The position numbers and the translations under genes were made by a program. From NCBI RefSeq assembly GCF_028606985.1, contig NZ_CP117416.1, positions 1,836,001 to 1,900,000 on the forward strand: DNA of 64,000 nucleotides, given 5' to 3'. Source of the DNA: Paenibacillus kyungheensis. GTDB lineage: Bacteria > Bacillota > Bacilli > Paenibacillales > Paenibacillaceae. Shown here piece by piece: positions 1-64,000 of the stretch (its first letter is position 1; each line of letters starts with the position of its first letter). Below the pieces are notes generated by a model. The model saw only the letters and a program-made list of their open reading frames with translations. It was not told where the DNA came from and ran no database searches.

Positions 1-555
1 AATATATTATCAAGCGTGCGCAAGCAATTTCTGTATTACAAAACATTAGGCGATAAAGCGATAGCTCAGTTAGAAGAAGAACAGTTATTTATGATTCCTA
101 ATGAAGAAAGTAATAGTATCGCTATGATCGTCAAGCATTTGTGGGGAAATATGTTATCACGTTGGACCGATATATGGACAACCGATGGGGAGAAAGAATG
201 GCGCAATCGAGACGCAGAATTTGAAAATGATCTAGCAACCGCCACAGACGTTATAGCCAAATGGGAAGAAGGCTGGCAATGTTTATTTGCTACATTAGAT
301 CAGGTTGAACCTCACCAATTAGAAGACATTATCTATATTCGTAATGAAGGGCATACGTTGCTTGAAGCGATCAATCGGCAGTTGGCTCATTATCCTTATC
401 ATGTTGGACAGATCGTCTATATTGCCAAAATGCTCAAAACCAGTCCTTGGGACAGCCTATCGATCCCGCGTAAAAGCTCTGCTACGTATAATCAGAACAA
501 ATTTGAACAAGAAAAAGGTATACGCCACTTTACTGATAGTGAATTAAAACAATAG
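1..555 (+). CDS. DUF1572 (DinB-like) protein, 5' end cut by window
   Basis: Partial gene: the reading frame is open to the first base of the window (codons N-I-L-S-S precede the GTG at 16), so that GTG is probably an internal valine and the true start lies upstream. The remaining protein resembles DUF1572, a DinB/YfiT-like four-helix-bundle family of small soluble Bacillota proteins whose function is mostly unknown. Visible traits are a K-H-L-W-G-N-M-L-S-R-W helix, a G-E-K-E-W-R-N-R-D segment, and a late H-Y-P-Y-H-V-G-Q helix carrying histidines, as in metal-binding DinB folds. Assignment is by family resemblance; no substrate can be inferred. A second DinB-type gene lies at 2527. Confidence 0.75.
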   Translation, partial: NILSSVRKQFLYYKTLGDKAIAQLEEEQLFMIPNEESNSIAMIVKHLWGNMLSRWTDIWTTDGEKEWRNRDAEFENDLATATDVIAKWEEGWQCLFATLDQVEPHQLEDIIYIRNEGHTLLEAINRQLAHYPYHVGQIVYIAKMLKTSPWDSLSIPRKSSATYNQNKFEQEKGIRHFTDSELKQ

Positions 556-612
556 TCAGTTGAAAATAAATCGGTAATCAGGTTGTATACATCACGCTCT
601 AATTACCATACC

Positions 613-688
613 AGTGTAGGAACGAAACGGAAGGATGCACGCGAGGGAATAGCGACTCCTTACCGGATTCCTTTTCGAACCTAACACT
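613..688 (+). other. Imperfect long hairpin in leader of cupin gene
   Basis: The arm starting AGTGTAGG (613-634) pairs with the arm ending CCTAACACT (666-688) through blocks agtgt, agg, cgaaa and ggaa, interrupted by small internal loops. A second short pairing (aagga/tcctt) sits inside. No T-run follows, so it is not an intrinsic terminator. It ends 30 bases before the cupin start at 719. It could be a structured leader or a DNA inverted repeat; I do not recognise a riboswitch class. Confidence 0.4.
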
Positions 689-718
689 ATTATGGATAAG
701 AGAAGGGTGGATATTCAC

Positions 719-1321
719 ATGGCAGGATCACCGAATTTAAAATTCAACACACAAGGTAATGTATTATTTCGTCGCAACGCAGACAATGTAGGATATGAGA
801 CGAATGTTTCGCAAATTCCTTCACTTGAAGGGGTCGCATCAACTGATTTGTATATGACCAAAGGTAATATTCGTGAGCCACACTGGCATCCTAACTCTGC
901 GGAATACGATTATGTGATTGAAGGCGAGCTAGAATTTGTTATTTTCGATCCTGTATACAAACAGTTGCAGAAATATCATCTCAAAGCTCGGGATGTACTT
1001 TTTATTCCACAAGGTTACTGGCACTGGATTACGCCACTAACAGACAAAACGCATATTCTGGTCGTATTCAATAACAATGAACCGACAACAGTTGCGGGTT
1101 CAGATATTTTAAGATTTACACCGGGAGAAGTATTCGATCTGGCGTATGGTATTCCAGCAGAAGATTATGAAGAATTGGTATCTCCTATCACAAGTACGGT
1201 AGTGATTGGACCTGTCAATCCAGAAACAGATGATACACTTAAAGTAGGTACAGATACTGATAATGATCCACGCTCAGATGAAGACACCGATGATAAAGAC
1301 AGCAAAAAATGCAAAAAGTAA
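719..1321 (+). CDS. Monocupin protein, oxalate-decarboxylase-like
   Basis: A 200-residue soluble protein with one cupin barrel. The cupin motif 1 reads I-R-E-P-H-W-H with a later Glu (H55, H57, E62) and motif 2 supplies H102 (Y-W-H-W), the usual 3-His/1-Glu metal set. The G-N-I-R-E-P-H-W-H segment closely resembles one cupin half of bacterial oxalate decarboxylase (OxdC), which binds Mn, but this protein has one domain rather than two. The C-terminus is a charged Asp/Lys-rich tail. I chose ATG 719 because GGGTGG at 705-710 is well spaced from it; an in-frame ATG at 692 has no such site. It converges on the split-sigma pair at 1493-2007. Catalytic activity is not shown by sequence; it could be a non-enzymatic cupin. 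Confidence 0.7.
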   Translation: MAGSPNLKFNTQGNVLFRRNADNVGYETNVSQIPSLEGVASTDLYMTKGNIREPHWHPNSAEYDYVIEGELEFVIFDPVYKQLQKYHLKARDVLFIPQGYWHWITPLTDKTHILVVFNNNEPTTVAGSDILRFTPGEVFDLAYGIPAEDYEELVSPITSTVVIGPVNPETDDTLKVGTDTDNDPRSDEDTDDKDSKKCKK

Positions 1322-1370
1322 TTAAAGTTTAATATCAGTAATCACTCTTTCTACATCAAAGCACTAAAAC

Positions 1371-1410
1371 ACCCGATATCCTCTGGAGTTATCTTTCAGA
1401 GGTATCGGGT
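1371..1410 (+). terminator. Hairpin after cupin gene
   Basis: ACCCGATA...TATCGGGT stem with inner CTCTG/CAGAG pairing, 50 bases after the cupin stop. The T-run is poor, so it is only a probable terminator. Confidence 0.5.
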
Positions 1411-1442
1411 ATTATGATGTCCATTTATTTTTATTAAAAACG

Positions 1443-1489
1443 AACAAATAAGATCATTTCTACATCTTCTAGAAACGATCTTATTTGTT
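1443..1489 (-). terminator. Terminator of split-sigma operon
   Basis: AACAAATAAGATC pairs with GATCTTATTTGTT. Read on the minus strand it lies just past the stop of the 1493 gene and is followed by a T-rich run. It may also work for the plus strand. Confidence 0.65.
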
Positions 1490-1492
1490 GTT

Positions 1493-1708
1493 TTAAAAGC
1501 CGCTTAAAATAAGTTCGATCAGTGCAAGTTTAAGAGTCTGCAAAGCATCTTCCTGAGGCATTTTAATAAATCGACTTAATGAAATCATTTCTTGTTCAAA
1601 CAAATCAATCACCTTTTGCAAAGCATTTTTGTCGGATGTAGCTGCTTGACGAATCAATTGGCATAATTCATCTTCTGATAGATGGATTGGAGTGCTTTCT
1701 TTTTCCAT
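1493..1708 (-). CDS. RsoA-like partial sigma factor (region-2-type small protein)
   Basis: A 71-residue protein with the pattern of the HTH_16/sigma region-2-like small proteins: L-I-R-Q-A-A-T-S-D-K-N-A-L followed by V-I-D-L-F-E and a distal E-D-A-L-Q-T-L-K-L-A-L-I-E. In B. subtilis the small protein RsoA supplies region-2-like contacts to SigO. Here the gene overlaps the end of the sigma region-4 gene by 55 bases in another frame and has its own site (GGCGGTGAG, 7 bases from the ATG), fitting translational coupling. Function is inferred from pairing with its neighbour. Alternative: a small HTH_16 regulator unrelated to SigO. Confidence 0.6.
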   Translation of the reverse strand: MEKESTPIHLSEDELCQLIRQAATSDKNALQKVIDLFEQEMISLSRFIKMPQEDALQTLKLALIELILSGF

Positions 1709-2007
1709 TTGCTCACCGCCTGTTGTGAAATATTAAATTGTTGGGCAACTTGTTTTTCGGTTTTTTCTTGAATAAAAAGGGAACGTATAACTTCTTGCTC
1801 TTTGACAGTAGGCAGAGAGTGAATCCACTGCTCTACCAGTAATTGAGAATCAACTTCTTCTGCAAAAGAAGGTGAACTACTAAAATCATATAAGATAGGT
1901 AATTCTTTACGGAGGCGTGTATGAGTACGATATTGTAAGCGCCACGCGATCCGCTGAAGTTGTTGCTTATAGCGTTCGTACGTCTGATTGGTGGTTAGGT
2001 CTGACAT
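1654..2007 (-). CDS. SigO-like sigma factor, region 4 only
   Basis: A 117-residue protein whose C-terminal half is a sigma-70 region 4: L-P-T-V-K-E-Q-E-V-I then the helix-turn-helix T-E-K-Q-V-A-Q-Q-F-N-I-S-Q-Q-A-V-S-K-W. No region 2 is present, and the next gene supplies a region-2-like small protein, matching the two-part SigO/RsoA factor of B. subtilis that activates oxdC under acid stress. ATG 2007 is chosen because AAAGGAGGT lies 6 bases upstream; an in-frame ATG at 2040 has no site. It faces an OxdC-like cupin gene. Target promoters are not known here; an HTH regulator of phage type is the main alternative. Confidence 0.65.
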   Translation of the reverse strand: MSDLTTNQTYERYKQQLQRIAWRLQYRTHTRLRKELPILYDFSSSPSFAEEVDSQLLVEQWIHSLPTVKEQEVIRSLFIQEKTEKQVAQQFNISQQAVSKWKKKALQSIYQKMNYAN

Positions 2008-2286
2008 GATGTACCTCCTTTGCGATAAAATAGCTTTCATATCTATAGTAAAAATTTGGATAAAAATACAACTTAGATAAGGAAGAAATTACATAATAAA
2101 ACAGAAGTACCCTATCATAGCGTTGATATTCTTAATACATTCTATTTTGCTATAGATAAATAGCTTGCCTGTCGTTCTGTCGCAAAGTAATTTTATTTGT
2201 ACAATCAGGCAGAGGAAATGATAGGAAAAATAAAGGGATGTCATGTATACTATGGGTTAACACACATCAACAAGGAGTGCTTGAAA

Positions 2287-2493
2287 ATGACAAACGCGAA
2301 TATAGGAACTTGGGATATTACATTAGAAGATGACCAACATGATCAGGTACTGCGTTTGCAATTTGATGATCAGATTCAGTTGCAGAAATTTATTCTTTCA
2401 TTAACCGTAGAACAATTACTTACTTCTCATATCTATGATCCCGAACAGCGCAGTATGAATGGGAAGACTTATCTGTATCATTGTTTTCAATAG
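2287..2493 (+). CDS. Small hypothetical protein, 68 aa
   Basis: Not recognised. A soluble, acidic small protein beginning M-T-N-A-N-I-G-T-W-D, with alternating polar/hydrophobic residues suggesting a beta-alpha fold, and ending in an aromatic Y-L-Y-H-C-F-Q tail. ATG 2287 is preceded by AAGGAG (2272-2277); the in-frame extension to 2197 has no ribosome binding site. A DinB-family gene follows after 33 bases in the same direction, so the two may be co-transcribed. Confidence 0.55.
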   Translation: MTNANIGTWDITLEDDQHDQVLRLQFDDQIQLQKFILSLTVEQLLTSHIYDPEQRSMNGKTYLYHCFQ

Positions 2494-2526
2494 CATATCT
2501 ATACCAACAAGAAAGGAGGGATTATT

Positions 2527-3000
2527 ATGGAGATGTTATTTCGTTATAACTGGCAAGTACGTCAAGAATGGTTCGATTGGTGTGAATCATTATCACAACA
2601 GGAACTATTACAACAACGTACAGGCGGAGTCGGTAGTATCTTGTATACGCTCTATCATATTATCGATGTAGAGTATAGCTGGATTAATGATCTGAGAGAT
2701 CAGAACAGCTTGCTTACTGATTTTGCAGATTATCAGACGGTAGAACGATTACGTGCATTGTCGTCTCAATTGCATGTAGAAGTAGGCGCTTATGTAAAAG
2801 CATGGACACCTGAGCAAGAAACCAAAATTTTGCATAATGTACGTAAAGATGGCTCTACAGAACAATTAACGTATGGAGAAGTGATGCGTCATGTGATTGC
2901 ACACGAGATTCATCATGTCGGGCAGTTATCGGTATGGGCGCGAGAAGTGGGACGTGAGCCAGTCAGTGCCAATCTTATTCGTAGAGGATTACAACGATAA
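2527..3000 (+). CDS. DinB family protein
   Basis: A 157-residue soluble protein of the DinB/YfiT four-helix-bundle superfamily. Visible hallmarks are the N-terminal aromatic helix (F-R-Y-N-W), the L-Y-H-I-I-D-V-E-Y-S-W helix with a likely metal-ligand His, and the late A-H-E-I-H-H-V-G-Q-L helix with two or three more His. Members often bind a divalent metal; many act as thiol-dependent transferases, but the reaction cannot be called here. ATG 2527 follows AAAGGAGGG. It probably forms a unit with the small upstream gene. Confidence 0.8.
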   Translation: MEMLFRYNWQVRQEWFDWCESLSQQELLQQRTGGVGSILYTLYHIIDVEYSWINDLRDQNSLLTDFADYQTVERLRALSSQLHVEVGAYVKAWTPEQETKILHNVRKDGSTEQLTYGEVMRHVIAHEIHHVGQLSVWAREVGREPVSANLIRRGLQR

Positions 3001-3091
3001 GGATGATGTGAACAGAACTTTTACTTTTGTATGACGTGAATACTAGATAGCTTGTGCAATGGGGAATCAGGCTAGCTTGTAGAGGGGGACG

Positions 3092-3712
3092 ATGATGTTG
3101 CTTAAAAAGAAGATGATCGAAACGGATTCGTATTGGGGGACAAAATGCAGACATATACATATGACACAAGGTTCCTCTACACTAATCATTTTATTTCCGG
3201 GAAAAAGTTATTCTTGTGAACGTTCTTTACTGTATTATGCAGCCCAAAGTGCTTTAGAAAAAGGGCATGATGTATTGCAATTAGAATACGGGTATCAAGC
3301 GGCTCGAACCGAACTGGAATCAGATCAACGAGATATTTTGATTAAAGAATGTACAGATGTGATTAGACAGTTAAGTGCATTTGGATATACCAACTACATC
3401 AGTATTAGCAAAAGTCTCGGTACATTGATAGCAGGAGGCGTATTTGAACAATACAAATCATTGCCGGTACGTCATATTTTTTTAACGCCTTTAGATCAGA
3501 CTGTACCGTATATTATTCAATCTCAGGGATTGTTAATCTATGGCACCAATGATCCTATGTTCAGTCATCTTAGTCAGGACAAAATAAACCATTTACCTTA
3601 TATAGACACCGTTGTTTTTCCTGACGCGAATCATTTGCTAGAAGCACCAAGTATTGATCAATCTTTGCAATTTCTGAAGCAAGTAGTGATACACTATAAC
3701 GAATTTTTCTAA
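3092..3712 (+). CDS. Small alpha/beta hydrolase
   Basis: A 206-residue cytosolic alpha/beta-hydrolase-type protein. The nucleophile elbow reads S-I-S-K-S-L-G-T, a variant of G-x-S-x-G. A Y-G-T-N-D-P segment offers the acid and D-A-N-H-L-L-E the catalytic His. An oxyanion-type F-P-G motif is near residue 33. Members of this group are uncharacterised esterase-like proteins. Two adjacent ATGs (3092, 3095) follow AGAGGGGG. A terminator at 3768-3823 closes the gene. No partner genes suggest a substrate. Confidence 0.7.
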   Translation: MMLLKKKMIETDSYWGTKCRHIHMTQGSSTLIILFPGKSYSCERSLLYYAAQSALEKGHDVLQLEYGYQAARTELESDQRDILIKECTDVIRQLSAFGYTNYISISKSLGTLIAGGVFEQYKSLPVRHIFLTPLDQTVPYIIQSQGLLIYGTNDPMFSHLSQDKINHLPYIDTVVFPDANHLLEAPSIDQSLQFLKQVVIHYNEFF

Positions 3713-3767
3713 ATATTCTATTGTTTTATTGTGGTTGCAACTCTTTATCATGCGATAAAGAAATAAG

Positions 3768-3823
3768 CCTGCTACATTCTCATAGATGCACAGTCATCTT
3801 AAAGGGAACTAGCAGGTTTTTTT
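3768..3823 (+). terminator. Rho-independent terminator
   Basis: CCTGCTA pairs with TAGCAGG, followed by seven T. The loop is long (35 bases), so strength is uncertain. Confidence 0.6.
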
Positions 3824-3909
3824 GTATGTATTTGGATATGTATACAGCGAAATCTAAAAATATGCTCATTATAGCGTCACAATAGACTAACTTATGTTAT
3901 ATTTATAAA

Positions 3910-3924
3910 TGATAATTATTCTCA
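3910..3924 (+). promoter_or_regulatory. Fur box of iron-binding lipoprotein gene
   Basis: TGATAATTATTCTCA matches the 7-1-7 Fur inverted repeat TGATAATNATTATCA at 14 of 15 positions. It lies 21 bases before the start of an iron-siderophore-type binding protein, the expected place for iron repression. Confidence 0.8.
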
Positions 3925-3945
3925 ATTAACATAAGGAGTGAAAAA

Positions 3946-4974
3946 ATGAAACAATTATCTTGGGTTAAAATGTTACCTTTGTTTGTGATCATGCTATGTG
4001 TAATCATCACAGGGTGTGGAGCGAAGACAGGTACATCACAATCATCAGCTACATCCAATCAACAAGCTGACTCTGCACAGACAGTATCAGTAGAACATGT
4101 ATTTGGTACAACAGCAATTCCGGTACATCCGAAGCGAATTGCTTCATACAATTTGGAAGATATCTTACTTTCACTTCAAGCCCCATTAGTATTAGGTGTA
4201 TCTGTAGGTGAAAACTATTATCTGGAAGATCGCTTGAAAGCTCAAAATGCCTCTATTCTAAATATGGATAGTGGATTAGCTAATTTAGAAGCTTTTGCAG
4301 AAGCACAACCCGATCTGATTGTAGCCAGTGCAACGATTGATCGAACTACATATGATCAGTTAAGCTTAATTGCTCCTACGATTGTGTATGATCGTGAAGA
4401 TTGGAAAACATCTATTGTCAAAATAGGTAAAGCATTAGATTTGGAAGATCAAGCGCAACAAGTCATAGCAGATCATAATACTCAGGTTCAACAAGCCAAA
4501 AAAGCAATAACAACAGCCGTAGGTTCAAAAGCTACGATTGCTTTTGTGCGCACGACTAGCAAGGATATTCGCCTGTATCTGCCAGGATATAAAGATCGAG
4601 AAGGTAAAGAGTTGCCAGGTTATGCAGGGATGTTATACAACGATCTAGGGCTACTGCCTATGCCTCTTGTCTCTCAATTACACACCGAGAATCCTGATAA
4701 GCAAAATGTAAATCTGTCCACAGAAGTACTTCCTGAAGTCACTGCTGATTATGTATTTGTCACATCCGGTAGCGCAGGTGGAACAAGTGAAGATTTGCAG
4801 AAAGATCAGTCTCAATTTGCCGAATTACAGAAGTCTCCTATCTGGCAAGCTTTGCCGGCTGTTCAACATAATCATCTATATACTGTAAATGCCAAGTATT
4901 GGATCAGTACAGGCCCTATTGCTGATCAATTCAAAATAAAAGATGCCGTACAACAACTCACTTCATCGTCATAA
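3946..4974 (+). CDS. Iron-siderophore ABC transporter substrate-binding lipoprotein
   Basis: A 342-residue periplasmic-binding-protein-type lipoprotein (FhuD/FecB/YfmC class). The signal peptide ends in lipobox I-T-G-C (C24), followed by a Ser/Thr/Gln-rich linker. The binding fold begins with the typical P-K-R-I-A-S-Y-N-L-E-D segment and contains the E-A-F-A-E-A-Q-P-D-L-I motif of siderophore receptors. It would capture ferric siderophore outside the membrane and pass it to a permease. The Fur box at 3910 supports iron regulation. No permease or ATPase gene is next to it, so it is an orphan receptor using a transporter encoded elsewhere. Confidence 0.88.
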   Translation: MKQLSWVKMLPLFVIMLCVIITGCGAKTGTSQSSATSNQQADSAQTVSVEHVFGTTAIPVHPKRIASYNLEDILLSLQAPLVLGVSVGENYYLEDRLKAQNASILNMDSGLANLEAFAEAQPDLIVASATIDRTTYDQLSLIAPTIVYDREDWKTSIVKIGKALDLEDQAQQVIADHNTQVQQAKKAITTAVGSKATIAFVRTTSKDIRLYLPGYKDREGKELPGYAGMLYNDLGLLPMPLVSQLHTENPDKQNVNLSTEVLPEVTADYVFVTSGSAGGTSEDLQKDQSQFAELQKSPIWQALPAVQHNHLYTVNAKYWISTGPIADQFKIKDAVQQLTSSS

Positions 4975-5181
4975 AATAGACTAAATCAGAGATCAGCACA
5001 ACTTTTACAGGAGATATAGCGTACACACTTATAATAAGGTTTTGGTAAAGTATAAGGTAGCGAATAAATGATTCGCCTTGCTTGTACGAAGGCTGAAATA
5101 CTATAATAGATATTGCTGCATATTACCGGCCACGTGAGCATGCGTTTGATGCTACATCTGATTTAGGAGGATTTTACCGTT

Positions 5182-6618
5182 ATGACATTTGTTAAAAAGA
5201 GCAATTGGGTATCATTAACGACCAAATTGCTAATCGTTACTGCACTAACTGCTACAATTGCGCCTGCTTCGCATATCGCTCCCAAAGCTCAAGCAGCAAC
5301 TACAGAAAAGCCCGCTATCATTACGATTGCTGGTAAAGAAGTTACCTGGGAGACTGCACCATTTGTAACCAAAGGAACAACGTTGGTTCCTTTACGCCAA
5401 GCTGCTCGTGAATTAGGAGCCACAGCGCAATGGGATGCATCGACTCGTTCTGTTGTTATGTATAGTCATGGAGACAAGGTTGTACATACACCGAATACCA
5501 ATAAGATTACATTAGATGGATATGAGATTGAAATGCCAGAAGTGTCTCGTAACGTATACGGTACGATGATGGTTCCTGCACGATTTTTGTCAGATTCTCT
5601 AAAAGCTAATTTGACGGTAAGTTCTACCCCAGAAGTGACTACAATTAATTTGACGCCAGATCAATCTACTGTATATGCAAGCTCTGCCAAAACAGTAGAT
5701 ACGTATTTACAGTCTCAAAATTATTCAGGTCTTGCTTTGATAGCTTACAAAGGAAAAGTGATTATGCGTAAAGGATACGGATTAGCTGGTGGCGAAAAAG
5801 CAACACCACCTGATGGCAAATCACGTATCGCTTCATTAAGCAAATCGTTTACTGCATCCGCAGTGATGAAATTAATCGAAGATGGTAAAGTGAAATTAAC
5901 TGATCATCTATCTGATTATATTCCAGATTTCCCGCGTGGTAACGAAATTACAGTGCATATGCTGTTATCTCACACCGCAGGCTTTAACTCTAACTTTACC
6001 CGTACCGAAGGAATGACGTTAGAGCAGACTGTTGATGAGATCAAAACCAAACCATTGCGTTTTGAGCCAGGTGAACGATTTAACTATAGTAATCAAGGTT
6101 ATGTATTGCTAGCTTATATTATTCAACAGGTATCTGGAGAATCGTACGGACAGTATATTCAACACACGTTCCTTGATCCATTGAATATGAAAGATACAGG
6201 CGAGACTACACCTGCAACCAAAACGATCACTGGATATGTAAAAGATGGCGATGCTTGGGATGAAGCAGGCTACTATGTTTCTCAATCCGGTACAGGTACA
6301 TTTTACTCGACGCTGGACGATATGATGAAATGGTACAAATCGTTTGATAATCATACAATTTTGAGTGAAGATACAGTAAACAAAATGTTTACAACGTATT
6401 CGGATCTGAAGCCATATGGCTATGCCTTTTTGATCAAAAATGTAGACGGCAAACGTACTATCTATCACAATGGTAGTGGAACAGGTTATGCAACAGGATT
6501 TACGCATAATTTAGATGATGATGTTCTCGTTATTTTACTAGGAAATCATTATGGTATGGATATGCAAAAAATGTTAGCTGATACACAAGTATTAGCGAAT
6601 AAAGCACTTGTAAAATAA
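5182..6618 (+). CDS. Secreted serine hydrolase (beta-lactamase family) with CuAO-N domain
   Basis: A 478-residue exported protein. Residues 1-38 form a signal peptide ending A-Q-A. Residues about 45-155 are a copper-amine-oxidase N-terminal-like domain (G-T-T-L-V-P-L-R and M-M-V-P-A-R-F-L motifs), common as a stalk in Paenibacillus exported proteins. Residues 170-478 are a class C beta-lactamase/esterase domain: S218-L-S-K221 (SxxK), Y302-S-N304 (YxN) and a late H-N-G-S-G-T-G motif. Likely a cell-surface D-Ala or ester hydrolase; substrate unknown. ATG 5182 follows TTAGGAGG. A strong terminator follows. Confidence 0.85.
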   Translation: MTFVKKSNWVSLTTKLLIVTALTATIAPASHIAPKAQAATTEKPAIITIAGKEVTWETAPFVTKGTTLVPLRQAARELGATAQWDASTRSVVMYSHGDKVVHTPNTNKITLDGYEIEMPEVSRNVYGTMMVPARFLSDSLKANLTVSSTPEVTTINLTPDQSTVYASSAKTVDTYLQSQNYSGLALIAYKGKVIMRKGYGLAGGEKATPPDGKSRIASLSKSFTASAVMKLIEDGKVKLTDHLSDYIPDFPRGNEITVHMLLSHTAGFNSNFTRTEGMTLEQTVDEIKTKPLRFEPGERFNYSNQGYVLLAYIIQQVSGESYGQYIQHTFLDPLNMKDTGETTPATKTITGYVKDGDAWDEAGYYVSQSGTGTFYSTLDDMMKWYKSFDNHTILSEDTVNKMFTTYSDLKPYGYAFLIKNVDGKRTIYHNGSGTGYATGFTHNLDDDVLVILLGNHYGMDMQKMLADTQVLANKALVK

Positions 6619-6654
6619 TAGCTTAACATGAATAGGCTCTGAATCGCTTTTGCA

Positions 6655-6693
6655 AAAAACCACCTTTTAGAATATATAAAAGGTGGTTTTTTT
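6655..6693 (+). terminator. Rho-independent terminator
   Basis: AACCACCTTTT pairs with AAAAGGTGGTT, followed by a T-run. Confidence 0.88.
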
Positions 6694-6776
6694 ATATTCT
6701 GCTAATCATTAAAGTGTATAATTGGTAAAGTAAATACTTACATTACAAATCAGCTATATCGAAAAGGAGCTATTCC

Positions 6777-7517
6777 ATGAAATCGATTATCAATTACGCG
6801 CACAGAGGAGCTTCCGGGTATTGCCCAGAAAATACAATGGCGGCTTTTGAGAAAAGTTTGGAATTGGGAGCAACCGGGATTGAAACTGATGTACAAATGA
6901 CCAAAGATGGACAACTTGTTCTTATCCATGATGAAAACTTAAAACGTACTACCGGATATGATGGTCAGATCAAAGATGTCACTTATGATGAAATCAAAAC
7001 GTTAGATGCAGGTTCATGGTATGGTGAACAATTTGCTAATGAACATGTGCCATTATTAAGTGAATTATTGAACTGGATCGCACCAACAGAGATGACTCTG
7101 AATATCGAGATCAAAAATAATATTGAGCCGTACATAGGGATTGAGCAGAAATTAGTAGATGCTATCCATGAATATGGTCTAGCTGATCGGGTAGTGATTT
7201 CAAGCTTCGATCATTATACGCTGGAAACGTGTAAACAATTAGCACCTGATATTCAGACAGGGATTTTGTATGTGGAAAATCTGGTAAGACCGTGGAATTA
7301 TGCTAACAGTATAGGCGCTACTGCTCTACATTCTCATTATGCTACAGTGATAGCAGAAGCTGTTCAACAAGCACAGCAAGCAGGCGTGATCTATAATGTA
7401 TGGACGGTGAATGATCCTGCTATGATGCGTAAGCTGATAGAGATGGAAGTTGGCGGTATTATCACCGATTATCCCGATATTTTGGCACAATTACTCCGCG
7501 ATAAAATTATTGTTTGA
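6777..7517 (+). CDS. Glycerophosphodiester phosphodiesterase
   Basis: A 246-residue GDPD-family TIM-barrel enzyme that hydrolyses glycerophosphodiesters to glycerol-3-phosphate and an alcohol. Signatures are A-H-R-G-A-S-G-Y-C-P-E-N-T near the N-terminus (catalytic His and Glu), E-T-D-V-Q-M-T-K-D-G with metal-binding Glu/Asp, and I-H-D-E-N-L-K-R-T-T with the second catalytic His. The late V-W-T-V-N-D motif is also typical. No signal peptide, so cytosolic (UgpQ/YqiK-like). ATG 6777 follows AAAGGAGC. Transcribed alone, between two terminators. Confidence 0.93.
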   Translation: MKSIINYAHRGASGYCPENTMAAFEKSLELGATGIETDVQMTKDGQLVLIHDENLKRTTGYDGQIKDVTYDEIKTLDAGSWYGEQFANEHVPLLSELLNWIAPTEMTLNIEIKNNIEPYIGIEQKLVDAIHEYGLADRVVISSFDHYTLETCKQLAPDIQTGILYVENLVRPWNYANSIGATALHSHYATVIAEAVQQAQQAGVIYNVWTVNDPAMMRKLIEMEVGGIITDYPDILAQLLRDKIIV

Positions 7518-7544
7518 GTAGTAGGTATATTGCTATACATTTCA

Positions 7545-7585
7545 GAGCGCCTAATGCCGTTATCATACGGAAGGGCGCTTTTTGT
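7545..7585 (+). terminator. Rho-independent terminator
   Basis: AGCGCC...GGCGCT stem with inner CCG/CGG pairing, followed by TTTTT. Confidence 0.8.
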
Positions 7586-7685
7586 CATATTTCGACAAAT
7601 TCCATGAAGCCAGACTTTCTTTACGTAAAAGAACCAGTTACAATAAAGAATACTGACATGGATAAGGCTCTGATTGGAGGTCCTG

Positions 7686-8222
7686 ATGAAAAAAATTCAC
7701 CCGGGACGATTTTTGAAATTAAATATGATTCGCCTGCTTCGCTTAAAAAAAGGAGCACATCAAGTAGCTATTGGTTTTTCTGTAGGATTATTCCCGAGTT
7801 GGTATCCGCTGATAGGGATCGGTCCCATATTGTCATTAGGATTAACGCGTTTGTTCAAAGGAGCTATGCCAGCAGCGATTTTTGCTGCTTCATTGGATTC
7901 TTTTGTCTGGCCCTTAACATTTTTTCTTAATTATCATACAGGGCATTTTTTAGTGACATTATGGCGTTCTTCCAGTCTTCCTGCTAGTATGCCTAAGATT
8001 GATATTCCAGACTGGCCTGAAGATTATATGCAACCGATACACCAGTCTCATCATTGGCGTGATGCAGGGGTTGATTTTATTACAGGAGCTGCTGTAAACA
8101 GTGTTATTTTTGCAATTATTATTTATATTGTGATCAAATGGGTGATGTTAAAGTATCGTATACCGTTACTGCGTAGACTTCGAGGTAAAAAAGTTCATCC
8201 TTCTGCTTCACAAAAGGACTAA
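7686..8222 (+). CDS. DUF2062 membrane protein
   Basis: A 178-residue protein resembling DUF2062: a basic N-terminus (L-R-L-L-R-L-K-K-G), then a G-F-S-V-G-L-F-P-S-W-Y-P hydrophobic hairpin, a second membrane segment with F-K-G-A-M-P-A-A, a polar middle, and a final membrane helix followed by a basic tail. Function of the family is unknown; some members sit beside lipid or exopolysaccharide glycosyltransferases. GGAGGT ends only 4 bases before ATG 7686, which is tight; a TTG at 7674 in frame overlaps that site and is unlikely. No operon partner is close. Confidence 0.75.
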   Translation: MKKIHPGRFLKLNMIRLLRLKKGAHQVAIGFSVGLFPSWYPLIGIGPILSLGLTRLFKGAMPAAIFAASLDSFVWPLTFFLNYHTGHFLVTLWRSSSLPASMPKIDIPDWPEDYMQPIHQSHHWRDAGVDFITGAAVNSVIFAIIIYIVIKWVMLKYRIPLLRRLRGKKVHPSASQKD

Positions 8223-8318
8223 TCTGGGGTAATACTATATATTCCACTATTTTCACAACACTATTATACTCAAAGATTAATCTATTCGAACCCGTATTAT
8301 TCAGAAGGAGGAACACAT

Positions 8319-9404
8319 GTGAATTTTGGAGCCCGCATGCTCAAAACCGGAATTGCGGTTACGCTTGCTTTATACATTAGCTCCTGGCTTAATCTGACGC
8401 CACCGGTAATTGCTGCTGTTGCTGCTATTTTTGCGATGCAGCCATCGATTTACCGCTCTTTCCGTTATTTTCTGGATCAGATTCAGACCAATACATTAGG
8501 AGCCATACTAGCACTACTTGGAGGAATGTTTTTCTCTAACGAGCCGATTGCGATTGGCTTAATGTGTGTTGTGGTGATTATGATTTGTTTGCGTCTCAAA
8601 ATGGGAGATACGATTGGCCTGACATTAGTTACTGTTATTTCGGTAATGGAAGCTTCAGGTCAATGGCAATTTGCGCTTAATCGTTTTTCACTCAGTATTA
8701 TTGGTATCGTATCTGCCTTTTTAATTAATATACTGGTTGCACCACCTAAGCCATTAGAACAATTTAAAGGGCAGATTGAGAATACATTTGCTAAGTTATC
8801 TTTGCTTTTACGGACAGCGGTTTCAGATGAAATCAAAGAGTCTGTGTTTCGCGAAGAAAAAAAAGCACTGGAAAATTCGATTCAGTCGTTAAGCGATAAG
8901 TACAATCTGATGGAAGAAGAACTCAAAAAATTAAAACGAGCTTCATTCAGTCGTCATCGACACATTGTAGTGAACAAACAAATGCTAACAGCGCTTAGGA
9001 AGGGAGTAGATGTGCTAACTGCTATAGAGCAACATTATTTTCAAGCAGAACGTACTCCGCAGTTAGATGATTATTTCGATAATCATTTGGAACAATTAAT
9101 TAAGTTCCATGAGCATATTTTGCTGAAGCTGGATAATAAGATCAAAAATGATGGCCATGAGGCTGAAGAAGTAGAACAAGCAAACGATCAATTTTTGGAT
9201 ACAATGATTGATCGCTATCAAGAAAATTTTAGCGGTGTTCTAAGGTTGTCTATTGTAGCCGCTGTGATGTATGATTATGGCTATCAATTAGAACGCCTTA
9301 ATCGCTTAGTAGATCATACCAGTTCTAAACATGATACAGTTGAAAAAGAAAACGAAGAGAAACAGGAACGCAGAAATTTTCCGACTTGGCCTTGGAAGCA
9401 ATAA
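8319..9404 (+). CDS. Aromatic acid exporter family protein (ArAE_1/YgaE-like)
   Basis: A 361-residue integral membrane protein. The N-terminal ~145 residues form about five to six membrane helices with the P-V-I-A-A-V-A-A-I-F-A-M-Q-P-S-I motif typical of aromatic acid exporter domain 1. Residues 150-330 are cytosolic and coiled-coil rich. The family is related to AaeB/FUSC efflux proteins; transport is inferred from the family. The start is GTG 8319, well spaced from AAGGAGG; an ATG two bases earlier is immediately followed by TGA and cannot be the start. A MarR regulator follows after 44 bases and may control it. Confidence 0.8.
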   Translation: MNFGARMLKTGIAVTLALYISSWLNLTPPVIAAVAAIFAMQPSIYRSFRYFLDQIQTNTLGAILALLGGMFFSNEPIAIGLMCVVVIMICLRLKMGDTIGLTLVTVISVMEASGQWQFALNRFSLSIIGIVSAFLINILVAPPKPLEQFKGQIENTFAKLSLLLRTAVSDEIKESVFREEKKALENSIQSLSDKYNLMEEELKKLKRASFSRHRHIVVNKQMLTALRKGVDVLTAIEQHYFQAERTPQLDDYFDNHLEQLIKFHEHILLKLDNKIKNDGHEAEEVEQANDQFLDTMIDRYQENFSGVLRLSIVAAVMYDYGYQLERLNRLVDHTSSKHDTVEKENEEKQERRNFPTWPWKQ

Positions 9405-9448
9405 TACCCAAGTCGATACATCGAAGATGACTGTTTAAAAGGAGACTT

Positions 9449-9895
9449 ATGGGAATGACGAATATCCCCTACACATTAGAGAACTCAATTGGTTACAAAC
9501 TTTCTATTGCTACACGTCTTGCACACAATCGCTTAAATCAATATTTTCGTGATGGTGGCTATCCGGTTACACATGAACAATGGATTTTGATTTCATTTTT
9601 GTGGAGACGGGACGGGCAGACACAGAATCGTCTTGCACGTCTGTCTCGCAAAGATCAACCCAGTGTATCAAGGTTGATCGATAATATGATCAAACGCGGG
9701 ATGGTGGTACGTGTTCCTCATCCTGATGATCGCCGTACCAATCTTATCTATTTGACGGATTATTGCCGTAGTATTGTAGATGATCTCGGTGATAAAGCTA
9801 GTCAAACGATCGAAGATGTATTTAATGGATTTACTGTAGAAGAGCGCAATATAACGATTAAAATGCTTGATCGTATTATCGATAACTTGGATTAA
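9449..9895 (+). CDS. MarR family transcriptional regulator
   Basis: A 148-residue winged-helix regulator. The recognition region reads L-A-R-L-S-R-K-D-Q-P-S-V-S-R-L-I-D-N-M followed by the wing P-H-P-D-D-R-R-T-N-L-I-Y-L-T, the MarR signature. No Cys is positioned as in OhrR. Starts at 9449 and 9455 are both possible after AAAAGGAG; the second has better spacing. Its position after the exporter-like gene and before a copper-type Cys-rich protein suggests control of one of these neighbours, but no operator was recognised. Confidence 0.88.
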   Translation: MGMTNIPYTLENSIGYKLSIATRLAHNRLNQYFRDGGYPVTHEQWILISFLWRRDGQTQNRLARLSRKDQPSVSRLIDNMIKRGMVVRVPHPDDRRTNLIYLTDYCRSIVDDLGDKASQTIEDVFNGFTVEERNITIKMLDRIIDNLD

Positions 9896-9975
9896 TTCCG
9901 TTTGTTTTGTATTAAGGTTCTCTATTTTGGTTAAATGACAAGTAGAGCTAAACTTAATACCAAGGAGGAATTAAC

Positions 9976-10308
9976 ATGATATCTGTAGAGGAAAGACAAA
10001 AGTGTCTAGAAGCTTGTCTGGAATGTATGGAAGCTTGTAATCAATGTTATACCGCTTGTCTGGAAGAAAAACATTTGGATATGATGCGAGGCTGTTTGCG
10101 ACTTGATCGTGAATGTGCAGACATATGTGCATATGCTGCCAAAGCTATAACTTCGCAAAGTCCTTATATGCAACAAATTTGTGCTCTATGTGCGCAAATC
10201 TGTGAAGATTGTGCTCAAGAATGTGCCAAACATGATCATGACCATTGTCAACGTTGTGCCGAAGCCTGCCGTCACTGCGCTGAAGCTTGTCGGAGTATGG
10301 CTGCATGA
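9976..10308 (+). CDS. Four-helix bundle Cys-rich protein (DUF326, copper-storage-like)
   Basis: A 110-residue cytosolic protein dominated by C-x2-C and C-x3-C repeats along predicted helices (C-L-E-A-C-L-E-C-M-E-A-C-N-Q-C and later C-A-E-A-C-R-H-C-A-E-A-C). This is the DUF326/Csp-like pattern, in which Cys residues line the core of a four-helix bundle and bind many Cu(I) ions. An H-D-H-D-H segment precedes the last helix. No signal peptide, so more like cytosolic Csp3 than Csp1. AAGGAGG is well spaced from ATG 9976. Copper binding is inferred from the family. Confidence 0.85.
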   Translation: MISVEERQKCLEACLECMEACNQCYTACLEEKHLDMMRGCLRLDRECADICAYAAKAITSQSPYMQQICALCAQICEDCAQECAKHDHDHCQRCAEACRHCAEACRSMAA

Positions 10309-10338
10309 CAAACGATTGTCATACTAAATATGTACAAG

Positions 10339-10364
10339 AAGGAGAGAGCGATTCTCTCCTTTTT
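10339..10364 (+). terminator. Rho-independent terminator
   Basis: AAGGAGAGA pairs with TCTCTCCTT, followed by TTTT. Confidence 0.75.
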
Positions 10365-10515
10365 GCGTTGCTTTGTCAACGATAATCCTTATAAAGATGA
10401 CATGATAAATAATGAAAAATAGTAGATTTATTTGTAACGAGTGAAGATTAATTATACAATATAGAATATGAGCTAGAAGATGAATCAGGAATTATACCGA
10501 AGTGCGACACGAAGT

Positions 10516-10560
10516 CGCCGACAAAAAACAGGTTCCATCATACCTGCTTATTTGTCGGCG
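10516..10560 (+). other. Strong hairpin in leader of methionine aminopeptidase gene
   Basis: CGCCGACAAA (10516-10525) pairs perfectly with TTTGTCGGCG (10551-10560); inside it CAGGT pairs with ACCTG. It ends 33 bases before the ATG at 10594 and has no T-run. It looks like a structured 5' untranslated leader or a palindromic DNA site rather than a terminator. Confidence 0.6.
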
Positions 10561-10593
10561 TTTCCTGACGTTTACGACAAAGGAGAAAAAGAT

Positions 10594-11337
10594 ATGATTG
10601 CTAAAACAGAACAAGATATCGAAGGATTAAAAAAAATAGGTAAAGTGGTCGCGATTATTCGTGATGAATTGAAAGAAATGACCAAACCAGGAATGCGTAC
10701 GATCGATCTAGATCTGCATGCGGCTAAGTTATTTGAACAACATGGTGCATTATCAGGTCCTAAAGTGACTTATGATTTCCCTGGATTTACTTGTATTAGT
10801 GTAAATGAAGAAGTGGCTCATGGTATTCCAGGCGATCGAATTATTCAAGAAGGCGATCTAGTCAATGTAGATGTATCTGCTTCATTAGATGGATACTTTG
10901 CAGACACAGGTGTATCATTTGTAGTTGGTAACGGTGATCCCAAATTAACTCAGCTATGTGAAGCTTCTATTTTGGCATTTGAAGCAGGAGCACAGAAAAT
11001 TCGTGCAGGTTCCAAGCGAAGCAATGCAGGTAAAGCTACTTATAATACAGCCAAAAAATTAGGATTCACTATCATCACTAATCTAACAGGACATGGTATC
11101 GGGAAATCGCTACACGATGATCCTGAATATATTTTGAGTTATTACGATCCTACCGATAACGGATTATGGAAAGAAGGAATGGTTATTGCTTACGAACCTT
11201 TCGTATCTACCAAAGCCGAAGAAGTAGCGGAAGGTAATGATGGCTGGACACTCAAAACAGATGATGGTAGCTTTGTAGCTCAATATGAGCATACGATGAT
11301 TATTACCAAAGGCGAGCCTATTATTTTGACTAAATAA
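10594..11337 (+). CDS. map: Methionine aminopeptidase type I
   Basis: A 247-residue cytosolic M24 peptidase that removes the initiator Met from new proteins. Metal and catalytic residues are visible in order: V-A-H-G-I-P (His), V-D-V-S-A-S-L-D-G-Y-F-A-D-T-G (two Asp), G-H-G-I-G (His), A-Y-E-P-F (Glu) and Y-E-H-T-M (Glu). It is closest to the YflG-type second MetAP of Bacillus. ATG 10594 follows AAAGGAG; an open frame extends upstream to 10480 but crosses the strong leader hairpin and adds residues absent from the family, so I reject it. Confidence 0.93.
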   Translation: MIAKTEQDIEGLKKIGKVVAIIRDELKEMTKPGMRTIDLDLHAAKLFEQHGALSGPKVTYDFPGFTCISVNEEVAHGIPGDRIIQEGDLVNVDVSASLDGYFADTGVSFVVGNGDPKLTQLCEASILAFEAGAQKIRAGSKRSNAGKATYNTAKKLGFTIITNLTGHGIGKSLHDDPEYILSYYDPTDNGLWKEGMVIAYEPFVSTKAEEVAEGNDGWTLKTDDGSFVAQYEHTMIITKGEPIILTK

Positions 11338-11366
11338 AAAAAGATATACATGCAATCATCAAAAAA

Positions 11367-11400
11367 AGCCGCATTGCTGGATAATTCCAGACATGCGGCT
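11367..11400. terminator. Hairpin downstream of map
   Basis: AGCCGCAT pairs with ATGCGGCT, with inner CTGG/CCAG. The plus-strand T-run is weak (TTTGGTATTT); the minus-strand side has seven T. Confidence 0.55.
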
Positions 11401-11568
11401 TTGGTATTTGCAATTTGTAATAGATGAGCGTACAATAAAATTTGGTCTGCAAAAGAGCATAAATATTCCAAAATTATCAATATAGATTTAACATAACATA
11501 ATTAATATATATTGTCAAATTTATAATTGCATAGAATGTGTAGACATAGACAAAGGAGATGATCCAGT

Positions 11569-13926
11569 ATGGCAATAGATGATCAGGATTGGAAAGATGA
11601 ACAAGCACGAGTAGATGATGTAACAACCAAAATCAATCGAAAAATGGCTGTGCTTGAACAAGAAGTTGGAGCGGCGCGTGGCGATGTTGTCGGTATGCGT
11701 AAAGACTTCTGGGATGAAGTGACAGTTAACTTCAGTGAGCCGGATGATGTAGGAGAAACTTCAACCAGTCTACGACAGCAATCACAGGTATTGACCGAGA
11801 TTGAATTGGCTCACAAACGTTCGAGTCTGACTTTAGATAAATTACGTCGTTTATCAGGTTCTCCTTATTTTGGACGGATCGATTTTAAAGAAGTCGGTGA
11901 ACCTGCAACAGATCATATTTATTTAGGAATTGGTTCTTTTTTAGATGATGATGAAGAGACATTTTTGATCTATGATTGGCGTGCTCCGGTATCGAGTCTT
12001 TATTACGATGGAGCACCGGGCCCTGCTTCTTATCGGACACCTGTCGGAAATATCGAAGGAAATATGGAGTTAAAACGTCAGTTTGTCATTCGTGATGCGA
12101 AGATCGATGTGTTGTTCGATACAGGGGTTACAATCGGTGATGAATTGTTACAGCAAGTGCTTAGTCATACCGCAGATAACCAAATGAAAAATATCGTAGC
12201 CACTATTCAAAAAGAACAAAATAGTGTTATTCGTAACGATCGTAGTCGTCTATTGGTTGTACAAGGTGCAGCAGGAAGCGGCAAAACGTCAGCAGCGTTA
12301 CAACGTGTAGCTTACTTACTGTATCGTTATCGGGATAGCTTACGTGCCGATCAGATGGTACTCTTTTCCCCGAACTCGATGTTTAATAGTTATGTCTCGA
12401 CCGTATTGCCAGAGCTTGGTGAAGAGAATATGTTACAGACTACATTTCAGGCGTATCTAGAACGTCGTATCGGCAGAGAATTTGATCTGGAAGATGTCTT
12501 TTCACAAATGGAATACTTGTTAGCCTGGAGAGACGATCTGGAGCATGATGCACGAGTGCAAGGGATTCGTTACAAGTCATCTGCAACTTATCTCAAAGCC
12601 ATTCGCCGTTATACCGAGCTATTATTAACAGAAGGCATGGTATTCCGTCCGATTCGTTTTCAAGGTAAAGATATCGTAACCCGTCAACAGATGCTAGATA
12701 AGTTCTATGGATTTGATTCGGCCGTCAAATTAGGGAATCGGATCGAATTAATGCGTGATTGGTTGCTTAAAGAAGTCAGTCTATTTGGACGCAAAGAGCG
12801 TAAAGAAGCATGGGTAGAAGAACAAGTACAGTTGATGAGTACGGATGATTATCATCGTGCTTATACGATGATGCGTCGTAAGCAAAAAGGGAAAATGCCT
12901 TCTTTTGATGATTTTCAATTAGAAGCAGAATTAGCAGCACGTATGGTTGTCAATGATTGGCTCAAACCGTTACGCAAATGGGTCAAACGACTTCGTTTTG
13001 CAGATATCAAAGCGGTCTATCGTAAAATGTTTACCGATGAAGTATTATTTGCCAAAATCAATAATGGTGTATTGCCTGAAGGTTGGGAAGATTTTGCAAG
13101 GCAAACAGTTAGCCGGCTTGATCAAGGAGAATTGGGATATGAAGACGCAACACCATATCTGTATCTCAAAGAACAATTGCAAGGATTCCGTTCTAATCAT
13201 GCGATTAAGCATGTGATTGTCGATGAAGTACAAGATTATTCACCGTTCCAGTTGGAATTTATGAAGCGATTATTCCCGCGTGCGCGAATGACTGCTTTGG
13301 GTGATCTGAATCAAGCGATTTACAGCCATAATTCGGTGTTTGATGAAGAAGATCCATTGTTAGAATTGTATGGTAAAGAAAATAGCGAAATTATTCGTTT
13401 GACCCGTAGTTATCGTTCCACATATGAAATTGTAGACTTTACACGAGGGATGATGAAAGGCGGAGAGCATATTATTCCGTTTAATCGCCGCGGAGATAAG
13501 CCGCAAGTGTCGCTATATGATGATCGTGAATCGATGCATAACGATATTATTCGAGATATTCATGGGCTGCAACAGCAAGGTTATCAGTATACAGCGATTA
13601 TTTGTAAAACAGAAAGTGAATGTGAAGAAGCTTATCAAGTGCTCAAAGAACAGATCACATTGCGCAAAATTACTAAAAACACACCTGCTTTTGAAAAAGG
13701 AACAGTTATTATTCCTGCTTATCTTGCCAAAGGTGTAGAATTTGACGCTGTTGTATTATATGATGCTTCCAGCCAACAATATCATCGTGAAGCAGAGCGC
13801 AAATTATTCTATACAGCATGTACGCGGGCGATGCATTTGTTACATTTATATGCTATTGATGAAGTGACTCCATTTATTACGGGTATGGACGAAGAGCGAT
13901 ATGTATTGAATGATCATCGTGGTTGA
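11569..13926 (+). CDS. helD: RNA polymerase recycling motor ATPase HelD
   Basis: A 785-residue UvrD/Rep-type superfamily 1 protein. An N-terminal coiled-coil arm (residues 1-60) precedes Walker A G-A-A-G-S-G-K-T-S near 230-240. Walker B is V-D-E-V-Q-D-Y near 550, and the late T-C-T-R-A-M-H motif VI closes the motor. Length and architecture match Bacillota HelD, which binds RNA polymerase and removes it from stalled or terminated complexes. ATG 11569 follows AAAGGAGATG. Stands alone between an A+T-rich promoter region and a terminator. Confidence 0.92.
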   Translation: MAIDDQDWKDEQARVDDVTTKINRKMAVLEQEVGAARGDVVGMRKDFWDEVTVNFSEPDDVGETSTSLRQQSQVLTEIELAHKRSSLTLDKLRRLSGSPYFGRIDFKEVGEPATDHIYLGIGSFLDDDEETFLIYDWRAPVSSLYYDGAPGPASYRTPVGNIEGNMELKRQFVIRDAKIDVLFDTGVTIGDELLQQVLSHTADNQMKNIVATIQKEQNSVIRNDRSRLLVVQGAAGSGKTSAALQRVAYLLYRYRDSLRADQMVLFSPNSMFNSYVSTVLPELGEENMLQTTFQAYLERRIGREFDLEDVFSQMEYLLAWRDDLEHDARVQGIRYKSSATYLKAIRRYTELLLTEGMVFRPIRFQGKDIVTRQQMLDKFYGFDSAVKLGNRIELMRDWLLKEVSLFGRKERKEAWVEEQVQLMSTDDYHRAYTMMRRKQKGKMPSFDDFQLEAELAARMVVNDWLKPLRKWVKRLRFADIKAVYRKMFTDEVLFAKINNGVLPEGWEDFARQTVSRLDQGELGYEDATPYLYLKEQLQGFRSNHAIKHVIVDEVQDYSPFQLEFMKRLFPRARMTALGDLNQAIYSHNSVFDEEDPLLELYGKENSEIIRLTRSYRSTYEIVDFTRGMMKGGEHIIPFNRRGDKPQVSLYDDRESMHNDIIRDIHGLQQQGYQYTAIICKTESECEEAYQVLKEQITLRKITKNTPAFEKGTVIIPAYLAKGVEFDAVVLYDASSQQYHREAERKLFYTACTRAMHLLHLYAIDEVTPFITGMDEERYVLNDHRG

Positions 13927-13992
13927 GTCCACATAGATCACAATATCCAAGTCGTTCACTAAGAATACATTGAAATAACTATGAAATACGCT

Positions 13993-14037
13993 AAGGAGGA
14001 CATCAGTAGAACTTTACTGTTGTTCTCCTTTTTTTAT
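13993..14037 (+). terminator. Rho-independent terminator of helD
   Basis: AAGGAGGA pairs with TTCTCCTT with an inner CAGTA/TACTG stem, followed by seven T. Confidence 0.82.
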
Positions 14038-14061
14038 AGGTAATCCTGCTGTTATCATATA

Positions 14062-14994
14062 TTATTCCAGACTGCTTTTTTGTAATTCAGTAATCAATGA
14101 ATTAGAGACACCATTGGTCTGTTTGCGATATTGAGAAGGCGTAGAGCCCCGGTGTTGCTTGAATACAGAAATAAAGTAACTCAAGCTATCAAATCCGACT
14201 TCAAGAGAGATATCAACAATTTTGCGATCACTGCTTTCTAGTAATCGGCAAGCTTGTTGCGTCCGATAGCGATTGATATAATCGATCGGGCTTTTTTGAG
14301 TTAAACTTTTGAAAAAGCGACAAAAATGTCCTTCGCTCATATTGATTTGTTCTGCTAATTCTCGCAAACGCAGCGGTTGCTGGTAGTGATCATGAATATG
14401 ACCGAGTACTGTTTTGAGCCGTTCTACTTTATCACTTGGAGCGGGCAGAGGAGTGACTTGAGTATCCATATGTTCAATCATTTGAGCAAAAAGAAGATAA
14501 AGATAAGCTTTGGTAGTCAGTTCACAAGTCGCTGTCTGTTGCTCATTGATATCGACAATCGCAGTCAATAATTTCAACACTTCTTGTTCCCAGACTTCTT
14601 GTCCACGAATATGCACAGGCAATACCATTTGCTTGCGTAACAACGGATCTATAAATCGTGCTTGTACCATGTCATACCCTGCACTATTTAACAAAGACAT
14701 ACTGAAAACGGTCGCTACAAAGCTACAGGATTCATGTTCCATCTGATATGCTGTATGAATCTCACCGCTATTCACAAATACCGCTTCACCTGCATGCACT
14801 TCATAAGGAATCGTACCGATCTGAAACAACGCTCTTCCTTGCGTCACCAAAATCAATTCAGGTTCTTCATGCCAGTGACATTCTAGCACTGTCTCTTCTT
14901 CAATATCATCCATCCGATACACACTCACCGGATACATCAGACTCCCGTGAATCCGATCTTCTTTTAACTCTTCGCGCAACTGCTCCTGAATCAT
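14062..14994 (-). CDS. AraC family transcriptional regulator with N-terminal cupin
   Basis: A 310-residue regulator. Residues about 25-110 form an AraC-type cupin sensor (E-C-H-W-H-E-E-P-E-L and A-G-E-A-V-F-V-N-S-G-E-I-H motifs). Residues about 190-290 carry two helix-turn-helix units, ending with the signature D-I-S-L-E-V-G-F-D-S-L-S-Y-F-I-S-V-F-K-Q. Such proteins sense sugars or related ligands. AAGGCGGTG precedes ATG 14994. The GH31 alpha-xylosidase gene lies beyond the nuclease-like island and is a conceivable target, but the island separates them; this link is inference. Confidence 0.9.
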   Translation of the reverse strand: MIQEQLREELKEDRIHGSLMYPVSVYRMDDIEEETVLECHWHEEPELILVTQGRALFQIGTIPYEVHAGEAVFVNSGEIHTAYQMEHESCSFVATVFSMSLLNSAGYDMVQARFIDPLLRKQMVLPVHIRGQEVWEQEVLKLLTAIVDINEQQTATCELTTKAYLYLLFAQMIEHMDTQVTPLPAPSDKVERLKTVLGHIHDHYQQPLRLRELAEQINMSEGHFCRFFKSLTQKSPIDYINRYRTQQACRLLESSDRKIVDISLEVGFDSLSYFISVFKQHRGSTPSQYRKQTNGVSNSLITELQKSSLE

Positions 14995-15030
14995 CCAATC
15001 ACCGCCTTAAATCATATAATATTGTGCAAT

Positions 15031-15122
15031 GGAGCGACTTAACGCTCCGTAAATGGATTATTCTTACGATCGCTGTTGCGAGCTAATCTCTTTTATTCCC
15101 GCTCTGCGGTAGAGATTAGCTC
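15031..15122. repeat. Palindrome cluster between araC-type gene and island
   Basis: Two hairpins lie in tandem: GGAGCG/CGCTCC (15031-15048) and an 11-bp perfect stem GAGCTAATCTC/GAGATTAGCTC (15080-15122). Neither has a T-run. They look like intergenic REP-like repeats; copy number cannot be judged from one window. Confidence 0.5.
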
Positions 15123-15123
15123 A

Positions 15124-15149
15124 CAAAGGCGAACGCTTCGCTTCTCCAG
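15124..15149 (+). repeat. Left inverted repeat of nuclease-like island
   Basis: The 26-base sequence starting CAAAGGCGA and ending CCAG matches the reverse complement of 16294-16319 at 22 of 26 positions. It also contains its own small hairpin (GCGAA/TTCGC). It lies 32 bases beyond the stop of the 15182 gene. Confidence 0.65.
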
Positions 15150-15181
15150 AACCATTCCATCTGCTCCGCTGTAGAAAGTGG

Positions 15182-16207
15182 TCATTCAAATAAAGGGATA
15201 TCTCTAAAGGTCAAAACTTCATCAATTGGAACACCAGCTTTGATAATATCGACTAACTCTTCAAAACGAGGGCTTATATACAAAACATTTTTATAACTAG
15301 ATACTAGCGTATGATCTAATCTATGCGTAGATAGGATACCTGCAATTTTATGAGAGTATTCTTCCTTAAAAAAGAAACCGTCTGTATCTCTTCTGATTTT
15401 AATTAAATTATTATTAAAATCATAAATTTCTTCTCCGTAAGCTGCTTGAGAGAAATCTATCTCATCAAACTCATTAGCTTCTGTAACAATCAAATTAATA
15501 TTTTTATTGTCATTATCAGTTTCAAAAGCACCTATAGCTTTTTCAAGATTTCCTTTTATTTGTTCAGAACTTTCTTCGGTTATATCTATCATTGATAGGT
15601 CACTAGAAGTACCTAAAGTTAGATTATTTAAGTTTTTCTTATTTGGTGGGAATAAACTAAATTGTAATTTTTCATCTATTTTAGAAGGATAACAATACAT
15701 CTCATTATCTTTGAAAGAAGATATATTTGAATTCAAATAGCTAATAAATTCAGGTATATCTACTTTTTTAAAACGTATACTATTATGGATTGTTATATAT
15801 TTATTAATTTTAATATGAGTTAATTCATTTTTAAAATAACTTATCAATTTGTTTTGTATATTATCTCTTTTACTAATAGATAAACTTTTCATTTGGATAG
15901 AATACTTAATGTTAGATTTTGTATATACGAAATCAACTGGTCTGTTACTCTCTGAAGGTTCGTATTGAATGTTAATACCAGAATTATAGTTAATCAATTG
16001 CGTAAGAAAATTATGTTCTGCTATAGCAGCAAGAAATGTATTCTTTTTTACAGCATTTGATGAAAGGTGAAGATTCATTTCAGATAATCCATGATTATCT
16101 ATAAATGTAATCTGGTCTTGAAGAGCTTTTATTGCTTCATCATCACTATACACTTTATTAGCAATCAACATCTCTCTTGCCGATTTCATTTTTTTGTTCT
16201 TATTCAC
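15182..16207 (-). CDS. Unknown protein with possible PD-(D/E)XK nuclease motif
   Basis: Not a recognised family. A 341-residue soluble protein, rich in Asn, Ile and Lys and by eye much more A+T-rich than its neighbours. Residues 60-107 give a nuclease-like series: A-E64-H-N-F-L in a helix, then P-V-D92-F-V-Y and I-Q105-M-K107, the D-(x12)-Q-x-K spacing of Mrr/PD-(D/E)XK-type nucleases. The C-terminal 130 residues have no motif I know. The start is GTG 16207 after a weak GGTGGTGGG; ATG 16189 is possible. It stands alone, bounded by inverted repeats, with no methyltransferase near. Acquired defence or homing-type nuclease is my inference only. Confidence 0.45.
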   Translation of the reverse strand: MNKNKKMKSAREMLIANKVYSDDEAIKALQDQITFIDNHGLSEMNLHLSSNAVKKNTFLAAIAEHNFLTQLINYNSGINIQYEPSESNRPVDFVYTKSNIKYSIQMKSLSISKRDNIQNKLISYFKNELTHIKINKYITIHNSIRFKKVDIPEFISYLNSNISSFKDNEMYCYPSKIDEKLQFSLFPPNKKNLNNLTLGTSSDLSMIDITEESSEQIKGNLEKAIGAFETDNDNKNINLIVTEANEFDEIDFSQAAYGEEIYDFNNNLIKIRRDTDGFFFKEEYSHKIAGILSTHRLDHTLVSSYKNVLYISPRFEELVDIIKAGVPIDEVLTFRDIPLFE

Positions 16208-16293
16208 TTGCTACCCACCACCCTATTGAAATTTCCTGCATTCTTTTGAGAAGCGGATGATCTACTACCACGAGCGGAGGGAAGGAGGAGGTG

Positions 16294-16319
16294 CTGAAAG
16301 AGCGAAGCGCTCGCCTTTG
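16294..16319 (-). repeat. Right inverted repeat of nuclease-like island
   Basis: Reverse complement matches 15124-15149 at 22 of 26 positions. Similarity fades outward of the island gene but continues in weaker form toward it (a shared CTCCGCT block). Confidence 0.65.
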
Positions 16320-16481
16320 AAGAAAAATGCCAACTGCTTGAGCAGTTATTCAAGGCATTTTCCTTCAACAGCGACGACAAGCACCGCCTTCTTCACGCAG
16401 CAACCCCCATCAAAGATCCCCCACCCCTCACCAAATCAGCCAAAGATCAATATCCTTACACATATGATCAAAATAAAAGAA

Positions 16482-16495
16482 GAAAAGCGCTTTCT
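16482..16495 (+). promoter_or_regulatory. Candidate cre (CcpA) site before alpha-xylosidase gene
   Basis: GAAAAGCGCTTTCT keeps the AAAGCGCTTTC core of the CcpA operator TGAAAGCGCTTTCA (11 of 14 positions). It lies about 85 bases before the alpha-xylosidase start, suitable for carbon catabolite control. Confidence 0.4.
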
Positions 16496-16578
16496 TTATC
16501 AATATTATTATAACTATAGGTAAGCGATTTGCACAAATACATTTTAATAACCAAATAAAGACTATTGGGGGAAATGAC

Positions 16579-18891
16579 ATGAAATTTACTGATGGCTATT
16601 GGATGACACGCAAAGGGTATAGTATGCAACATCCTGTAGATATTCGCGATATTGTTAACAAAAATAATGAGCTAACGTTATATGCAGCTACCAAAAAAAT
16701 TGTACATAAAGGCGATACGTTAAATGGAGCATTGCTCAAAGCTTCTTTGAGTTCTCCAATGCCCAACGTAATCAAAGTACAATTTAACCATCACAAAGGT
16801 GGACTGCAAAAACTGCCTGAATTTGAACTGGCTCAATTAGAGACCGATGTTCAAGTGATCGAAGATGAGGATCGTACTGTTTTTCAATCTGGAGATTTAA
16901 CAGCAACGATTCGTAAAAATACCAATTGGGGGATCAGCTTTGATTTTGCCGGTCGTCATTTAACCGGGAGTGTTCATCGTGGGCCTGGTTATATCAATGG
17001 ACCTGAAGATACTGTCTTTTTCCGTGAGCAATTGGAATTAGGGATCGGTGAATATATTTACGGATTAGGCGAACGCTTTACACCGTTTGTTAAAAATGGT
17101 CAGGTCGTTGATATCTGGAACGAAGATGGCGGTACAAGTAGTGAGCAAGCTTACAAAAATATTCCGTTTTACCTGTCTAGCAAAGGATACGGTGTATTTG
17201 TTAATCATCCAGAAAAAGTCTCCTATGAAGTTGCTTCTGAAAATGTATCCAAAGTACAATTTAGCGTAGAAGGCGAAAGCTTAGAATATTACATCATCGG
17301 CGGTCGCAATCCAAAAGAAGTATTGGATAACTATACGACTCTAACAGGTAAGCCTGCATTGCCACCAGCTTGGACATTTGGACTGTGGCTAACGACTTCG
17401 TTTACAACCGATTATGATGAAGCAACAGTGAATCATTTTGTCGATGGAATGAAAGAACGCGACCTTCCATTGTCTGTATTCCATTTTGACTGTTTCTGGA
17501 TGCGTGAATACCAATGGTGTGATTTTGTGTGGGATGAGCGGATGTTCCCGGAACCAGAAGCAATGCTTACCCGTCTTAAAGAAAAAGGGCTCAAAATCTG
17601 TGCTTGGATCAATCCATATATCGCAGAGAAATCGTATTTATTTGATGAAGGTATGGAAAATGGATATCTTGTCAAACGCAAAGATGGAAGTGTATGGCAA
17701 TGGGATCTATGGCAAGCTGGGATGGGTCTGGTCGACTTTACCAATCCAGAAGCAGTCGCATGGTATAAGAGCAAGCTGAAAGTGCTTGTTGATCAAGGGG
17801 TAGACTCTTTCAAAACAGACTTTGGTGAGCGTATTCCGACCGATGTTGTGTATTATGATGGCTCTGATCCTGTGAAAATGCACAATTATTACACATTCTT
17901 ATATAACAAAGTAGTATTTGAATTGTTGGAAGAAACGCTTGGCAAAAATGAAGCGGCATTATTTGCACGTTCTGCTACAGTCGGTGGACAACAATTCCCT
18001 GTACACTGGGGCGGCGATTGTTCTTCTACATTTGAATCAATGGCGGAATCATTACGTGGTGGATTGTCTCTAGGAGTATCTGGATTTGGTTTCTGGAGTC
18101 ATGATATTTCAGGCTTTGAAATGACGGCCGCACCGGAAGTATACAAACGTTGGGTACAATTCGGAATGTTGTCTTCTCATAGCCGTCTGCATGGTAATGA
18201 ATCATATCGTGTGCCGTGGTTGTTCGATGAAGAGTCTGTTGATGTATTGCGTACCTTTACAAAGCTGAAATGTCGTCTGATGCCTTATCTGTTCGATGCG
18301 GCTGTTAATGCGTCTGAACAAGGGGTACCGATGATGCGTCCTATGGTGCTTGACTTCCATGAAGATCCGACAACACATACATTAGATCGTCAGTATATGT
18401 TCGGGGATTCGTTATTAGTTGCTCCGATCTTTAATAGCGAAGGGTTAGCAACATATTATGTACCAGAAGGAAAATGGACTAATTTCTTAACTGGAGATGT
18501 AGTACAAGGTGGACGCTGGTACAATGAAACGTTCGACTTTATGAATTTACCATTACTGGTTAAGCCTAATAGCATTATTGCGCTAGGTGCAGAAGAGAAC
18601 AAACCAGATTACGATTATACCGATGGCGTAGAACTTCATATTTTTGAATTGGAAGAAGGGCAATCTACTTCGATCCGTCTGGTCAATATGCAAGGTGGGC
18701 AAGAAGCAATTGTAACAGCTTCCCGTCAAAATAATACTATCGATATCGCTGTAGAAGGTACGCTTAACTCATGGTCTATCGTATTACGTGGTATTACAGA
18801 CGTAAGCGGAGTTGTAGGAGCGAATCAATTGACTGGTGAACATGGCATTATTTTGAAATCGCAAGACCAAAAAGTAACTGTAACACTGTAA
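16579..18891 (+). CDS. Alpha-xylosidase, glycoside hydrolase family 31 (YicI-like)
   Basis: A 770-residue cytosolic GH31 enzyme. The catalytic nucleophile Asp is in F-K-T-D-F-G-E-R-I-P, the form typical of YicI-type alpha-xylosidases rather than alpha-glucosidases. The acid/base Asp is in H-W-G-G-D-C-S-S-T-F-E. It would release alpha-xylose from xyloglucan oligosaccharides such as isoprimeverose. The order is N-terminal beta-sandwich, (beta/alpha)8 barrel (about 260-590), and C-terminal sandwiches. ATG 16579 follows TGGGGGAAA. No transporter or sugar kinase is adjacent. Confidence 0.9.
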   Translation: MKFTDGYWMTRKGYSMQHPVDIRDIVNKNNELTLYAATKKIVHKGDTLNGALLKASLSSPMPNVIKVQFNHHKGGLQKLPEFELAQLETDVQVIEDEDRTVFQSGDLTATIRKNTNWGISFDFAGRHLTGSVHRGPGYINGPEDTVFFREQLELGIGEYIYGLGERFTPFVKNGQVVDIWNEDGGTSSEQAYKNIPFYLSSKGYGVFVNHPEKVSYEVASENVSKVQFSVEGESLEYYIIGGRNPKEVLDNYTTLTGKPALPPAWTFGLWLTTSFTTDYDEATVNHFVDGMKERDLPLSVFHFDCFWMREYQWCDFVWDERMFPEPEAMLTRLKEKGLKICAWINPYIAEKSYLFDEGMENGYLVKRKDGSVWQWDLWQAGMGLVDFTNPEAVAWYKSKLKVLVDQGVDSFKTDFGERIPTDVVYYDGSDPVKMHNYYTFLYNKVVFELLEETLGKNEAALFARSATVGGQQFPVHWGGDCSSTFESMAESLRGGLSLGVSGFGFWSHDISGFEMTAAPEVYKRWVQFGMLSSHSRLHGNESYRVPWLFDEESVDVLRTFTKLKCRLMPYLFDAAVNASEQGVPMMRPMVLDFHEDPTTHTLDRQYMFGDSLLVAPIFNSEGLATYYVPEGKWTNFLTGDVVQGGRWYNETFDFMNLPLLVKPNSIIALGAEENKPDYDYTDGVELHIFELEEGQSTSIRLVNMQGGQEAIVTASRQNNTIDIAVEGTLNSWSIVLRGITDVSGVVGANQLTGEHGIILKSQDQKVTVTL

Positions 18892-18993
18892 TTGATAAAT
18901 ATTCCTTTGAATACAGTGTAGGTAACAATCTACAAGTTTGTACGATTAAGATGATCTTATGAATACTTGAAGATCATCCTCCATAAAATGTTA

Positions 18994-19034
18994 AAAAAAG
19001 ACTGCTCCTACATTTAGTAGAGGCAGTCTTTTTA
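18994..19034. terminator. Bidirectional terminator
   Basis: AAAAAGACTGC pairs with GCAGTCTTTTT with a further CTA/TAG stem. It serves the converging alpha-xylosidase and MFS genes. Confidence 0.88.
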
Positions 19035-19076
19035 ATAGAAACAGAAGTATTGTTTTATTTTAATATAAAATCGATA

Positions 19077-20459
19077 TTATTTAATTTTGATATGAATACT
19101 ATGTTGTGTCTGAGCGGGCGTTGTTTTGGCTTTGATCATATATACAATACCGACCACAATATAAAGGACGATAAATAATGCAGAGAAGCGGTACATAGAA
19201 GTATAACTGGTGATTCCTGCAACAGTTCCTAAGATCATAGCACCAAGCGCTACCCCCATATCAAGCGAGTTCAAGAACATACCGTTAGCCATTCCGCGTT
19301 GATGCGGGCTAACTACTTGAATCATCCATGTCTGCATTGTAGGTTGTAATGCTCCCCAGCCAAGACCATAACAGATTGCCGAAGCAAATAATCCCCATGT
19401 AGAATGAGCGAAAGATAATAGCAATAGACCAGCAATTAACATCACTGCTCCAGGTACGATAAGTGCTTTGGGCCCTTTACTATCATAGATTTTACCAGAG
19501 AAAGGACGAACAATAATTACAGCCAAAGCATTAAATAAGAAAAAGTAACCCGGATTCGCAAGATGAGCTTCTTTGCCAAATAAAGCGATAAAGCTTACCA
19601 GTCCACCATATGTTAATGACATTAAGAAATTTAACAGACTAGGCAATAATAATCTTTTTTCAAATTTGGAAGCTTTCGTAGGAAGTGGTGGAGTATCTAT
19701 TGTTTCGACAACTATTCCTTCTGAAAGTGCTTTGGCTTGTGCAGCTAGTTTACGTTGATCGGCTGCGATTTTTTGCTCAGCAATCTTTTTATCTTGTCCT
19801 TTGACAAGGCTATAAGCAAGCGGAAATAGGATCAAAATAAATATCGAACCAATAATAATCAGTGGTGTAAATCCATATTGCTTCTCAATACTCATACCGA
19901 TTAGTGGCCCCATCGACATAGAGATAGTAGTCGACAAACCAAAGTATCCCATGCCTTCACCCATACGTTTGCGAGGAATAATATCGGACACCATAGTTGG
20001 AAAGGTGGTACTGTACATTCCGAATCCAAATCCGAAAATAACACGCATTACCAATAATAAAATAATCGTCGCACTAAAATAATATCCGACAGTACCGAGT
20101 AAGGCGATCAATAATCCACCAAACAAAATCACATTTCGCTTACCAAGTTCTAATGCTCTAGCCGAAAATAACCGTGACACAATAGCAGCTAATGCCATCA
20201 AGCTAGTACATAGACTTACATAGAAATCGCCTGCATTGAAATGCTCTCGCATATACAAAGGCAGGGACGATAAGATCATATGCAAATTCAAAAAAACAAG
20301 TAAATTACAAGCTGTTAAAATCAAAAATTCTTTCGTCCACAGACGAGAAGGGGCGTCTTCCTCGATATCTGTTATAGGTGTTGTCTCTATTGAGGGGTTT
20401 GATTGTTGGGATGGAATATGTTCTTTTGATAAAAGGTTCTCTTTGTTAGTATGCTCCAT
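19077..20459 (-). CDS. MFS transporter
   Basis: A 460-residue major facilitator protein. A polar, Glu-rich N-terminus (about 40 residues) is followed by six membrane helices, a cytosolic loop rich in Lys/Ala (about 220-265), then six more helices. The helix 2-3 loop carries S-R-L-F-S-A-R-A-L-E-L-G-K-R, the MFS loop motif. It looks like a drug/metabolite efflux member of the YfkF/YceJ kind; substrate unknown. GGAGAGAA precedes ATG 20459. The MarR gene ends 33 bases upstream on the same strand, so the two form an operon in which the regulator probably controls the pump. Confidence 0.9.
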   Translation of the reverse strand: MEHTNKENLLSKEHIPSQQSNPSIETTPITDIEEDAPSRLWTKEFLILTACNLLVFLNLHMILSSLPLYMREHFNAGDFYVSLCTSLMALAAIVSRLFSARALELGKRNVILFGGLLIALLGTVGYYFSATIILLLVMRVIFGFGFGMYSTTFPTMVSDIIPRKRMGEGMGYFGLSTTISMSMGPLIGMSIEKQYGFTPLIIIGSIFILILFPLAYSLVKGQDKKIAEQKIAADQRKLAAQAKALSEGIVVETIDTPPLPTKASKFEKRLLLPSLLNFLMSLTYGGLVSFIALFGKEAHLANPGYFFLFNALAVIIVRPFSGKIYDSKGPKALIVPGAVMLIAGLLLLSFAHSTWGLFASAICYGLGWGALQPTMQTWMIQVVSPHQRGMANGMFLNSLDMGVALGAMILGTVAGITSYTSMYRFSALFIVLYIVVGIVYMIKAKTTPAQTQHSIHIKIK

Positions 20460-20492
20460 AGTCTATATTTCTCTCCATTTCTGTAACCAATC

Positions 20493-20951
20493 CTATACTT
20501 TACTGTTCAGTGTCTCATGTGTATCAGGATCTATCTCTAGTTTGTTGCGTAACAAATGCAGTAAATGATGCAGTTCTTTGAATTGCTCTGGTGTAAGCAG
20601 ATCGGTTAAATCTTGATTATGTTTTTGCTCAATTGCATATATTGTTTCCATAAGTTCACGTCCGGCAGGTTGAGGATAGACAAGAAAAGCTCTTCGATCA
20701 TGCGGATCTGTTTCTTTACGAATTAAATTTTTGCGATGCAATACATCCAAAATACGAGCGGTAGTGGGTTGATCTTTGTATACATGCGAAGCCAGTACTT
20801 TCTGATTCATTCCTTCTTGGGCACATACATAATATAGAACACTCCATTGCTCAGGGGTAATATCATGTTCTTTTAAATGAACGGCCAGCGACTGACTGAC
20901 TTTGCGGTAGGTCGTTCCTAATACAAAACCGATCGATTCTAACTCTTGCAT
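20493..20951 (-). CDS. MarR family transcriptional regulator
   Basis: A 152-residue winged-helix protein. The DNA-binding part reads V-L-A-S-H-V-Y-K-D-Q-P-T-T-A-R-I-L-D-V-L and the wing D-P-H-D-R-R-A-F-L-V-Y-P. ATG 20951 has a well-spaced AGGGAG; the frame stays open upstream to 21173, but that part is a hydrophobic A+T-rich run without a ribosome binding site and is not coding. It is first in an operon with the MFS gene, and diverges from the peptide ABC operon. Confidence 0.9.
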   Translation of the reverse strand: MQELESIGFVLGTTYRKVSQSLAVHLKEHDITPEQWSVLYYVCAQEGMNQKVLASHVYKDQPTTARILDVLHRKNLIRKETDPHDRRAFLVYPQPAGRELMETIYAIEQKHNQDLTDLLTPEQFKELHHLLHLLRNKLEIDPDTHETLNSKV

Positions 20952-21299
20952 AATAAAGCTCCCTTCACAGATTAGATATGAAATCAAATTAGATGTTATA
21001 ACAATTATATCTAAAACAATTAAAATTTTCAATAGATTTCCTATATCAATGAAGTAGATGATATAGAGAAGATATATTTGAATCCACTTGTTTATTACAG
21101 ATATTCCATATAAAGAAGCAGTATCAAAATATGTTATTGACCGCATAAATATAGTTGAGTAGAATTTGATCATTGATAAGTAATCTACCTGTTATTTCTA
21201 CAGTGATCCGAAAAATGGAAAGGAGTACATATTTTTTTGGTTTTAAAACCAAGTATTCAGATGCGTATTATTTAAAATATAGATTAGGGGGAAAATTTA
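20952..21299. other. Divergent intergenic region with palindrome
   Basis: A+T-rich divergent control region between the MarR-MFS operon and the oligopeptide ABC operon. The only clear element is the perfect palindrome at 21237-21252. I see no RNA gene or clear consensus promoter. Confidence 0.6.
21237..21252. promoter_or_regulatory. Perfect 16-bp palindrome, candidate operator
   Basis: TTGGTTTTAAAACCAA is identical to its reverse complement and lies 48 bases before the first ABC-operon gene. It could bind a dimeric regulator such as the divergently encoded MarR protein; this is inference. Confidence 0.45.
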
Positions 21300-22934
21300 A
21301 TGGTTAAGCAAAAATCATGGTTTCAATGGATTGGCGTATTTACTCTTGCACTTTTGATGGTTGTGGTAACAGCTTGCTCTAGTGGAAGTTCGACAGCGAC
21401 CAATACTACAGCTCCTGCTTCTACAGATGCTACGGCTTCAACAGACAGTGGACAACCCAAAGACGGAGGAAGTCTTATTATTGCTGTAGCGGCAGATCCG
21501 CAAGTGTTAAATCCTAACTATGCAGGGGATCGAGTCAGTCTAACGATCGACCAAGCATTATATGCACCATTATTTCAAGTGAATAAAGGCAAGAAAACAT
21601 TTTACTTAGCAGATAGCTTGGATTTGTCCAAAGATAATTTAACTTATACGCTAACCCTTAAAAAGGGATTAACATGGCATGATGGAGAAAAGTTAACTGC
21701 TGATGATGTTGTATTTACGATCAACAAAATTCTGGATGAAAGTCAACATAGCTTTTTACGAAGCAGCTTTGTTATTGGTGGTAAGCCTGTACAAGTCACC
21801 AAAATAAATGACACCACTATCCAATTTAAATTAGCTCAAGTTAGCCCTGCTTTTGAAGCAGCTTTAGTTCAAGTTAGTCCGATTCCTAAGCATATTTTTG
21901 AGAACGAGACAGATATTGAAAAAAGCACTAAAAACAATAATCCTATCGGATCAGGCCCTTTTAAATTTAAAGAATATAAAACAGGTGAGTATATAACATT
22001 AGAACGGTTTGACAATTATTTTGGTGGAAAACCTCATCTTGATTCTGTTACTTATCGAATTGCCAAAGACACGAATGCCGCTAATCTAGCTTTACAAAAT
22101 GGTGAGATCAATGTGAAATACCTTGATCCACAGGATGTAAGCACTATTCAAGCAACAGGTAACTTTGATATTCAAGCGTATAGCGAAGGTCGCCTTGCTT
22201 ATCTTATGTTTAACGAGAACAGCGATACTGGAGTTTTGAATAAAAAAGAAGTGAGACAAGCGATCTCCTACGCACTAAGTCGCGATGAAATTATTCAAGT
22301 CGCTTATACATCTACTGATTATGCAGAACCAGCTCGTTCTCCATTTACCCCGGATGCGCTGTATTTTGATAATGATGTAACCACGTATGATAACAATATA
22401 GAAAAAGCCAAACAGTTATTGCAACAAGCAGGTGTAAGTAATCTGAAGTTAAGATTTATCGTATCCAGCGGTAACAAATCACAAGAAGCACAGTCCCTTT
22501 ATATTCAGCAAAAGTTAAAAGAAATCGGTATTGATGTTGAACTACAAAATATGGATTCTTCTGCTTGGTCTAACAAATTTGTAGATCCGAATGCTAAAGA
22601 TTACGAGCTGGCGATCTCTGGTTATATTATGGGCTATGATCCTGATGCTTATCGTATTTTGTATACATCTAATGAATCGTCTAATTACACTCATTACAAC
22701 AATAAAAAGGTAGATCAGTTGTTTGTTGAAGGTTCTGCAGAAGCAGATACAACTAAACGTGCAGCTATATACAAAGAACTTCAAGAAATCATCGCAGCAG
22801 ATGCACCTATTTATCCAATGGCTTATACCAAAACGATTGTAGCAATCGATAAAAAGTATGGTGGTTTAGATAAAGCTATTTTGAAACCTGTCGTTATCTT
22901 TGAAGATTTATCTAAAATCTATCTTAAACAATAA
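21300..22934 (+). CDS. Oligopeptide/nickel-type ABC substrate-binding lipoprotein
   Basis: A 544-residue SBP family 5 lipoprotein. The signal peptide ends in V-T-A-C (C26) and a Ser/Thr/Ala-rich linker follows. Typical family-5 segments are L-T-W-H-D-G-E-K-L-T-A-D-D-V-V-F-T and G-S-G-P-F-K-F-K-E-Y. It captures peptides or similar solutes for the permeases and ATPases that follow. ATG 21300 follows TAGGGGG. First gene of a five-gene operon ending at 26726. Specificity (di-, oligopeptide, other) cannot be read. Confidence 0.9.
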   Translation: MVKQKSWFQWIGVFTLALLMVVVTACSSGSSTATNTTAPASTDATASTDSGQPKDGGSLIIAVAADPQVLNPNYAGDRVSLTIDQALYAPLFQVNKGKKTFYLADSLDLSKDNLTYTLTLKKGLTWHDGEKLTADDVVFTINKILDESQHSFLRSSFVIGGKPVQVTKINDTTIQFKLAQVSPAFEAALVQVSPIPKHIFENETDIEKSTKNNNPIGSGPFKFKEYKTGEYITLERFDNYFGGKPHLDSVTYRIAKDTNAANLALQNGEINVKYLDPQDVSTIQATGNFDIQAYSEGRLAYLMFNENSDTGVLNKKEVRQAISYALSRDEIIQVAYTSTDYAEPARSPFTPDALYFDNDVTTYDNNIEKAKQLLQQAGVSNLKLRFIVSSGNKSQEAQSLYIQQKLKEIGIDVELQNMDSSAWSNKFVDPNAKDYELAISGYIMGYDPDAYRILYTSNESSNYTHYNNKKVDQLFVEGSAEADTTKRAAIYKELQEIIAADAPIYPMAYTKTIVAIDKKYGGLDKAILKPVVIFEDLSKIYLKQ

Positions 22935-22945
22935 GGGAGACAGGT

Positions 22946-23896
22946 ATGAAATCGACTATAGTCAAACGACTTATACAGATCATACCGATGCTTTTATTCG
23001 TGTCGATTATCTGCTTCGGGATGATCAAGTTAGCTCCTGGTGATCCTGTACTATCCTTTGTTACTCCTAATATGCATCCTGAAGATATAGAACGTATGCG
23101 TCAAAGTCTTGGTCTGGACAAACCAGCATATATTCAGTATTTATTATGGATCAAAGAAGCTTTATCTGGTAATTTAGGTTATTCATTAATTAATCATCAA
23201 CCTGTATTACAACAAATGCTAGATCGTTTGCCTGCAACAGCCGGTTTGATGGGGATTTCAATCCTCATCTCGGTTGTTCTTGCTATTCCTATTGGTTTAT
23301 TAGCAGCGGCTAATCGTAACCGTTGGATCGATAAATGTATTAATTTGTTATGTTATATCGGAATTTCGATTCCTGTATTCTGGTTAGCGATCTTGCTTAT
23401 TTATCTATTTGCTATCAAATTGCACTGGTTACCGAGTGTCGGGATGCGGACGATAGGTGTAGACTCATTTTGGGATATGGTTAAGCATGGAATATTACCA
23501 TGTGCAGTGTTATCTTTTGGATTTTTAGCAGTCTACGTACGTTATATTCGTTCTAGCACACTAAGCCAACTTAAAGAAGATTATGTACAAATTCAACTTG
23601 CTTATGGCTCCAGTCCCAAATTAGTATTGTTTAGACATGTACTCAAGCATGTGCTACTGCCTATTATTACATTACTCGGGATGTCGTTAGCTGATTTGGT
23701 TGCAGGTGCTATCGTTACCGAAACTATTTTTTCTTGGCCAGGTATTGGATCGCTAGGAATGACTGCGGTTAAAGGAATGGATTACCCGATGATTATGGGA
23801 ATAACGTTATTTTCATCGTTGATGTTGATTCTAGGGAATCTGATTGCCGATATTCTTTACCGATTCGCAGATCCAAGAATCAAATCAACGAGGTGA
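22946..23896 (+). CDS. ABC transporter permease (OppB/DppB type)
   Basis: A 316-residue inner-membrane permease with six membrane helices. The first helix follows a short K-R-L-I-Q-I-I-P start typical of DppB/OppB, and the loop Y-G-S-S-P-K-L-V-L-F-R-H-V-L-K-H is the EAA contact site for the ATPases. The W-P-G-I-G motif near the C-terminus is family-typical. It starts 11 bases after the binding-protein stop and partners with the next gene to form the channel. Confidence 0.92.
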   Translation: MKSTIVKRLIQIIPMLLFVSIICFGMIKLAPGDPVLSFVTPNMHPEDIERMRQSLGLDKPAYIQYLLWIKEALSGNLGYSLINHQPVLQQMLDRLPATAGLMGISILISVVLAIPIGLLAAANRNRWIDKCINLLCYIGISIPVFWLAILLIYLFAIKLHWLPSVGMRTIGVDSFWDMVKHGILPCAVLSFGFLAVYVRYIRSSTLSQLKEDYVQIQLAYGSSPKLVLFRHVLKHVLLPIITLLGMSLADLVAGAIVTETIFSWPGIGSLGMTAVKGMDYPMIMGITLFSSLMLILGNLIADILYRFADPRIKSTR

Positions 23897-23904
23897 ATGA
23901 TAGT

Positions 23905-24747
23905 ATGAAAAATAAATGGAAACAGGTGAGTAACGAGATAACATCCTCTCCTTTAGGATGGTTAGCGGTTATTGTATTGATTGTGTTTTCGCTAGGCGCT
24001 ATATTAGCTTCCTTATCTCCCTATGATCCAGATCAGTTAAATGTGATGGAGCGTATGCAACTTCCTAGTAGTGGACATTGGTTTGGAACAGATGATTATG
24101 GTCGAGATTATTTTACAAGAGCGTTATATGGTGGACGTATATCGCTGTTAGTCGGTTTTTTATCAATGATTATCGCTACAGTAATCGGTGTGGCAGTCGG
24201 CGTAATTAGCGGTTATGCAGGCGGATCGATCGATAATTTATTAATGAGAGCTTTAGAAATTTTGATGTCTATTCCTTCCTTTTTGATTATTTTATTGTTA
24301 AGTGTATATTTGAAGCCGGGAATTGGAAATATTATTCTTATTATTGCTTTGTTAATGTGGATGAATATGGCACGTATTATACGAGCAGAGACGATGACTT
24401 TAAAAGAAAGAGAGTATGTATTATATGCTCAAGCATCCGGTCAAAGTAGTATAGGTATTATTATGAAGCATATTCTACCGAATTTGATTCCACTTATTAT
24501 TGTAGGGGCTACTAACAATGTCGCTTCAGCTATTATGATGGAATCGGCTTTAAGCTTTCTGGGATTTGGTGTACAACCTCCAAATGCAACATGGGGCAGT
24601 ATGCTTAACAATGCGCAGGGGTATTTAGCGCAAGATCCTTTACTAGCTATTTTTCCAGGATTGCTTATATTTTTAACGGTACTTAGCTTTAATATTTTGG
24701 GTGATTTATTACGAGCAGGATTTGAACCCAAGTTGATCCGTAGATAA
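23905..24747 (+). CDS. ABC transporter permease (OppC/DppC type)
   Basis: A 280-residue permease. The N-terminal G-T-D-D-Y-G-R-D-Y-F-T-R motif is diagnostic of OppC/DppC; the EAA loop is Y-A-Q-A-S-G-Q-S-S-I-G-I-I-M-K-H, and S-F-L-G-F-G-V-Q-P-P is conserved near the end. ATG 23905 is chosen because GAGGTGA (23890-23896) is 8 bases upstream; a GTG at 23893 lies inside that site. Its site overlaps the previous stop, so translation is coupled. Confidence 0.9.
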   Translation: MKNKWKQVSNEITSSPLGWLAVIVLIVFSLGAILASLSPYDPDQLNVMERMQLPSSGHWFGTDDYGRDYFTRALYGGRISLLVGFLSMIIATVIGVAVGVISGYAGGSIDNLLMRALEILMSIPSFLIILLLSVYLKPGIGNIILIIALLMWMNMARIIRAETMTLKEREYVLYAQASGQSSIGIIMKHILPNLIPLIIVGATNNVASAIMMESALSFLGFGVQPPNATWGSMLNNAQGYLAQDPLLAIFPGLLIFLTVLSFNILGDLLRAGFEPKLIRR

Positions 24748-24805
24748 TGGGGCTCATGAATAGATACGGACTAGATGGTCTTTTTTGAAAAGAGGTGAAT
24801 ATTCG

Positions 24806-25810
24806 ATGACAGAACCTTTATTATCGGTGAATGATCTAAAAGTTTCATTTGATACCAAAGAAGGAGAAAATCAAGCCCTTCGAGGAGTGAGCTTTGATAT
24901 TTATACAGGAGAAACGATCGGTATAGTAGGAGAATCCGGTAGTGGAAAAAGTGTCACTGCCAAAGCCATCTTATCTCTTATTACACCACCTGGACGTATA
25001 TGGAATGGAGATATTCGATTTCACGGACAATCCCTGATCACTTTGAATCCCAAGCAGTGGCGTAAGATTCGTGGTAAGCAGATTGCAATGATTTTTCAAG
25101 ATCCGATGACTTCTTTGAATCCGGTCAAAAAAATCGGTGATCAAATGATTGAAATTATACGTCGGCATCGTGGGATGAATAAACCAGAAGCACAAGCTGA
25201 AGCGATCAAGCAGTTGGAGCAAGTAGGGATTGGTCAAGCAGAGGCAAGGCTACATCAATATCCGCATCAATTTAGTGGTGGTATGCGTCAACGGGTTATG
25301 ATTGCGATAGCGTTGGCTTGCCAGCCTGAACTTATTATCGCGGACGAGCCGACAACAGCTTTAGATGTTACGATTCAATCGCAAATTCTGTTTTTACTCA
25401 AACAGTTAAAAGAGCAGTCTCATACTACAATTGCTTTGATTACTCATGATTTGGGCATTGTCGCTCAAATTTGTACCCGCGTAATTGTTATGTACGGTGG
25501 CATGATTATGGAAGAAGGGCTGGTCGAAGACATATTTTATCGTCCGCATCATCCATATACAAAAGGACTGCTTCGTTCGCTACCTAAACGCAGTGAAGGT
25601 TTGCGAGAGCGATTAATTCCTATTGAAGGATCACCACCAGATTTATTGCATCCTCCTAGCGGATGTCCATTTATGGAACGTTGTCCGCAAGCACATGAAC
25701 GTTGTGCTACATTACCACCTGTATCTCATATATCTGAAAGTCATCGTTCGATGTGTTGGTTAGATCAGGAAGGAGCGCATACAACAGATGAATTCAATAC
25801 GCAAATCTGA
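24806..25810 (+). CDS. ABC transporter ATP-binding protein (OppD/DppD type)
   Basis: A 334-residue ATPase. Walker A is G-E-S-G-S-G-K-S, the signature F-S-G-G-M-R-Q-R, and Walker B L-I-I-A-D-E-P. The C-terminal oligo_HPY extension contains clustered Cys (G-C-P-F-M-E-R-C-P-Q-A and a further C), as in Opp/Dpp ATPases where an iron-sulfur cluster has been reported. ATG 24806 follows AGAGGTGA; an in-frame TTG at 24785 lacks a site. It heterodimerises with the next gene product to drive uptake. Confidence 0.92.
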   Translation: MTEPLLSVNDLKVSFDTKEGENQALRGVSFDIYTGETIGIVGESGSGKSVTAKAILSLITPPGRIWNGDIRFHGQSLITLNPKQWRKIRGKQIAMIFQDPMTSLNPVKKIGDQMIEIIRRHRGMNKPEAQAEAIKQLEQVGIGQAEARLHQYPHQFSGGMRQRVMIAIALACQPELIIADEPTTALDVTIQSQILFLLKQLKEQSHTTIALITHDLGIVAQICTRVIVMYGGMIMEEGLVEDIFYRPHHPYTKGLLRSLPKRSEGLRERLIPIEGSPPDLLHPPSGCPFMERCPQAHERCATLPPVSHISESHRSMCWLDQEGAHTTDEFNTQI

Positions 25811-26726
25811 TAACCGACTAGACTCTACTCCATTAGTACAAGTAGATCAACTTAAAAAGCATTTTGTAACCAGTACTACTATTTGGGGCAAAACAGAACA
25901 GGTACTCAAAGCTGTAGACGGTGTTAGTTTTCATATTAACCGTGGAGAAACATTTGGGTTGGTAGGGGAATCAGGGAGCGGCAAATCGACAGTAGGACGT
26001 TGTCTACTGCGTTTGTACGATTATACGGATGGAGAAGTCTATTATGATGGACAAAATATTTCCCGTATGTCAGCCAAACAGCTCAAGCCATTTCGTAGAC
26101 GAATTCAGTCTATTTTTCAAGATCCATATTCTTCGTTAAATCCAGGCATGAATGTTGCGGAATTGATCAGCGAACCTATGAATATTCATCGTATGCATAC
26201 TGGCAAAGATCGAAAAGAAGCTATTGTTGATTTACTGGAAAAAGTAGGTCTACAAAGTGGACATCTTTATCGTTATCCGCATGAGTTTAGTGGAGGGCAA
26301 CGTCAACGATTATCTATTGCAAGAGCATTATCTGTAAATCCTGAATTTATTGTGTGTGATGAACCCATCTCAGCGTTAGATGTTTCTATTCAAGCACAAG
26401 TGATCAATACCCTCGAAGATTTGCAGACTGAATTAGGCCTAACGTATTTGTTTATTGCACATGATCTATCAATGGTTCATCATATTTCTGATCGAATTGG
26501 AGTGATGTACGGCGGACGACTCGTCGAAGTAGCAGACAGTGACGAATTGTACAACAATCCATTACATCCGTATACACAAGCATTGTTATCTTCTATTCCT
26601 ATTGCTGATCCGCGTGCAGTTATTCAGCCCATTTCATATACACCTTCAGTCGTCGATCCTAATGAAGCAGCACAAGCCTATTTATTACGTGAAGTCAGTC
26701 CACGTCACTATGTAAGTAACCTATAG
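25788..26726 (+). CDS. ABC transporter ATP-binding protein (OppF/DppF type)
   Basis: A 312-residue ATPase. Walker A is G-E-S-G-S-G-K-S, the signature F-S-G-G-Q-R-Q-R, Walker B F-I-V-C-D-E-P, then an HPY C-terminus (L-H-P-Y-T-Q-A-L-L). The Q-S-I-F-Q-D-P-Y-S-S-L-N-P Q-loop is the OppF form. It overlaps the end of the preceding ATPase gene by 23 bases and has AAGGAG within it, so the two are coupled. Last gene of the operon; a strong terminator follows. Confidence 0.92.
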   Translation: MNSIRKSDNRLDSTPLVQVDQLKKHFVTSTTIWGKTEQVLKAVDGVSFHINRGETFGLVGESGSGKSTVGRCLLRLYDYTDGEVYYDGQNISRMSAKQLKPFRRRIQSIFQDPYSSLNPGMNVAELISEPMNIHRMHTGKDRKEAIVDLLEKVGLQSGHLYRYPHEFSGGQRQRLSIARALSVNPEFIVCDEPISALDVSIQAQVINTLEDLQTELGLTYLFIAHDLSMVHHISDRIGVMYGGRLVEVADSDELYNNPLHPYTQALLSSIPIADPRAVIQPISYTPSVVDPNEAAQAYLLREVSPRHYVSNL

Positions 26727-26790
26727 AGTACATTGTAAATAGAAGTACTGTATACAATATCAATCCATATTCGGATAGCTAATAAAATGA

Positions 26791-26832
26791 AAAAGAACGG
26801 TAAAGTAGTCTAGCTACTTTACCGTTCTTTTT
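26791..26832. terminator. Bidirectional terminator
   Basis: A perfect 18-bp stem (AAAAGAACGGTAAAGTAG and its complement) with T-runs on both strands separates the converging ABC operon and fsa. Confidence 0.92.
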
Positions 26833-26850
26833 ATATACAACGAAGAAGTA

Positions 26851-27531
26851 TTATTTAGTTCCAGCTTCTTCTTTTACTTGTTCTTTAGCTTGAGGAACAG
26901 ATTCCCAGTCTTTCAAGAAACGTTCGATACCGCTATCTGTCAATGGGTGTTTCCACAAAACAGGAACCAAAGTACCTGGAATAGTAGCGATGTGAGCACC
27001 AGCAAGAGCAGCTGCTTCTACATGACCTACATTACGGATACTTGCAGCGATAATTTCTGATTTCAAACCATAAGTGTCTAAGATTGTACGAAGATCGCGA
27101 ATCAATTTCATACCATCAACAGCGATATCATCTAGACGACCTACGAATGGGCTGATGAATGTAGCGCCAGCTTTAGCTGCCATCAAACCTTGTGCTGCGG
27201 AGAAGATCAAAGTTACGTTTGTTTTGATACCTTCTTTAGAAAGTTGGTTACAAGCGTACAATCCTTCTTCAGTCATAGGCAATTTAATAACAACGTTTGG
27301 TGCCCATTTTGCGATTTCGTGAGCTTCTTTTAACATACCTTCAGCATCAAGGCTTACAACCTCTGCGCTTACTGGTCCTTCAATAATCTCACAAATTTCG
27401 TCGATTACATCTTTAAATACGCGACCTTCTTTAGCGATCAATGAAGGGTTAGTTGTTACACCATCTACGATTCCCAAACGCGCAATACGTTTGATTTCTT
27501 CAAGGTTACCTGTGTCTAAGAAAAATTTCAT
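26851..27531 (-). CDS. fsa: Fructose-6-phosphate aldolase / small transaldolase
   Basis: A 226-residue TalC/Fsa-type TIM barrel. The Schiff-base Lys lies in [12 protein letters not shown], and the start F-F-L-D-T-G-N and D-G-V-T-T-N-P-S-L motifs are diagnostic. Members act either as transaldolase in the pentose phosphate pathway or as fructose-6-phosphate aldolase; sequence alone does not separate these confidently, and in Bacillus the homologue YwjH is a transaldolase. The charged tail ends K-E-E-A-G-T-K. AGGAGG precedes ATG 27531. Confidence 0.9.
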
Positions 27532-28020
27532 TTCTCTTTTCCTCCTCGTAAAATTCTATAATTTGTATAACGTTAGGCATCAAACTGCAATTTGTAACAT
27601 GTATCTACAACACGCTTAGAAATAAACACCTATCATTCTATTACCCAAAATGATCGATATGTACACTTTTAAGCGATTGTTTATTATCCAAGACAAATTG
27701 CTGAAAAACAATGTCTATGTATCATTTTTACCATAATTAAAGCATTCACACAACTCTTCCTTTTGGTTTTGTGGTCAAATGAAAGGGAACCAAAGACAAA
27801 CCCAAATCGATATGTTGATTTTAAGAATTGTAATAAACCATATATAGTAGAAAAACGCACTTATTATTGTCAAAATGAGACTTTCAAAAGAAATAAAAAT
27901 AATTTTAAAATGATAGATTCATTATGTAATATACAATAAATATAAAGTCTACTATTCATAAATAACTTGAAAATGACGAAATTAAATTATGAGCAATTTA
28001 TGATATGAGGAGTGAACAAC
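27532..28020. other. A+T-rich divergent intergenic region
   Basis: About 490 bases between fsa and a soluble chemoreceptor gene. Apart from the two ribosome binding sites and A+T-rich promoter-like sequence I see no open frame with a start site, RNA fold or consensus operator. Confidence 0.5.
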
Positions 28021-28920
28021 TTGGCTAATACATCTGTAAATTCAACAAATGATTCTGGTAATTTTGCGATTACAGGTCATGGATCGATAAGCATTGTAGA
28101 TATGATGGTAATTTGTATGCAGTATTTTGAAAAAATTGTAGGTAACGATATTATGTTAGGCGTCTGTGATATGACAGAGTTCAAATATTATCGTCCTGCT
28201 AGAGAATTGGATCTTGGCTTGCGTCCGGGTACACCTGTTTCACCTGACGATAACAATCTACGGACTGCCCTGGTAGATGGAGTATCTTCTGTTACTCGTG
28301 TGCCGGCTTCTGCGTATGGATTTGAATTAGATGCAGCAGCAGTTCCTATTAAAGATGCAAATGGCAAAGTTGTCGGTGCGTTAGCAACAGCGTATACATT
28401 GCAACATAATGAACTATTGGCTGATTTTACAACGAATCTAGAAACGATTAGCGAACAGTTAAGTGAAATGGTACAGACTGTAGCTGCTCAATCTCAACAA
28501 CTATCTGCAACAACAACAGATATTCAGTCCAATACACGTGAAGCTGTTGAAAATTCCAAAGATGTTAATAAAGTAGCTGGATTTATCCGCGAAATTTCAG
28601 AGCAAACGAATTTATTAGGTCTGAATGCAGCGATTGAAGCTGCTCGTGTAGGTGAAGCAGGCGCAGGCTTTGGCGTTGTTGCTTCTGAAGTGCGTAAATT
28701 ATCTGTCGATACCAAACAAGCTACACAAAATATCGAACAATCGCTATCAACTGTACAACAATCGATTCAATATATGGAGCAGGAGATCTCAGCAATAGCC
28801 AAATCTTCTCAAGAACAAGCTATTTTAGTTAATGAATTTAGTGAAGTGGTAGATAGCTTAAATCAAATGAGTCACAAATTTAAAAACTTTACAAACGACT
28901 TTTTGAAATCTCGTCTGTAA
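28021..28920 (+). CDS. Soluble methyl-accepting chemotaxis-type protein (YfmS-like)
   Basis: A 299-residue protein without membrane segments. Residues 1-150 form an N-terminal sensor resembling a PAS/CZB-free YfmS-type domain with [20 protein letters not shown]. Residues 150-299 are an MCP signalling coiled coil with the tip [19 protein letters not shown]. It should bind CheA/CheW clusters in the cytosol. TTG 28021 is preferred: GAGGAG (28007-28012) is well spaced from it and overlaps the alternative GTG 28012. Ligand unknown. Confidence 0.85.
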
Positions 28921-28947
28921 TGTTATTAGTATTTATCGTTTGTCGAG

Positions 28948-28991
28948 AAATAGCAGTTTTCTTCTGAGAGATGAAGAGACTGCTATTTTTT
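28948..28991 (+). terminator. Rho-independent terminator
   Basis: AAATAGCAGT pairs with ACTGCTATTT, with inner CTTC/GAAG, followed by T-run. Confidence 0.78.
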
Positions 28992-29052
28992 GTTATGGTT
29001 AAAAAGGGTTAATAATACAAAAATCTAGTCAATGAAAGGAAGAACTTTATTT

Positions 29053-29727
29053 ATGAGTGCTATTTTTCGTAACGATTGGGCAGACGTATTAGAATCGGAA
29101 CTGCAAAAGCCATACTATCTGGAGTTACGCCAATTTTTGGCACAAGAATATCGCACAGCAACGATCTATCCAGATATGTATGATATTTTTAATGCTTTGC
29201 ATTACACGTCACTTGAATCGACCAGAGTCGTTATTTTAGGGCAAGATCCTTATCACGGTCCAGGACAAGCACATGGATTGAGCTTTTCTGTCAAACCGGG
29301 GGTCTCAATTCCGCCTTCATTACATAATATCTATCAAGAGCTTCATGATGATCTCGGATGCGCTATTCCTAAGCATGGATCATTGATCCATTGGGCAGAG
29401 CAAGGTGTTCTATTATTAAATGCTGTATTGACCGTACGACGTGGACAAGCCGCTTCTCATCAAAATCAAGGGTGGGAAACATTTACAGATCGGATTGTAC
29501 AGGCTGTCAACGAACGAGAAACACCGGCTGTTTTTATATTGTGGGGAAGTCATGCACAGCGCAAAGGAGCAGCGATTGATCGTACCAAACATCATGTGAT
29601 TACATCTCCGCATCCAAGCCCATTTTCAGCGCACAAAGGATTTATGGGCAGTAAACCTTTTAGCAATACCAATCAATTTTTGCAGTCTCAGGGAATGGAA
29701 CCGATCGATTGGTGTATAAAGGATTGA
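29053..29727 (+). CDS. ung: Uracil-DNA glycosylase
   Basis: A 224-residue family 1 UDG that removes uracil from DNA. The water-activating loop is G-Q-D-P-Y-H-G-P-G-Q-A-H-G-L-S-F-S-V, the uracil-binding L-L-N-A-V-L-T-V is present, and the DNA-intercalation loop is H-P-S-P-F-S-A-H. ATG 29053 gives the usual M-S-A-I-F start; AAAGGA is 12 bases upstream, rather far. The ATG at 29032 has no site. Single gene between terminator and fumC. Confidence 0.95.
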   Translation: MSAIFRNDWADVLESELQKPYYLELRQFLAQEYRTATIYPDMYDIFNALHYTSLESTRVVILGQDPYHGPGQAHGLSFSVKPGVSIPPSLHNIYQELHDDLGCAIPKHGSLIHWAEQGVLLLNAVLTVRRGQAASHQNQGWETFTDRIVQAVNERETPAVFILWGSHAQRKGAAIDRTKHHVITSPHPSPFSAHKGFMGSKPFSNTNQFLQSQGMEPIDWCIKD

Positions 29728-29738
29728 TTTGCAGAGTA

Positions 29739-29752
29739 TGTAAGCGTTACAA
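29739..29752 (+). promoter_or_regulatory. Candidate cre-like (CcpA) site before fumC
   Basis: TGTAAGCGTTACAA resembles cre sites such as TGTAAGCGTTAACA but with a one-base shift in the right half. It lies about 90 bases before fumC. Weak support. Confidence 0.35.
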
Positions 29753-29836
29753 TCATAGAGGTTAATCTTTAGCAATATAATGCTAATCTGTCCTACTATT
29801 TTACAGATGATTTGATCCAAAGGAGGATTTTGTCGA

Positions 29837-31225
29837 GTGGAATACCGTGTAGAGAAAGATACAATAGGCGAAATTAATGTACCTGCTGATAAATTATGGG
29901 GTGCACAAACACAGCGAAGTAAAGAAAATTTCAAAATTGGTCAAGAAAAAATGCCGAAGCAAGTCGTATATGCTTTTGCACTACTAAAAAAAAGCGCAGC
30001 ACTTGTTAATGAACAATTAGGTAAATTATCGACTGATAAAGCACATGCGATCGCTCAAGCCGCAGATGAGATTCTAACAGGTCAATGGGATGAGCATTTC
30101 CCGTTGGTAGTCTGGCAGACAGGAAGCGGTACACAGTCCAATATGAACGTCAATGAAGTGATTGCCCATCGTGGTAATCAGTTGCTTGAAGAACAAGGGA
30201 AAAGTGAACGTCTACATCCTAATGATGATGTGAATATGTCGCAAAGTTCTAACGATACATTCCCGACAGCATTACATGTAGCAGGTGTATTAGCTGTAGA
30301 AGATCATTTGATTCCTGCGATTGCTAAACTTCAACAAACATTTACACAGAAATCAGAAGAGTTCAAAGATCTGATCAAAATCGGACGTACTCACTTACAA
30401 GATGCAACGCCACTTACACTGGGGCAAGAGATCAGTGGATGGGAAGCGATGTTAGCGAAAAGTACACGTATGATCACACAGAGTGTAGAAGAAATGAAAG
30501 AACTGGCGATCGGTGGTACAGCGGTAGGAACAGGGATTAATGCCCATCCAGATTTTGGACGATTAACGTCTGAGAAAATTTCAGAATTAACAGGCAAATC
30601 TTTTGTGACTGCTCCGAATAAATTCCATGCTCTAACCAGTCATGATGAAGTGGTCTATGTACACGGCGCTGTCAAAGCGCTAGCGGCTGATCTGATGAAG
30701 ATTGCTAATGATGTGCGCTGGCTTGCTAGTGGACCTCGTAGCGGACTAGGAGAGCTTACAATCCCTGCTAATGAACCGGGTAGCTCTATTATGCCGGGTA
30801 AAGTAAATCCGACACAATCCGAAGCGATGACGATGGTTGTAACACAAGTGATGGGTAACGATGCAGCGATTGGATTTGCTGCCAGTCAGGGTAACTTTGA
30901 ATTGAATGTATTCAAGCCTGTTATTATTTATAACTTCTTACAATCGGTTCAATTGCTTGGGGATGCGTTGATCTCTTTCAACGATCATTGTGCTATCGGA
31001 ATCGAAGCCAATGTAGATCAAATTAAACACAATCTGGATAATTCGTTAATGTTGGTAACGGCGCTCAATCCGCATATCGGTTATGAAAATGCAGCTAAGA
31101 TTGCTAAGCATGCGCACCAAGAAGGATTGTCTTTGAAAGAATCTGTATTGCAAAGTGGATTATTAACAGAAGAAGAGTTCGATAAATATGTCGATCCTTC
31201 ACAAATGATTCATCCAAAAGCATAA
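29837..31225 (+). CDS. fumC: Fumarate hydratase class II
   Basis: A 462-residue class II fumarase (fumarate + water to L-malate, citric acid cycle, cytosolic homotetramer). The superfamily signature [11 protein letters not shown] is present, with the catalytic Ser loop, and [12 protein letters not shown] and [12 protein letters not shown] motifs bind substrate. Length is normal. The start is GTG 29837, with AAAGGAGG 9 bases upstream. A terminator at 31266 follows. Confidence 0.96.
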
Positions 31226-31265
31226 TAGAATCGCAAACTTAACTATAATCTAATTTTTAATCAGC

Positions 31266-31327
31266 AAGCCTTTTTCAAGTAATCTTCTGAATGCAATCTT
31301 CAGAGATACATGAAAAAGGCTTTTTTT
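31266..31327 (+). terminator. Rho-independent terminator of fumC
   Basis: AGCCTTTTTCA pairs with TGAAAAAGGCT, with inner TCTTC/GAAGA-like pairing, followed by seven T. Confidence 0.8.
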
Positions 31328-31492
31328 GATAGGGGAAAAGCTAGATTAGTTCCACAGCATATCAACGCTAGATCTGCTTTTACACTGAATTGTGAATACA
31401 TAGCTATCAACTTTAAAATTTATAGACACAGATTCGCCATAAATGCTTGCCAAGTGAAATTGAATAAGCTACAATATCGATACAAGTTAATT

Positions 31493-31511
31493 GATAATAA
31501 TTATCATTATC
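31493..31511 (+). promoter_or_regulatory. Fur box before nucleotidyltransferase-like gene
   Basis: GATAATAATTATCATTATC matches the classical 19-base Fur box GATAATGATAATCATTATC at 17 positions. It lies 40 bases before the start at 31551. Confidence 0.8.
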
Positions 31512-31550
31512 AATAGATAACTAAAAAAATTGAAATCAAGGAGGGCCAGT

Positions 31551-32336
31551 GTGAATATATTATCGGATTGTCTCTCACAACTGACAGAACATCTTCGTGG
31601 TGATTCATCGGTGAAAGGGCTGTTGATTACTGGTTCGGTCGCTTATGGCTATTCTTCACCTCATTCAGATATGAATATTATGATTATCGTATCCGATCAA
31701 GAATTTGAAGAACGTTTCCAATCGGGTTCGTTACATTATGATGGAGCCGAATGTAAAGTAGGACGTTCTTTGCACAACATAGATGGCAAGTACATTAGTA
31801 TGGCTTATTTGGAAAAAGTAGCTCGCTTTGGTAGTGAACCTGCACGGTTTGCCTTTTTGGGTGCAATCGTTGTATTTTCAGATATTCCAGAATTACGAGA
31901 TGTATTAAATACGATTACCGAGTATCCGATGTCGCTCAAGCAAAATAATATTCACCGATTTTATGCTCAATTTGAAGCTTGGTATGGAGAATGTAGACAA
32001 GCGTTGAAGCGTGACGATGCGTATTTGTTGCATCAAGCGGTCATGAATATGGTGTTATTTGGCGGACGCATGGTACTTGCACATAATGAAATGCTATACC
32101 CGGGACATAAGTGGATGATGCGAGTCTTAGAAGGCGTTAGAGAGAAGCCTGAGCGGTTACGTGAACAGATTCAATCATTGATGGCTGAGCCAAAAGAAGC
32201 AATGATCGAGCAATTTTATCGTCATATCACCGAATTCCGTAACTGGGGTATAGGAGATATGAAATGGGCTGATTATGTCATTCGGGATAGTGAGTTACAC
32301 TGGATGCAAGGAAGCTTATCGGTTGCAGAATTATAA
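31551..32336 (+). CDS. Nucleotidyltransferase-fold protein, probably iron-regulated
   Basis: A 261-residue soluble protein. Residues 26-48 match the start of a pol-beta-type nucleotidyltransferase fold: I-T-G28-S29-V-A-Y-G-Y-S-S-P-H-S-D40-M-N42. The usual second catalytic Asp is Asn42, so metal binding and catalysis may be altered or lost. The rest is helical with an H-R-F-Y-A-Q-F-E-A-W segment and no family known to me. The start is GTG 31551, 5 bases after AAGGAGGG. The upstream Fur box implies expression under iron starvation. Could be a pseudo-enzyme, antitoxin-like or aminoglycoside-transferase-like protein. Confidence 0.65.
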   Translation: MNILSDCLSQLTEHLRGDSSVKGLLITGSVAYGYSSPHSDMNIMIIVSDQEFEERFQSGSLHYDGAECKVGRSLHNIDGKYISMAYLEKVARFGSEPARFAFLGAIVVFSDIPELRDVLNTITEYPMSLKQNNIHRFYAQFEAWYGECRQALKRDDAYLLHQAVMNMVLFGGRMVLAHNEMLYPGHKWMMRVLEGVREKPERLREQIQSLMAEPKEAMIEQFYRHITEFRNWGIGDMKWADYVIRDSELHWMQGSLSVAEL

Positions 32337-32402
32337 GTAGTTACCTAAATGATAAATTAAGCAGTAACAGAACAAAAATGATGAATTGAATAACAACATA
32401 AC

Positions 32403-32448
32403 AAAATAAAAGCGTCGTGTCTCTGGCTGAGAACGGCGCTTTTATTTT
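32403..32448. terminator. Terminator
   Basis: AAAATAAAAGCG-rich arm pairs with CGCTTTTATTTT; T-rich on both strands. Confidence 0.8.
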
Positions 32449-32595
32449 TGGATGAGCCCAGGTATAACCTTAGCTATTTGGATGCATATTGTTGTTTGAT
32501 GTAAATCATCATCATACTATATGAATAGAATAGGTTGTAGTACATATAGGCTGCGTCATCAAGTGCAAAACAGGGAAAAGTATTCTCTATATGAA

Positions 32596-32626
32596 CATGT
32601 CAGCCTTTCAAGGGAAAGCGGACATG
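32596..32626 (-). terminator. Weak hairpin downstream of subtilase gene
   Basis: CATGTC/GACATG with inner CTTTC/GAAAG stem, 7 bases past the subtilase stop on the minus strand; no clear T-run. Confidence 0.35.
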
Positions 32627-32632
32627 GGATCA

Positions 32633-33841
32633 TTAATTAGAAGCAAGAATAGATGTTTTACCTAATAAATGCTGGAAGCTGATCATACCGTTACCATACA
32701 GATTGTCTTTGCCAGTTGCGCCCAAATCAATACTGCCTTGATCCAGTGCCTGACGAATTTGTGTATTTGTACTACCCGGGTAAGCTTCTTTAAGAATAGC
32801 AGCCATACCCGTTACAAATGGAGCTGCAACAGATGTACCGCTACGAAGTTCGTATTTACCATTACTAGAAGTACTTACAATATCTACACCTGGTGCTGTC
32901 AGTTCAATCTCAGAACCGCTAGAAGAAAAATCAGCACGTTGTAAATTATCATCTATAGCAGCCACAGCGATAACATGACTGGATTTAGCAGGGTATTGAA
33001 CAGTATCTGTAGCCGCATCAGCTGTACCTTTATTACCAGCTGCTGCAATTAGCAAGATTCCATTTTGATCAGCAGAAGCAAGTACTTGTTCTACAACAGG
33101 AGAATCTTCAGGAAAAGCGATAGACATATTTACAATATCCATATGATTTTGAATAGCCCAGTCGATTCCTTTTGCTAGATCTTCGGTAGAACCATTACCT
33201 TGACTATCTAGAATTTTAACAGCGTAAATCTGAGCATCAGGTGCTTCGCCTACAAGACCTTTACCGTTAGATTGAGCACCAATAACACCTGCTACAAAAG
33301 TTCCGTGTCCGTTATCATCAGCATAAGATTGAGTGTAGCTAACTTCAGATACGCCGCCAGCAATATTCAATTCAGGATGTGCAGAGATACCTGTATCTAA
33401 AATAGCTACTTTGACACCTTTACCAGTGTAGTTATCGTTAGAAGCGATCTGAGCATCGACTGTGCCATATCCCCATGAAGCTTGTTCATTGCCTTTAACA
33501 TTAACCGTTTTGATGTTAGCGCCAAAAGCTTGAGCTGCTGACTTGTAAGTTGTATTTTGTTCGATGCTTGTGATACCTGTTTGAGTAGCAAGAAGATCTT
33601 TTTGATCATTTGTCAAATTGACAGCTACCATATTAAGATGGTTAAAGGCATGAATATCATTAGCTTGACCAGCAACATTCTCGATATTTTGTTTGCCCTG
33701 AGTATCAGAGTAAGCAACAAGATAACGATGAGTTGTTGAGTCTGTATGATTTAGAGAAGATGTATATAATGAAAATGTTAATGGAATAGCTAGAGTGGCG
33801 ATCAGCGCCGTTAATTTTAATTTAGTGTTTTTAAAGTTCAT
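32633..33841 (-). CDS. Secreted subtilisin-like serine protease (S8)
   Basis: A 402-residue exported protease. Residues 1-25 are a signal peptide; about 40-105 form an inhibitor_I9-type propeptide (H-R-Y-L-V-A-Y, L-N-M-V-A-V-N-L). The mature domain carries the triad: Asp in V-A-I-L-D-T-G-I, His in N-G-H-G-T-F-V-A-G, Ser in S-G-T-S-V-A-A-P, with the oxyanion Asn in A-A-A-G-N. Likely an extracellular alkaline-type protease supplying peptides. GGGAGACC lies upstream of ATG 33841, with an A+T-rich control region behind it. Confidence 0.94.
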   Translation of the reverse strand: MNFKNTKLKLTALIATLAIPLTFSLYTSSLNHTDSTTHRYLVAYSDTQGKQNIENVAGQANDIHAFNHLNMVAVNLTNDQKDLLATQTGITSIEQNTTYKSAAQAFGANIKTVNVKGNEQASWGYGTVDAQIASNDNYTGKGVKVAILDTGISAHPELNIAGGVSEVSYTQSYADDNGHGTFVAGVIGAQSNGKGLVGEAPDAQIYAVKILDSQGNGSTEDLAKGIDWAIQNHMDIVNMSIAFPEDSPVVEQVLASADQNGILLIAAAGNKGTADAATDTVQYPAKSSHVIAVAAIDDNLQRADFSSSGSEIELTAPGVDIVSTSSNGKYELRSGTSVAAPFVTGMAAILKEAYPGSTNTQIRQALDQGSIDLGATGKDNLYGNGMISFQHLLGKTSILASN

Positions 33842-34051
33842 TAGTCTTAGGTCTCCCTGCTTATTATTAGGTATTAAGTATTATATATTTAACCAGATTA
33901 TACACTGTGAAACATATTATTACAATAAACGACAAAAAATATTTTGTTCTATTTTGTCTTAAAATGTCGTATTATGTATTATTTATATCGGATTTATTTT
34001 CAATAAGTTTATAGTTTTCAATTAAGTTGTGTAAAATCTTTTGAAAAAAAT

Positions 34052-34082
34052 AAAAGACCCGGTTAATTTTGCCGGGTCTTTT
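34052..34082. terminator. Terminator of NRPS gene
   Basis: AAAAGACCCGG pairs perfectly with CCGGGTCTTTT; the minus strand has a following T-run, and the site lies 36 bases past the NRPS stop. Confidence 0.85.
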
Positions 34083-34117
34083 GCATGTTTTTATCGTTTT
34101 TTTGAGCATGATATAGA

Positions 34118-37100
34118 TTAATAATCGCTAGAAATCATTTTATCTAACGTTACATCTTCTTTGACAGGTGCAGTAGGGAAGTAACCAATACTGGATGCAT
34201 AACTCAACATAGCAGAAATAAATTCATAATCTGGTTTGGCACATAATACACCTTGTTGTTCCAGTTGTTGAGCAGTATTCGGATTCGCTAGACGATAAGC
34301 AGAATCTTTCGCTCCGTCTCCATCTAATTGTCCCATCGCAAGTAAAAGAGCTTCTGCTTGCTTCTCAATCGAAGAATCTAATAACCATTCAGCATATTGT
34401 TTAGCAGGTAAAACATCGATCTCATATCCAAATTCTTTAATCATTTCTATCAAATGATCGTAATGAACTTGTTGCGGATTGCAGATATGGAATAGTTGAC
34501 CGGCAGTATCTGGTTGTAAAGCAAGATGAATAATCGAACGACCTGCATAATCGATCGGTGTAAAATCCATCCATTGATTAGCCGCTGGTGCTTTGCCTAA
34601 CAATAGCATCGCTTTGATCATACGATACATAGCATTACTGTCTATATTACGCTGGAAGCGACCTGTTACTGATTGACTGGATAGATTACCTGCACGATAA
34701 ATATTGACCGGAATACCACGCTCACCGGCTGCAAATATTAATTTTTCGGCTTCTAATTTACTATTTGTGTACATATTTTCTGTGTGTAGACCATCTAGAA
34801 GAGCACCGGATTGTTTGACCTGATCCCATTTGCCTTCTAGTGATAAGTCTTCAGGAATCCCCATCGTAGAAATATGATGGAAACGAATACCTGGACGCGT
34901 ACTTGCAATAGATAGTAATTCAGCAGTGGAATAGATATTTGATTTGGCAAATTGCTCTGTATCTCCAAAGTGTCTTACATCTGCCGCACTATGGATAATC
35001 GCATCAATACGATCTGTAATCATTTGGTAGTCGTTATTGCTAAGTCCTAGACGTACACTTTCCAAATCGCCCTCTACAGCAGTAACACGATCTTCGAAGT
35101 GCTGCAAAATTTCTTGTCCAAAATACAATTCCATTGTGCCTTTAAGACGCTCTATACTGGCTGCACTACCTGTTTTGCGTACCAGTGCATATACATGAGC
35201 ATTACTTTGTTGTAATAGCTCATACAGTAAATGTGATCCCAAGTATCCAGTAGCACCTGTTAGCAATACATGAGTCGTATTCAATACTCCTGAATAGGTA
35301 TCATGAATACGAGCAGGGTATTCAACCAGATCTATCGTTTGTTGAATAGTTACTTCTGTCGATTCGGTGACGACTTCATTATCCAATTCTTTTACATACT
35401 CTTCTAATTGAATAACAGTTTTGTAAGTGAACAGATCCGCAATTTTAAGATTCGGAAATTGTGGTTTTAGCAATGTAAGAACATGAAGTACTTTCAGTGA
35501 ATCTCCGCCAATTTCAAAAAAGTCATCATGAATACCAATTTGTTGCTTGTTCAACACTTCAGACCATGCGTTAGCTATCAATTGTTGTGTTTCATTTTGA
35601 GGCTCTACATAGTCTATAGCTGTTTCTTGCATTTCAATATGATCATACGCAATCAATTTTTTACGTTCTGCTTTGCCTGTTGGAGAGATTGGAATCTCAT
35701 CTAACTGACATACAAATCGTGGCACAAAATAAGAAGGCAGTCGATCTGACAAAAATTGCTTAATCGCAGCTGGAGACAATGCTGTACCATCAATCGTAGT
35801 AAAATAAGCCACTAGCATATTTTGACCAGTTTCATCCACTTTAGGAACAACAACCGCATCTTGCATATTAGGATATTTGTTTAAGCTATCTTCAATTTCA
35901 CCGATTTCGATACGATGACCTCGGATTTTAATTTGAGAATCGCGTCTACCTACATATTCAATCGTGCCATCCGCTAACAATTTAGCGAGATCACCTGAAC
36001 GATAGATCTTTTCACCGTTTCCGGATGGGTCTGGAAGAAAAGCAGCAGCAGTTTTTTCAGGTTGATCCAAATAACCATGTGCAATACCGACAGTCGAAAT
36101 GTAGATTTCGCCAGTGACACCGATAGGGGCAAGCATTTGGAACTCATTCATAATATAGACTTTATAATTAGAAATAGGGCGTCCAATAGGCACATTGACG
36201 ATATCTTCGGTTAGCGTTTGGTCGACTTTATGCATAGTTGCACATACAGTACATTCTGTAGGGCCATACGCATTAACCAGATGGATCGGCTTGCCAAATT
36301 TCTGTTGGAACGTACGTACACGTTTGCCATACAAAGCTTCACCAGCGGCTGCAATCAATTTGAGACTAGCTAACCGTGCATAACCTTCGTCCGACAAATA
36401 AGCTGATAATTGATTGAAAAATACAGTAGGTAAAGCTGTTACAATCGTTGTCTGTGTACGCTCAACCGCAATTGCAAATTCCTCGATAGATACTCGTTCT
36501 TCAGCATCTAATAAGAATAATGTAGCACCATGGAAAAGGGCTGCAATTGTTTCCCAGACAGAGCCGTCAAAGCTATAAGTAGCAAACTGAGTCATTACAT
36601 CTTGAGAAGTTACATTGAATTCTCTTTGTAAAATTTCGCCTAGATTGACAACACCACGATGAGCTACCAATGTACCTTTAGGTTTACCGGTAGATCCAGA
36701 AGTATAGATGACATAAGCCAGATCATCAGGTAATACGGTAACGTTAGGATTTAACAAAAATTGAGGATCAGATGTGATTGTAAGATATTCAATATCAATA
36801 ATTCCACGTAATGTAGTAATGCCTTCTGTTAATTGAAGTACTTTGTTGTTGTATTTATGTTGAATTAATACAAAAGCAGACTGTGTATCTTGAACAATAT
36901 AATGATTACGTTCATCAGGGTGAGAAGGATCTACAGGAACATAGACACCGCCAGCTTTCATAATACCCAATAAACTAATCACACTATATAGACTACGATC
37001 AATGTACATGGTAACGAACTCGCCTGGTTGTAACCCTTGTCTTAACAACAAATGTGCAACTTGGTTAGCGCGTTGGTTTAACTCTTCGTACGTATATTCT

Positions 37101-37828
37101 GTTCCTTGAAATGAGACTGCAATATGTTGAGGATATTGTTGTGCAGCAGCTTCAAAAGCACCATGGTACGTTTGTTGCTGTTGATAAGGGAAAGTGGTAT
37201 TGTTCATCTCTTGATATACCGCTTGATCTTGAGCATTTAAGATATCAATAGAACCAATAGGAAGTGTTGTATTATCTAATAATCCTTCTAGCAAACGGAT
37301 ATAATAATCTGCAAATCGTTCAATCGTTGCAGCCGTTAATAGAGAATCGTTATATTCGATAGCAATAGATAATGAAGTGGCATGAGCTTCTAAATTCCAG
37401 TTCATGACTTGTCCAGGTTGTGCAGGAATCTGTTGACCAAAATTAAACATTGTTTCACTTTTAACAGGTGATGTAGCAGGGGTAGTATCAAGTTGAGCAT
37501 GAACATAATCTACTAATGATTGAAAGTGAGGAAAATCTTCAATAGAAAGAGAGAAAGGAAATAATCCTGTTGGTGATCCAGATACAGCATGTATCTCATG
37601 TTCCCCGGAGATACGATAAAGCCAGCCAAGATAAGCAGAAAATAGAACAGCTTGACGCTCAATAGGGTTGACTAATGTCCCGATGTATAAAGCGATTTTG
37701 GCACCAAGATCAAAACGATAAACAGCAAAAGTGTCTTTTTGTTGTTGTCTTGTATTATCTAGTGGAATTTGCAAAGCAGGCAGTTGAATATAATCATTAG
37801 GTAAAAAGGCATTTTCCGACAGGGACAT
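34118..37828 (-). CDS. Single-module NRPS: degenerate C, A, PCP, thioester reductase
   Basis: A 1236-residue nonribosomal peptide synthetase. Residues 1-205 resemble only the C-terminal part of a condensation domain and lack HHxxxDG. Residues 215-725 are an adenylation domain (A3 Y-T-S-G-S-T-G-K-P-K-G at 375-385; A10 Lys719). Residues 745-815 are a carrier protein with the pantetheine Ser777 in G-G-D-S-L. Residues 850-1220 are a thioester reductase (G-A-T-G-Y-L-G at 858-864; Y1020-x3-K1024). By alignment to GrsA I read the pocket as D-G-W-T-A-A-A-V-C-K, close to aromatic amino acid codes. It would release an amino aldehyde or alcohol. ATG 37828 follows AAAGGAGAG. No partner synthetase, MbtH or phosphopantetheinyl transferase is nearby. 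Confidence 0.85.
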   Translation of the reverse strand: MSLSENAFLPNDYIQLPALQIPLDNTRQQQKDTFAVYRFDLGAKIALYIGTLVNPIERQAVLFSAYLGWLYRISGEHEIHAVSGSPTGLFPFSLSIEDFPHFQSLVDYVHAQLDTTPATSPVKSETMFNFGQQIPAQPGQVMNWNLEAHATSLSIAIEYNDSLLTAATIERFADYYIRLLEGLLDNTTLPIGSIDILNAQDQAVYQEMNNTTFPYQQQQTYHGAFEAAAQQYPQHIAVSFQGTEYTYEELNQRANQVAHLLLRQGLQPGEFVTMYIDRSLYSVISLLGIMKAGGVYVPVDPSHPDERNHYIVQDTQSAFVLIQHKYNNKVLQLTEGITTLRGIIDIEYLTITSDPQFLLNPNVTVLPDDLAYVIYTSGSTGKPKGTLVAHRGVVNLGEILQREFNVTSQDVMTQFATYSFDGSVWETIAALFHGATLFLLDAEERVSIEEFAIAVERTQTTIVTALPTVFFNQLSAYLSDEGYARLASLKLIAAAGEALYGKRVRTFQQKFGKPIHLVNAYGPTECTVCATMHKVDQTLTEDIVNVPIGRPISNYKVYIMNEFQMLAPIGVTGEIYISTVGIAHGYLDQPEKTAAAFLPDPSGNGEKIYRSGDLAKLLADGTIEYVGRRDSQIKIRGHRIEIGEIEDSLNKYPNMQDAVVVPKVDETGQNMLVAYFTTIDGTALSPAAIKQFLSDRLPSYFVPRFVCQLDEIPISPTGKAERKKLIAYDHIEMQETAIDYVEPQNETQQLIANAWSEVLNKQQIGIHDDFFEIGGDSLKVLHVLTLLKPQFPNLKIADLFTYKTVIQLEEYVKELDNEVVTESTEVTIQQTIDLVEYPARIHDTYSGVLNTTHVLLTGATGYLGSHLLYELLQQSNAHVYALVRKTGSAASIERLKGTMELYFGQEILQHFEDRVTAVEGDLESVRLGLSNNDYQMITDRIDAIIHSAADVRHFGDTEQFAKSNIYSTAELLSIASTRPGIRFHHISTMGIPEDLSLEGKWDQVKQSGALLDGLHTENMYTNSKLEAEKLIFAAGERGIPVNIYRAGNLSSQSVTGRFQRNIDSNAMYRMIKAMLLLGKAPAANQWMDFTPIDYAGRSIIHLALQPDTAGQLFHICNPQQVHYDHLIEMIKEFGYEIDVLPAKQYAEWLLDSSIEKQAEALLLAMGQLDGDGAKDSAYRLANPNTAQQLEQQGVLCAKPDYEFISAMLSYASSIGYFPTAPVKEDVTLDKMISSDY

Positions 37829-37960
37829 AAAACATCTCTCCTTTGAAGTTGATCGCTGTAATGGTGGATATAAAAAAGGATACGCGATATATGTGAATTA
37901 AATATGACTGCATAACATAAACAAAAAAATTCTTAACATAGAGATATTAGGATATAAATG

Positions 37961-37993
37961 GAATGCCAACCACAAGTTCTGTGGAAGGCATTC
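37961..37993 (-). terminator. Hairpin downstream of MCP gene
   Basis: GAATGCC pairs with GGCATTC, with inner CCAC/GTGG; T-run weak on the minus strand. Confidence 0.45.
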
Positions 37994-38010
37994 TTTATAC
38001 CATTTAATGA

Positions 38011-39768
38011 TTAATCGATTTTGCGTACATGGAAATGAGAGATCAATTCTTGCAATTGCTCAGCCATTGTAGACAATTGATTAGCTGCATCTGTTGTTGA
38101 AATGATAGAAGATTTTTGACCTTCTACATGCTGAGATACTTTAGCGCTATTTTCTGCTGCAACACTTGCTGTTGTTTTAAGGTTCTCAGTTGTAGCTGTC
38201 ATTTCTTCTGTACCTGCGGAAATTTCTTGAGTAGCACTAGAAATATCTTGAATTTGCTCTGTTACTTGTTTGGTAACAGATTGAATTTCGGCAAACAATT
38301 TGCCAGTTTGGTCAGCAATAGACAATCCGTATTCTACTTCTTCTGTTCCTTTTTTCATTGCTGTAACAGCATTTTGAATCTCGGTTTGAATTTCTGTAAT
38401 CAACGTACTGATCTGGTTAGCGGATTGAGCGGATTGTTCTGCAAGATTACGAACTTCTCCAGCAACAACTGCGAATCCACGTCCATGTTCACCTACACGA
38501 GCGGCTTCAATAGAAGCGTTCAATGCAAGCAAGTTCGTTTGACCAGAGATCCCTGTAATAATACCCAAAATATTACCGATTTCTTGTGAACGGCTTTCTA
38601 GTAATTCAACAGCTTTGGACGTGTCATGTACAGAACGAGAGATCAATGTCATTTGTTCGGTGACTTGATTGACTACTTTGTTACCTTCAACTGATTTTTG
38701 TTCCATCGAATACGCTTGGTCAGCCACATTAGAAGAGTTATTTGCTATAGAGTGGATAACTGTTGAAATCTCGCTCATCGCTTTAGCTGTATCTTCTGTA
38801 GCTTCTTCCTGATATTTCATACCATTTGCAATATCTTGAATATTAGTAATCAATGTTAATGAACGCTCGCTATTATCAGATGAAGTATCCATCAGCATTT
38901 TGGCAGATTCAGTAACTTGTTGAGAAGCAGATTGTACATTGACGATAACACTGTTCATTTTCTCAACCATTTGGTTAAATTTGTGATTGATAATACCGAG
39001 ATCGTCTTTACCTGTTTTGATATGAATATCCAAATTACCTTTACTTACATCTTCAATTCCGCGAATCAATTCACGAAGAGGAGCTAGTGTTCTACGAACA
39101 ACAAAGAATTGAAGTAAGAAGATAACGATCAGGAATAGCACCATGATTGTAATACCACGTACTAATAATTGATTTAGACCTTCAGGAACAGCACTTGCAT
39201 CAGCATCAACGCCAAAATAAGCAACAACTTTACCGTCAGCATTTTGGATTGGATACAAAATAGTTGTCCATAGTCCAAGATCATCTGTATAAAAACTTGT
39301 AAATGTTGGTTGTTTAGTTTTGAGCATTTCTTGAATACCATTTACGATTTCAGTAGGTTGTTCATACAAATATCCAATGTTTATATTTCCTTGTTTCAAA
39401 GCTTCCATAACTTTAGTTGGAACAGCGATTAGAGACGTTTTGTTGCCATCTGCTAGTTCTGTACCAAAAATATAAGCTTGTGAAATATTAGGGTTGTATT
39501 TGTTAATATTATCTAAGTAGCTACGGATTTCGGTTTGTTTAGCACCGTCATAGCTTTTTTCTGCCACAAGTTTTTCAACATCAGCATTTGTAATACCTTG
39601 AGCAAAAGTATCTGTTACCGCCTGAACTTGACCATGTAGTTGATTAATTAAGATCGTTTTCTGCGTAAAATAGCTGCTCACTAGCAAAATAACACCAATA
39701 AGTATGATGCTAATTGCTGAGATTAATAAGTTTTTGGCGAAAAAAGATAGTCTGCTGATTTTCTTCAA
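38011..39768 (-). CDS. Transmembrane methyl-accepting chemotaxis protein
   Basis: A 585-residue chemoreceptor. Membrane helix 1 lies near residues 12-32 and helix 2 near 205-228, with a Cache-like extracellular sensor between. A HAMP domain follows ([17 protein letters not shown]). The signalling coiled coil has the tip [23 protein letters not shown] 39768 is preferred: TAGGAG is 8 bases upstream, whereas the GTG at 39777 overlaps it. A SigD-like promoter lies at 39824-39850. Ligand unknown. Confidence 0.88.
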
Positions 39769-40255
39769 TGCTCTCACTCCTATTTTTGATTGGTGGATCT
39801 AAGATTGTGTGCCCCTATAAAGCTTATCGGTCAGGATAGCCAACAATCTAAGATTTTTTAGATTTGATAGAGGACCCGTTACGAGACTGTTGAAAACAGC
39901 GAAAAGAAATACAAGTGACAAATTACACCAAATAAAAATTAAGCAAATTAGGTATTTAGTATGATTAGAAAATTTGCCGTTATCGAATAATTTGTCGCTT
40001 TATTTCCAGAACGCTGTAAAATATGGCACAGTAACACTCAATTCTATATGTCGGAATTTGTATTCCAATAATTTATAGTTAAAATCAATTTTCTTTATTT
40101 TTATAAACATAGTTCAATAGAATTGAATCAAAAGACCTAAAAAAATTTAAAAAAGCGTATATTATGTCACTTTTTGAAATAAAAAAGGCAGGAATATAGA
40201 GAGGAATTGCTTTTGTAATTCTGAATTGATTCAGATAAAATAGAATATAGCATGA
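39769..40255. other. A+T-rich intergenic region
   Basis: About 490 bases between two minus-strand genes. It holds the chemoreceptor ribosome binding site, the SigD-like promoter at 39824-39850, a small CTGTT/AACAG hairpin near 39886-39898, and otherwise low-complexity A+T-rich sequence. No gene or RNA seen. Confidence 0.55.
39824..39850 (-). promoter_or_regulatory. SigD-type (motility sigma) promoter candidate
   Basis: Minus strand: TAGA, 15 bases, ACCGATAA, compared with the motility sigma consensus TAAA-N15-GCCGATAA/T. It is 56 bases before the TTG start of a chemoreceptor, a typical target. Confidence 0.55.
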
Positions 40256-40453
40256 TTACGCATGATATTTTCCTAGAGGCTCATTCAGTACCCATTCAAG
40301 CATGTTGGACATATCTTCGATACGAACAAGTTGTTCATTGAGCGAGGTATAAGAAGCAGTTTCAGGTGTTAAATCGGCAAGACGAGTTTGGATATTTCTT
40401 TTTTGAAGTGTCAATTCGTTGAGTTTGGATTTGATCTGATTTTCGGTTCGCAT
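40256..40453 (-). CDS. Small coiled-coil hypothetical protein, 65 aa
   Basis: Not recognised. A 65-residue soluble protein with heptad-like charged/leucine spacing (I-K-S-K-L-N-E-L-T-L-Q-K-R) in two helices separated by D-L-T-P-E-T-A-S-Y, ending in W-V-L-N-E-P-L-G-K-Y-H-A. AAAGGAG is 9 bases from ATG 40453, so translation is credible. Divergent from rpiA. No function inferred. Confidence 0.65.
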   Translation of the reverse strand: MRTENQIKSKLNELTLQKRNIQTRLADLTPETASYTSLNEQLVRIEDMSNMLEWVLNEPLGKYHA

Positions 40454-40630
40454 GGTTTTTAGGCTCCTTTTAATTTGTGAATGTGTATAGTATGATGCTA
40501 AGAATATTCACCCGTATATCAGTATAGTTCAAATGTTACATGAAATCTATGGATGGTATTCATTCTGTTATTTCATATCATGAACATGGTATTCAATAAA
40601 TTATTAGACTAATAATGGAGTGAACAGGTA

Positions 40631-41314
40631 ATGAACATTAAAAAGTTGGCTGCAGAAAAAGCAGTGGATTGGGTAGAAGATGGCATGATGGTTGGGCTGG
40701 GGACAGGTTCTACAGCAGCTTATGCTATCGAAAAAATCGGTGAACGTGTAAAGCAAGGACTACATATACGTGCAGTAGCGACATCCGTTCAGTCTGAAAA
40801 TTTAGCTCGCAAATGGTCTATTCCTATTATTCCTTTTGCAGAAGTAGGCGAAATTGATCTGACTATTGATGGAGCAGATGAAGTCGATCCTGATCTTAAC
40901 TTGATCAAAGGTGGCGGTGGAGCGCTATTACGTGAGAAAATTGTAGCCGCTCGCAGTCGTCAGGTGATGATTATTACAGGTGAGAATAAAGTAGTGCAGA
41001 AATTAGGCGCATTTCCTTTACCTGTAGAAGTAGTTACATTTGCTCATGAATGGACAATAGAAAAGTTAGCTAGCTTTGGTTGCAAGCCTGTGTTGCGTCA
41101 AACTAAAGAAGGCGATGTTTTCAAAACAGACAATGGCAATTATACAGTCGATTGTCATTTTGACGTGATTGAAGATGCGGTTCGCTTACATCATCAACTG
41201 AATAATGTGCCAGGTATTGTAGATAATGGACTATTTATTCATATGGCTAGTGCTGTCGTTGTAGCTTATGAAAGTGGCATAATCGAAGTATTGCGTGCAC
41301 CATCACGTCGCTGA
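40631..41314 (+). CDS. rpiA: Ribose-5-phosphate isomerase A
   Basis: A 227-residue RpiA, interconverting ribose-5-phosphate and ribulose-5-phosphate in the pentose phosphate pathway. Phosphate-binding G-L-G-T-G-S-T-A-A-Y, the T-I-D-G-A-D-E-V-D catalytic segment and the K-G-G-G-G-A-L-L-R-E-K active-site Lys/Glu motif are all present. Length is normal. ATG 40631 follows TGGAGTGA. Single gene with a hairpin after it. Confidence 0.96.
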   Translation: MNIKKLAAEKAVDWVEDGMMVGLGTGSTAAYAIEKIGERVKQGLHIRAVATSVQSENLARKWSIPIIPFAEVGEIDLTIDGADEVDPDLNLIKGGGGALLREKIVAARSRQVMIITGENKVVQKLGAFPLPVEVVTFAHEWTIEKLASFGCKPVLRQTKEGDVFKTDNGNYTVDCHFDVIEDAVRLHHQLNNVPGIVDNGLFIHMASAVVVAYESGIIEVLRAPSRR

Positions 41315-41343
41315 TGAGATAAAGGTTGTATGCAAAACATAAA

Positions 41344-41379
41344 ATAACCGTCTGATAGAGGAAGTGATCAGGCGGTTAT
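41344..41379 (+). terminator. Hairpin after rpiA
   Basis: ATAACCG-CTGAT pairs with ATCAG-CGGTTAT; T-run poor. Confidence 0.55.
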
Positions 41380-41418
41380 CTCTATGTAATATTGAAAAAG
41401 GCACTATATAATTTATAG

Positions 41419-41447
41419 TTGACAAAAGTTTGTTTATATATTATCTT
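41419..41447 (+). promoter_or_regulatory. SigA-type promoter of azoR
   Basis: TTGACA at 41419 and TATCTT at 41442 with a 17-base spacer. The -10 overlaps the inverted repeat at 41442-41459. Confidence 0.55.
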
Positions 41448-41459
41448 TAAATTAAGATT
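41442..41459. promoter_or_regulatory. MhqR-type operator candidate
   Basis: TATCTTTAAATTAAGATT is an imperfect inverted repeat with ATCTT/AAGAT ends, resembling the MhqR box (ATCTC...GAGAT type) that represses azoreductase and quinone-dioxygenase genes in B. subtilis. It overlaps the azoR -10, as a repressor site should. Confidence 0.5.
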
Positions 41460-41508
41460 TATGAATTGATACTATTACAGTGTCCAAATAAAAGGAGAGA
41501 TTTTATCC

Positions 41509-42135
41509 ATGTCTAAAGTTCTTTTTGTCAAAGCAAACAACCGTCCTGCTGATCAAGCAGTCAGTGTACAACTATACGAAGCATTCCTTAACAGCTACAA
41601 AACTGCTCATCCACAAGATGAAGTTGTAGAACTTGATTTATTCGCAGAAAATATCCCTTACTATGATGCTTTTGTATTGGGTGCTAACTTCAAAGCTTCT
41701 CAAGGTATGGAAGTATCTGCTGAAGAGCAAGCGGCTGTTGACCGTGTAAACAAATACTTAACTCAATTTTTGGATGCTGATAAAGTTGTTATTGCATTCC
41801 CATTGTGGAACTTTGCAGTTCCTGCTGTATTGCATAGCTACTTCGATTACTTGTCTCAAGCTGGTAAAACATTCAAATATACTGCTGAAGGTCCTGTAGG
41901 ACTTGCTGGCGGTAAAAAAGTAATGTTGTTACACGCTAGTGGTGGCGTATATTCTGAAGGTCCTGGCGCTGATATCGAATTGGCTGTACGTTATGTACAA
42001 ACATTGCTTGGATTCTGGGGTATTACAGATGTTGAGAAATTCATCATCGAAGGTCACAACGCATTCCCAGATCGTTCACAACAAATCGTTGCTGATGGTC
42101 TTCAAAATGCAGCAACAGTTGCACAAAACTTCTAA
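41509..42135 (+). CDS. azoR: FMN-dependent NADH-azoreductase
   Basis: A 208-residue flavodoxin-fold reductase of the AzoR family, reducing azo compounds and quinones by two electrons with NADH. The FMN phosphate region begins V-K-A-N-N-R-P-A; F-P-L-W-N-F-A-V-P-A-V-L-H-S-Y-F-D is the diagnostic AzoR segment and L-L-H-A-S-G-G-V-Y-S-E-G-P follows. ATG 41509 follows AAAGGAGAG. The following MarR gene is MhqR-like, supporting a quinone/electrophile detoxification role. Confidence 0.93.
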   Translation: MSKVLFVKANNRPADQAVSVQLYEAFLNSYKTAHPQDEVVELDLFAENIPYYDAFVLGANFKASQGMEVSAEEQAAVDRVNKYLTQFLDADKVVIAFPLWNFAVPAVLHSYFDYLSQAGKTFKYTAEGPVGLAGGKKVMLLHASGGVYSEGPGADIELAVRYVQTLLGFWGITDVEKFIIEGHNAFPDRSQQIVADGLQNAATVAQNF

Positions 42136-42168
42136 GTTACATTTATGACCATTGTAATATAATAATAA

Positions 42169-42220
42169 AGCGTCTGCGTGTATTTTTCGGAATAATCGAT
42201 GAAAAAGAATCGCAGGCGCT
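42169..42220 (+). terminator. Long hairpin after azoR
   Basis: AGCGTCTGCG pairs with CGCAGGCGCT, inner TTTTTC/GAAAAA; no T-run, so may only attenuate into the MarR gene. Confidence 0.4.
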
Positions 42221-42265
42221 ATATGTTTAGCATGTACCTATTCTTAGTGTAAGGAGGTTTCAGCT

Positions 42266-42748
42266 ATGAAACACTCATCCATACAACCTAATCCCAACAC
42301 AGAAAGTGATGAAGAAAAAGAATCACTTCATTTGCTTATTATTTTATCACGTGCTTATCAGGCTGTCATGAATCAAGTCAATGATGATATTCAAAGTTAT
42401 GGTCTCAATCCAACTGAATTCGGTGTGCTGGACTTTTTGTACCACAGTGAAAATCCACAGCCATTGCAGAAAATAGGACAAAAAGTATTGATTTCAAGCG
42501 GGAATATTACGTATGTTGTTGATAAATTAGAAAAGAAAAAAATGTTATGCCGTCGAGCTTGTGATAATGATCGTCGTGTTATTTTTGCAGAGCTTACAGC
42601 AGAAGGTAATCAATTTTTTGAAAGTATTTTTACCGGTCACAAACAAGCGATTATGAAAGCGACTCAAGGTCTGAATCATGATGAAAAGTTAGATATTATT
42701 CCATTGCTCAAAAAGTTAGGATATGCCGCTGCTAATAAAGAAGTCTAA
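42266..42748 (+). CDS. MarR family regulator, MhqR-like
   Basis: A 160-residue winged-helix regulator. It contains Y-G-L-N-P-T-E-F-G-V-L-D-F-L-Y-H and Q-K-I-G-Q-K-V-L then S-S-G-N-I-T-Y-V-V-D-K-L-E, segments I associate with the MhqR group that senses quinones in B. subtilis. The wing reads D-N-D-R-R-V-I-F-A-E-L-T. Three Cys are clustered near it or just before, but the sensing mechanism cannot be read. TAAGGAGG precedes ATG 42266. Its likely target is azoR, through the box at 41442. Confidence 0.8.
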   Translation: MKHSSIQPNPNTESDEEKESLHLLIILSRAYQAVMNQVNDDIQSYGLNPTEFGVLDFLYHSENPQPLQKIGQKVLISSGNITYVVDKLEKKKMLCRRACDNDRRVIFAELTAEGNQFFESIFTGHKQAIMKATQGLNHDEKLDIIPLLKKLGYAAANKEV

Positions 42749-42781
42749 TCAGGGATTATACCACTGATTAGGCTTTTTTTA
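42744..42781 (+). terminator. Rho-independent terminator
   Basis: CTAATCAG pairs with CTGATTAG, overlapping the stop codon of the MarR gene, followed by GC and a T-run. Confidence 0.87.
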
Positions 42782-42880
42782 TTTAATATTTATAAAACCT
42801 ATCAATTTGGTATGAATAATCGTTGACCTCTGCGTACACAGAAGGTATATTAAATAAAAGTCACTTTTTGTCGTCTGCTT

Positions 42881-42933
42881 AAATGGTCTAAAGTTCGTAC
42901 CTTATACCATTATAGTCGTGAATAAGACCATTT
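42881..42933. promoter_or_regulatory. Widely spaced inverted repeat before FadR-type gene
   Basis: AAATGGTCT (42881-42889) and AGACCATTT (42925-42933) are exact complements. TGGTC/GACCA-type half sites are common operators of FadR-subfamily regulators, and the gene that follows encodes one. The 35-base spacing is larger than for a single dimer site, so looping or two half sites is possible. Confidence 0.4.
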
Positions 42934-43016
42934 GATATGACATATGATCCGAAATACCACTTTATCTCAATAAATCTTCTACGTTGCACTATTATCTGTT
43001 CAATCAGGAGGAAAAC

Positions 43017-43772
43017 ATGCGAACTTATTTTCCACAACAATTTGAGAAAGTTTCTCCTAAAAAAGTTAGTGATTTTATTTTCGATCAATTAGAAGAATCT
43101 ATTATTTTAAAAGAATTATTGCCAGAAGAACAACTTCCTAATGAACGAGATATGGCAGTGATGTTCAATGCTAGTCGATTAGCTGTACGTGAAGCTCTTT
43201 CTCGCTTAGAAGAAGAAGGATTGATTGAGAAGCGTGTAGGTGCTAAAGGTGGAACATTTGTGTTGCCTTTAACGCTCAATTCACATCATCGTCATCATGA
43301 ACAAATTGCGACCAATTGGGAGTCTTGGAGCAAAGTATTTGAGTACCGTCTTATTATTGAACCTGAAGCTGCTTTTTTGGCGGCAAAACGTATTCAAGCA
43401 GAAGAGTTACATCAATTACAACTGTATCTGGAGATGAGTATTGAACAAGATTGTTCACGCGAGTTATTTCGTGCTCTAGATGTGAAATTTCATTTGATGA
43501 TTGCCAAAGCATCCGGTAATTCTTATTTTGAAAAAGCAGTGCGAGAGATTCGTACCAAAATCAATCCTGCGCTTGATCTGATGCCTTATAGTCAGGAAGT
43601 ACGTGTACGCAATTCAGATAGTCATTTTGAATTGTTAGATGTGCTTCGTGCTCATGATGGCGAACGTTCCCGACTATTAATGCGCCAACATATCGAGCAG
43701 TCTGCTTCGTCTATTTATCATCGCGTATTTGATCAACCGGTATCGATTCTGGAAAAGGAGAGTGAATCATAA
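43017..43772 (+). CDS. GntR/FadR family transcriptional regulator
   Basis: A 251-residue regulator. The N-terminal winged helix has L-P-N-E-R-D-M-A-V-M-F-N-A-S-R-L-A-V-R-E-A-L-S-R-L-E (GntR signature). The C-terminal FCD domain shows E-Y-R-L-I-I-E-P-E-A-A, D-V-K-F-H-L-M-I-A-K-A-S-G-N and H-F-E-L-L-D-V-L-R-A-H-D, with His/Asp metal-ligand positions of FCD sensors. ATG 43017 follows CAGGAGG. The stop overlaps the start of the M20 gene by one base, so it heads the peptidase/ABC operon and probably regulates it. Confidence 0.9.
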   Translation: MRTYFPQQFEKVSPKKVSDFIFDQLEESIILKELLPEEQLPNERDMAVMFNASRLAVREALSRLEEEGLIEKRVGAKGGTFVLPLTLNSHHRHHEQIATNWESWSKVFEYRLIIEPEAAFLAAKRIQAEELHQLQLYLEMSIEQDCSRELFRALDVKFHLMIAKASGNSYFEKAVREIRTKINPALDLMPYSQEVRVRNSDSHFELLDVLRAHDGERSRLLMRQHIEQSASSIYHRVFDQPVSILEKESES

Positions 43773-45001
43773 TGAATCATCCTGATCAGCAAGATATCCA
43801 GATTAGACTGGCGCAGTTATTACCAGCTGCGCAGTCTATGCAGGAGAATTTAACGGCATGGCGTCGTGATCTACATATTCATCCTGAGATTGGGTATGAA
43901 GAAATTCGAACTTCAGCGATTGTAGCTGAACATTTACAAAGTCTGGGACTTGAAGTGCAGACAGGTATTGGGAAAACAGGCGTTGTCGGGCTATGGCGTG
44001 GGTTAGAACCCGGCCCAACGATTGGACTGCGAGCGGATATGGATGCTTTACCGATTCAAGATGCTAAGCAAACCAGTTATGCTTCTCAATCGGAAGGCAA
44101 AGCTCATCTGTGTGGTCATGATGCTCATACCACTATGCTTATGGGTGCCGCTCAATTGTTAACGTCTATCGGTCGACCTGCATCCGGCAATATCAAATTC
44201 GTATTTCAGCCCGCAGAAGAAGGATTAGCAGGAGCAGATGCAATGATTCAAGATGGTGTATTAGAGCATCCTCATGTGGATGCAATGGCTGGTCTACATG
44301 TTTTTCCGAGTTTGCAGGTAGGAGAAGTATCAGTATGCAAAGGAGTGGCTTTTGCTTCTGCTGACTTTTTTACGCTTCGTATTGTTGGTAAAGGAGGACA
44401 TGGAGCACGTCCACATGAAGGAATTGATGCGATTGCGGTATCAGCTCAAGTCATTTCTGCTTTGCAACAAATTACAAGTCGTATGATAGATCCTTTGGAG
44501 ACAGCGGTTGTGAGTATCGGTCAGATTCGAGGGGGCACAATGGCGGCAGCTATTGCTTCAGAAGTCGAAATGCTAGGAACAGTACGCACATTGTCTGCGG
44601 AAGTTCGTCAGCAAATGCCGATCAAGATCAGGCAGATCATAGCAGGAATTGTATCGTCATTTGGTGCTGATTATGAACTGGATTATCAAATGAATTATCC
44701 TGTTGTCAAAAATGATAACCAGATGGTTGATTTCTTAACAGCCACTTGTGATCTGATGGCAGCAGGGCCGAAATGGCAATATACACGTCCTTCAACAGGT
44801 GGCGAAGATTTTGCTTTTTATGCAGAAAAAGTACCGGCTGTCTTTTTCCGCTTAGGCACAAGCAATGGACAGCCAGAGACTTCTTATCCATTACATCATC
44901 CTATGTTCGATCTGGATGAATCAGCACTTCCTTACGGTGTGGCCACGTTGTCTGCACTTGCATTACATTACTTGGATCAACCAGTGAATCATCACAAATA
45001 A
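43772..45001 (+). CDS. M20 family amidohydrolase (N-acyl amino acid/peptide type)
   Basis: A 409-residue cytosolic M20D-type hydrolase. Metal-site segments: L-C-G-H-D-A-H-T-T-M-L-M-G-A, P-A-E-E-G-L-A-G-A, G-L-H-V-F and the late H-H-P-M-F-D motif. G-L-R-A-D-M-D-A-L-P-I is diagnostic of the IAA-amino-acid hydrolase/hippuricase/N-acetyl-diaminopimelate deacetylase group. It would cleave N-acyl amino acids or a capped dipeptide. The start forms a TAATG overlap with the regulator gene, and AAAGGAG is upstream. The downstream importer probably brings in its substrate. Confidence 0.88.
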   Translation: MNHPDQQDIQIRLAQLLPAAQSMQENLTAWRRDLHIHPEIGYEEIRTSAIVAEHLQSLGLEVQTGIGKTGVVGLWRGLEPGPTIGLRADMDALPIQDAKQTSYASQSEGKAHLCGHDAHTTMLMGAAQLLTSIGRPASGNIKFVFQPAEEGLAGADAMIQDGVLEHPHVDAMAGLHVFPSLQVGEVSVCKGVAFASADFFTLRIVGKGGHGARPHEGIDAIAVSAQVISALQQITSRMIDPLETAVVSIGQIRGGTMAAAIASEVEMLGTVRTLSAEVRQQMPIKIRQIIAGIVSSFGADYELDYQMNYPVVKNDNQMVDFLTATCDLMAAGPKWQYTRPSTGGEDFAFYAEKVPAVFFRLGTSNGQPETSYPLHHPMFDLDESALPYGVATLSALALHYLDQPVNHHK

Positions 45002-45038
45002 AAATAAATATGATCTCAAAAGGGTAGGAGTGGAAGGT

Positions 45039-46574
45039 ATGAAAACAAAATCTTGGATAACGAGTACAGTATTACTACTTCTAGTAGCGATAGTGGTAGC
45101 AGGTTGTGGGAGTAGCAAAGGAACATCTACTGATTCAGCGACCAACAGCAAAACATTAACAATCGGGAATGCAACAGATATCGAAAGCTTTGATCCGCAT
45201 AACAACAACAATACGTCTAGCGAAGCGGTACTGGTGAATATGTTTGATTATTTAGTCAAAAATGATAATGAACAAAAGAAAGTGCCTGTACTGGCTACAT
45301 CATGGGAACAGGTAAATGATACAACATGGAGATTCAAACTACGTGAAGGCGTCACATTCCATAATGGTGATCCTTTTACAGCGGCAGACGTGAAATATAC
45401 GATTGATCGTGTTGCCAAAGATAGTGCACTCAAACAAAATTCGTATTTCAAATCTATCCAACAAGTCAAAGTGATTGATGATTATACCGTCGATATGATT
45501 ACCGATGGCCCTGATCCGTTATTGTTAAATCGTTTATCCAAAATGGGTGCAGGAATTCTTCCGTCAAAATATATCAAAGATAAAGGAATCGATGCGTTTC
45601 TTAAAAATCCAGTCGGTACAGGCCCTTACAAATTCAGCAAATGGATCAAAGATGATCGTGTAGAACTGGTCAAAAATGATAAATACTTTGGCGATGCACC
45701 GAAATGGGATACAGTGGTGTTCCGTTCGATTCCAGAAGCTTCGACACGTGTATCGGAATTGTTAGCAGGTGGGATTGATATTGCTTCAGGTATTCCTTCA
45801 ACTGATGTCGAACGTATTCAAAGCGAAGAAGGAAAACAAATTGTGAAAGCTCCGATCCAACGTGTATTGCAATTGATTTTGCGTGAAACCGAAGGGACAG
45901 TCACGGCTGATCCTAAAGTACGTGAAGCGATTGATTTGGCAATTGATAAGCAAGGGATTGTAGATAGTATTGCAGGTGGAGCAGGGATTGTGACACGTAC
46001 TTCTGTAACGCCGGGTAACTTTGGAGCTGATCCTTCACTATACAAACAGACTCTATACGATCCAGCCAAAGCCAAGCAATTGTTACAAGAGTCAGGTCAT
46101 ACAGGAGCAGAACTTAATATGACCGTATCTTCTCAGTACAAAGAATATGCAGAAGTTGTAGCAGCGATGCTCAATGAAGCAGGATTCAAAGCCAATCTGG
46201 AAGTGCTTGAACCCAGTGCTTTTAGTGAACGTTATAGCTCCAAGTCATTCAAAGAAATCTTTATGATCGGTATCGGTAATTCATTGTTCGATGCTTCTAA
46301 TAACTACAATCGTTATCTCAAAACAGAAGCAGCAGGAGAGACAGACTTCAACAATCCGAAAGTTGAAAAGTTGTTACAAGATGCACTTGTAAATATGGAC
46401 CCAGCATCTCGTGAAAAACAATATCAAGAAGTACAGCAGATTTTGGCAGAAGAACGTCCGGCTGTGTATTTTTTCCAAATGGAAGGTATTTATGGAGCAG
46501 ATGGTCGTGTGAAATTTACACCAAGAAGTGATGAAATGTTCTATGCAGATGATATTACACCTGTGAATGGATAA
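45039..46574 (+). CDS. Peptide-type ABC substrate-binding lipoprotein
   Basis: A 511-residue SBP family 5 lipoprotein: signal peptide ending V-A-G-C (C23), a short Ser/Thr linker, then E-S-F-D-P-H-N-N-N, V-T-F-H-N-G-D-P-F-T-A-A-D-V-K-Y-T and P-V-G-T-G-P-Y-K-F motifs. ATG 45039 is chosen, with GGTAGGAG upstream; an in-frame GTG at 45030 overlaps that site. Follows the M20 gene by 37 bases; a hairpin terminator lies between it and the permease genes, which would raise its expression above theirs. Confidence 0.9.
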   Translation: MKTKSWITSTVLLLLVAIVVAGCGSSKGTSTDSATNSKTLTIGNATDIESFDPHNNNNTSSEAVLVNMFDYLVKNDNEQKKVPVLATSWEQVNDTTWRFKLREGVTFHNGDPFTAADVKYTIDRVAKDSALKQNSYFKSIQQVKVIDDYTVDMITDGPDPLLLNRLSKMGAGILPSKYIKDKGIDAFLKNPVGTGPYKFSKWIKDDRVELVKNDKYFGDAPKWDTVVFRSIPEASTRVSELLAGGIDIASGIPSTDVERIQSEEGKQIVKAPIQRVLQLILRETEGTVTADPKVREAIDLAIDKQGIVDSIAGGAGIVTRTSVTPGNFGADPSLYKQTLYDPAKAKQLLQESGHTGAELNMTVSSQYKEYAEVVAAMLNEAGFKANLEVLEPSAFSERYSSKSFKEIFMIGIGNSLFDASNNYNRYLKTEAAGETDFNNPKVEKLLQDALVNMDPASREKQYQEVQQILAEERPAVYFFQMEGIYGADGRVKFTPRSDEMFYADDITPVNG

Positions 46575-46582
46575 AAAAATGC

Positions 46583-46616
46583 AGCAGGGATGGAAATGTA
46601 TCGTCCCTGCTTTTTG
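46583..46616 (+). terminator. Terminator within ABC operon
   Basis: AGCAGGGA pairs with TCCCTGCT, followed by TTTTT. It lies between the binding-protein and permease genes. Confidence 0.8.
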
Positions 46617-46670
46617 TTATCGTAATCATTGAAATGTAAGAACTATATGCTAGGTACGGAGGTGATTAGC

Positions 46671-47588
46671 TTGAAAAGTTATATTGTGAAATCACTACTT
46701 CAAATTATTCCGGTATTGCTACTTGTATCGTTAATCGTTTTTATTCTGGTACGGGTGACTGGTGATCCTGTAGCTTTGATGTTACCCGAGACAGCAACAG
46801 CAGAAGATCGTGCTGTACTTACAGAAGCATTAGGCTTAGATCAACCATTGTATAAGCAATACATTACATTTTTGGGAAGTGCGATTCAAGGTGATTTTGG
46901 TACTTCATTTCGTTATGGGGAATCGGCTTTACCGCTTGTGTTAGAGCGGTTACCAGCTAGCTTTGAATTAGCAGTGGCAGCGATGATTTTTGCAATCGTG
47001 ATGGCGATTCCGCTTGGTATTTTGTCCGCAGTAAAGCGTAATACATTTACTGACTTATTGATATCGGGTATTTCGGTGATCGGCAAAGCAATGCCCAACT
47101 TTTGGATGGGAATTATGCTGATTTTGTTATTTTCAGTCATATTAGGTGCTTTACCTGTATCAGGCAGAGGTGGCATTGAACATTTATTATTGCCTGCTTT
47201 TACACTTGGTATCGGTATTGGAGCACAGATGACACGGTTGGTTCGTTCCAGTATGCTGGAAATTTTAAATCAGGATTATATAGTTACAGCCAAAAGTAAA
47301 GGATTACGTCCATTTATTATTATTATGAAGCATGCTTTTCGCAATGGATTGATTCCTGTCGTGACTATTGTAGGTCTACAATTTACCAGTCTGATCGGCG
47401 GTACATTGATTACAGAGACTGTATTCGCATGGCCAGGGTTGGGGCAACTTCTAGTAACTGCTGTGAATACACATGATATGGCGATTGTACAAGCAGCCGT
47501 ATTTGTGATTGCATTAATTGTCATTATAGGAAATCTATTAACAGATATTACGTATCGTCTGCTTGATCCTCGTATTACGTACCGTTGA
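46671..47588 (+). CDS. ABC transporter permease (DppB type)
   Basis: A 305-residue permease with about six membrane helices. It has the S-L-L-Q-I-I-P-V-L-L start, an EAA loop (A-K-S-K-G-L-R-P-F-I-I-I-M-K-H) and the late F-A-W-P-G-L-G motif. The start is TTG 46671, with GGAGGTGAT just upstream; the earlier ATG at 46629 has no site. Pairs with the next gene product. Confidence 0.9.
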   Translation: MKSYIVKSLLQIIPVLLLVSLIVFILVRVTGDPVALMLPETATAEDRAVLTEALGLDQPLYKQYITFLGSAIQGDFGTSFRYGESALPLVLERLPASFELAVAAMIFAIVMAIPLGILSAVKRNTFTDLLISGISVIGKAMPNFWMGIMLILLFSVILGALPVSGRGGIEHLLLPAFTLGIGIGAQMTRLVRSSMLEILNQDYIVTAKSKGLRPFIIIMKHAFRNGLIPVVTIVGLQFTSLIGGTLITETVFAWPGLGQLLVTAVNTHDMAIVQAAVFVIALIVIIGNLLTDITYRLLDPRITYR

Positions 47589-47620
47589 TCAGGAATGAAT
47601 GTTAGAAAGGATGATAAGAT

Positions 47621-48484
47621 ATGCCTGATCAAGGAATGATCCGTCAGTTATTAAAAAGTAAAACCGGCACATTAGGATTGCTGATTATTTTGGCGGTAGT
47701 ATTATGCGCTCTGCTGGCACCGTGGTTAGCAACTCATGATCCTGGTTCAGTTGCCCCGCTAAAACGACTCAAACCACCGGTATGGTTAGATGGAGGAGAA
47801 TCTAGTTACTGGTTAGGTACAGATAATCTAGGACGTGATATTTGGAGCCGTATTGTATATGGTGCTCGTGTATCTTTAATTGTTGGTGTAGGTGCAGTAC
47901 TGGTATCCGGTATGATTGGAGCAGTCTTAGGATTGTTATCCGGTTATTATGGCAAATGGATCAATGCGATTATTATGCGAGTAGCAGATTCTTTTCTAGC
48001 GATCCCTTCGATATTGTTAGCATTGGTTGTACTTGCTGTAACTCAGCCTGGATTGATAACTTTGATTATCGTAATCGGGTTAACCAATTGGGTGTCTTAT
48101 GCTAGAGTGATCCGAAGTGAAGTCTTAGGTCTCAAAGAACGCGATTTTGTCAAAGCGGCGCAATCCGCAGGAGCAGGGCAAGGTCGCTTATTATTCCGTC
48201 ATATTTTACCGAATGTGATGTCATCATTAATTGTAATTTCCAGTATGAATGTAGCGACAACGATTCTAATGGAAGCATCGTTAAGCTTTCTAGGGCTAGG
48301 GATTAAGCCACCTGATGTATCATGGGGTGGAATGCTCAGTGATGGCAGACAATATATTGCGACTAGCTGGTGGGTAGCTACTTTTCCGGGATTAGCGATT
48401 ACATTTACAGTATTAGGAGTTATTTTTCTAGGAGACTGGTTACGGGATAAATTAGATCCTCGCATCACTAATGATCAGTCCTAA
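47621..48484 (+). CDS. ABC transporter permease (DppC type)
   Basis: A 287-residue permease. G-T-D-N-L-G-R-D-I-W-S-R is the DppC/OppC signature, the EAA loop is A-A-Q-S-A-G-A-G-Q-G-R-L-L-F-R-H, and S-F-L-G-L-G-I-K-P-P closes the pattern. AAAGGATG precedes ATG 47621. No ATPase gene follows; the next gene is a peptidase, so energy coupling must come from ATPases encoded elsewhere, possibly the pair at 24806-26726. Confidence 0.9.
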   Translation: MPDQGMIRQLLKSKTGTLGLLIILAVVLCALLAPWLATHDPGSVAPLKRLKPPVWLDGGESSYWLGTDNLGRDIWSRIVYGARVSLIVGVGAVLVSGMIGAVLGLLSGYYGKWINAIIMRVADSFLAIPSILLALVVLAVTQPGLITLIIVIGLTNWVSYARVIRSEVLGLKERDFVKAAQSAGAGQGRLLFRHILPNVMSSLIVISSMNVATTILMEASLSFLGLGIKPPDVSWGGMLSDGRQYIATSWWVATFPGLAITFTVLGVIFLGDWLRDKLDPRITNDQS

Positions 48485-48551
48485 CATATAACAAAAGCGA
48501 TAAATAGTTGCGCTATCAATAACGATTCGATCTGTAAAGGAGCCTATTCTG

Positions 48552-50564
48552 ATGAGTCAAACAACGATACAACCTGAAGATCTGTATAAGTATAACTGGG
48601 TAAGTGATCCTTCGATTCATCCTGATGGAGCTATAGCTTATGTGTACAAAAGTATTGATGCTGAACGTAATCAATACAAAACGCATATCTATTATCAATC
48701 AGCCGATCGAAAGCAAAAGAAAAGAATAACCGATGGGGATTATGATTATGCACCTGACTGGTCGCCTAATGGCAGATATTTAGCATTTATTCGCAAAACA
48801 GATCATAAGCCACAATTGTGGATATTGGATATGATTGATAGCTCGATAAATCAATACAGCAAGCTTGAACGTGGCATAGGATTATTTCGCTGGTCTCCAG
48901 ATGGACGATCTATTGTATTGACAAGTCGAGTGATAGGAGAGCATGAAGTAGAAGCTCATGCACCTGATCGTGGACAAATTGTAGAGCGAACTACACCCAA
49001 AGCAGAAGGTTCTGGATTGTGGAATGGAACGTATCAACATCTGTTTTTACTTGAATTATCGACTCGTCAAATGACACAGATAACAGAGGGCGATTTTGAT
49101 GCTTCATCGCCTGTCTGGTCACCGGATGGAACCGAAATAAGTTACCTTGCTCAAAAAAATGCTTCTATTATATATAGTGATATGGATCTAGTTTTTTATC
49201 AAGATTTGTACACCCTAGAGATCGCTTCTGGACATACAGAAATACAAACCAATCATGATCTTATGATTAGCCAATTTGCATATGCACCGGATGGAAAGTC
49301 ATGGACATGTATAGCTAATGATCGAGAGTATGGCAGTGGTACTCAGAATCAAGTGTACCGAATAGACCGATCAACAAAGCAAATACGTTCGTTAACACCA
49401 CAATCACAGATTCAGTTCGGTAATTTTATACTGAATGATATGAAGACTGCGGCTGCGATACCCGGGCCAATCTATAGTACAGATGGACAATCTATCTATG
49501 TATTAGGAACTTATCAAGGTAGTGTAGATCTATATCGTATCACCGAAGAAGGAGTATGTACTCCCATAACAACCGGTGGAAAAGATATTCATCAGATCGT
49601 CTATGCTCCACAACAAGATATTATGGTAGCGCTGGTTGCTGATGCTACTCATCCATATGAGTTAGTAACATTTCCATTTCTTCCAGTATCCAATCTCCAA
49701 TGGGATGAAGTAAAACCGTTAACAAATACTCATCTATGGCTAGCTGATTACAATGTATCGGTACCCGAATTATTTTGGTATACCAATAAAGAAGGCATCC
49801 ACATTCAAGGGTGGTTGATGAAACCAACAGATATAGTAGATCATGATTCTAAAATTCCTTTGATTTTACAGATTCATGGTGGGCCACATGCGATGTATTC
49901 TGATGCTTATAGTCACGAAATGCAGGCATTAGTATCACAGGGCTATGCGGTGCTGTTGATTAATCCACGTGGTAGCTTCGGTTATGGACAACATTTTGCT
50001 CAAGCTTGTCGTCAAGATTTCGGGGGTGGCGATTATCGTGATCTACTAGAGGCAGTAGATTATATACTGCAACATCATCCTGAATGTAATGACCAACAGT
50101 TAGGTATATGTGGTGGTAGTTATGGCGGACTTATGGTCAATTGGATAATTGCTCATGATGATCGTTTTCGTGTAGCTGTTACACAGCGTTGTATTTCCAA
50201 TTGGATTTCCTTTTATGGAATTAGCGATATTGGTATTTCCTATACAGAAGGGATAGTCGGTGGTAATCCATGGGAAGATACAGAACGGTTATGGTCGCAA
50301 TCGCCACTTGCTCATGTGCAACAGATAGAGACACCACTACTGATTATTCATGGAGAGCAAGATATGCGCTGTCCTATCGAACAAGGAGAACAGTTATATA
50401 CTGCACTCAAACGTCAAAGCAAAGTGACCAAAATGGTTCGTTATCCTGATTCTAATCATATGGTACTCAAAAGCGGTAAGCCTAGCTATCGTGTAGACTT
50501 GTTAACTCATGTGAATGATTGGATCAAGCAATATATAGATAGTCCGCTAGAGGTTCATTTATGA
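48552..50564 (+). CDS. S9 family serine peptidase (prolyl oligopeptidase type)
   Basis: A 670-residue cytosolic S9C-type peptidase. Residues 1-400 form a beta-propeller with W-S-P-D-G repeats (P-D-W-S-P-N-G-R, F-R-W-S-P-D-G-R, P-V-W-S-P-D-G-T). Residues 410-670 are an alpha/beta hydrolase: nucleophile G-G-S-Y-G-G, Asp in G-E-Q-D-M-R-C-P, His in D-S-N-H-M-V. Likely a dipeptidyl/acylaminoacyl peptidase acting on imported peptides. AAAGGAGCC precedes ATG 48552. Its stop overlaps the next start (ATGA). Confidence 0.92.
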   Translation: MSQTTIQPEDLYKYNWVSDPSIHPDGAIAYVYKSIDAERNQYKTHIYYQSADRKQKKRITDGDYDYAPDWSPNGRYLAFIRKTDHKPQLWILDMIDSSINQYSKLERGIGLFRWSPDGRSIVLTSRVIGEHEVEAHAPDRGQIVERTTPKAEGSGLWNGTYQHLFLLELSTRQMTQITEGDFDASSPVWSPDGTEISYLAQKNASIIYSDMDLVFYQDLYTLEIASGHTEIQTNHDLMISQFAYAPDGKSWTCIANDREYGSGTQNQVYRIDRSTKQIRSLTPQSQIQFGNFILNDMKTAAAIPGPIYSTDGQSIYVLGTYQGSVDLYRITEEGVCTPITTGGKDIHQIVYAPQQDIMVALVADATHPYELVTFPFLPVSNLQWDEVKPLTNTHLWLADYNVSVPELFWYTNKEGIHIQGWLMKPTDIVDHDSKIPLILQIHGGPHAMYSDAYSHEMQALVSQGYAVLLINPRGSFGYGQHFAQACRQDFGGGDYRDLLEAVDYILQHHPECNDQQLGICGGSYGGLMVNWIIAHDDRFRVAVTQRCISNWISFYGISDIGISYTEGIVGGNPWEDTERLWSQSPLAHVQQIETPLLIIHGEQDMRCPIEQGEQLYTALKRQSKVTKMVRYPDSNHMVLKSGKPSYRVDLLTHVNDWIKQYIDSPLEVHL

Positions 50565-51028
50565 CAGAACCATTTTTGGAAAAAGTGAAGCTATCGTTAC
50601 CTGTAGGATTGTGGATTGAGAACTGTATGAGTAGTGGATTAGATCCAGCAACCATTATCGCTTATATCCATAACAAAGATTGGACACCTTTATTGTCAAA
50701 TGTAGCTGATCCGCAAATGGATATGTTAGATCGTCTACAGATTGCGACAGATATGAATGATCCATGGGAACAAGCGATACTTGAAGGATACAGGTTCAAG
50801 TTTATTCATATCGGTGGTGTCAAACGACTTTTATACTTCCGATATCAACTGCAAGAACATCGGGATTACCAACAAAACGGAAATCAATTATCAGGATTGT
50901 TATTGCATTCAGACATGATATCGAATATAAACGAAAAAATCGGTATTCAGTGGGAAATTGTGACAGATACGCAAACGCTATCAAATACGCAGACAATGCA
51001 AATACGTTTAAAAAACGAAAGCTGTTGA
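50561..51028 (+). CDS. Unknown protein coupled to S9 peptidase gene, 155 aa
   Basis: Not recognised. A 155-residue soluble protein beginning M-T-E-P-F-L-E-K-V with mixed alpha/beta character, a L-Y-F-R-Y-Q-L core strand and a hydrophilic, Thr/Gln-rich C-terminus. Its ATG overlaps the S9 peptidase stop in an ATGA arrangement, so it is translated with the peptidase. The stop codon sits in the loop of the operon terminator. It may be an accessory of the peptide-utilisation operon; no motif supports a specific role. Confidence 0.6.
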   Translation: MTEPFLEKVKLSLPVGLWIENCMSSGLDPATIIAYIHNKDWTPLLSNVADPQMDMLDRLQIATDMNDPWEQAILEGYRFKFIHIGGVKRLLYFRYQLQEHRDYQQNGNQLSGLLLHSDMISNINEKIGIQWEIVTDTQTLSNTQTMQIRLKNESC

Positions 51029-51044
51029 TTCATGACAGCTTTTT
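51018..51044 (+). terminator. Rho-independent terminator
   Basis: AAAGCTGT pairs with ACAGCTTT, followed by a T-run; overlaps the end of the preceding gene. Confidence 0.78.
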
Positions 51045-51263
51045 CTGTTTTTTTACATTAATATAGATATGAAAAGTGGGTTTTATATGCGAAATGCAAC
51101 CTATAGAACTTGCTTAATTCGTCAATCTATGGGAAAATTTCACCAAGGTATACATTCTGGATATAAATGATAAGCTGAATAATCAGCAGTTATAAACACA
51201 TCTTACGATCTGTGCAAGCGAATTGATCCTCGTAAGGTCTTTATGACAAGGAGGTCAGGCGCG

Positions 51264-52358
51264 ATGGCACTACAACGAGAAGAAACAGTAGGACAACAAC
51301 TCATATCGCAAGCAGATCGATTTGCAGAAAAAGTAACACAAATGCAGTATCTTCAGCAGCCAGATTTAATGCAACGATTTGGATCTAATGGCAGAATAAG
51401 AACCAAGCAAGATTCTTTATATACGATTAGCTATTTAGCTGAAAGTGTACTGATGAAGAGTCCAAGTTTGTTTATGAATTATATTTCGTGGCTCAAAGTA
51501 CTGTTAAATGGATATCGAGTATCCGAACAAGATTTATTAGTAAATTTACATGCGATCAAAAAAGCGCTTCAAAAAAATTTTGATCATCCCCACAAATCCA
51601 ATGTGATTGATTATCTGGATATGGGGATACATCATGTTCAAACCAGTGAATCGCAAACATCGTATATGTTGGATACCTTGTTATTGGGAAAAGAAGCAAA
51701 ACAATACCTAGATTGTTTGCTACGTACAGAACGCAAAGAGGCCTACGCGCTTATCGTACATCTTCTTGAAAACGATACTCCTATCAAAGATATATACATT
51801 CATATATTCCAGACTGTACAATACGAGATCGGTCGGTTATGGCAAATTGGCGATATTAATATTGCTCAAGAACATTTCTGTACAGCGGCAACACAAAGTA
51901 TCATTTCACGTCTGTATCCATATTGGATAAGCGCAGGTGAGGAACGATATCGCTTAGTTGCGGCCTGTGTCGGAGAAGAACAACATGAGATCGGGATTCG
52001 AATGTTGGCTGATTTTTTTGAAATGGAAGGCTGGAACACCTATTATTTAGGTGCTAATGTTCCAGATCACAGTCTTTTACAATCCATTGTGCATCATCAG
52101 GCGGATGTAATTGCTATTTCTGCAACAATGACCTTTCACGTTCATTTAGTGCAAGACTTAATTGAAAAAATTCGCGCTGAAGAATCAACCAGAGATGTCA
52201 AAATCATTGTCGGCGGATTGCCGTTTAATATTGACAGGGAACTGTGGAAGCGAGTTGGGGCAGATGGTTTTGCACCTGATGCAAATGAAGCTGTTGAAAT
52301 AGCGACAAGCTTAGTAGCCCTGAATGAGTCAGGCAGCCAGCCCTCGGTAAAAGGTTGA
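51264..52358 (+). CDS. Cobalamin-binding sensor protein with CarH-type light-sensing motifs
   Basis: A 364-residue soluble protein. Residues 1-150 are an all-helical N-terminal domain I do not recognise. Residues 155-222 form a B12-binding-2 helical cap with W193-x9-E203-H204, the motif that contacts adenosylcobalamin in CarH/LitR photoreceptors. Residues 228-352 are a Rossmann B12 domain with E239-x-H241-x-x-G244 (His241 the expected cobalt ligand), S-A-T-M-T and V-G-G plus G-A-D-G-F-A-P-D motifs. No DNA-binding domain. ATG 51264 follows AAGGAGGT. The adjacent hybrid kinase lacks its own sensor, so this protein is its probable input. Confidence 0.82.
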   Translation: MALQREETVGQQLISQADRFAEKVTQMQYLQQPDLMQRFGSNGRIRTKQDSLYTISYLAESVLMKSPSLFMNYISWLKVLLNGYRVSEQDLLVNLHAIKKALQKNFDHPHKSNVIDYLDMGIHHVQTSESQTSYMLDTLLLGKEAKQYLDCLLRTERKEAYALIVHLLENDTPIKDIYIHIFQTVQYEIGRLWQIGDINIAQEHFCTAATQSIISRLYPYWISAGEERYRLVAACVGEEQHEIGIRMLADFFEMEGWNTYYLGANVPDHSLLQSIVHHQADVIAISATMTFHVHLVQDLIEKIRAEESTRDVKIIVGGLPFNIDRELWKRVGADGFAPDANEAVEIATSLVALNESGSQPSVKG

Positions 52359-52386
52359 ATAGCCTTTAGAAGGGAAGATGAACGCA

Positions 52387-54114
52387 ATGACGAATGCTGA
52401 ACAAGAAATCACTATTTTGCGTAAAACGATAGAAGATCTTTCCCATAAGATGATTAAAGGCAAGTATCAAGAAGAGCAAATACTAGCTGAATTTTCAGCA
52501 ATGAATAATGAAATGGTTACGCTACAACGTCAGTTAGCCAAAACCAATGCTGAGTTGAATGCGGCAAAAGAAGAAGCTATCCATGCCAATCAAGCACGTG
52601 CTCGCTTTTTGGCAATTATGACTCATGAAATACGTACACCGATGAATGGAATGATCGGTATGTCCGAAATTTTAATGAGTTCTGGATTATCGCAAGAGCA
52701 ACAACAGTCTGTGATGTTAATTCAAGAGTCGGCTGAACTATTGCTCAGTATGATTAACAATATGCTGGACCTTTCCAAAATGGAAGCCGGCAAAATGAGA
52801 CTGCAAGAAGAACCTATTGATTTGCGATTATTATTGGATCATATTATTCGGTTAAGTGAACCCAAAGCGCAAAAAAATGAGAATGTGATTTCGGCTTTTA
52901 TTGATTACCGGGTAGAAAATGAATTGGTGGGCGATGGCGGCAGAATCAGACAAATTTTGCTTAATCTGCTCAGTAATGCTAATAAATTTACCAAACAAGG
53001 AAAGATCGAAGTCAGTATACAATTGAAACACAACAGTGCAAATTTACAGGTTCTTCACATCGAAGTTACAGATACAGGAATCGGCATCTCTGAAGAAAAT
53101 CAAAAAAATATGTTTCAGCCTTATGCACAAGCTGATCAACCTGGCAAAAACGATGTAGAAGGAACGGGGCTGGGGCTCTCCATTTGTAAGTCATTTGTAG
53201 AGCTGATGGAAGGAACGATTGATTTGAAAAGTGAAGAAAATAAAGGATCAACTTTTTGGTTCGATATTCCGCTCAAAAAAGTTCAAGCTTCTTCGGACAC
53301 TCAAGCGTTAATCCATACGAGTCTCGATGAACAGCAGATCGATCATCATCAACTTCCTTCTCATTTGCATCATAAACAGACGGATAAAGCTATATTAATT
53401 GTAGAAGATAATCCTATTAATCGTCAGGTGATTCAACTACAACTGAAAAAGATGGGAATGGAACACGTCCATACAGTCAGCAACGGACAAGAAGCCATCT
53501 CCAAATATCTTGGACAAACCTATCATTTAATTTTGATGGATAACCGTATGCCTATTATGGATGGTCTGCAAGCTACTCACAAAATTCGTGAATTAGAAAC
53601 AGCAGAGATGCGCTCACCAGTACCGATTATTGCTTTGACAGGTAATACCAGTCAGGAAGATCGGCAGAAATGTCTGGATGCAGGGATGAATGATATTTTG
53701 ACCAAGCCGGTTAATCTTGAAAGTCTAACTGTGATGATGCGTAAATGGCTTCCAGATATCGTTCATGAAAAAGCATTGGATATGAGTGTAATTCAAGAAA
53801 TACTGGAATTAAATGATGATGGTGATCCAGAAGTATTGCGGACGCTCATCGAAATGTACAAAAGTGAGACACCTACCAAGCTAGAACGATTAAAAAAGTT
53901 AGTGCTCCGTAAAGATGCAGCAGCATTGTCGGAAGCGGCACACGAACTCAAATCAGGTAGCTTGAGTATAGGGATTCAATATATGGCGCAATTGTTGCAT
54001 CAGATTGAGACATTGGCTAAAGAAGATGATTTGCGGGGAGTTCAAGAACTCGTCCAGTTGCTAGCTCCTGCTTATGAAAAAGCTTGTCGGGAACTAGAAT
54101 ATTTAGTCAAATAA
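52387..54114 (+). CDS. Cytosolic hybrid histidine kinase (HisKA-HATPase-REC-HPt)
   Basis: A 575-residue kinase with no membrane segment and no sensor domain. A coiled coil (1-70) leads to HisKA with the phospho-His in M-T-H80-E-I-R-T-P. HATPase motifs follow ([22 protein letters not shown]). A receiver has I-V-E-D-N and the phospho-Asp in L-I-L-M-D-N-R-M-P, and a C-terminal HPt domain has A-A-H-E-L-K-S-G-S. Start is ATG 52387 (GAAGGGA 11 bases upstream); ATG 52378 is closer than usual. It lies 28 bases after the B12 sensor gene. Output partner not in the window. Confidence 0.9.
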
Positions 54115-54127
54115 AAAGAATGATCAG

Positions 54128-54156
54128 GGAATCTGCACTTTGCAGGTTCCTTTTTT
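54128..54156 (+). terminator. Rho-independent terminator
   Basis: GGAA-CTGCA pairs with TGCAG-TTCC around a three-base loop, followed by six T. Confidence 0.87.
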
Positions 54157-54248
54157 GTATATATCCATAAATAAATGAGCGCTCCCCTTTATAATATGTG
54201 ATTACTTGGGTAATGGTAGATATACCAATTGATGATAAGGGGAGATAC

Positions 54249-55013
54249 ATGATGTGCGCAGCATTTGACACAGCTAGAGAATCAGAATCCGATTACCACG
54301 AAAAGTTTTATGAAGAGAATAAATTGTTTGAACCTGGAAGTTGGATGGCAGGGCCTACACCGATTGTGATGGAGTTGTTAGAACGTCTGCAAAAATATAC
54401 ACCTGCACCAAAAGTATTGGATATGGCTTGTGGAGTAGGCAGGCATACGATTCCAGTTGCTCAACAATTAACTGAAGGCGGTGTCGTGGTAGGGGTCGAT
54501 TTGCTAGATTCTGCGATTGAGCAATTGCAGAAATATGCAGAAGAATACAATGTGGCTGACCGGATCGAAGCGGTTACCAGCGATGTGGAAAGTTACAATA
54601 TTGAACCGGATGCTTACGATTATATGATTGCTACCGGATGCTTAGAGCATGTTTCTTCCCAAGATTCATTGCAAAAAGTAATCAACAGCATGCAAGCAGG
54701 GACTCGTACAGGTGGTATTCATCTGATCTCTATGACTTCTTCGGTTCAACAAGTGGATCAAAAGACGCAAGAAGCTGAAGAAGGCAATATCGAGCTGAAC
54801 TTGACCACAGAACAATTGTTAGAACTTTTAAATGAATATTATGAAGGTTGGAATATTATCGAGCGCAAAGCAGTTGCTCAAGCGATCGAAGAAACCAAAG
54901 ATGGCAAAGAGATCGAACTACAAGGCAATTGGATCACATTTGCAGCTTGTAAAGAAGATCCACAGCCTCATCCTGAAGTGTTGCAACAAGTACAGTCATC
55001 TACAGACAAGTAA
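54249..55013 (+). CDS. SAM-dependent methyltransferase
   Basis: A 254-residue class I methyltransferase. Motif I is V-L-D-M-A-C-G-V-G-R-H-T, the acidic end of strand 2 is V-V-G-V-D-L-L-D, and motif IV is Y-D-Y-M-I-A-T-G-C-L-E-H. It resembles TehB/UbiE-like methyltransferases of unknown substrate. AAGGGGAG precedes two ATGs (54249, 54252). The open frame upstream to 54198 lacks a site. Single gene; substrate cannot be inferred. Confidence 0.85.
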   Translation: MMCAAFDTARESESDYHEKFYEENKLFEPGSWMAGPTPIVMELLERLQKYTPAPKVLDMACGVGRHTIPVAQQLTEGGVVVGVDLLDSAIEQLQKYAEEYNVADRIEAVTSDVESYNIEPDAYDYMIATGCLEHVSSQDSLQKVINSMQAGTRTGGIHLISMTSSVQQVDQKTQEAEEGNIELNLTTEQLLELLNEYYEGWNIIERKAVAQAIEETKDGKEIELQGNWITFAACKEDPQPHPEVLQQVQSSTDK

Positions 55014-55109
55014 GCTATAAGCATGATAAACATATTGTACTGTGTAACTGTTTGACACATCATGTAAAATAGAGAAGTAGTCAAGCAAACCGTACAGGAG
55101 GAATACAGT

Positions 55110-55547
55110 GTGTTAGAACGGATCGATCAAAAATTAGAGCAACCCCAATTACAGGAATTATTATCATATGCCGTATTTCCTGATCCACAAGTATTGGAGG
55201 CTGTTATTCAACAGTATCATACACAGGATCATATGCATTTATATGGATATCAAGAAGACGGCGCATGGATTGGTGTAATCGGCTGTGTAGAAGAAGCAGA
55301 TACACCAGACGTTTTACGTATCCGTCATTTAGCAATTGCTCCGAATGAACGTGGTAAAGGGTATGGACGTGGTATTTTGTTAGAATTGATAGAAACTGCT
55401 CAACCTTCTGTTTTGCTTGCTGAAGCAGATGATGAAGGAGCAGAATTTTATCGCAATATCGGCTTTACTGTTATCGGAAATGGAGAGCTAAATGCAGCTT
55501 CTGAACGTTACCTGTGCCGTTATGAAGTAGAAGAGGAAGAAGAATAA
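55110..55547 (+). CDS. GNAT family N-acetyltransferase
   Basis: A 145-residue GNAT protein. The acetyl-CoA loop is the R/Q-x-x-G-x-G/A motif N-E-R-G-K-G-Y-G-R-G, after the strand I-R-H-L-A-I-A. The C-terminal F-Y-R-N-I-G-F-T-V-I-G motif is typical. Substrate unknown. The start is GTG 55110 after AGGAGG. A very acidic tail ends the protein. Followed by a long terminator-like hairpin. Confidence 0.85.
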   Translation: MLERIDQKLEQPQLQELLSYAVFPDPQVLEAVIQQYHTQDHMHLYGYQEDGAWIGVIGCVEEADTPDVLRIRHLAIAPNERGKGYGRGILLELIETAQPSVLLAEADDEGAEFYRNIGFTVIGNGELNAASERYLCRYEVEEEEE

Positions 55548-55578
55548 CAGACACATTGCAATCTCATTATTAATCTAT

Positions 55579-55657
55579 ATACACTCTTTTGTCCCTATAG
55601 GTCTGGATCATTATCAAACCAGACATTAACTATAGAGGAGAAAAGGGTGTATTTTTT
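55579..55657 (+). terminator. Long-stem terminator-like hairpin before pucR
   Basis: ATACAC-CTTTT-TCC-ATAG pairs with CTATAG-GGA-AAAAG-GTGTAT, and inside GTCTGG pairs with CCAGAC; a T-run follows. The stem is unusually long for a simple terminator. Confidence 0.7.
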
Positions 55658-55722
55658 TGCATTAAGAGGTCTGATAAGAGAAAAGGTATAAATAATCGTT
55701 ATACTAATGCAAATGATTTGTA

Positions 55723-55739
55723 TGTTATAATACATGACA
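55723..55739 (+). promoter_or_regulatory. TnrA/GlnR-type box before pucR
   Basis: TGTTATAATACATGACA fits TGTNA-N7-TNACA exactly. It lies 50 bases before the pucR start and overlaps a TATAAT hexamer, so it could repress (GlnR) or activate a more downstream promoter (TnrA). Confidence 0.6.
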
Positions 55740-55788
55740 ATATTATTTGGAATTTCGTATAGATGTTAGCGGAATAGGAGGTACTCGT

Positions 55789-57381
55789 ATGCAATTAACG
55801 GTTCAAGAAGCGCTCGCAGTGTATCCTCTGTCTGAAGCGCGCCTTGTTGCGGGTGCCCGGGGAACATCACGACTCATGAAGTCTGTGAATGTTATGGACG
55901 CGCCAGATATCGCCGACTGGATCAAAAGCGGAGAAATGTTATTTACGACTGCTTTTATTATGAAAGACAGTGAAGAAGAAGCGATCAAATTGATGCGCAA
56001 GTTAAATGAACGTGGTTGTGCAGGGCTTGGAGTAAAGTTAGGGCGATTTTGGGAAGTGATTCCGCAGGCGATTATTGATGAAGCCAATCGTTTGCAATTT
56101 CCACTGCTTGAGCTTCCTTTTCAATTTACTTTTTCCGATCAGATGAATGCTCTTTTTCAAGCAGAACACGAACGGAGTACCAAACTGTTGCAATCAGTTC
56201 TACATAAGCAAAAGCGTCTTATGCAGTTTGCGCTTAATCAGGATCAACAGGGAAATGTATTTGCTGTGCTGGAAGATATTTTGAAATACCCGATAGCGAT
56301 TATCGGTTCACGCGGACATATTCTGTACAATGGCGGTGAAGGCGGAGACAGTGTACTTCAAGGATGGCCGTGGAAAATGTCACCAACACGTGTGAAATGG
56401 AACTCGGGTAGTTGTTATCGTGTACCGATTATGAAGCGTAGTGAACAGTACGGATTTTTACTGGTATTTACAGATAGCTCGATGCCACTGAAAGAAGAAG
56501 AAGAATTATTCCAGCAAGCCGCTGAAGTATTAGCTTTTCATATGGATACGACATACCGTGAGCATGTGAATCCCGGTGTACAAGACAAAATGCGTACACT
56601 GGTTACGCAATATCTATCCAAACGAATGTCTCTCGATGATCTTACAGAAGGTGCAGGGCGATTAGGAGTAAACTTATTTCCCGGGCCGTATCAATGTGTA
56701 TTAACCACACTTGAGCCACAAGCATTTTCTTCAGAAAAGCGTCTAGCCCAGATTCATCAAGAGTTGCAGTATAATCCGCTGATGCAGTTATTTCCTTCTC
56801 AACATTTTCGGATCGAAGAAGGGATATTATCGATCTATGCTTGTCCATCTGAGCGAGATTATGGTGAGGAACTATCTGCTTTTTTGATCAATCGGTTTGA
56901 AGATATGGAATCTCTTAGTCATGATGGGGGTAGTCCACGCTTCTGGATTAGCAAAATTAAGACAGAACCCAGTTCTTTGCGTGAAGCTCATCAAGAAACA
57001 TTGGAGACTCGCAAGTTAGCGAAGCGCTTTGGAATGACACATATTGCTTTACAATTTCAGACGTTAGAATTTGCCTATGTATTTCAGCATGTTCCTGAGA
57101 ATATTATGGAGACGTATTGTCACAAAATACTGGAGCCGTTACTGATCAAAGACAGCGATCCCAATCAAGTGCTGATGAATACACTTGAAGCTTTTGTTGA
57201 AAATGACGGACTTATTAATGAAGCCGCCAAGCAGTTATATGTGCATCGTAATACTGTAACCTATCGGATGGATAAGATCGGTGGTCTACTTCAGATGGAC
57301 TTTAAAAAGACAAACGATCTGCTCAAACTTAAAATGGTATTTACATTCCGCAAATTTTTGAAAGATAAACAACAATCGTAA
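55789..57381 (+). CDS. pucR: PucR family purine-catabolism regulator
   Basis: A 530-residue regulator. Residues 5-125 form a PucR N-terminal domain (L-V-A-G-A-R-G-T-S-R and V-M-D-A-P-D-I-A-D-W-I-K-S-G-E). The C-terminal helix-turn-helix (HTH_30) reads N-E-A-A-K-Q-L-Y-V-H-R-N-T-V-T-Y-R-M. In B. subtilis PucR activates purine-degradation genes with allantoin-type effectors. ATG 55789 follows ATAGGAGG; the frame upstream to 55747 lacks a site. It lies directly upstream of the purine genes, and a TnrA/GlnR box precedes it. Confidence 0.9.
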   Translation: MQLTVQEALAVYPLSEARLVAGARGTSRLMKSVNVMDAPDIADWIKSGEMLFTTAFIMKDSEEEAIKLMRKLNERGCAGLGVKLGRFWEVIPQAIIDEANRLQFPLLELPFQFTFSDQMNALFQAEHERSTKLLQSVLHKQKRLMQFALNQDQQGNVFAVLEDILKYPIAIIGSRGHILYNGGEGGDSVLQGWPWKMSPTRVKWNSGSCYRVPIMKRSEQYGFLLVFTDSSMPLKEEEELFQQAAEVLAFHMDTTYREHVNPGVQDKMRTLVTQYLSKRMSLDDLTEGAGRLGVNLFPGPYQCVLTTLEPQAFSSEKRLAQIHQELQYNPLMQLFPSQHFRIEEGILSIYACPSERDYGEELSAFLINRFEDMESLSHDGGSPRFWISKIKTEPSSLREAHQETLETRKLAKRFGMTHIALQFQTLEFAYVFQHVPENIMETYCHKILEPLLIKDSDPNQVLMNTLEAFVENDGLINEAAKQLYVHRNTVTYRMDKIGGLLQMDFKKTNDLLKLKMVFTFRKFLKDKQQS

Positions 57382-57490
57382 GCTCAGTTCTGGTAACGAT
57401 GCTAGAAAAAGTTATGGATATATAAGGATCAATGATTGAAGATCATATTAAAATTAACTCTATACAAGTGGCATATCATTATGCTAAAGA

Positions 57491-57517
57491 CCCTTACCTT
57501 TTGGTGAGGGTTTTTTG
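57491..57517 (+). terminator. Rho-independent terminator of pucR
   Basis: CCCTTACC pairs with GGTGAGGG, followed by TTTTTT. Confidence 0.87.
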
Positions 57518-57542
57518 TATTATTCACAAAACACTACTTCAA

Positions 57543-57559
57543 TGTTATGTTATATAACA
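57543..57559 (+). promoter_or_regulatory. TnrA/GlnR-type box before uraD operon
   Basis: TGTTATGTTATATAACA fits TGTNA-N7-TNACA exactly. Its centre (57551) lies about 49 bases upstream of the start expected from the TATAAC -10 at 57588-57593, the spacing of TnrA-activated promoters; no good -35 is present. Confidence 0.65.
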
Positions 57560-57587
57560 AAATTATAGCTGATTAGTTGATATGTTC

Positions 57588-57593
57588 TATAAC
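57588..57593 (+). promoter_or_regulatory. -10 element of uraD operon promoter
   Basis: TATAAC with no consensus -35 at the proper distance, consistent with activator dependence on the upstream box. Confidence 0.45.
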
Positions 57594-57638
57594 CTTACGT
57601 AAAATGATAAAAAAGAATGAACGAAAAGAGGAAAACCT

Positions 57639-58157
57639 TTGGAAAATACACAGAAACTATGGCAGACGTGGACTAAAGAACAATTTTTACAGCAATTTGG
57701 TGGATTATATGAACATTCCGCTTGGATTACTGAACAAGCATGGGAGCAAAGACCGTTTAATACTTTACAAGACATGTTAAATACGATGAAAAAGATTGTA
57801 TCTGATTCTGATACATCGACACAATTAACATTATTAAGACAACATCCAGATTTGGGGACCAAAATCGAAATGAGTGACCATTCACAATCAGAACAAGCAG
57901 GAGCAGGATTGACTGGACTATCGGCAGAGCAATATGAACAATTAGCGAAATTGAATGAAGTGTATACCGAGCAATATCAATTTCCTTTTATTTTAGCAGT
58001 CAAAGGAAAAACGACTGATCAGATTCTGGAATCTATGCGTCATCGGACAGGAAAGCCGGCTGAAGAAGAATTCCAGACAGCACTTGGACAGGTACATACA
58101 ATTGCAGGGTTGAGACTGCAAATGTGGGCAGATGAGCAAGGATTACTTCTTTCCTAA
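57639..58157 (+). CDS. uraD: OHCU decarboxylase (2-oxo-4-hydroxy-4-carboxy-5-ureidoimidazoline)
   Basis: A 172-residue helical protein converting OHCU to S-allantoin, the last step after uricase and HIU hydrolase. The catalytic His is in L-Y-E-H-S-A-W and the family motif R-Q-H-P-D-L-G is present, followed by S-x-x-E-Q-A-G-A-G-L. In B. subtilis this domain is fused to uricase (PucL); here it is separate. The start is TTG 57639 after AAGAGG. First gene of the operon; no uricase gene is in the window. Confidence 0.92.
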   Translation: MENTQKLWQTWTKEQFLQQFGGLYEHSAWITEQAWEQRPFNTLQDMLNTMKKIVSDSDTSTQLTLLRQHPDLGTKIEMSDHSQSEQAGAGLTGLSAEQYEQLAKLNEVYTEQYQFPFILAVKGKTTDQILESMRHRTGKPAEEEFQTALGQVHTIAGLRLQMWADEQGLLLS

Positions 58158-58217
58158 TGATTCTAGATCTTATACCGCCAAACAAGAAACAGGTCACAAA
58201 GAAAGCAGGTGAAGCAA

Positions 58218-58568
58218 GTGAGCGGTAAAATAACAACTCATGTGTTGAATTTGGCACAAGGCGCACCAGCCGAGGGTGTCAAAATCGAACTTTATTATAG
58301 TGAAAAGAATCTATTACTTGCTACAGCCTTTACTAATGCAGATGGACGTGTCGATCAACCATTGTTAGCAGGGGAACATATACAAGCTGGATTATACGAA
58401 TTGATCTTTTATGTTGGTGATTATCATCGTGCGATCGGTACCAGTACAGCAGACACCTTATTATGGGAAAAGGTTCCTTTACGTTTCCATATTGTAGATA
58501 CTGAACAAAATTATCATATTCCTTTATTGGTCGCTCCCGGTGGATATAGCACTTATCGTGGAAGCTAA
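58218..58568 (+). CDS. uraH: 5-hydroxyisourate hydrolase (transthyretin-like)
   Basis: A 116-residue transthyretin-related enzyme hydrolysing 5-hydroxyisourate to OHCU. Signatures: I-T-T-H-V-L-N near the start (active-site His), a P-L-R-F-H-I strand with a second His, H-I-P-L-L-V-A-P, and the terminal Y-x-x-Y-R-G-S tetrapeptide that defines the enzymes. The start is GTG 58218, 7 bases after GCAGGTG; the in-frame GTG 58209 overlaps the site. Works just before UraD in the pathway and follows it in the operon. Confidence 0.92.
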   Translation: MSGKITTHVLNLAQGAPAEGVKIELYYSEKNLLLATAFTNADGRVDQPLLAGEHIQAGLYELIFYVGDYHRAIGTSTADTLLWEKVPLRFHIVDTEQNYHIPLLVAPGGYSTYRGS

Positions 58569-58649
58569 TAGATTAGATATACCAGCGTTAGACATACAAC
58601 TCATGATTATAGGATGAGAATCAAAGGAAATAAGGAAGGAGTGTAGAGG

Positions 58650-60041
58650 ATGCAACCAGAACTGGATCTGATTATTACTGAAGGCACTGTTGTATTACCA
58701 GATCGTGTAGCCAAAATGGATATTGGTATTCGAAATGGCAAAATACAATCACTAACTCCTTCTATCCCTTATACACATGGAGTGGCTGTGATTCAAGCGG
58801 ATGGATTGCATATATTACCGGGAACCGTTGATATTCATGTTCATTTTAATGAACCCGGATTAGGCAGTTGGGAAGGATTTCAGACAGGTTCGGCAGCTCT
58901 TGCCGCAGGAGGAATAACTACCTATGTTGATATGCCACTAAATGGTGTACCACCAACTACAAATGCTGAACATTTGGAAGCCAAAAAGCAAGTAGCCAAG
59001 CAACATTCTTATGTTGATTATGCACTCTGGGGTGGACTGGTAGAAGGAAATGTTGATCAATTAGCAGAAATGTCAGCAGGCGGTGTAGTGGGGTTCAAAG
59101 CATTTATGTCAGAACCGGGTGGAGAAGGAGAAGATATCTTCACCAGAGCAGACGATACTACGTTACGATCTGGAATGACAGAGATTGCTAGATTAGGTCA
59201 TGTGCTTGCATTACATGCTGAAGATGAACCCACCGTATCTGCACTAGCCAATCAAGCAGTAGCAGAAGGAAGAACAGGAGTAAGAGATTATCTGGATTCC
59301 CGACCGATTGAAGCTGAAGTGATAGCTGTGAAGCGTGCACTGGAGTATAGCCGTCAGACGAATTGCGCGCTCCATTTTGTGCATATTAGTAGCCGGGAAG
59401 CGGTCGATATCATTACCGCTGCTAAGCAAGAAGGACTGGATGTAACTGTAGAGACATGTCCTCATTATTTAGTACTAACCGATCAAGATGTAGAAGATCA
59501 AGGTGTACTTGCTAAATGTGCACCGCCTTTACGTAGTGCTACAGAGCAATCTGCTCTCTGGGATGCAGTCGCACTCGGGCTTATAGATATTATTGCTTCA
59601 GATCATTCGCCTTGCCCGCCTGAAATGAAGCAATCGAACAATTTTTTTGAAGCATGGGGCGGTATATCCGGAGCACAGAGCACATTGTTATTGATGCTGG
59701 AAGAAGGTTATCATCGGCGTCAGATCTCGTTGCCAGCGATAGCAAATATGTTATCAAAGCATCCGGCTGAACGTATAGGAGTATCTCAATCTAAAGGTCA
59801 GATTAAAGTAGGCTTAGATGCAGATCTTGTACTTGTGAATCTGGAGCAATCGTATACGCTGGAACATGATGATCTGTATGATAAACATCGTCAAAGCCCT
59901 TATGTAGGATATTCCTTTTCCTCGACGGTGCACAAGACGATAGTACGCGGACATATTGTATATGACCAGTCATCTGGATTGACGGATACATGTATCGGAC
60001 AATTTATTGCTTATCAGACAGGAGGAGTGATTCATGGCTAA
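58650..60041 (+). CDS. allB: Allantoinase
   Basis: A 463-residue amidohydrolase opening the allantoin ring to allantoate. Metal site: D-I-H-V-H-F-N-E-P-G (His-x-His), the G-F-K-A-F-M-S Lys that is carboxylated in the family, H-A-E-D-E, H-I-S-S and the Asp in A-S-D-H-S-P-C. GGAAGGAG precedes ATG 58650. Its end overlaps the next gene by 8 bases. Dihydropyrimidinase-like enzymes are the alternative, but the cluster supports allantoinase. Confidence 0.93.
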   Translation: MQPELDLIITEGTVVLPDRVAKMDIGIRNGKIQSLTPSIPYTHGVAVIQADGLHILPGTVDIHVHFNEPGLGSWEGFQTGSAALAAGGITTYVDMPLNGVPPTTNAEHLEAKKQVAKQHSYVDYALWGGLVEGNVDQLAEMSAGGVVGFKAFMSEPGGEGEDIFTRADDTTLRSGMTEIARLGHVLALHAEDEPTVSALANQAVAEGRTGVRDYLDSRPIEAEVIAVKRALEYSRQTNCALHFVHISSREAVDIITAAKQEGLDVTVETCPHYLVLTDQDVEDQGVLAKCAPPLRSATEQSALWDAVALGLIDIIASDHSPCPPEMKQSNNFFEAWGGISGAQSTLLLMLEEGYHRRQISLPAIANMLSKHPAERIGVSQSKGQIKVGLDADLVLVNLEQSYTLEHDDLYDKHRQSPYVGYSFSSTVHKTIVRGHIVYDQSSGLTDTCIGQFIAYQTGGVIHG

Positions 60042-61308
60042 GCAAGCAGCGCCAATGATCGAAAATTACAGTGCAAAGTTACACAGTATGGTGGAATGGC
60101 TGGCTCAATTTGGAGCTGATGAACAAGGCGGAGTCACTCGGTTGTTATACACTCCTGCATGGTTAGAAGCACAACAAGCATTGTTTGATTATATGGAAAT
60201 GCAAGGATTAGCCCCTTTTTACGATCAAGTCGGGAATCTTACAGGTCGGTTAGTAGGCAAGCAATCTGAACGACTACCGATTGTAACAGGTTCGCATATT
60301 GATACTGTTGTATTTGGAGGTAAATACGATGGTGCACTGGGCGTCGTTGCAGGTGTACTGGCACTTTCTTATTTGAAAGAAACCTATGGGGAGCCTTTAC
60401 GAACGATTGAAGTGATATCACTAGCCGAAGAAGAAGGTAGCCGATTTCCTTTAACGTATTGGGGATCAGGCAATATTACTGGATCCTATCAAGTGAGCGC
60501 AGTTCCGGTAGTGAAAGATCGTGATGGGGTTAGCTTGGAACAGGCGATGAAGCAAGCAGGATTCGGAGCTGAATCCATATACTCTTCATGTCAGCGTGAA
60601 TTTGCTGCTTATATCGAACTTCATATTGAACAAGGATTTGTATTAGAGCGAACAGGGCATCAGATTGGTGTAGTTACAGGGATTGTAGGTCAGCGCCGGA
60701 TTGAAGTGAAAGTACTTGGTGAGAGTAATCATGCAGGCACAACACCGATGCAATGGCGTAGAGATACATTAGCAGGTGCAGCCTTGATGATTAGTAGCGT
60801 CAAGCGTTCTGCATTAGAATGGGGCGATCCATTAGTCGCTACGGTGGGAAGTCTGCAAGTATCACCGAATGTACCGAATGTGATTGCAGGAGAGACGACA
60901 TTTACATTGGATATTCGTCATCTGGATCATCAGATATTGAATGATTATACAGATGCTTTATATGAAGAAATTTCAGCGATAGCAGAGCAAGAAGGATTAA
61001 CATTATCCTGGAAAGAGCATTTACGGGCAGAACCTGTTCCTATGCATCAAGCGATGATTGATGATCTGCAACATGTATGCGATCAAGCAGGTATATCGTC
61101 GCTATCGTTACCAAGTGGAGCAGGGCATGACGCTCAGATTTTCGGTGTAGAATGTCCTTCTGCAATGATCTTTGTACCGAGTCGTGAAGGCATTAGCCAT
61201 AACCCGTTAGAATATACAGCCGAAGCTGATATTATACAGGGCTTCAAAGTACTAACCGAATTGCTATATCAATATGCTTATCGAGGTGAAGACCATGAAG
61301 CGTTATAA
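60034..61308 (+). CDS. allC: Allantoate deiminase/amidohydrolase (M20)
   Basis: A 424-residue M20C-type hydrolase. Metal-site segments are G-S-H-I-D-T-V, Y-D-G-A-L-G-V, E-E-E-G-S-R-F and the late G-A-G-H-D-A-Q. The F-P-L-T-Y-W-G-S-G segment is typical of the AllC/hydantoinase-carbamoylase group. In this cluster it should convert allantoate to ureidoglycine with release of ammonia and CO2. AGGAGG precedes ATG 60034 within allB, so the two are coupled. N-carbamoyl-amino-acid hydrolase is the alternative from sequence alone. Confidence 0.88.
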   Translation: MAKQAAPMIENYSAKLHSMVEWLAQFGADEQGGVTRLLYTPAWLEAQQALFDYMEMQGLAPFYDQVGNLTGRLVGKQSERLPIVTGSHIDTVVFGGKYDGALGVVAGVLALSYLKETYGEPLRTIEVISLAEEEGSRFPLTYWGSGNITGSYQVSAVPVVKDRDGVSLEQAMKQAGFGAESIYSSCQREFAAYIELHIEQGFVLERTGHQIGVVTGIVGQRRIEVKVLGESNHAGTTPMQWRRDTLAGAALMISSVKRSALEWGDPLVATVGSLQVSPNVPNVIAGETTFTLDIRHLDHQILNDYTDALYEEISAIAEQEGLTLSWKEHLRAEPVPMHQAMIDDLQHVCDQAGISSLSLPSGAGHDAQIFGVECPSAMIFVPSREGISHNPLEYTAEADIIQGFKVLTELLYQYAYRGEDHEAL

Positions 61309-62551
61309 AGACTTATCTCCACCCCCGCGCACGATTATGACACCCGGTCCTGTTGAAGTGGACCCACGTGTATTGCGAGCGATGTCGATGCCTATTTTGG
61401 GGCAATTTGATCCTGCTTTTACCGATATTATGAATGAAACGATGGAAATGTTACGCGAATTGTATATGACTACTAATCAATGGGCTTTTCCTGTCGATGG
61501 TACTTCACGTTCAGGGCTTGAAGCAGTGATGGTTAGCTTAATCGAACCGGGTGATAAAGTGCTGGTTCCAATCTACGGACGATTTGGACATTTACTAACT
61601 GAAATTGCTGAGCGTTGCGGTGCAGAGGTTGAGACTATTGAGACGGAATGGGGAACTGTATTTGATCCTGAAGTCGTAAAGCAAGCGATTGTCCAATATC
61701 AACCGACCATTGTAGCGATGGTACATGGTGAAACATCTACAGGATGTATGCAACCTTTATCTGAAATAGGACATTTTTGTCGAGAACATGATGTGTTATT
61801 TGTCGTAGATGCTGTAGCTACAATTGGTGGGGTTCCTTTTTATACCGATGAATGGAAAGTCGATGCAGTGATGGGTGGTACTCAGAAATGTCTGTCTGTT
61901 CCTTCAGGCATGGCACCGATTACGTATAATGATCGAGTAGAACGTAAGATTCTAGGACGTAAAAGTATCGAGCGTGGACTTCGGACTGCAAATGATCTTC
62001 CGTTAGCAGGTATGTCCGGTCATAATCGTATCGCCAGTAATTATTTTGATCTGGCACAATTGCAAGATTATTGGAGCCCTAAGCGACTTAATCATCATAC
62101 AGAAGCTACCACGATGTTATATGGATTACGTGAAGGGTTGCGTATTTTGTTAGAAGAAGGTCTGGAAGCACGGTTTGCCCGTCATGCAGAAAATGGAGCA
62201 GCGATTGTAGCTGGTATCCGCGGAATGGGATTAGAATTATTCGGAGATGATAGTGCAAGATTGCCTGTTGTTACTTGTATCCAAATTCCAGCAGGTGTAG
62301 ATGGCGAAAGTGTACGTTCGATGTTGCTTCATGATTTTGGGATTGAGATCGCCAGTTCTTTTGGTCCATTACAAGGTAAAATCTGGCGGATCGGTAGTAT
62401 GGGATATAGCAGTAGTCGCAAAAATGTACTTCATGTTTTAGGCGCTCTGGAAGCAGTATTAATCCACCATGGTGTGAAATTACCGGCAGGACAAGGTGTG
62501 CAAGCGGCACTTGGTGTGTATGCTGGTCAGAAAGAGGTGACGTACCAGTGA
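61295..62551 (+). CDS. pucG: Ureidoglycine-glyoxylate aminotransferase
   Basis: A 418-residue class V PLP aminotransferase. The PLP Lys is in M-G-G-T-Q-K-C-L-S, with substrate motif M-T-P-G-P-V-E-V-D-P and A-M-S-M-P-I-L-G-Q-F-D. It resembles alanine-glyoxylate aminotransferases; in the purine context it matches PucG, which moves the amino group of ureidoglycine to glyoxylate to give glycine and oxalurate. GAGGTGA precedes ATG 61295, which lies 14 bases inside the end of allC; the upstream in-frame start at 61274 lacks a site. Confidence 0.9.
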   Translation: MKRYKDLSPPPRTIMTPGPVEVDPRVLRAMSMPILGQFDPAFTDIMNETMEMLRELYMTTNQWAFPVDGTSRSGLEAVMVSLIEPGDKVLVPIYGRFGHLLTEIAERCGAEVETIETEWGTVFDPEVVKQAIVQYQPTIVAMVHGETSTGCMQPLSEIGHFCREHDVLFVVDAVATIGGVPFYTDEWKVDAVMGGTQKCLSVPSGMAPITYNDRVERKILGRKSIERGLRTANDLPLAGMSGHNRIASNYFDLAQLQDYWSPKRLNHHTEATTMLYGLREGLRILLEEGLEARFARHAENGAAIVAGIRGMGLELFGDDSARLPVVTCIQIPAGVDGESVRSMLLHDFGIEIASSFGPLQGKIWRIGSMGYSSSRKNVLHVLGALEAVLIHHGVKLPAGQGVQAALGVYAGQKEVTYQ

Positions 62552-64000
62552 ACATTATGCCCCAATCGCGTAGAGGAATGGTTGCAGCACCGCATTATTT
62601 AGCAAGTCAGACAGGTGCCTTTATTTTGCAGTCCGGTGGCAATGCATTCGATGCTGCGGTTGCGGTAAGTGCTGTACTGGGTGTCGTCTATCCTCATATG
62701 ACAGGGCCTGGTGGAGATGCTTTTTTTCTAATTCATGATGGTCATACAGGCAAGATTGAAGGATATAATGGAAGTGGGCGTTCTGCTGCCAAAGCAACCC
62801 CTGAATGGTATACCAAGCAAGGGTATACGACTATTCCAAGTCGTGGCCCTTTAGCGGCTGTAACTGTTCCGGGTATGGTAGATGCCTGGGAAGCAGTCTG
62901 GAAAAAGTATGGACGGTTGCCATGGGCTGAGATTATCGCTCCGGCGGTTCGATACGCAGAAGAAGGCTTTCCAGCTTCACCAAGTCTAGCACGCTGGATT
63001 ATGCGTGATCTGGAATGGATTCAGCAAGATACTCATCTTCGATCAGTATTTTGCCCTAATGGTATTCCGTTAGTAGAAGGCGATATTGTTATTCAGACTA
63101 AGCTTGCTCAGACGCTACGTTTGATTGGCGAACAAGGAAGTGCATGTTTTTACAATGGATCTATCGGACAGATGATCGGTGAAGCGACAGAACGAGATGG
63201 TAGTGTATTAACGAAGGAAGATCTGGCAGCACATCAAGGAGAATGGGTAGAACCTGTATCGACCACATATCGAGGACACCGGGTATATCAAATGCCACCG
63301 AATACACAGGGATTCTCGGTATTGATGATGCTTAATATTTTGGAAAATGTTGATTTGTCGTCTATTGCTCGCTTTTCGCCTGAATTTTATCATCTGGTAG
63401 TAGAAACCGTGAAAAAAGCTTTTCAAGATCGAGATCGTTATTTAACCGATCCTGCTTTTCGAGATATTCCTATAGAACAATTATTATCCAAAGACTATGC
63501 CAAAAAATTATGGTATGACATGCAATATCATCCTCAAGCGTCTCCACATCTTTCACCTGCAATGGGTCAGGATACAGCTTATGCGGCTGTAACTGATGAT
63601 GAAGGCAATACAGTTTCGTTTATTCAAAGTCTTTACTTTGATTTTGGATCTGCTTATGTGCCGGGGGATAGTGGTGTTATTTTGCAAAATCGAGGTTCAT
63701 TCTTTTCACTCGATGATCGGGCGCCTAATGTATTGGAACCACGTAAACGTACTTTCCATACATTAATGCCAGGAATGGTAACAAAAAATGGTAAACCTTA
63801 TCTGCTTTTAGGAACGCAAGGTGGAGAAGGACAACCTCAGACCCAATTATCTATTTTGACCGGTGTGATTGATTATCAATTAACGATCCAGCAGGCGATT
63901 GGATTGCCACGATGGTTGTATGGACGGACATGGGGCGATATGAGCGATACGTTAAAAATCGAAAGCCGTTCATATGAAGATATTTATTCACGCTTAGAAG
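62548..64000 (+). CDS. Gamma-glutamyltransferase family protein, possibly oxamate amidohydrolase (3' end cut)
   Basis: Incomplete: the frame is open to the window edge. About 484 residues of an Ntn-hydrolase of the GGT family are visible: G-M-V-A-A-P-H-Y-L-A, S-G-G-N-A-F-D-A-A-V-A, M-T-G-P-G-G-D-A-F, then a D-T-A-Y-A-A-V-T-D site with the presumed autoprocessing Thr (family form T-x-H). The start is GTG 62548, 7 bases after GAGGTGA and overlapping the pucG stop. In Klebsiella, the GGT homologue HpxW in the purine cluster hydrolyses oxamate. Position after pucG supports that here. A conventional GGT is the alternative; no signal peptide is seen. Confidence 0.75.
   Translation, partial: MNIMPQSRRGMVAAPHYLASQTGAFILQSGGNAFDAAVAVSAVLGVVYPHMTGPGGDAFFLIHDGHTGKIEGYNGSGRSAAKATPEWYTKQGYTTIPSRGPLAAVTVPGMVDAWEAVWKKYGRLPWAEIIAPAVRYAEEGFPASPSLARWIMRDLEWIQQDTHLRSVFCPNGIPLVEGDIVIQTKLAQTLRLIGEQGSACFYNGSIGQMIGEATERDGSVLTKEDLAAHQGEWVEPVSTTYRGHRVYQMPPNTQGFSVLMMLNILENVDLSSIARFSPEFYHLVVETVKKAFQDRDRYLTDPAFRDIPIEQLLSKDYAKKLWYDMQYHPQASPHLSPAMGQDTAYAAVTDDEGNTVSFIQSLYFDFGSAYVPGDSGVILQNRGSFFSLDDRAPNVLEPRKRTFHTLMPGMVTKNGKPYLLLGTQGGEGQPQTQLSILTGVIDYQLTIQQAIGLPRWLYGRTWGDMSDTLKIESRSYEDIYSRLE

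Follow-up and report, generated by a model that had tools for sequence, protein, structure and literature searches.

The closest described systems are the photocobilins, represented by the stand-alone SasPcob and by AbDPcob, which is fused to a diguanylate cyclase (PDB 8J2W, 8J2X and 8J2Y); what is said of them here follows excerpts of the article describing them (PMC10979010). Three groups are distinguished there by the N- or C-terminal position of the adenosylcobalamin (AdoCbl) domain and by an extra output domain, and the function of stand-alone photocobilins is called 'less clear' (PMC10979010). In SasPcob crystals the globin-equivalent domain packs on the B12 module, with Asp270 contacting bilin rings A–C and Trp296 lying against ring D and the corrin, and AbDPcob, a poor biliverdin binder, has His at the Asp270 position (PMC10979010). 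In vitro, a separate cyclase changed its activity with SasPcob as well as with AbPcob (PMC10979010). Photoglobins are globin-B12 fusions in the BBAG-2 lineage, and tested members bind biliverdin (excerpts of PMC10151467). In CarH, the His at the position after the Trp serves the bis-His light state, and photocobilins were mined with SignatureFinder using GxxW, EH, GxxH and GxxxP, a signature that is a search pattern (excerpts of PMC11796333).

The locus analysed here lies in a window (the whole stretch of 64 000 nucleotides under study, from Paenibacillus kyungheensis) and comprises the genes of a stand-alone sensor and of a soluble hybrid histidine kinase (Table 1). We read it as a two-gene light-signalling unit in which a photocobilin would act on the adjacent kinase, with a probability of about two in three. 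The domain identities, both sets of pocket residues, the pairing with the kinase and the presence of heme oxygenase and cob(I)alamin adenosyltransferase genes were computed directly. Both reading frames are open over the coordinates given by the initial annotation, and 19 bases separate the sensor stop from the kinase start. The longest open reading frame of the sensor begins at 51243; the start at 51264 was preferred because GGAGGT lies 8 bases before it and because the resulting length of 364 amino acids is that of the closest database protein (P0001). Terminator-like hairpins flank sensor and kinase, so that the pair looks like a transcription unit of its own; six terminator-like sites were found in 50900–54300 versus 1.9 ± 1.4 in shuffled sequences. 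The promoter scan gave 15 sigma-70-like sites versus 11.6 ± 3.5 in shuffles, and therefore no promoter is claimed. No membrane helix is suggested in either protein, since the maximal 19-residue mean hydropathy is 1.39 for the sensor and 1.08 for the kinase.

Table 1. Coordinates (positions in the window) of the features of the sensor–kinase locus
Feature	Position	Strand	Source or conservation
Terminator-like hairpin upstream of the pair	51017..51043	+	
Sensor, predicted photocobilin type, stand-alone, globin domain then B12 module, 364 aa	51264..52358	+	
Phycobiliprotein-fold (photoglobin) domain, residues 4–130, putative biliverdin pocket	51273..51653	+	
Thr47, column of the bilin-attaching Cys in CXRD motifs	51402..51404	+	
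Asp50, aligned with SasPcob Asp270	51411..51413	+	Invariant 30/30 (A3), 37/37 (A1)
Trp76, aligned with SasPcob Trp296	51489..51491	+	Invariant 30/30 (A3), 37/37 (A1)
B12-binding_2 four-helix cap with W193 (51840), E203-H204 (51870–51875) and Gln194	51699..51914	+	Pfam
B12-binding Rossmann domain; its E-x-H-x-x-G holds the lower-ligand His241 (51984)	51951..52295	+	Pfam
Soluble hybrid histidine kinase, 578 aa	52378..54114	+	
Kinase N-terminal helix, residues 1–68, coiled-coil-like by eye	52378..52581	+	
HisKA with phospho-acceptor His83 (52624)	52594..52791	+	Pfam
HATPase_c	52930..53277	+	Pfam
Receiver domain (Response_reg) with Asp388 (53539)	53392..53736	+	Pfam
HPt domain with His522 (53941)	53845..54066	+	Pfam
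Terminator-like hairpin, 12 pairs, closing the pair	54126..54152	+	

The N-terminal 150 residues of the sensor, initially described as an unknown helical domain, proved to hold a phycobiliprotein-fold globin domain: when a profile of the domain was compared with the PDB, the biliverdin domain of SasPcob came first, followed by phycobiliproteins. The window sensor itself gave no Pfam phycobilisome match; PF00502 was found in four of the six relatives scanned. Residues were placed in the numbering of the SasPcob paper (6 higher than in the 8J2W chain, as verified at Trp61, His108 and Trp296). Only four columns are invariant among the 30 domains of alignment A3 (G43, D50, Y73 and W76), and two of these are the equivalents of Asp270 and Trp296. 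Because Thr47 stands at the column of the attaching Cys, a covalent bilin link is not expected in the window sensor; Cys is found at this column in 10 of the 30 domains. Since the N-terminal domain is the globin with which photocobilins bind their bilin, the sensor is predicted to carry a second chromophore. The domain may, as the initial annotation suggested, contact the kinase; its SasPcob equivalent packs on the B12 module.

The B12 module retains all the residues that the initial annotation had listed (W193, E203, H204, E239, H241 and G244). In alignment A1, made of the window sensor and 36 of the 120 listed homologs, five of them are identical in 37/37 sequences; at position 239, 33 sequences have E and four have D. 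The absence of a DNA-binding domain was likewise confirmed, Pfam giving B12-binding_2 and B12-binding and no MerR-type match. The CarH framing given to the protein was not borne out: its globin domain is that of a photocobilin, and the bis-His residue is replaced by Gln194, which occupies the position of CarH His132, as in SasPcob. A CarH without its DNA-binding domain was ruled out on these two features and on the NCBIfam CarH model, which scored 42.4 bits versus a cut-off of 400. The sequence argues strongly for a photocobilin with globin-B12 order rather than for CarH minus its DNA-binding domain, and the protein is likely to bind both AdoCbl and a bilin. Three of the four elements of the mining signature are present in the window sensor; GxxH is not, Glu238 replacing the Gly while His241 is kept. 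The Glu238 column is Gly in 10 of the 37 sequences of A1, and in CtMerR the Gly of GxxH makes a main-chain carbonyl contact.

The window genome encodes a heme oxygenase (PF01126), adjoining a phytochrome. Among 245 evenly drawn genomes of the family, heme oxygenase is present in 45 of the 56 with the sensor versus 15 of the 189 without it and, when only phytochrome-free genomes are counted, in 7/18 versus 4/169 (phylogeny being ignored in both comparisons). Eleven sensor-bearing genomes are without PF01126, and nine of these are also without another candidate for pigment supply, a gene for an ABM-domain (heme-monooxygenase-like) protein that lies directly upstream of the sensor, 29–235 bases away, in 22 of 80 named loci (on the other strand in L065; a weak match, 21 bits, in L070). 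Within those named loci no further ABM matches were seen with a profile that is biased to the upstream genes because it was built from 15 of the 22. In the family sample the upstream gene was found in 8/55 loci; it is absent from the window and from its closest named relative (L005, Paenibacillus nuruki), and the window genome has eight ABM places away from the sensor locus. All ten ABM proteins scanned pass the PF03992 cut-off, and their PDB matches include HmoB, IsdI and 8avh. Compared with N-W-H, which we take to be the catalytic set of IsdG/HmoB-type heme-degrading monooxygenases, they have aligned Trp and His, and the Asn aligns with Ser; NCBIfam heme-degradation models remain below cut-off for them (HmuQ, 44.9 bits versus 130). 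An upstream heme-monooxygenase-like gene would tie the sensor to pigment supply. That this gene replaces heme oxygenase is unsupported, as it lies upstream in 2 of the 11 genomes without PF01126 versus 6 of 44 with it. The upstream DNA of five relatives aligned poorly, because three of them have the ABM gene there.

As for the other cofactor, the window genome encodes cob(I)alamin adenosyltransferase (PF01923), and so does the B. subtilis control, which makes this gene a weak argument for the proposed unit. The window genome gave no NrdJ above cut-off (187.3 versus 399.95 bits) and no EutB, and PF02310 matched in three places, namely the sensor, L002 and L003. By eye, the L002 reading frame resembles a radical-SAM protein. 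The idea that AdoCbl is made for the sensor only was given no weight, because the control has PF01923 and because the search for AdoCbl users covered NrdJ, EutB and PF02310 proteins. One cobalamin riboswitch was found in the genome, away from the sensor locus.

For the kinase, Pfam agrees with the HisKA-HATPase-REC-HPt order initially assigned, His83, Asp388 and His522 standing at the expected motifs and the HATPase boxes being present, and the protein indeed has no sensor domain by Pfam and, judged by its hydropathy, no membrane anchor. Its N-terminal helix carries a motif, N43-N-E45 ... Q50-R51, that recurs in partner kinases from other phyla (alignment A2, 15 kinases). Among the window reading frames, neither direct neighbour of the pair is a response regulator gene.

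Conservation of the pair across genomes had been put forward by the initial annotation as a check, and the pair is conserved. The 80 named loci consist of 61 from Paenibacillus, Saccharibacillus or one record labelled Neobacillus mesonae (Paenibacillus-type loci) and 19 from other taxa. The kinase directly follows the sensor in 60 of the 61, the exception being L081, where the sensor reading frame is shortened. It is also adjacent in 54 of 55 loci of the family sample (fetched from the sensor-bearing genomes besides the window genome, some records being shared with the 80 named loci); here the exception (G114) is a sensor match with two internal stops. Homologs of the five upstream genes of the window were found in only 1–2 of the 61 Paenibacillus-type loci and those of the downstream methyltransferase and GNAT genes in 21 and 35, respectively; since these two genes are also partly syntenic, the pairing may in part be plain synteny. 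In ten of the 19 loci from other taxa, a kinase recognised by its similarity to the window kinase lies within 700 bases, and in five more a kinase is next or nearly next to the sensor (L064, L065, L067, L074 and L068, the last with a near twin of the L067 kinase). Sensor, PAS and HATPase are within a single reading frame in L077, the partner is a GGDEF protein in L072, and in L082 and L083 it is a protein of 164–171 amino acids without a Pfam match. As a control, gene positions were compared in 77 of the 80 named loci (three were left out by the next-gene script): a kinase is the next gene downstream in 62/77 and the next upstream in 2/77, versus 7/766 for other genes. Judged from this gene pairing, the pair most likely serves to let the sensor control the kinase. 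Viral contigs gave 41 pattern matches, none of them to a relative. Of 72,556 plasmid records 11 matched, mostly from Azospirillum; in the one inspected, a histidine kinase gene lies downstream and the PAS-domain profile described below had no match in the stretch.

Outside the window lineage, partner proteins usually start with a domain of ~120 residues that has no Pfam name. A model of it (pLDDT 87.2, pTM 0.79) matches PAS domains (best E 7.4e-5, TM 0.58–0.63). A PAS-type profile (A5) built from 19 such domains matched in 17 of the 19 loci of other taxa, 14 of which had themselves contributed to the profile, and in 7 of the 61 Paenibacillus-type loci, 5 of which had done so; the window kinase gave no A5 match. 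Where the sensor occurs in other phyla, its neighbour is either a histidine kinase or a diguanylate cyclase, and most of these neighbours carry the PAS-fold domain. Of 398 Bacillota genomes sampled independently, 19 had a match, and 14 loci were fetched from the 13 of these that lie outside the window's family. A kinase (L175, L176 and L185) or a GGDEF protein (L177 and L178) lies downstream in five of them, and all five partners carry the PAS-type domain. In L179 and L180 the downstream GGDEF protein gave no A5 match, so that the domain is present in two of four GGDEF partners. No kinase or GGDEF partner was found in L186, and in the remaining six loci the match is confined to the query's B12 part. 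We tentatively picture a modular kit distributed across many phyla, at somewhat less than even odds, in which a stand-alone globin-B12 photocobilin that reads green and red light would act on a neighbouring PAS receptor with a swappable kinase or cyclase, an upstream heme-monooxygenase-like protein would supply bilin, Cys47 would mark covalent bilin attachment, and the window lineage would have shed the PAS domain and coupled the sensor straight to the kinase helix. If the PAS-fold domain docks the sensor, one adaptor would link the same light sensor to phosphorelay or to cyclic-di-GMP signalling, and such a single adaptor would suit red/green optogenetic design.

Several other explanations were weighed against a light-signalling unit. 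The sensor might be an AdoCbl-only photoreceptor that senses only green and blue light, its globin being a structural or signalling part with little or no bilin in vivo. AbDPcob is light-responsive despite its poor biliverdin binding (excerpts of PMC10979010), and PF01126 is missing in 11/56 sensor-bearing genomes of the family. We nevertheless regard this as unlikely, because AbDPcob has His for the key Asp whereas Asp50 and Trp76 are invariant here, because heme oxygenase co-occurs with the sensor even when phytochrome-free genomes are taken, and because the heme-monooxygenase-like gene lies directly upstream in 22/80 loci. It also seems rather improbable that the pair senses corrinoid supply or redox state, with the kinase reporting AdoCbl availability and not light. 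A CarH-like domain responds to cofactor presence too, and the genome regulates by B12, having one cobalamin riboswitch; however, the W/EH set that binds the adenosyl group is fully kept, a kept bilin pocket would have no role in pure B12 sensing, and the sole riboswitch found sits elsewhere in the genome.

The sensor could instead act on another protein, its place beside the kinase being inherited gene order. This would fit the missing PAS-fold partner domain of the window kinase, the partial synteny of the two downstream genes (21/61 and 35/61 loci) and the action of a stand-alone photocobilin on another organism's cyclase in vitro (excerpts of PMC10979010). It is nonetheless very improbable, given that the kinase is retained in 60/61 loci and the upstream flanks in 1–2/61 and that the pairing recurs in other phyla, once as a fusion. 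Least credible is the reading implied by several database names (MtbC1-like), in which the protein would be the corrinoid subunit of a methyltransferase: the best NCBIfam rows are indeed MtgC/MtbC models, but these lie so far under their cut-offs (65.5 bits versus 370) that the candidate was ruled out, and a photocobilin accords with both the globin domain and the residues that bind the adenosyl group.

For the light-signalling unit, the following course of events is proposed, whose inferred parts are the binding of the chromophores, their photochemistry, the contact between sensor and kinase, the direction in which control runs and the regulator further down. In the dark the sensor would hold AdoCbl, with His241 as lower ligand and with Trp193, Glu203 and His204 keeping the adenosyl group in place; biliverdin would occupy the globin pocket at Asp50 and Trp76. 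The Co-C bond would be broken either by green light that B12 takes up or by red light that the bilin takes up and relays; the adenosyl group would be expelled and a head-to-tail sensor dimer loosened, and the light state would be aquo- or hydroxo-cobalamin and not bis-His. The kinase would sense this change in trans via its N-terminal helix, and the passage of phosphate along His83, Asp388 and His522 to an unlinked response regulator would be altered. Expulsion of the adenosyl group by light, the change of quaternary structure and action in trans are proposed by analogy with SasPcob and AbDPcob; a kinase being the neighbour here, the likely output is a phosphorelay. Several observations speak against a light unit, namely the breaking of GxxH by Glu238, the 11 of 56 genomes without PF01126 (nine of them also without the upstream ABM gene), the absence of an adjoining response regulator, the partial synteny of the two downstream genes and, in the window kinase, the absence of the PAS-fold domain common to most partners of other phyla.

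If the proposal is right, B12-bilin light sensing feeds a phosphorelay in a non-photosynthetic Gram-positive bacterium, and a stand-alone photocobilin with a conserved kinase offers a concrete, testable pair for the function called 'less clear'. Photoglobins are reportedly associated with signal-transduction domains, according to the abstract of their 2022 description. The excerpts of PMC10979010, PMC11796333 and PMC10151467 gave no kinase partner of photocobilins, and the photoglobin neighbourhoods of 2022 may already list kinases. The globin-B12 order is not new, since a group with a C-terminal AdoCbl domain has been published (PMC10979010).

With CarH/LitR the window sensor shares the fold of the B12 module and the adenosyl-binding residues, but it has no DNA-binding domain, has Gln for the bis-His residue and carries an extra globin domain. 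The fold of that domain is shared with phycobiliproteins and smURFP, from which it differs in the lack of an attachment Cys and in its fusion to a B12 module. The kinase has the HisKA-HATPase-REC-HPt order of TorS/ArcB-type hybrid kinases, although it is without a recognisable sensor or membrane helix and the TorS model scores 378 bits versus 676.5. Globin-B12 coupling is found in the photoglobin family as well (Schneider et al. 2022, Comput Struct Biotechnol J 20:261). Photocobilins come closest, sharing W-x9-EH, E/D-x-H, the equivalents of Asp270 and Trp296 and the absence of an attachment Cys and, in SasPcob, Gln directly after the Trp; unlike SasPcob and AbPcob, the window sensor has Glu for the Gly of GxxH, places the globin first and the B12 module second, and has as its partner a separate histidine kinase encoded next door.

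A gene coding for an ABM-domain, heme-monooxygenase-like protein lies immediately 5' of the photocobilin gene in 22 of the 80 named loci, and this arrangement was seen in Paenibacillus as well as in unrelated phyla. Alignment of the ABM proteins revealed that a Trp and a His are kept and that Ser occupies the position of the catalytic-type Asn. The partner proteins encoded beside the sensor begin with a PAS-fold domain that has no Pfam name at L070 and 23 further named loci; this domain is fused either to histidine kinases or to GGDEF, and makes up nearly the whole partner at two loci (L082 and L083).

The surroundings of the sensor-kinase pair were also analysed. In the window, a methyltransferase gene and a GNAT gene lie downstream of the kinase gene; of the 61 Paenibacillus-type loci, 21 have the methyltransferase gene close to the pair and 35 the GNAT gene. 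A 155-amino acid protein encoded upstream of the window's sensor gene gave no Pfam or NCBIfam match and, among the same 61 loci, was seen only in L005 (Paenibacillus nuruki).

Coordinates of features at the window and named loci
Locus	Feature	Position
Window	155-amino acid protein gene	50561-51028
Window	Methyltransferase and GNAT genes	54198-55547
L006	Upstream ABM gene	6660-6962
L007	Upstream ABM gene	6661-6963
L064	Upstream ABM gene	6655-6951
L070	PAS-fold domain of partner	8075-8449
L185	Two-piece photocobilin ORF and interposed ORF	2995-5943
L186	ABM gene, globin-domain ORF, B12-domain ORF	2767-4148 (reverse complement)

Several loci are organized unusually. At L186 (Bacilli), the globin and B12 domains are encoded by separate ORFs with no kinase beside them, which may represent a split system or a broken gene. 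At L185, the photocobilin ORF is in two pieces separated by an ORF of 475 amino acids that on visual inspection resembles an intron-type maturase; a kinase gene comes next. An archaeal family member (L074, Methanohalophilus euhalobius) is followed by a PAS-HATPase kinase gene. Three B12-module proteins (L181, L183 and L188) have an N-terminus resembling, by eye, an XRE-type helix-turn-helix; they are possibly CarH analogues with a different DNA-binding domain.

Finally, the attachment position of the CXRD motif is Cys in 10 of the 30 aligned N-terminal globin domains of the sensors (L064, L070, L072, L073, L075, L077, L078, L079, L082 and L083). Judging from sequence, this residue would allow covalent bilin binding in these 10 domains, which in bearing it are unlike the described photocobilins.
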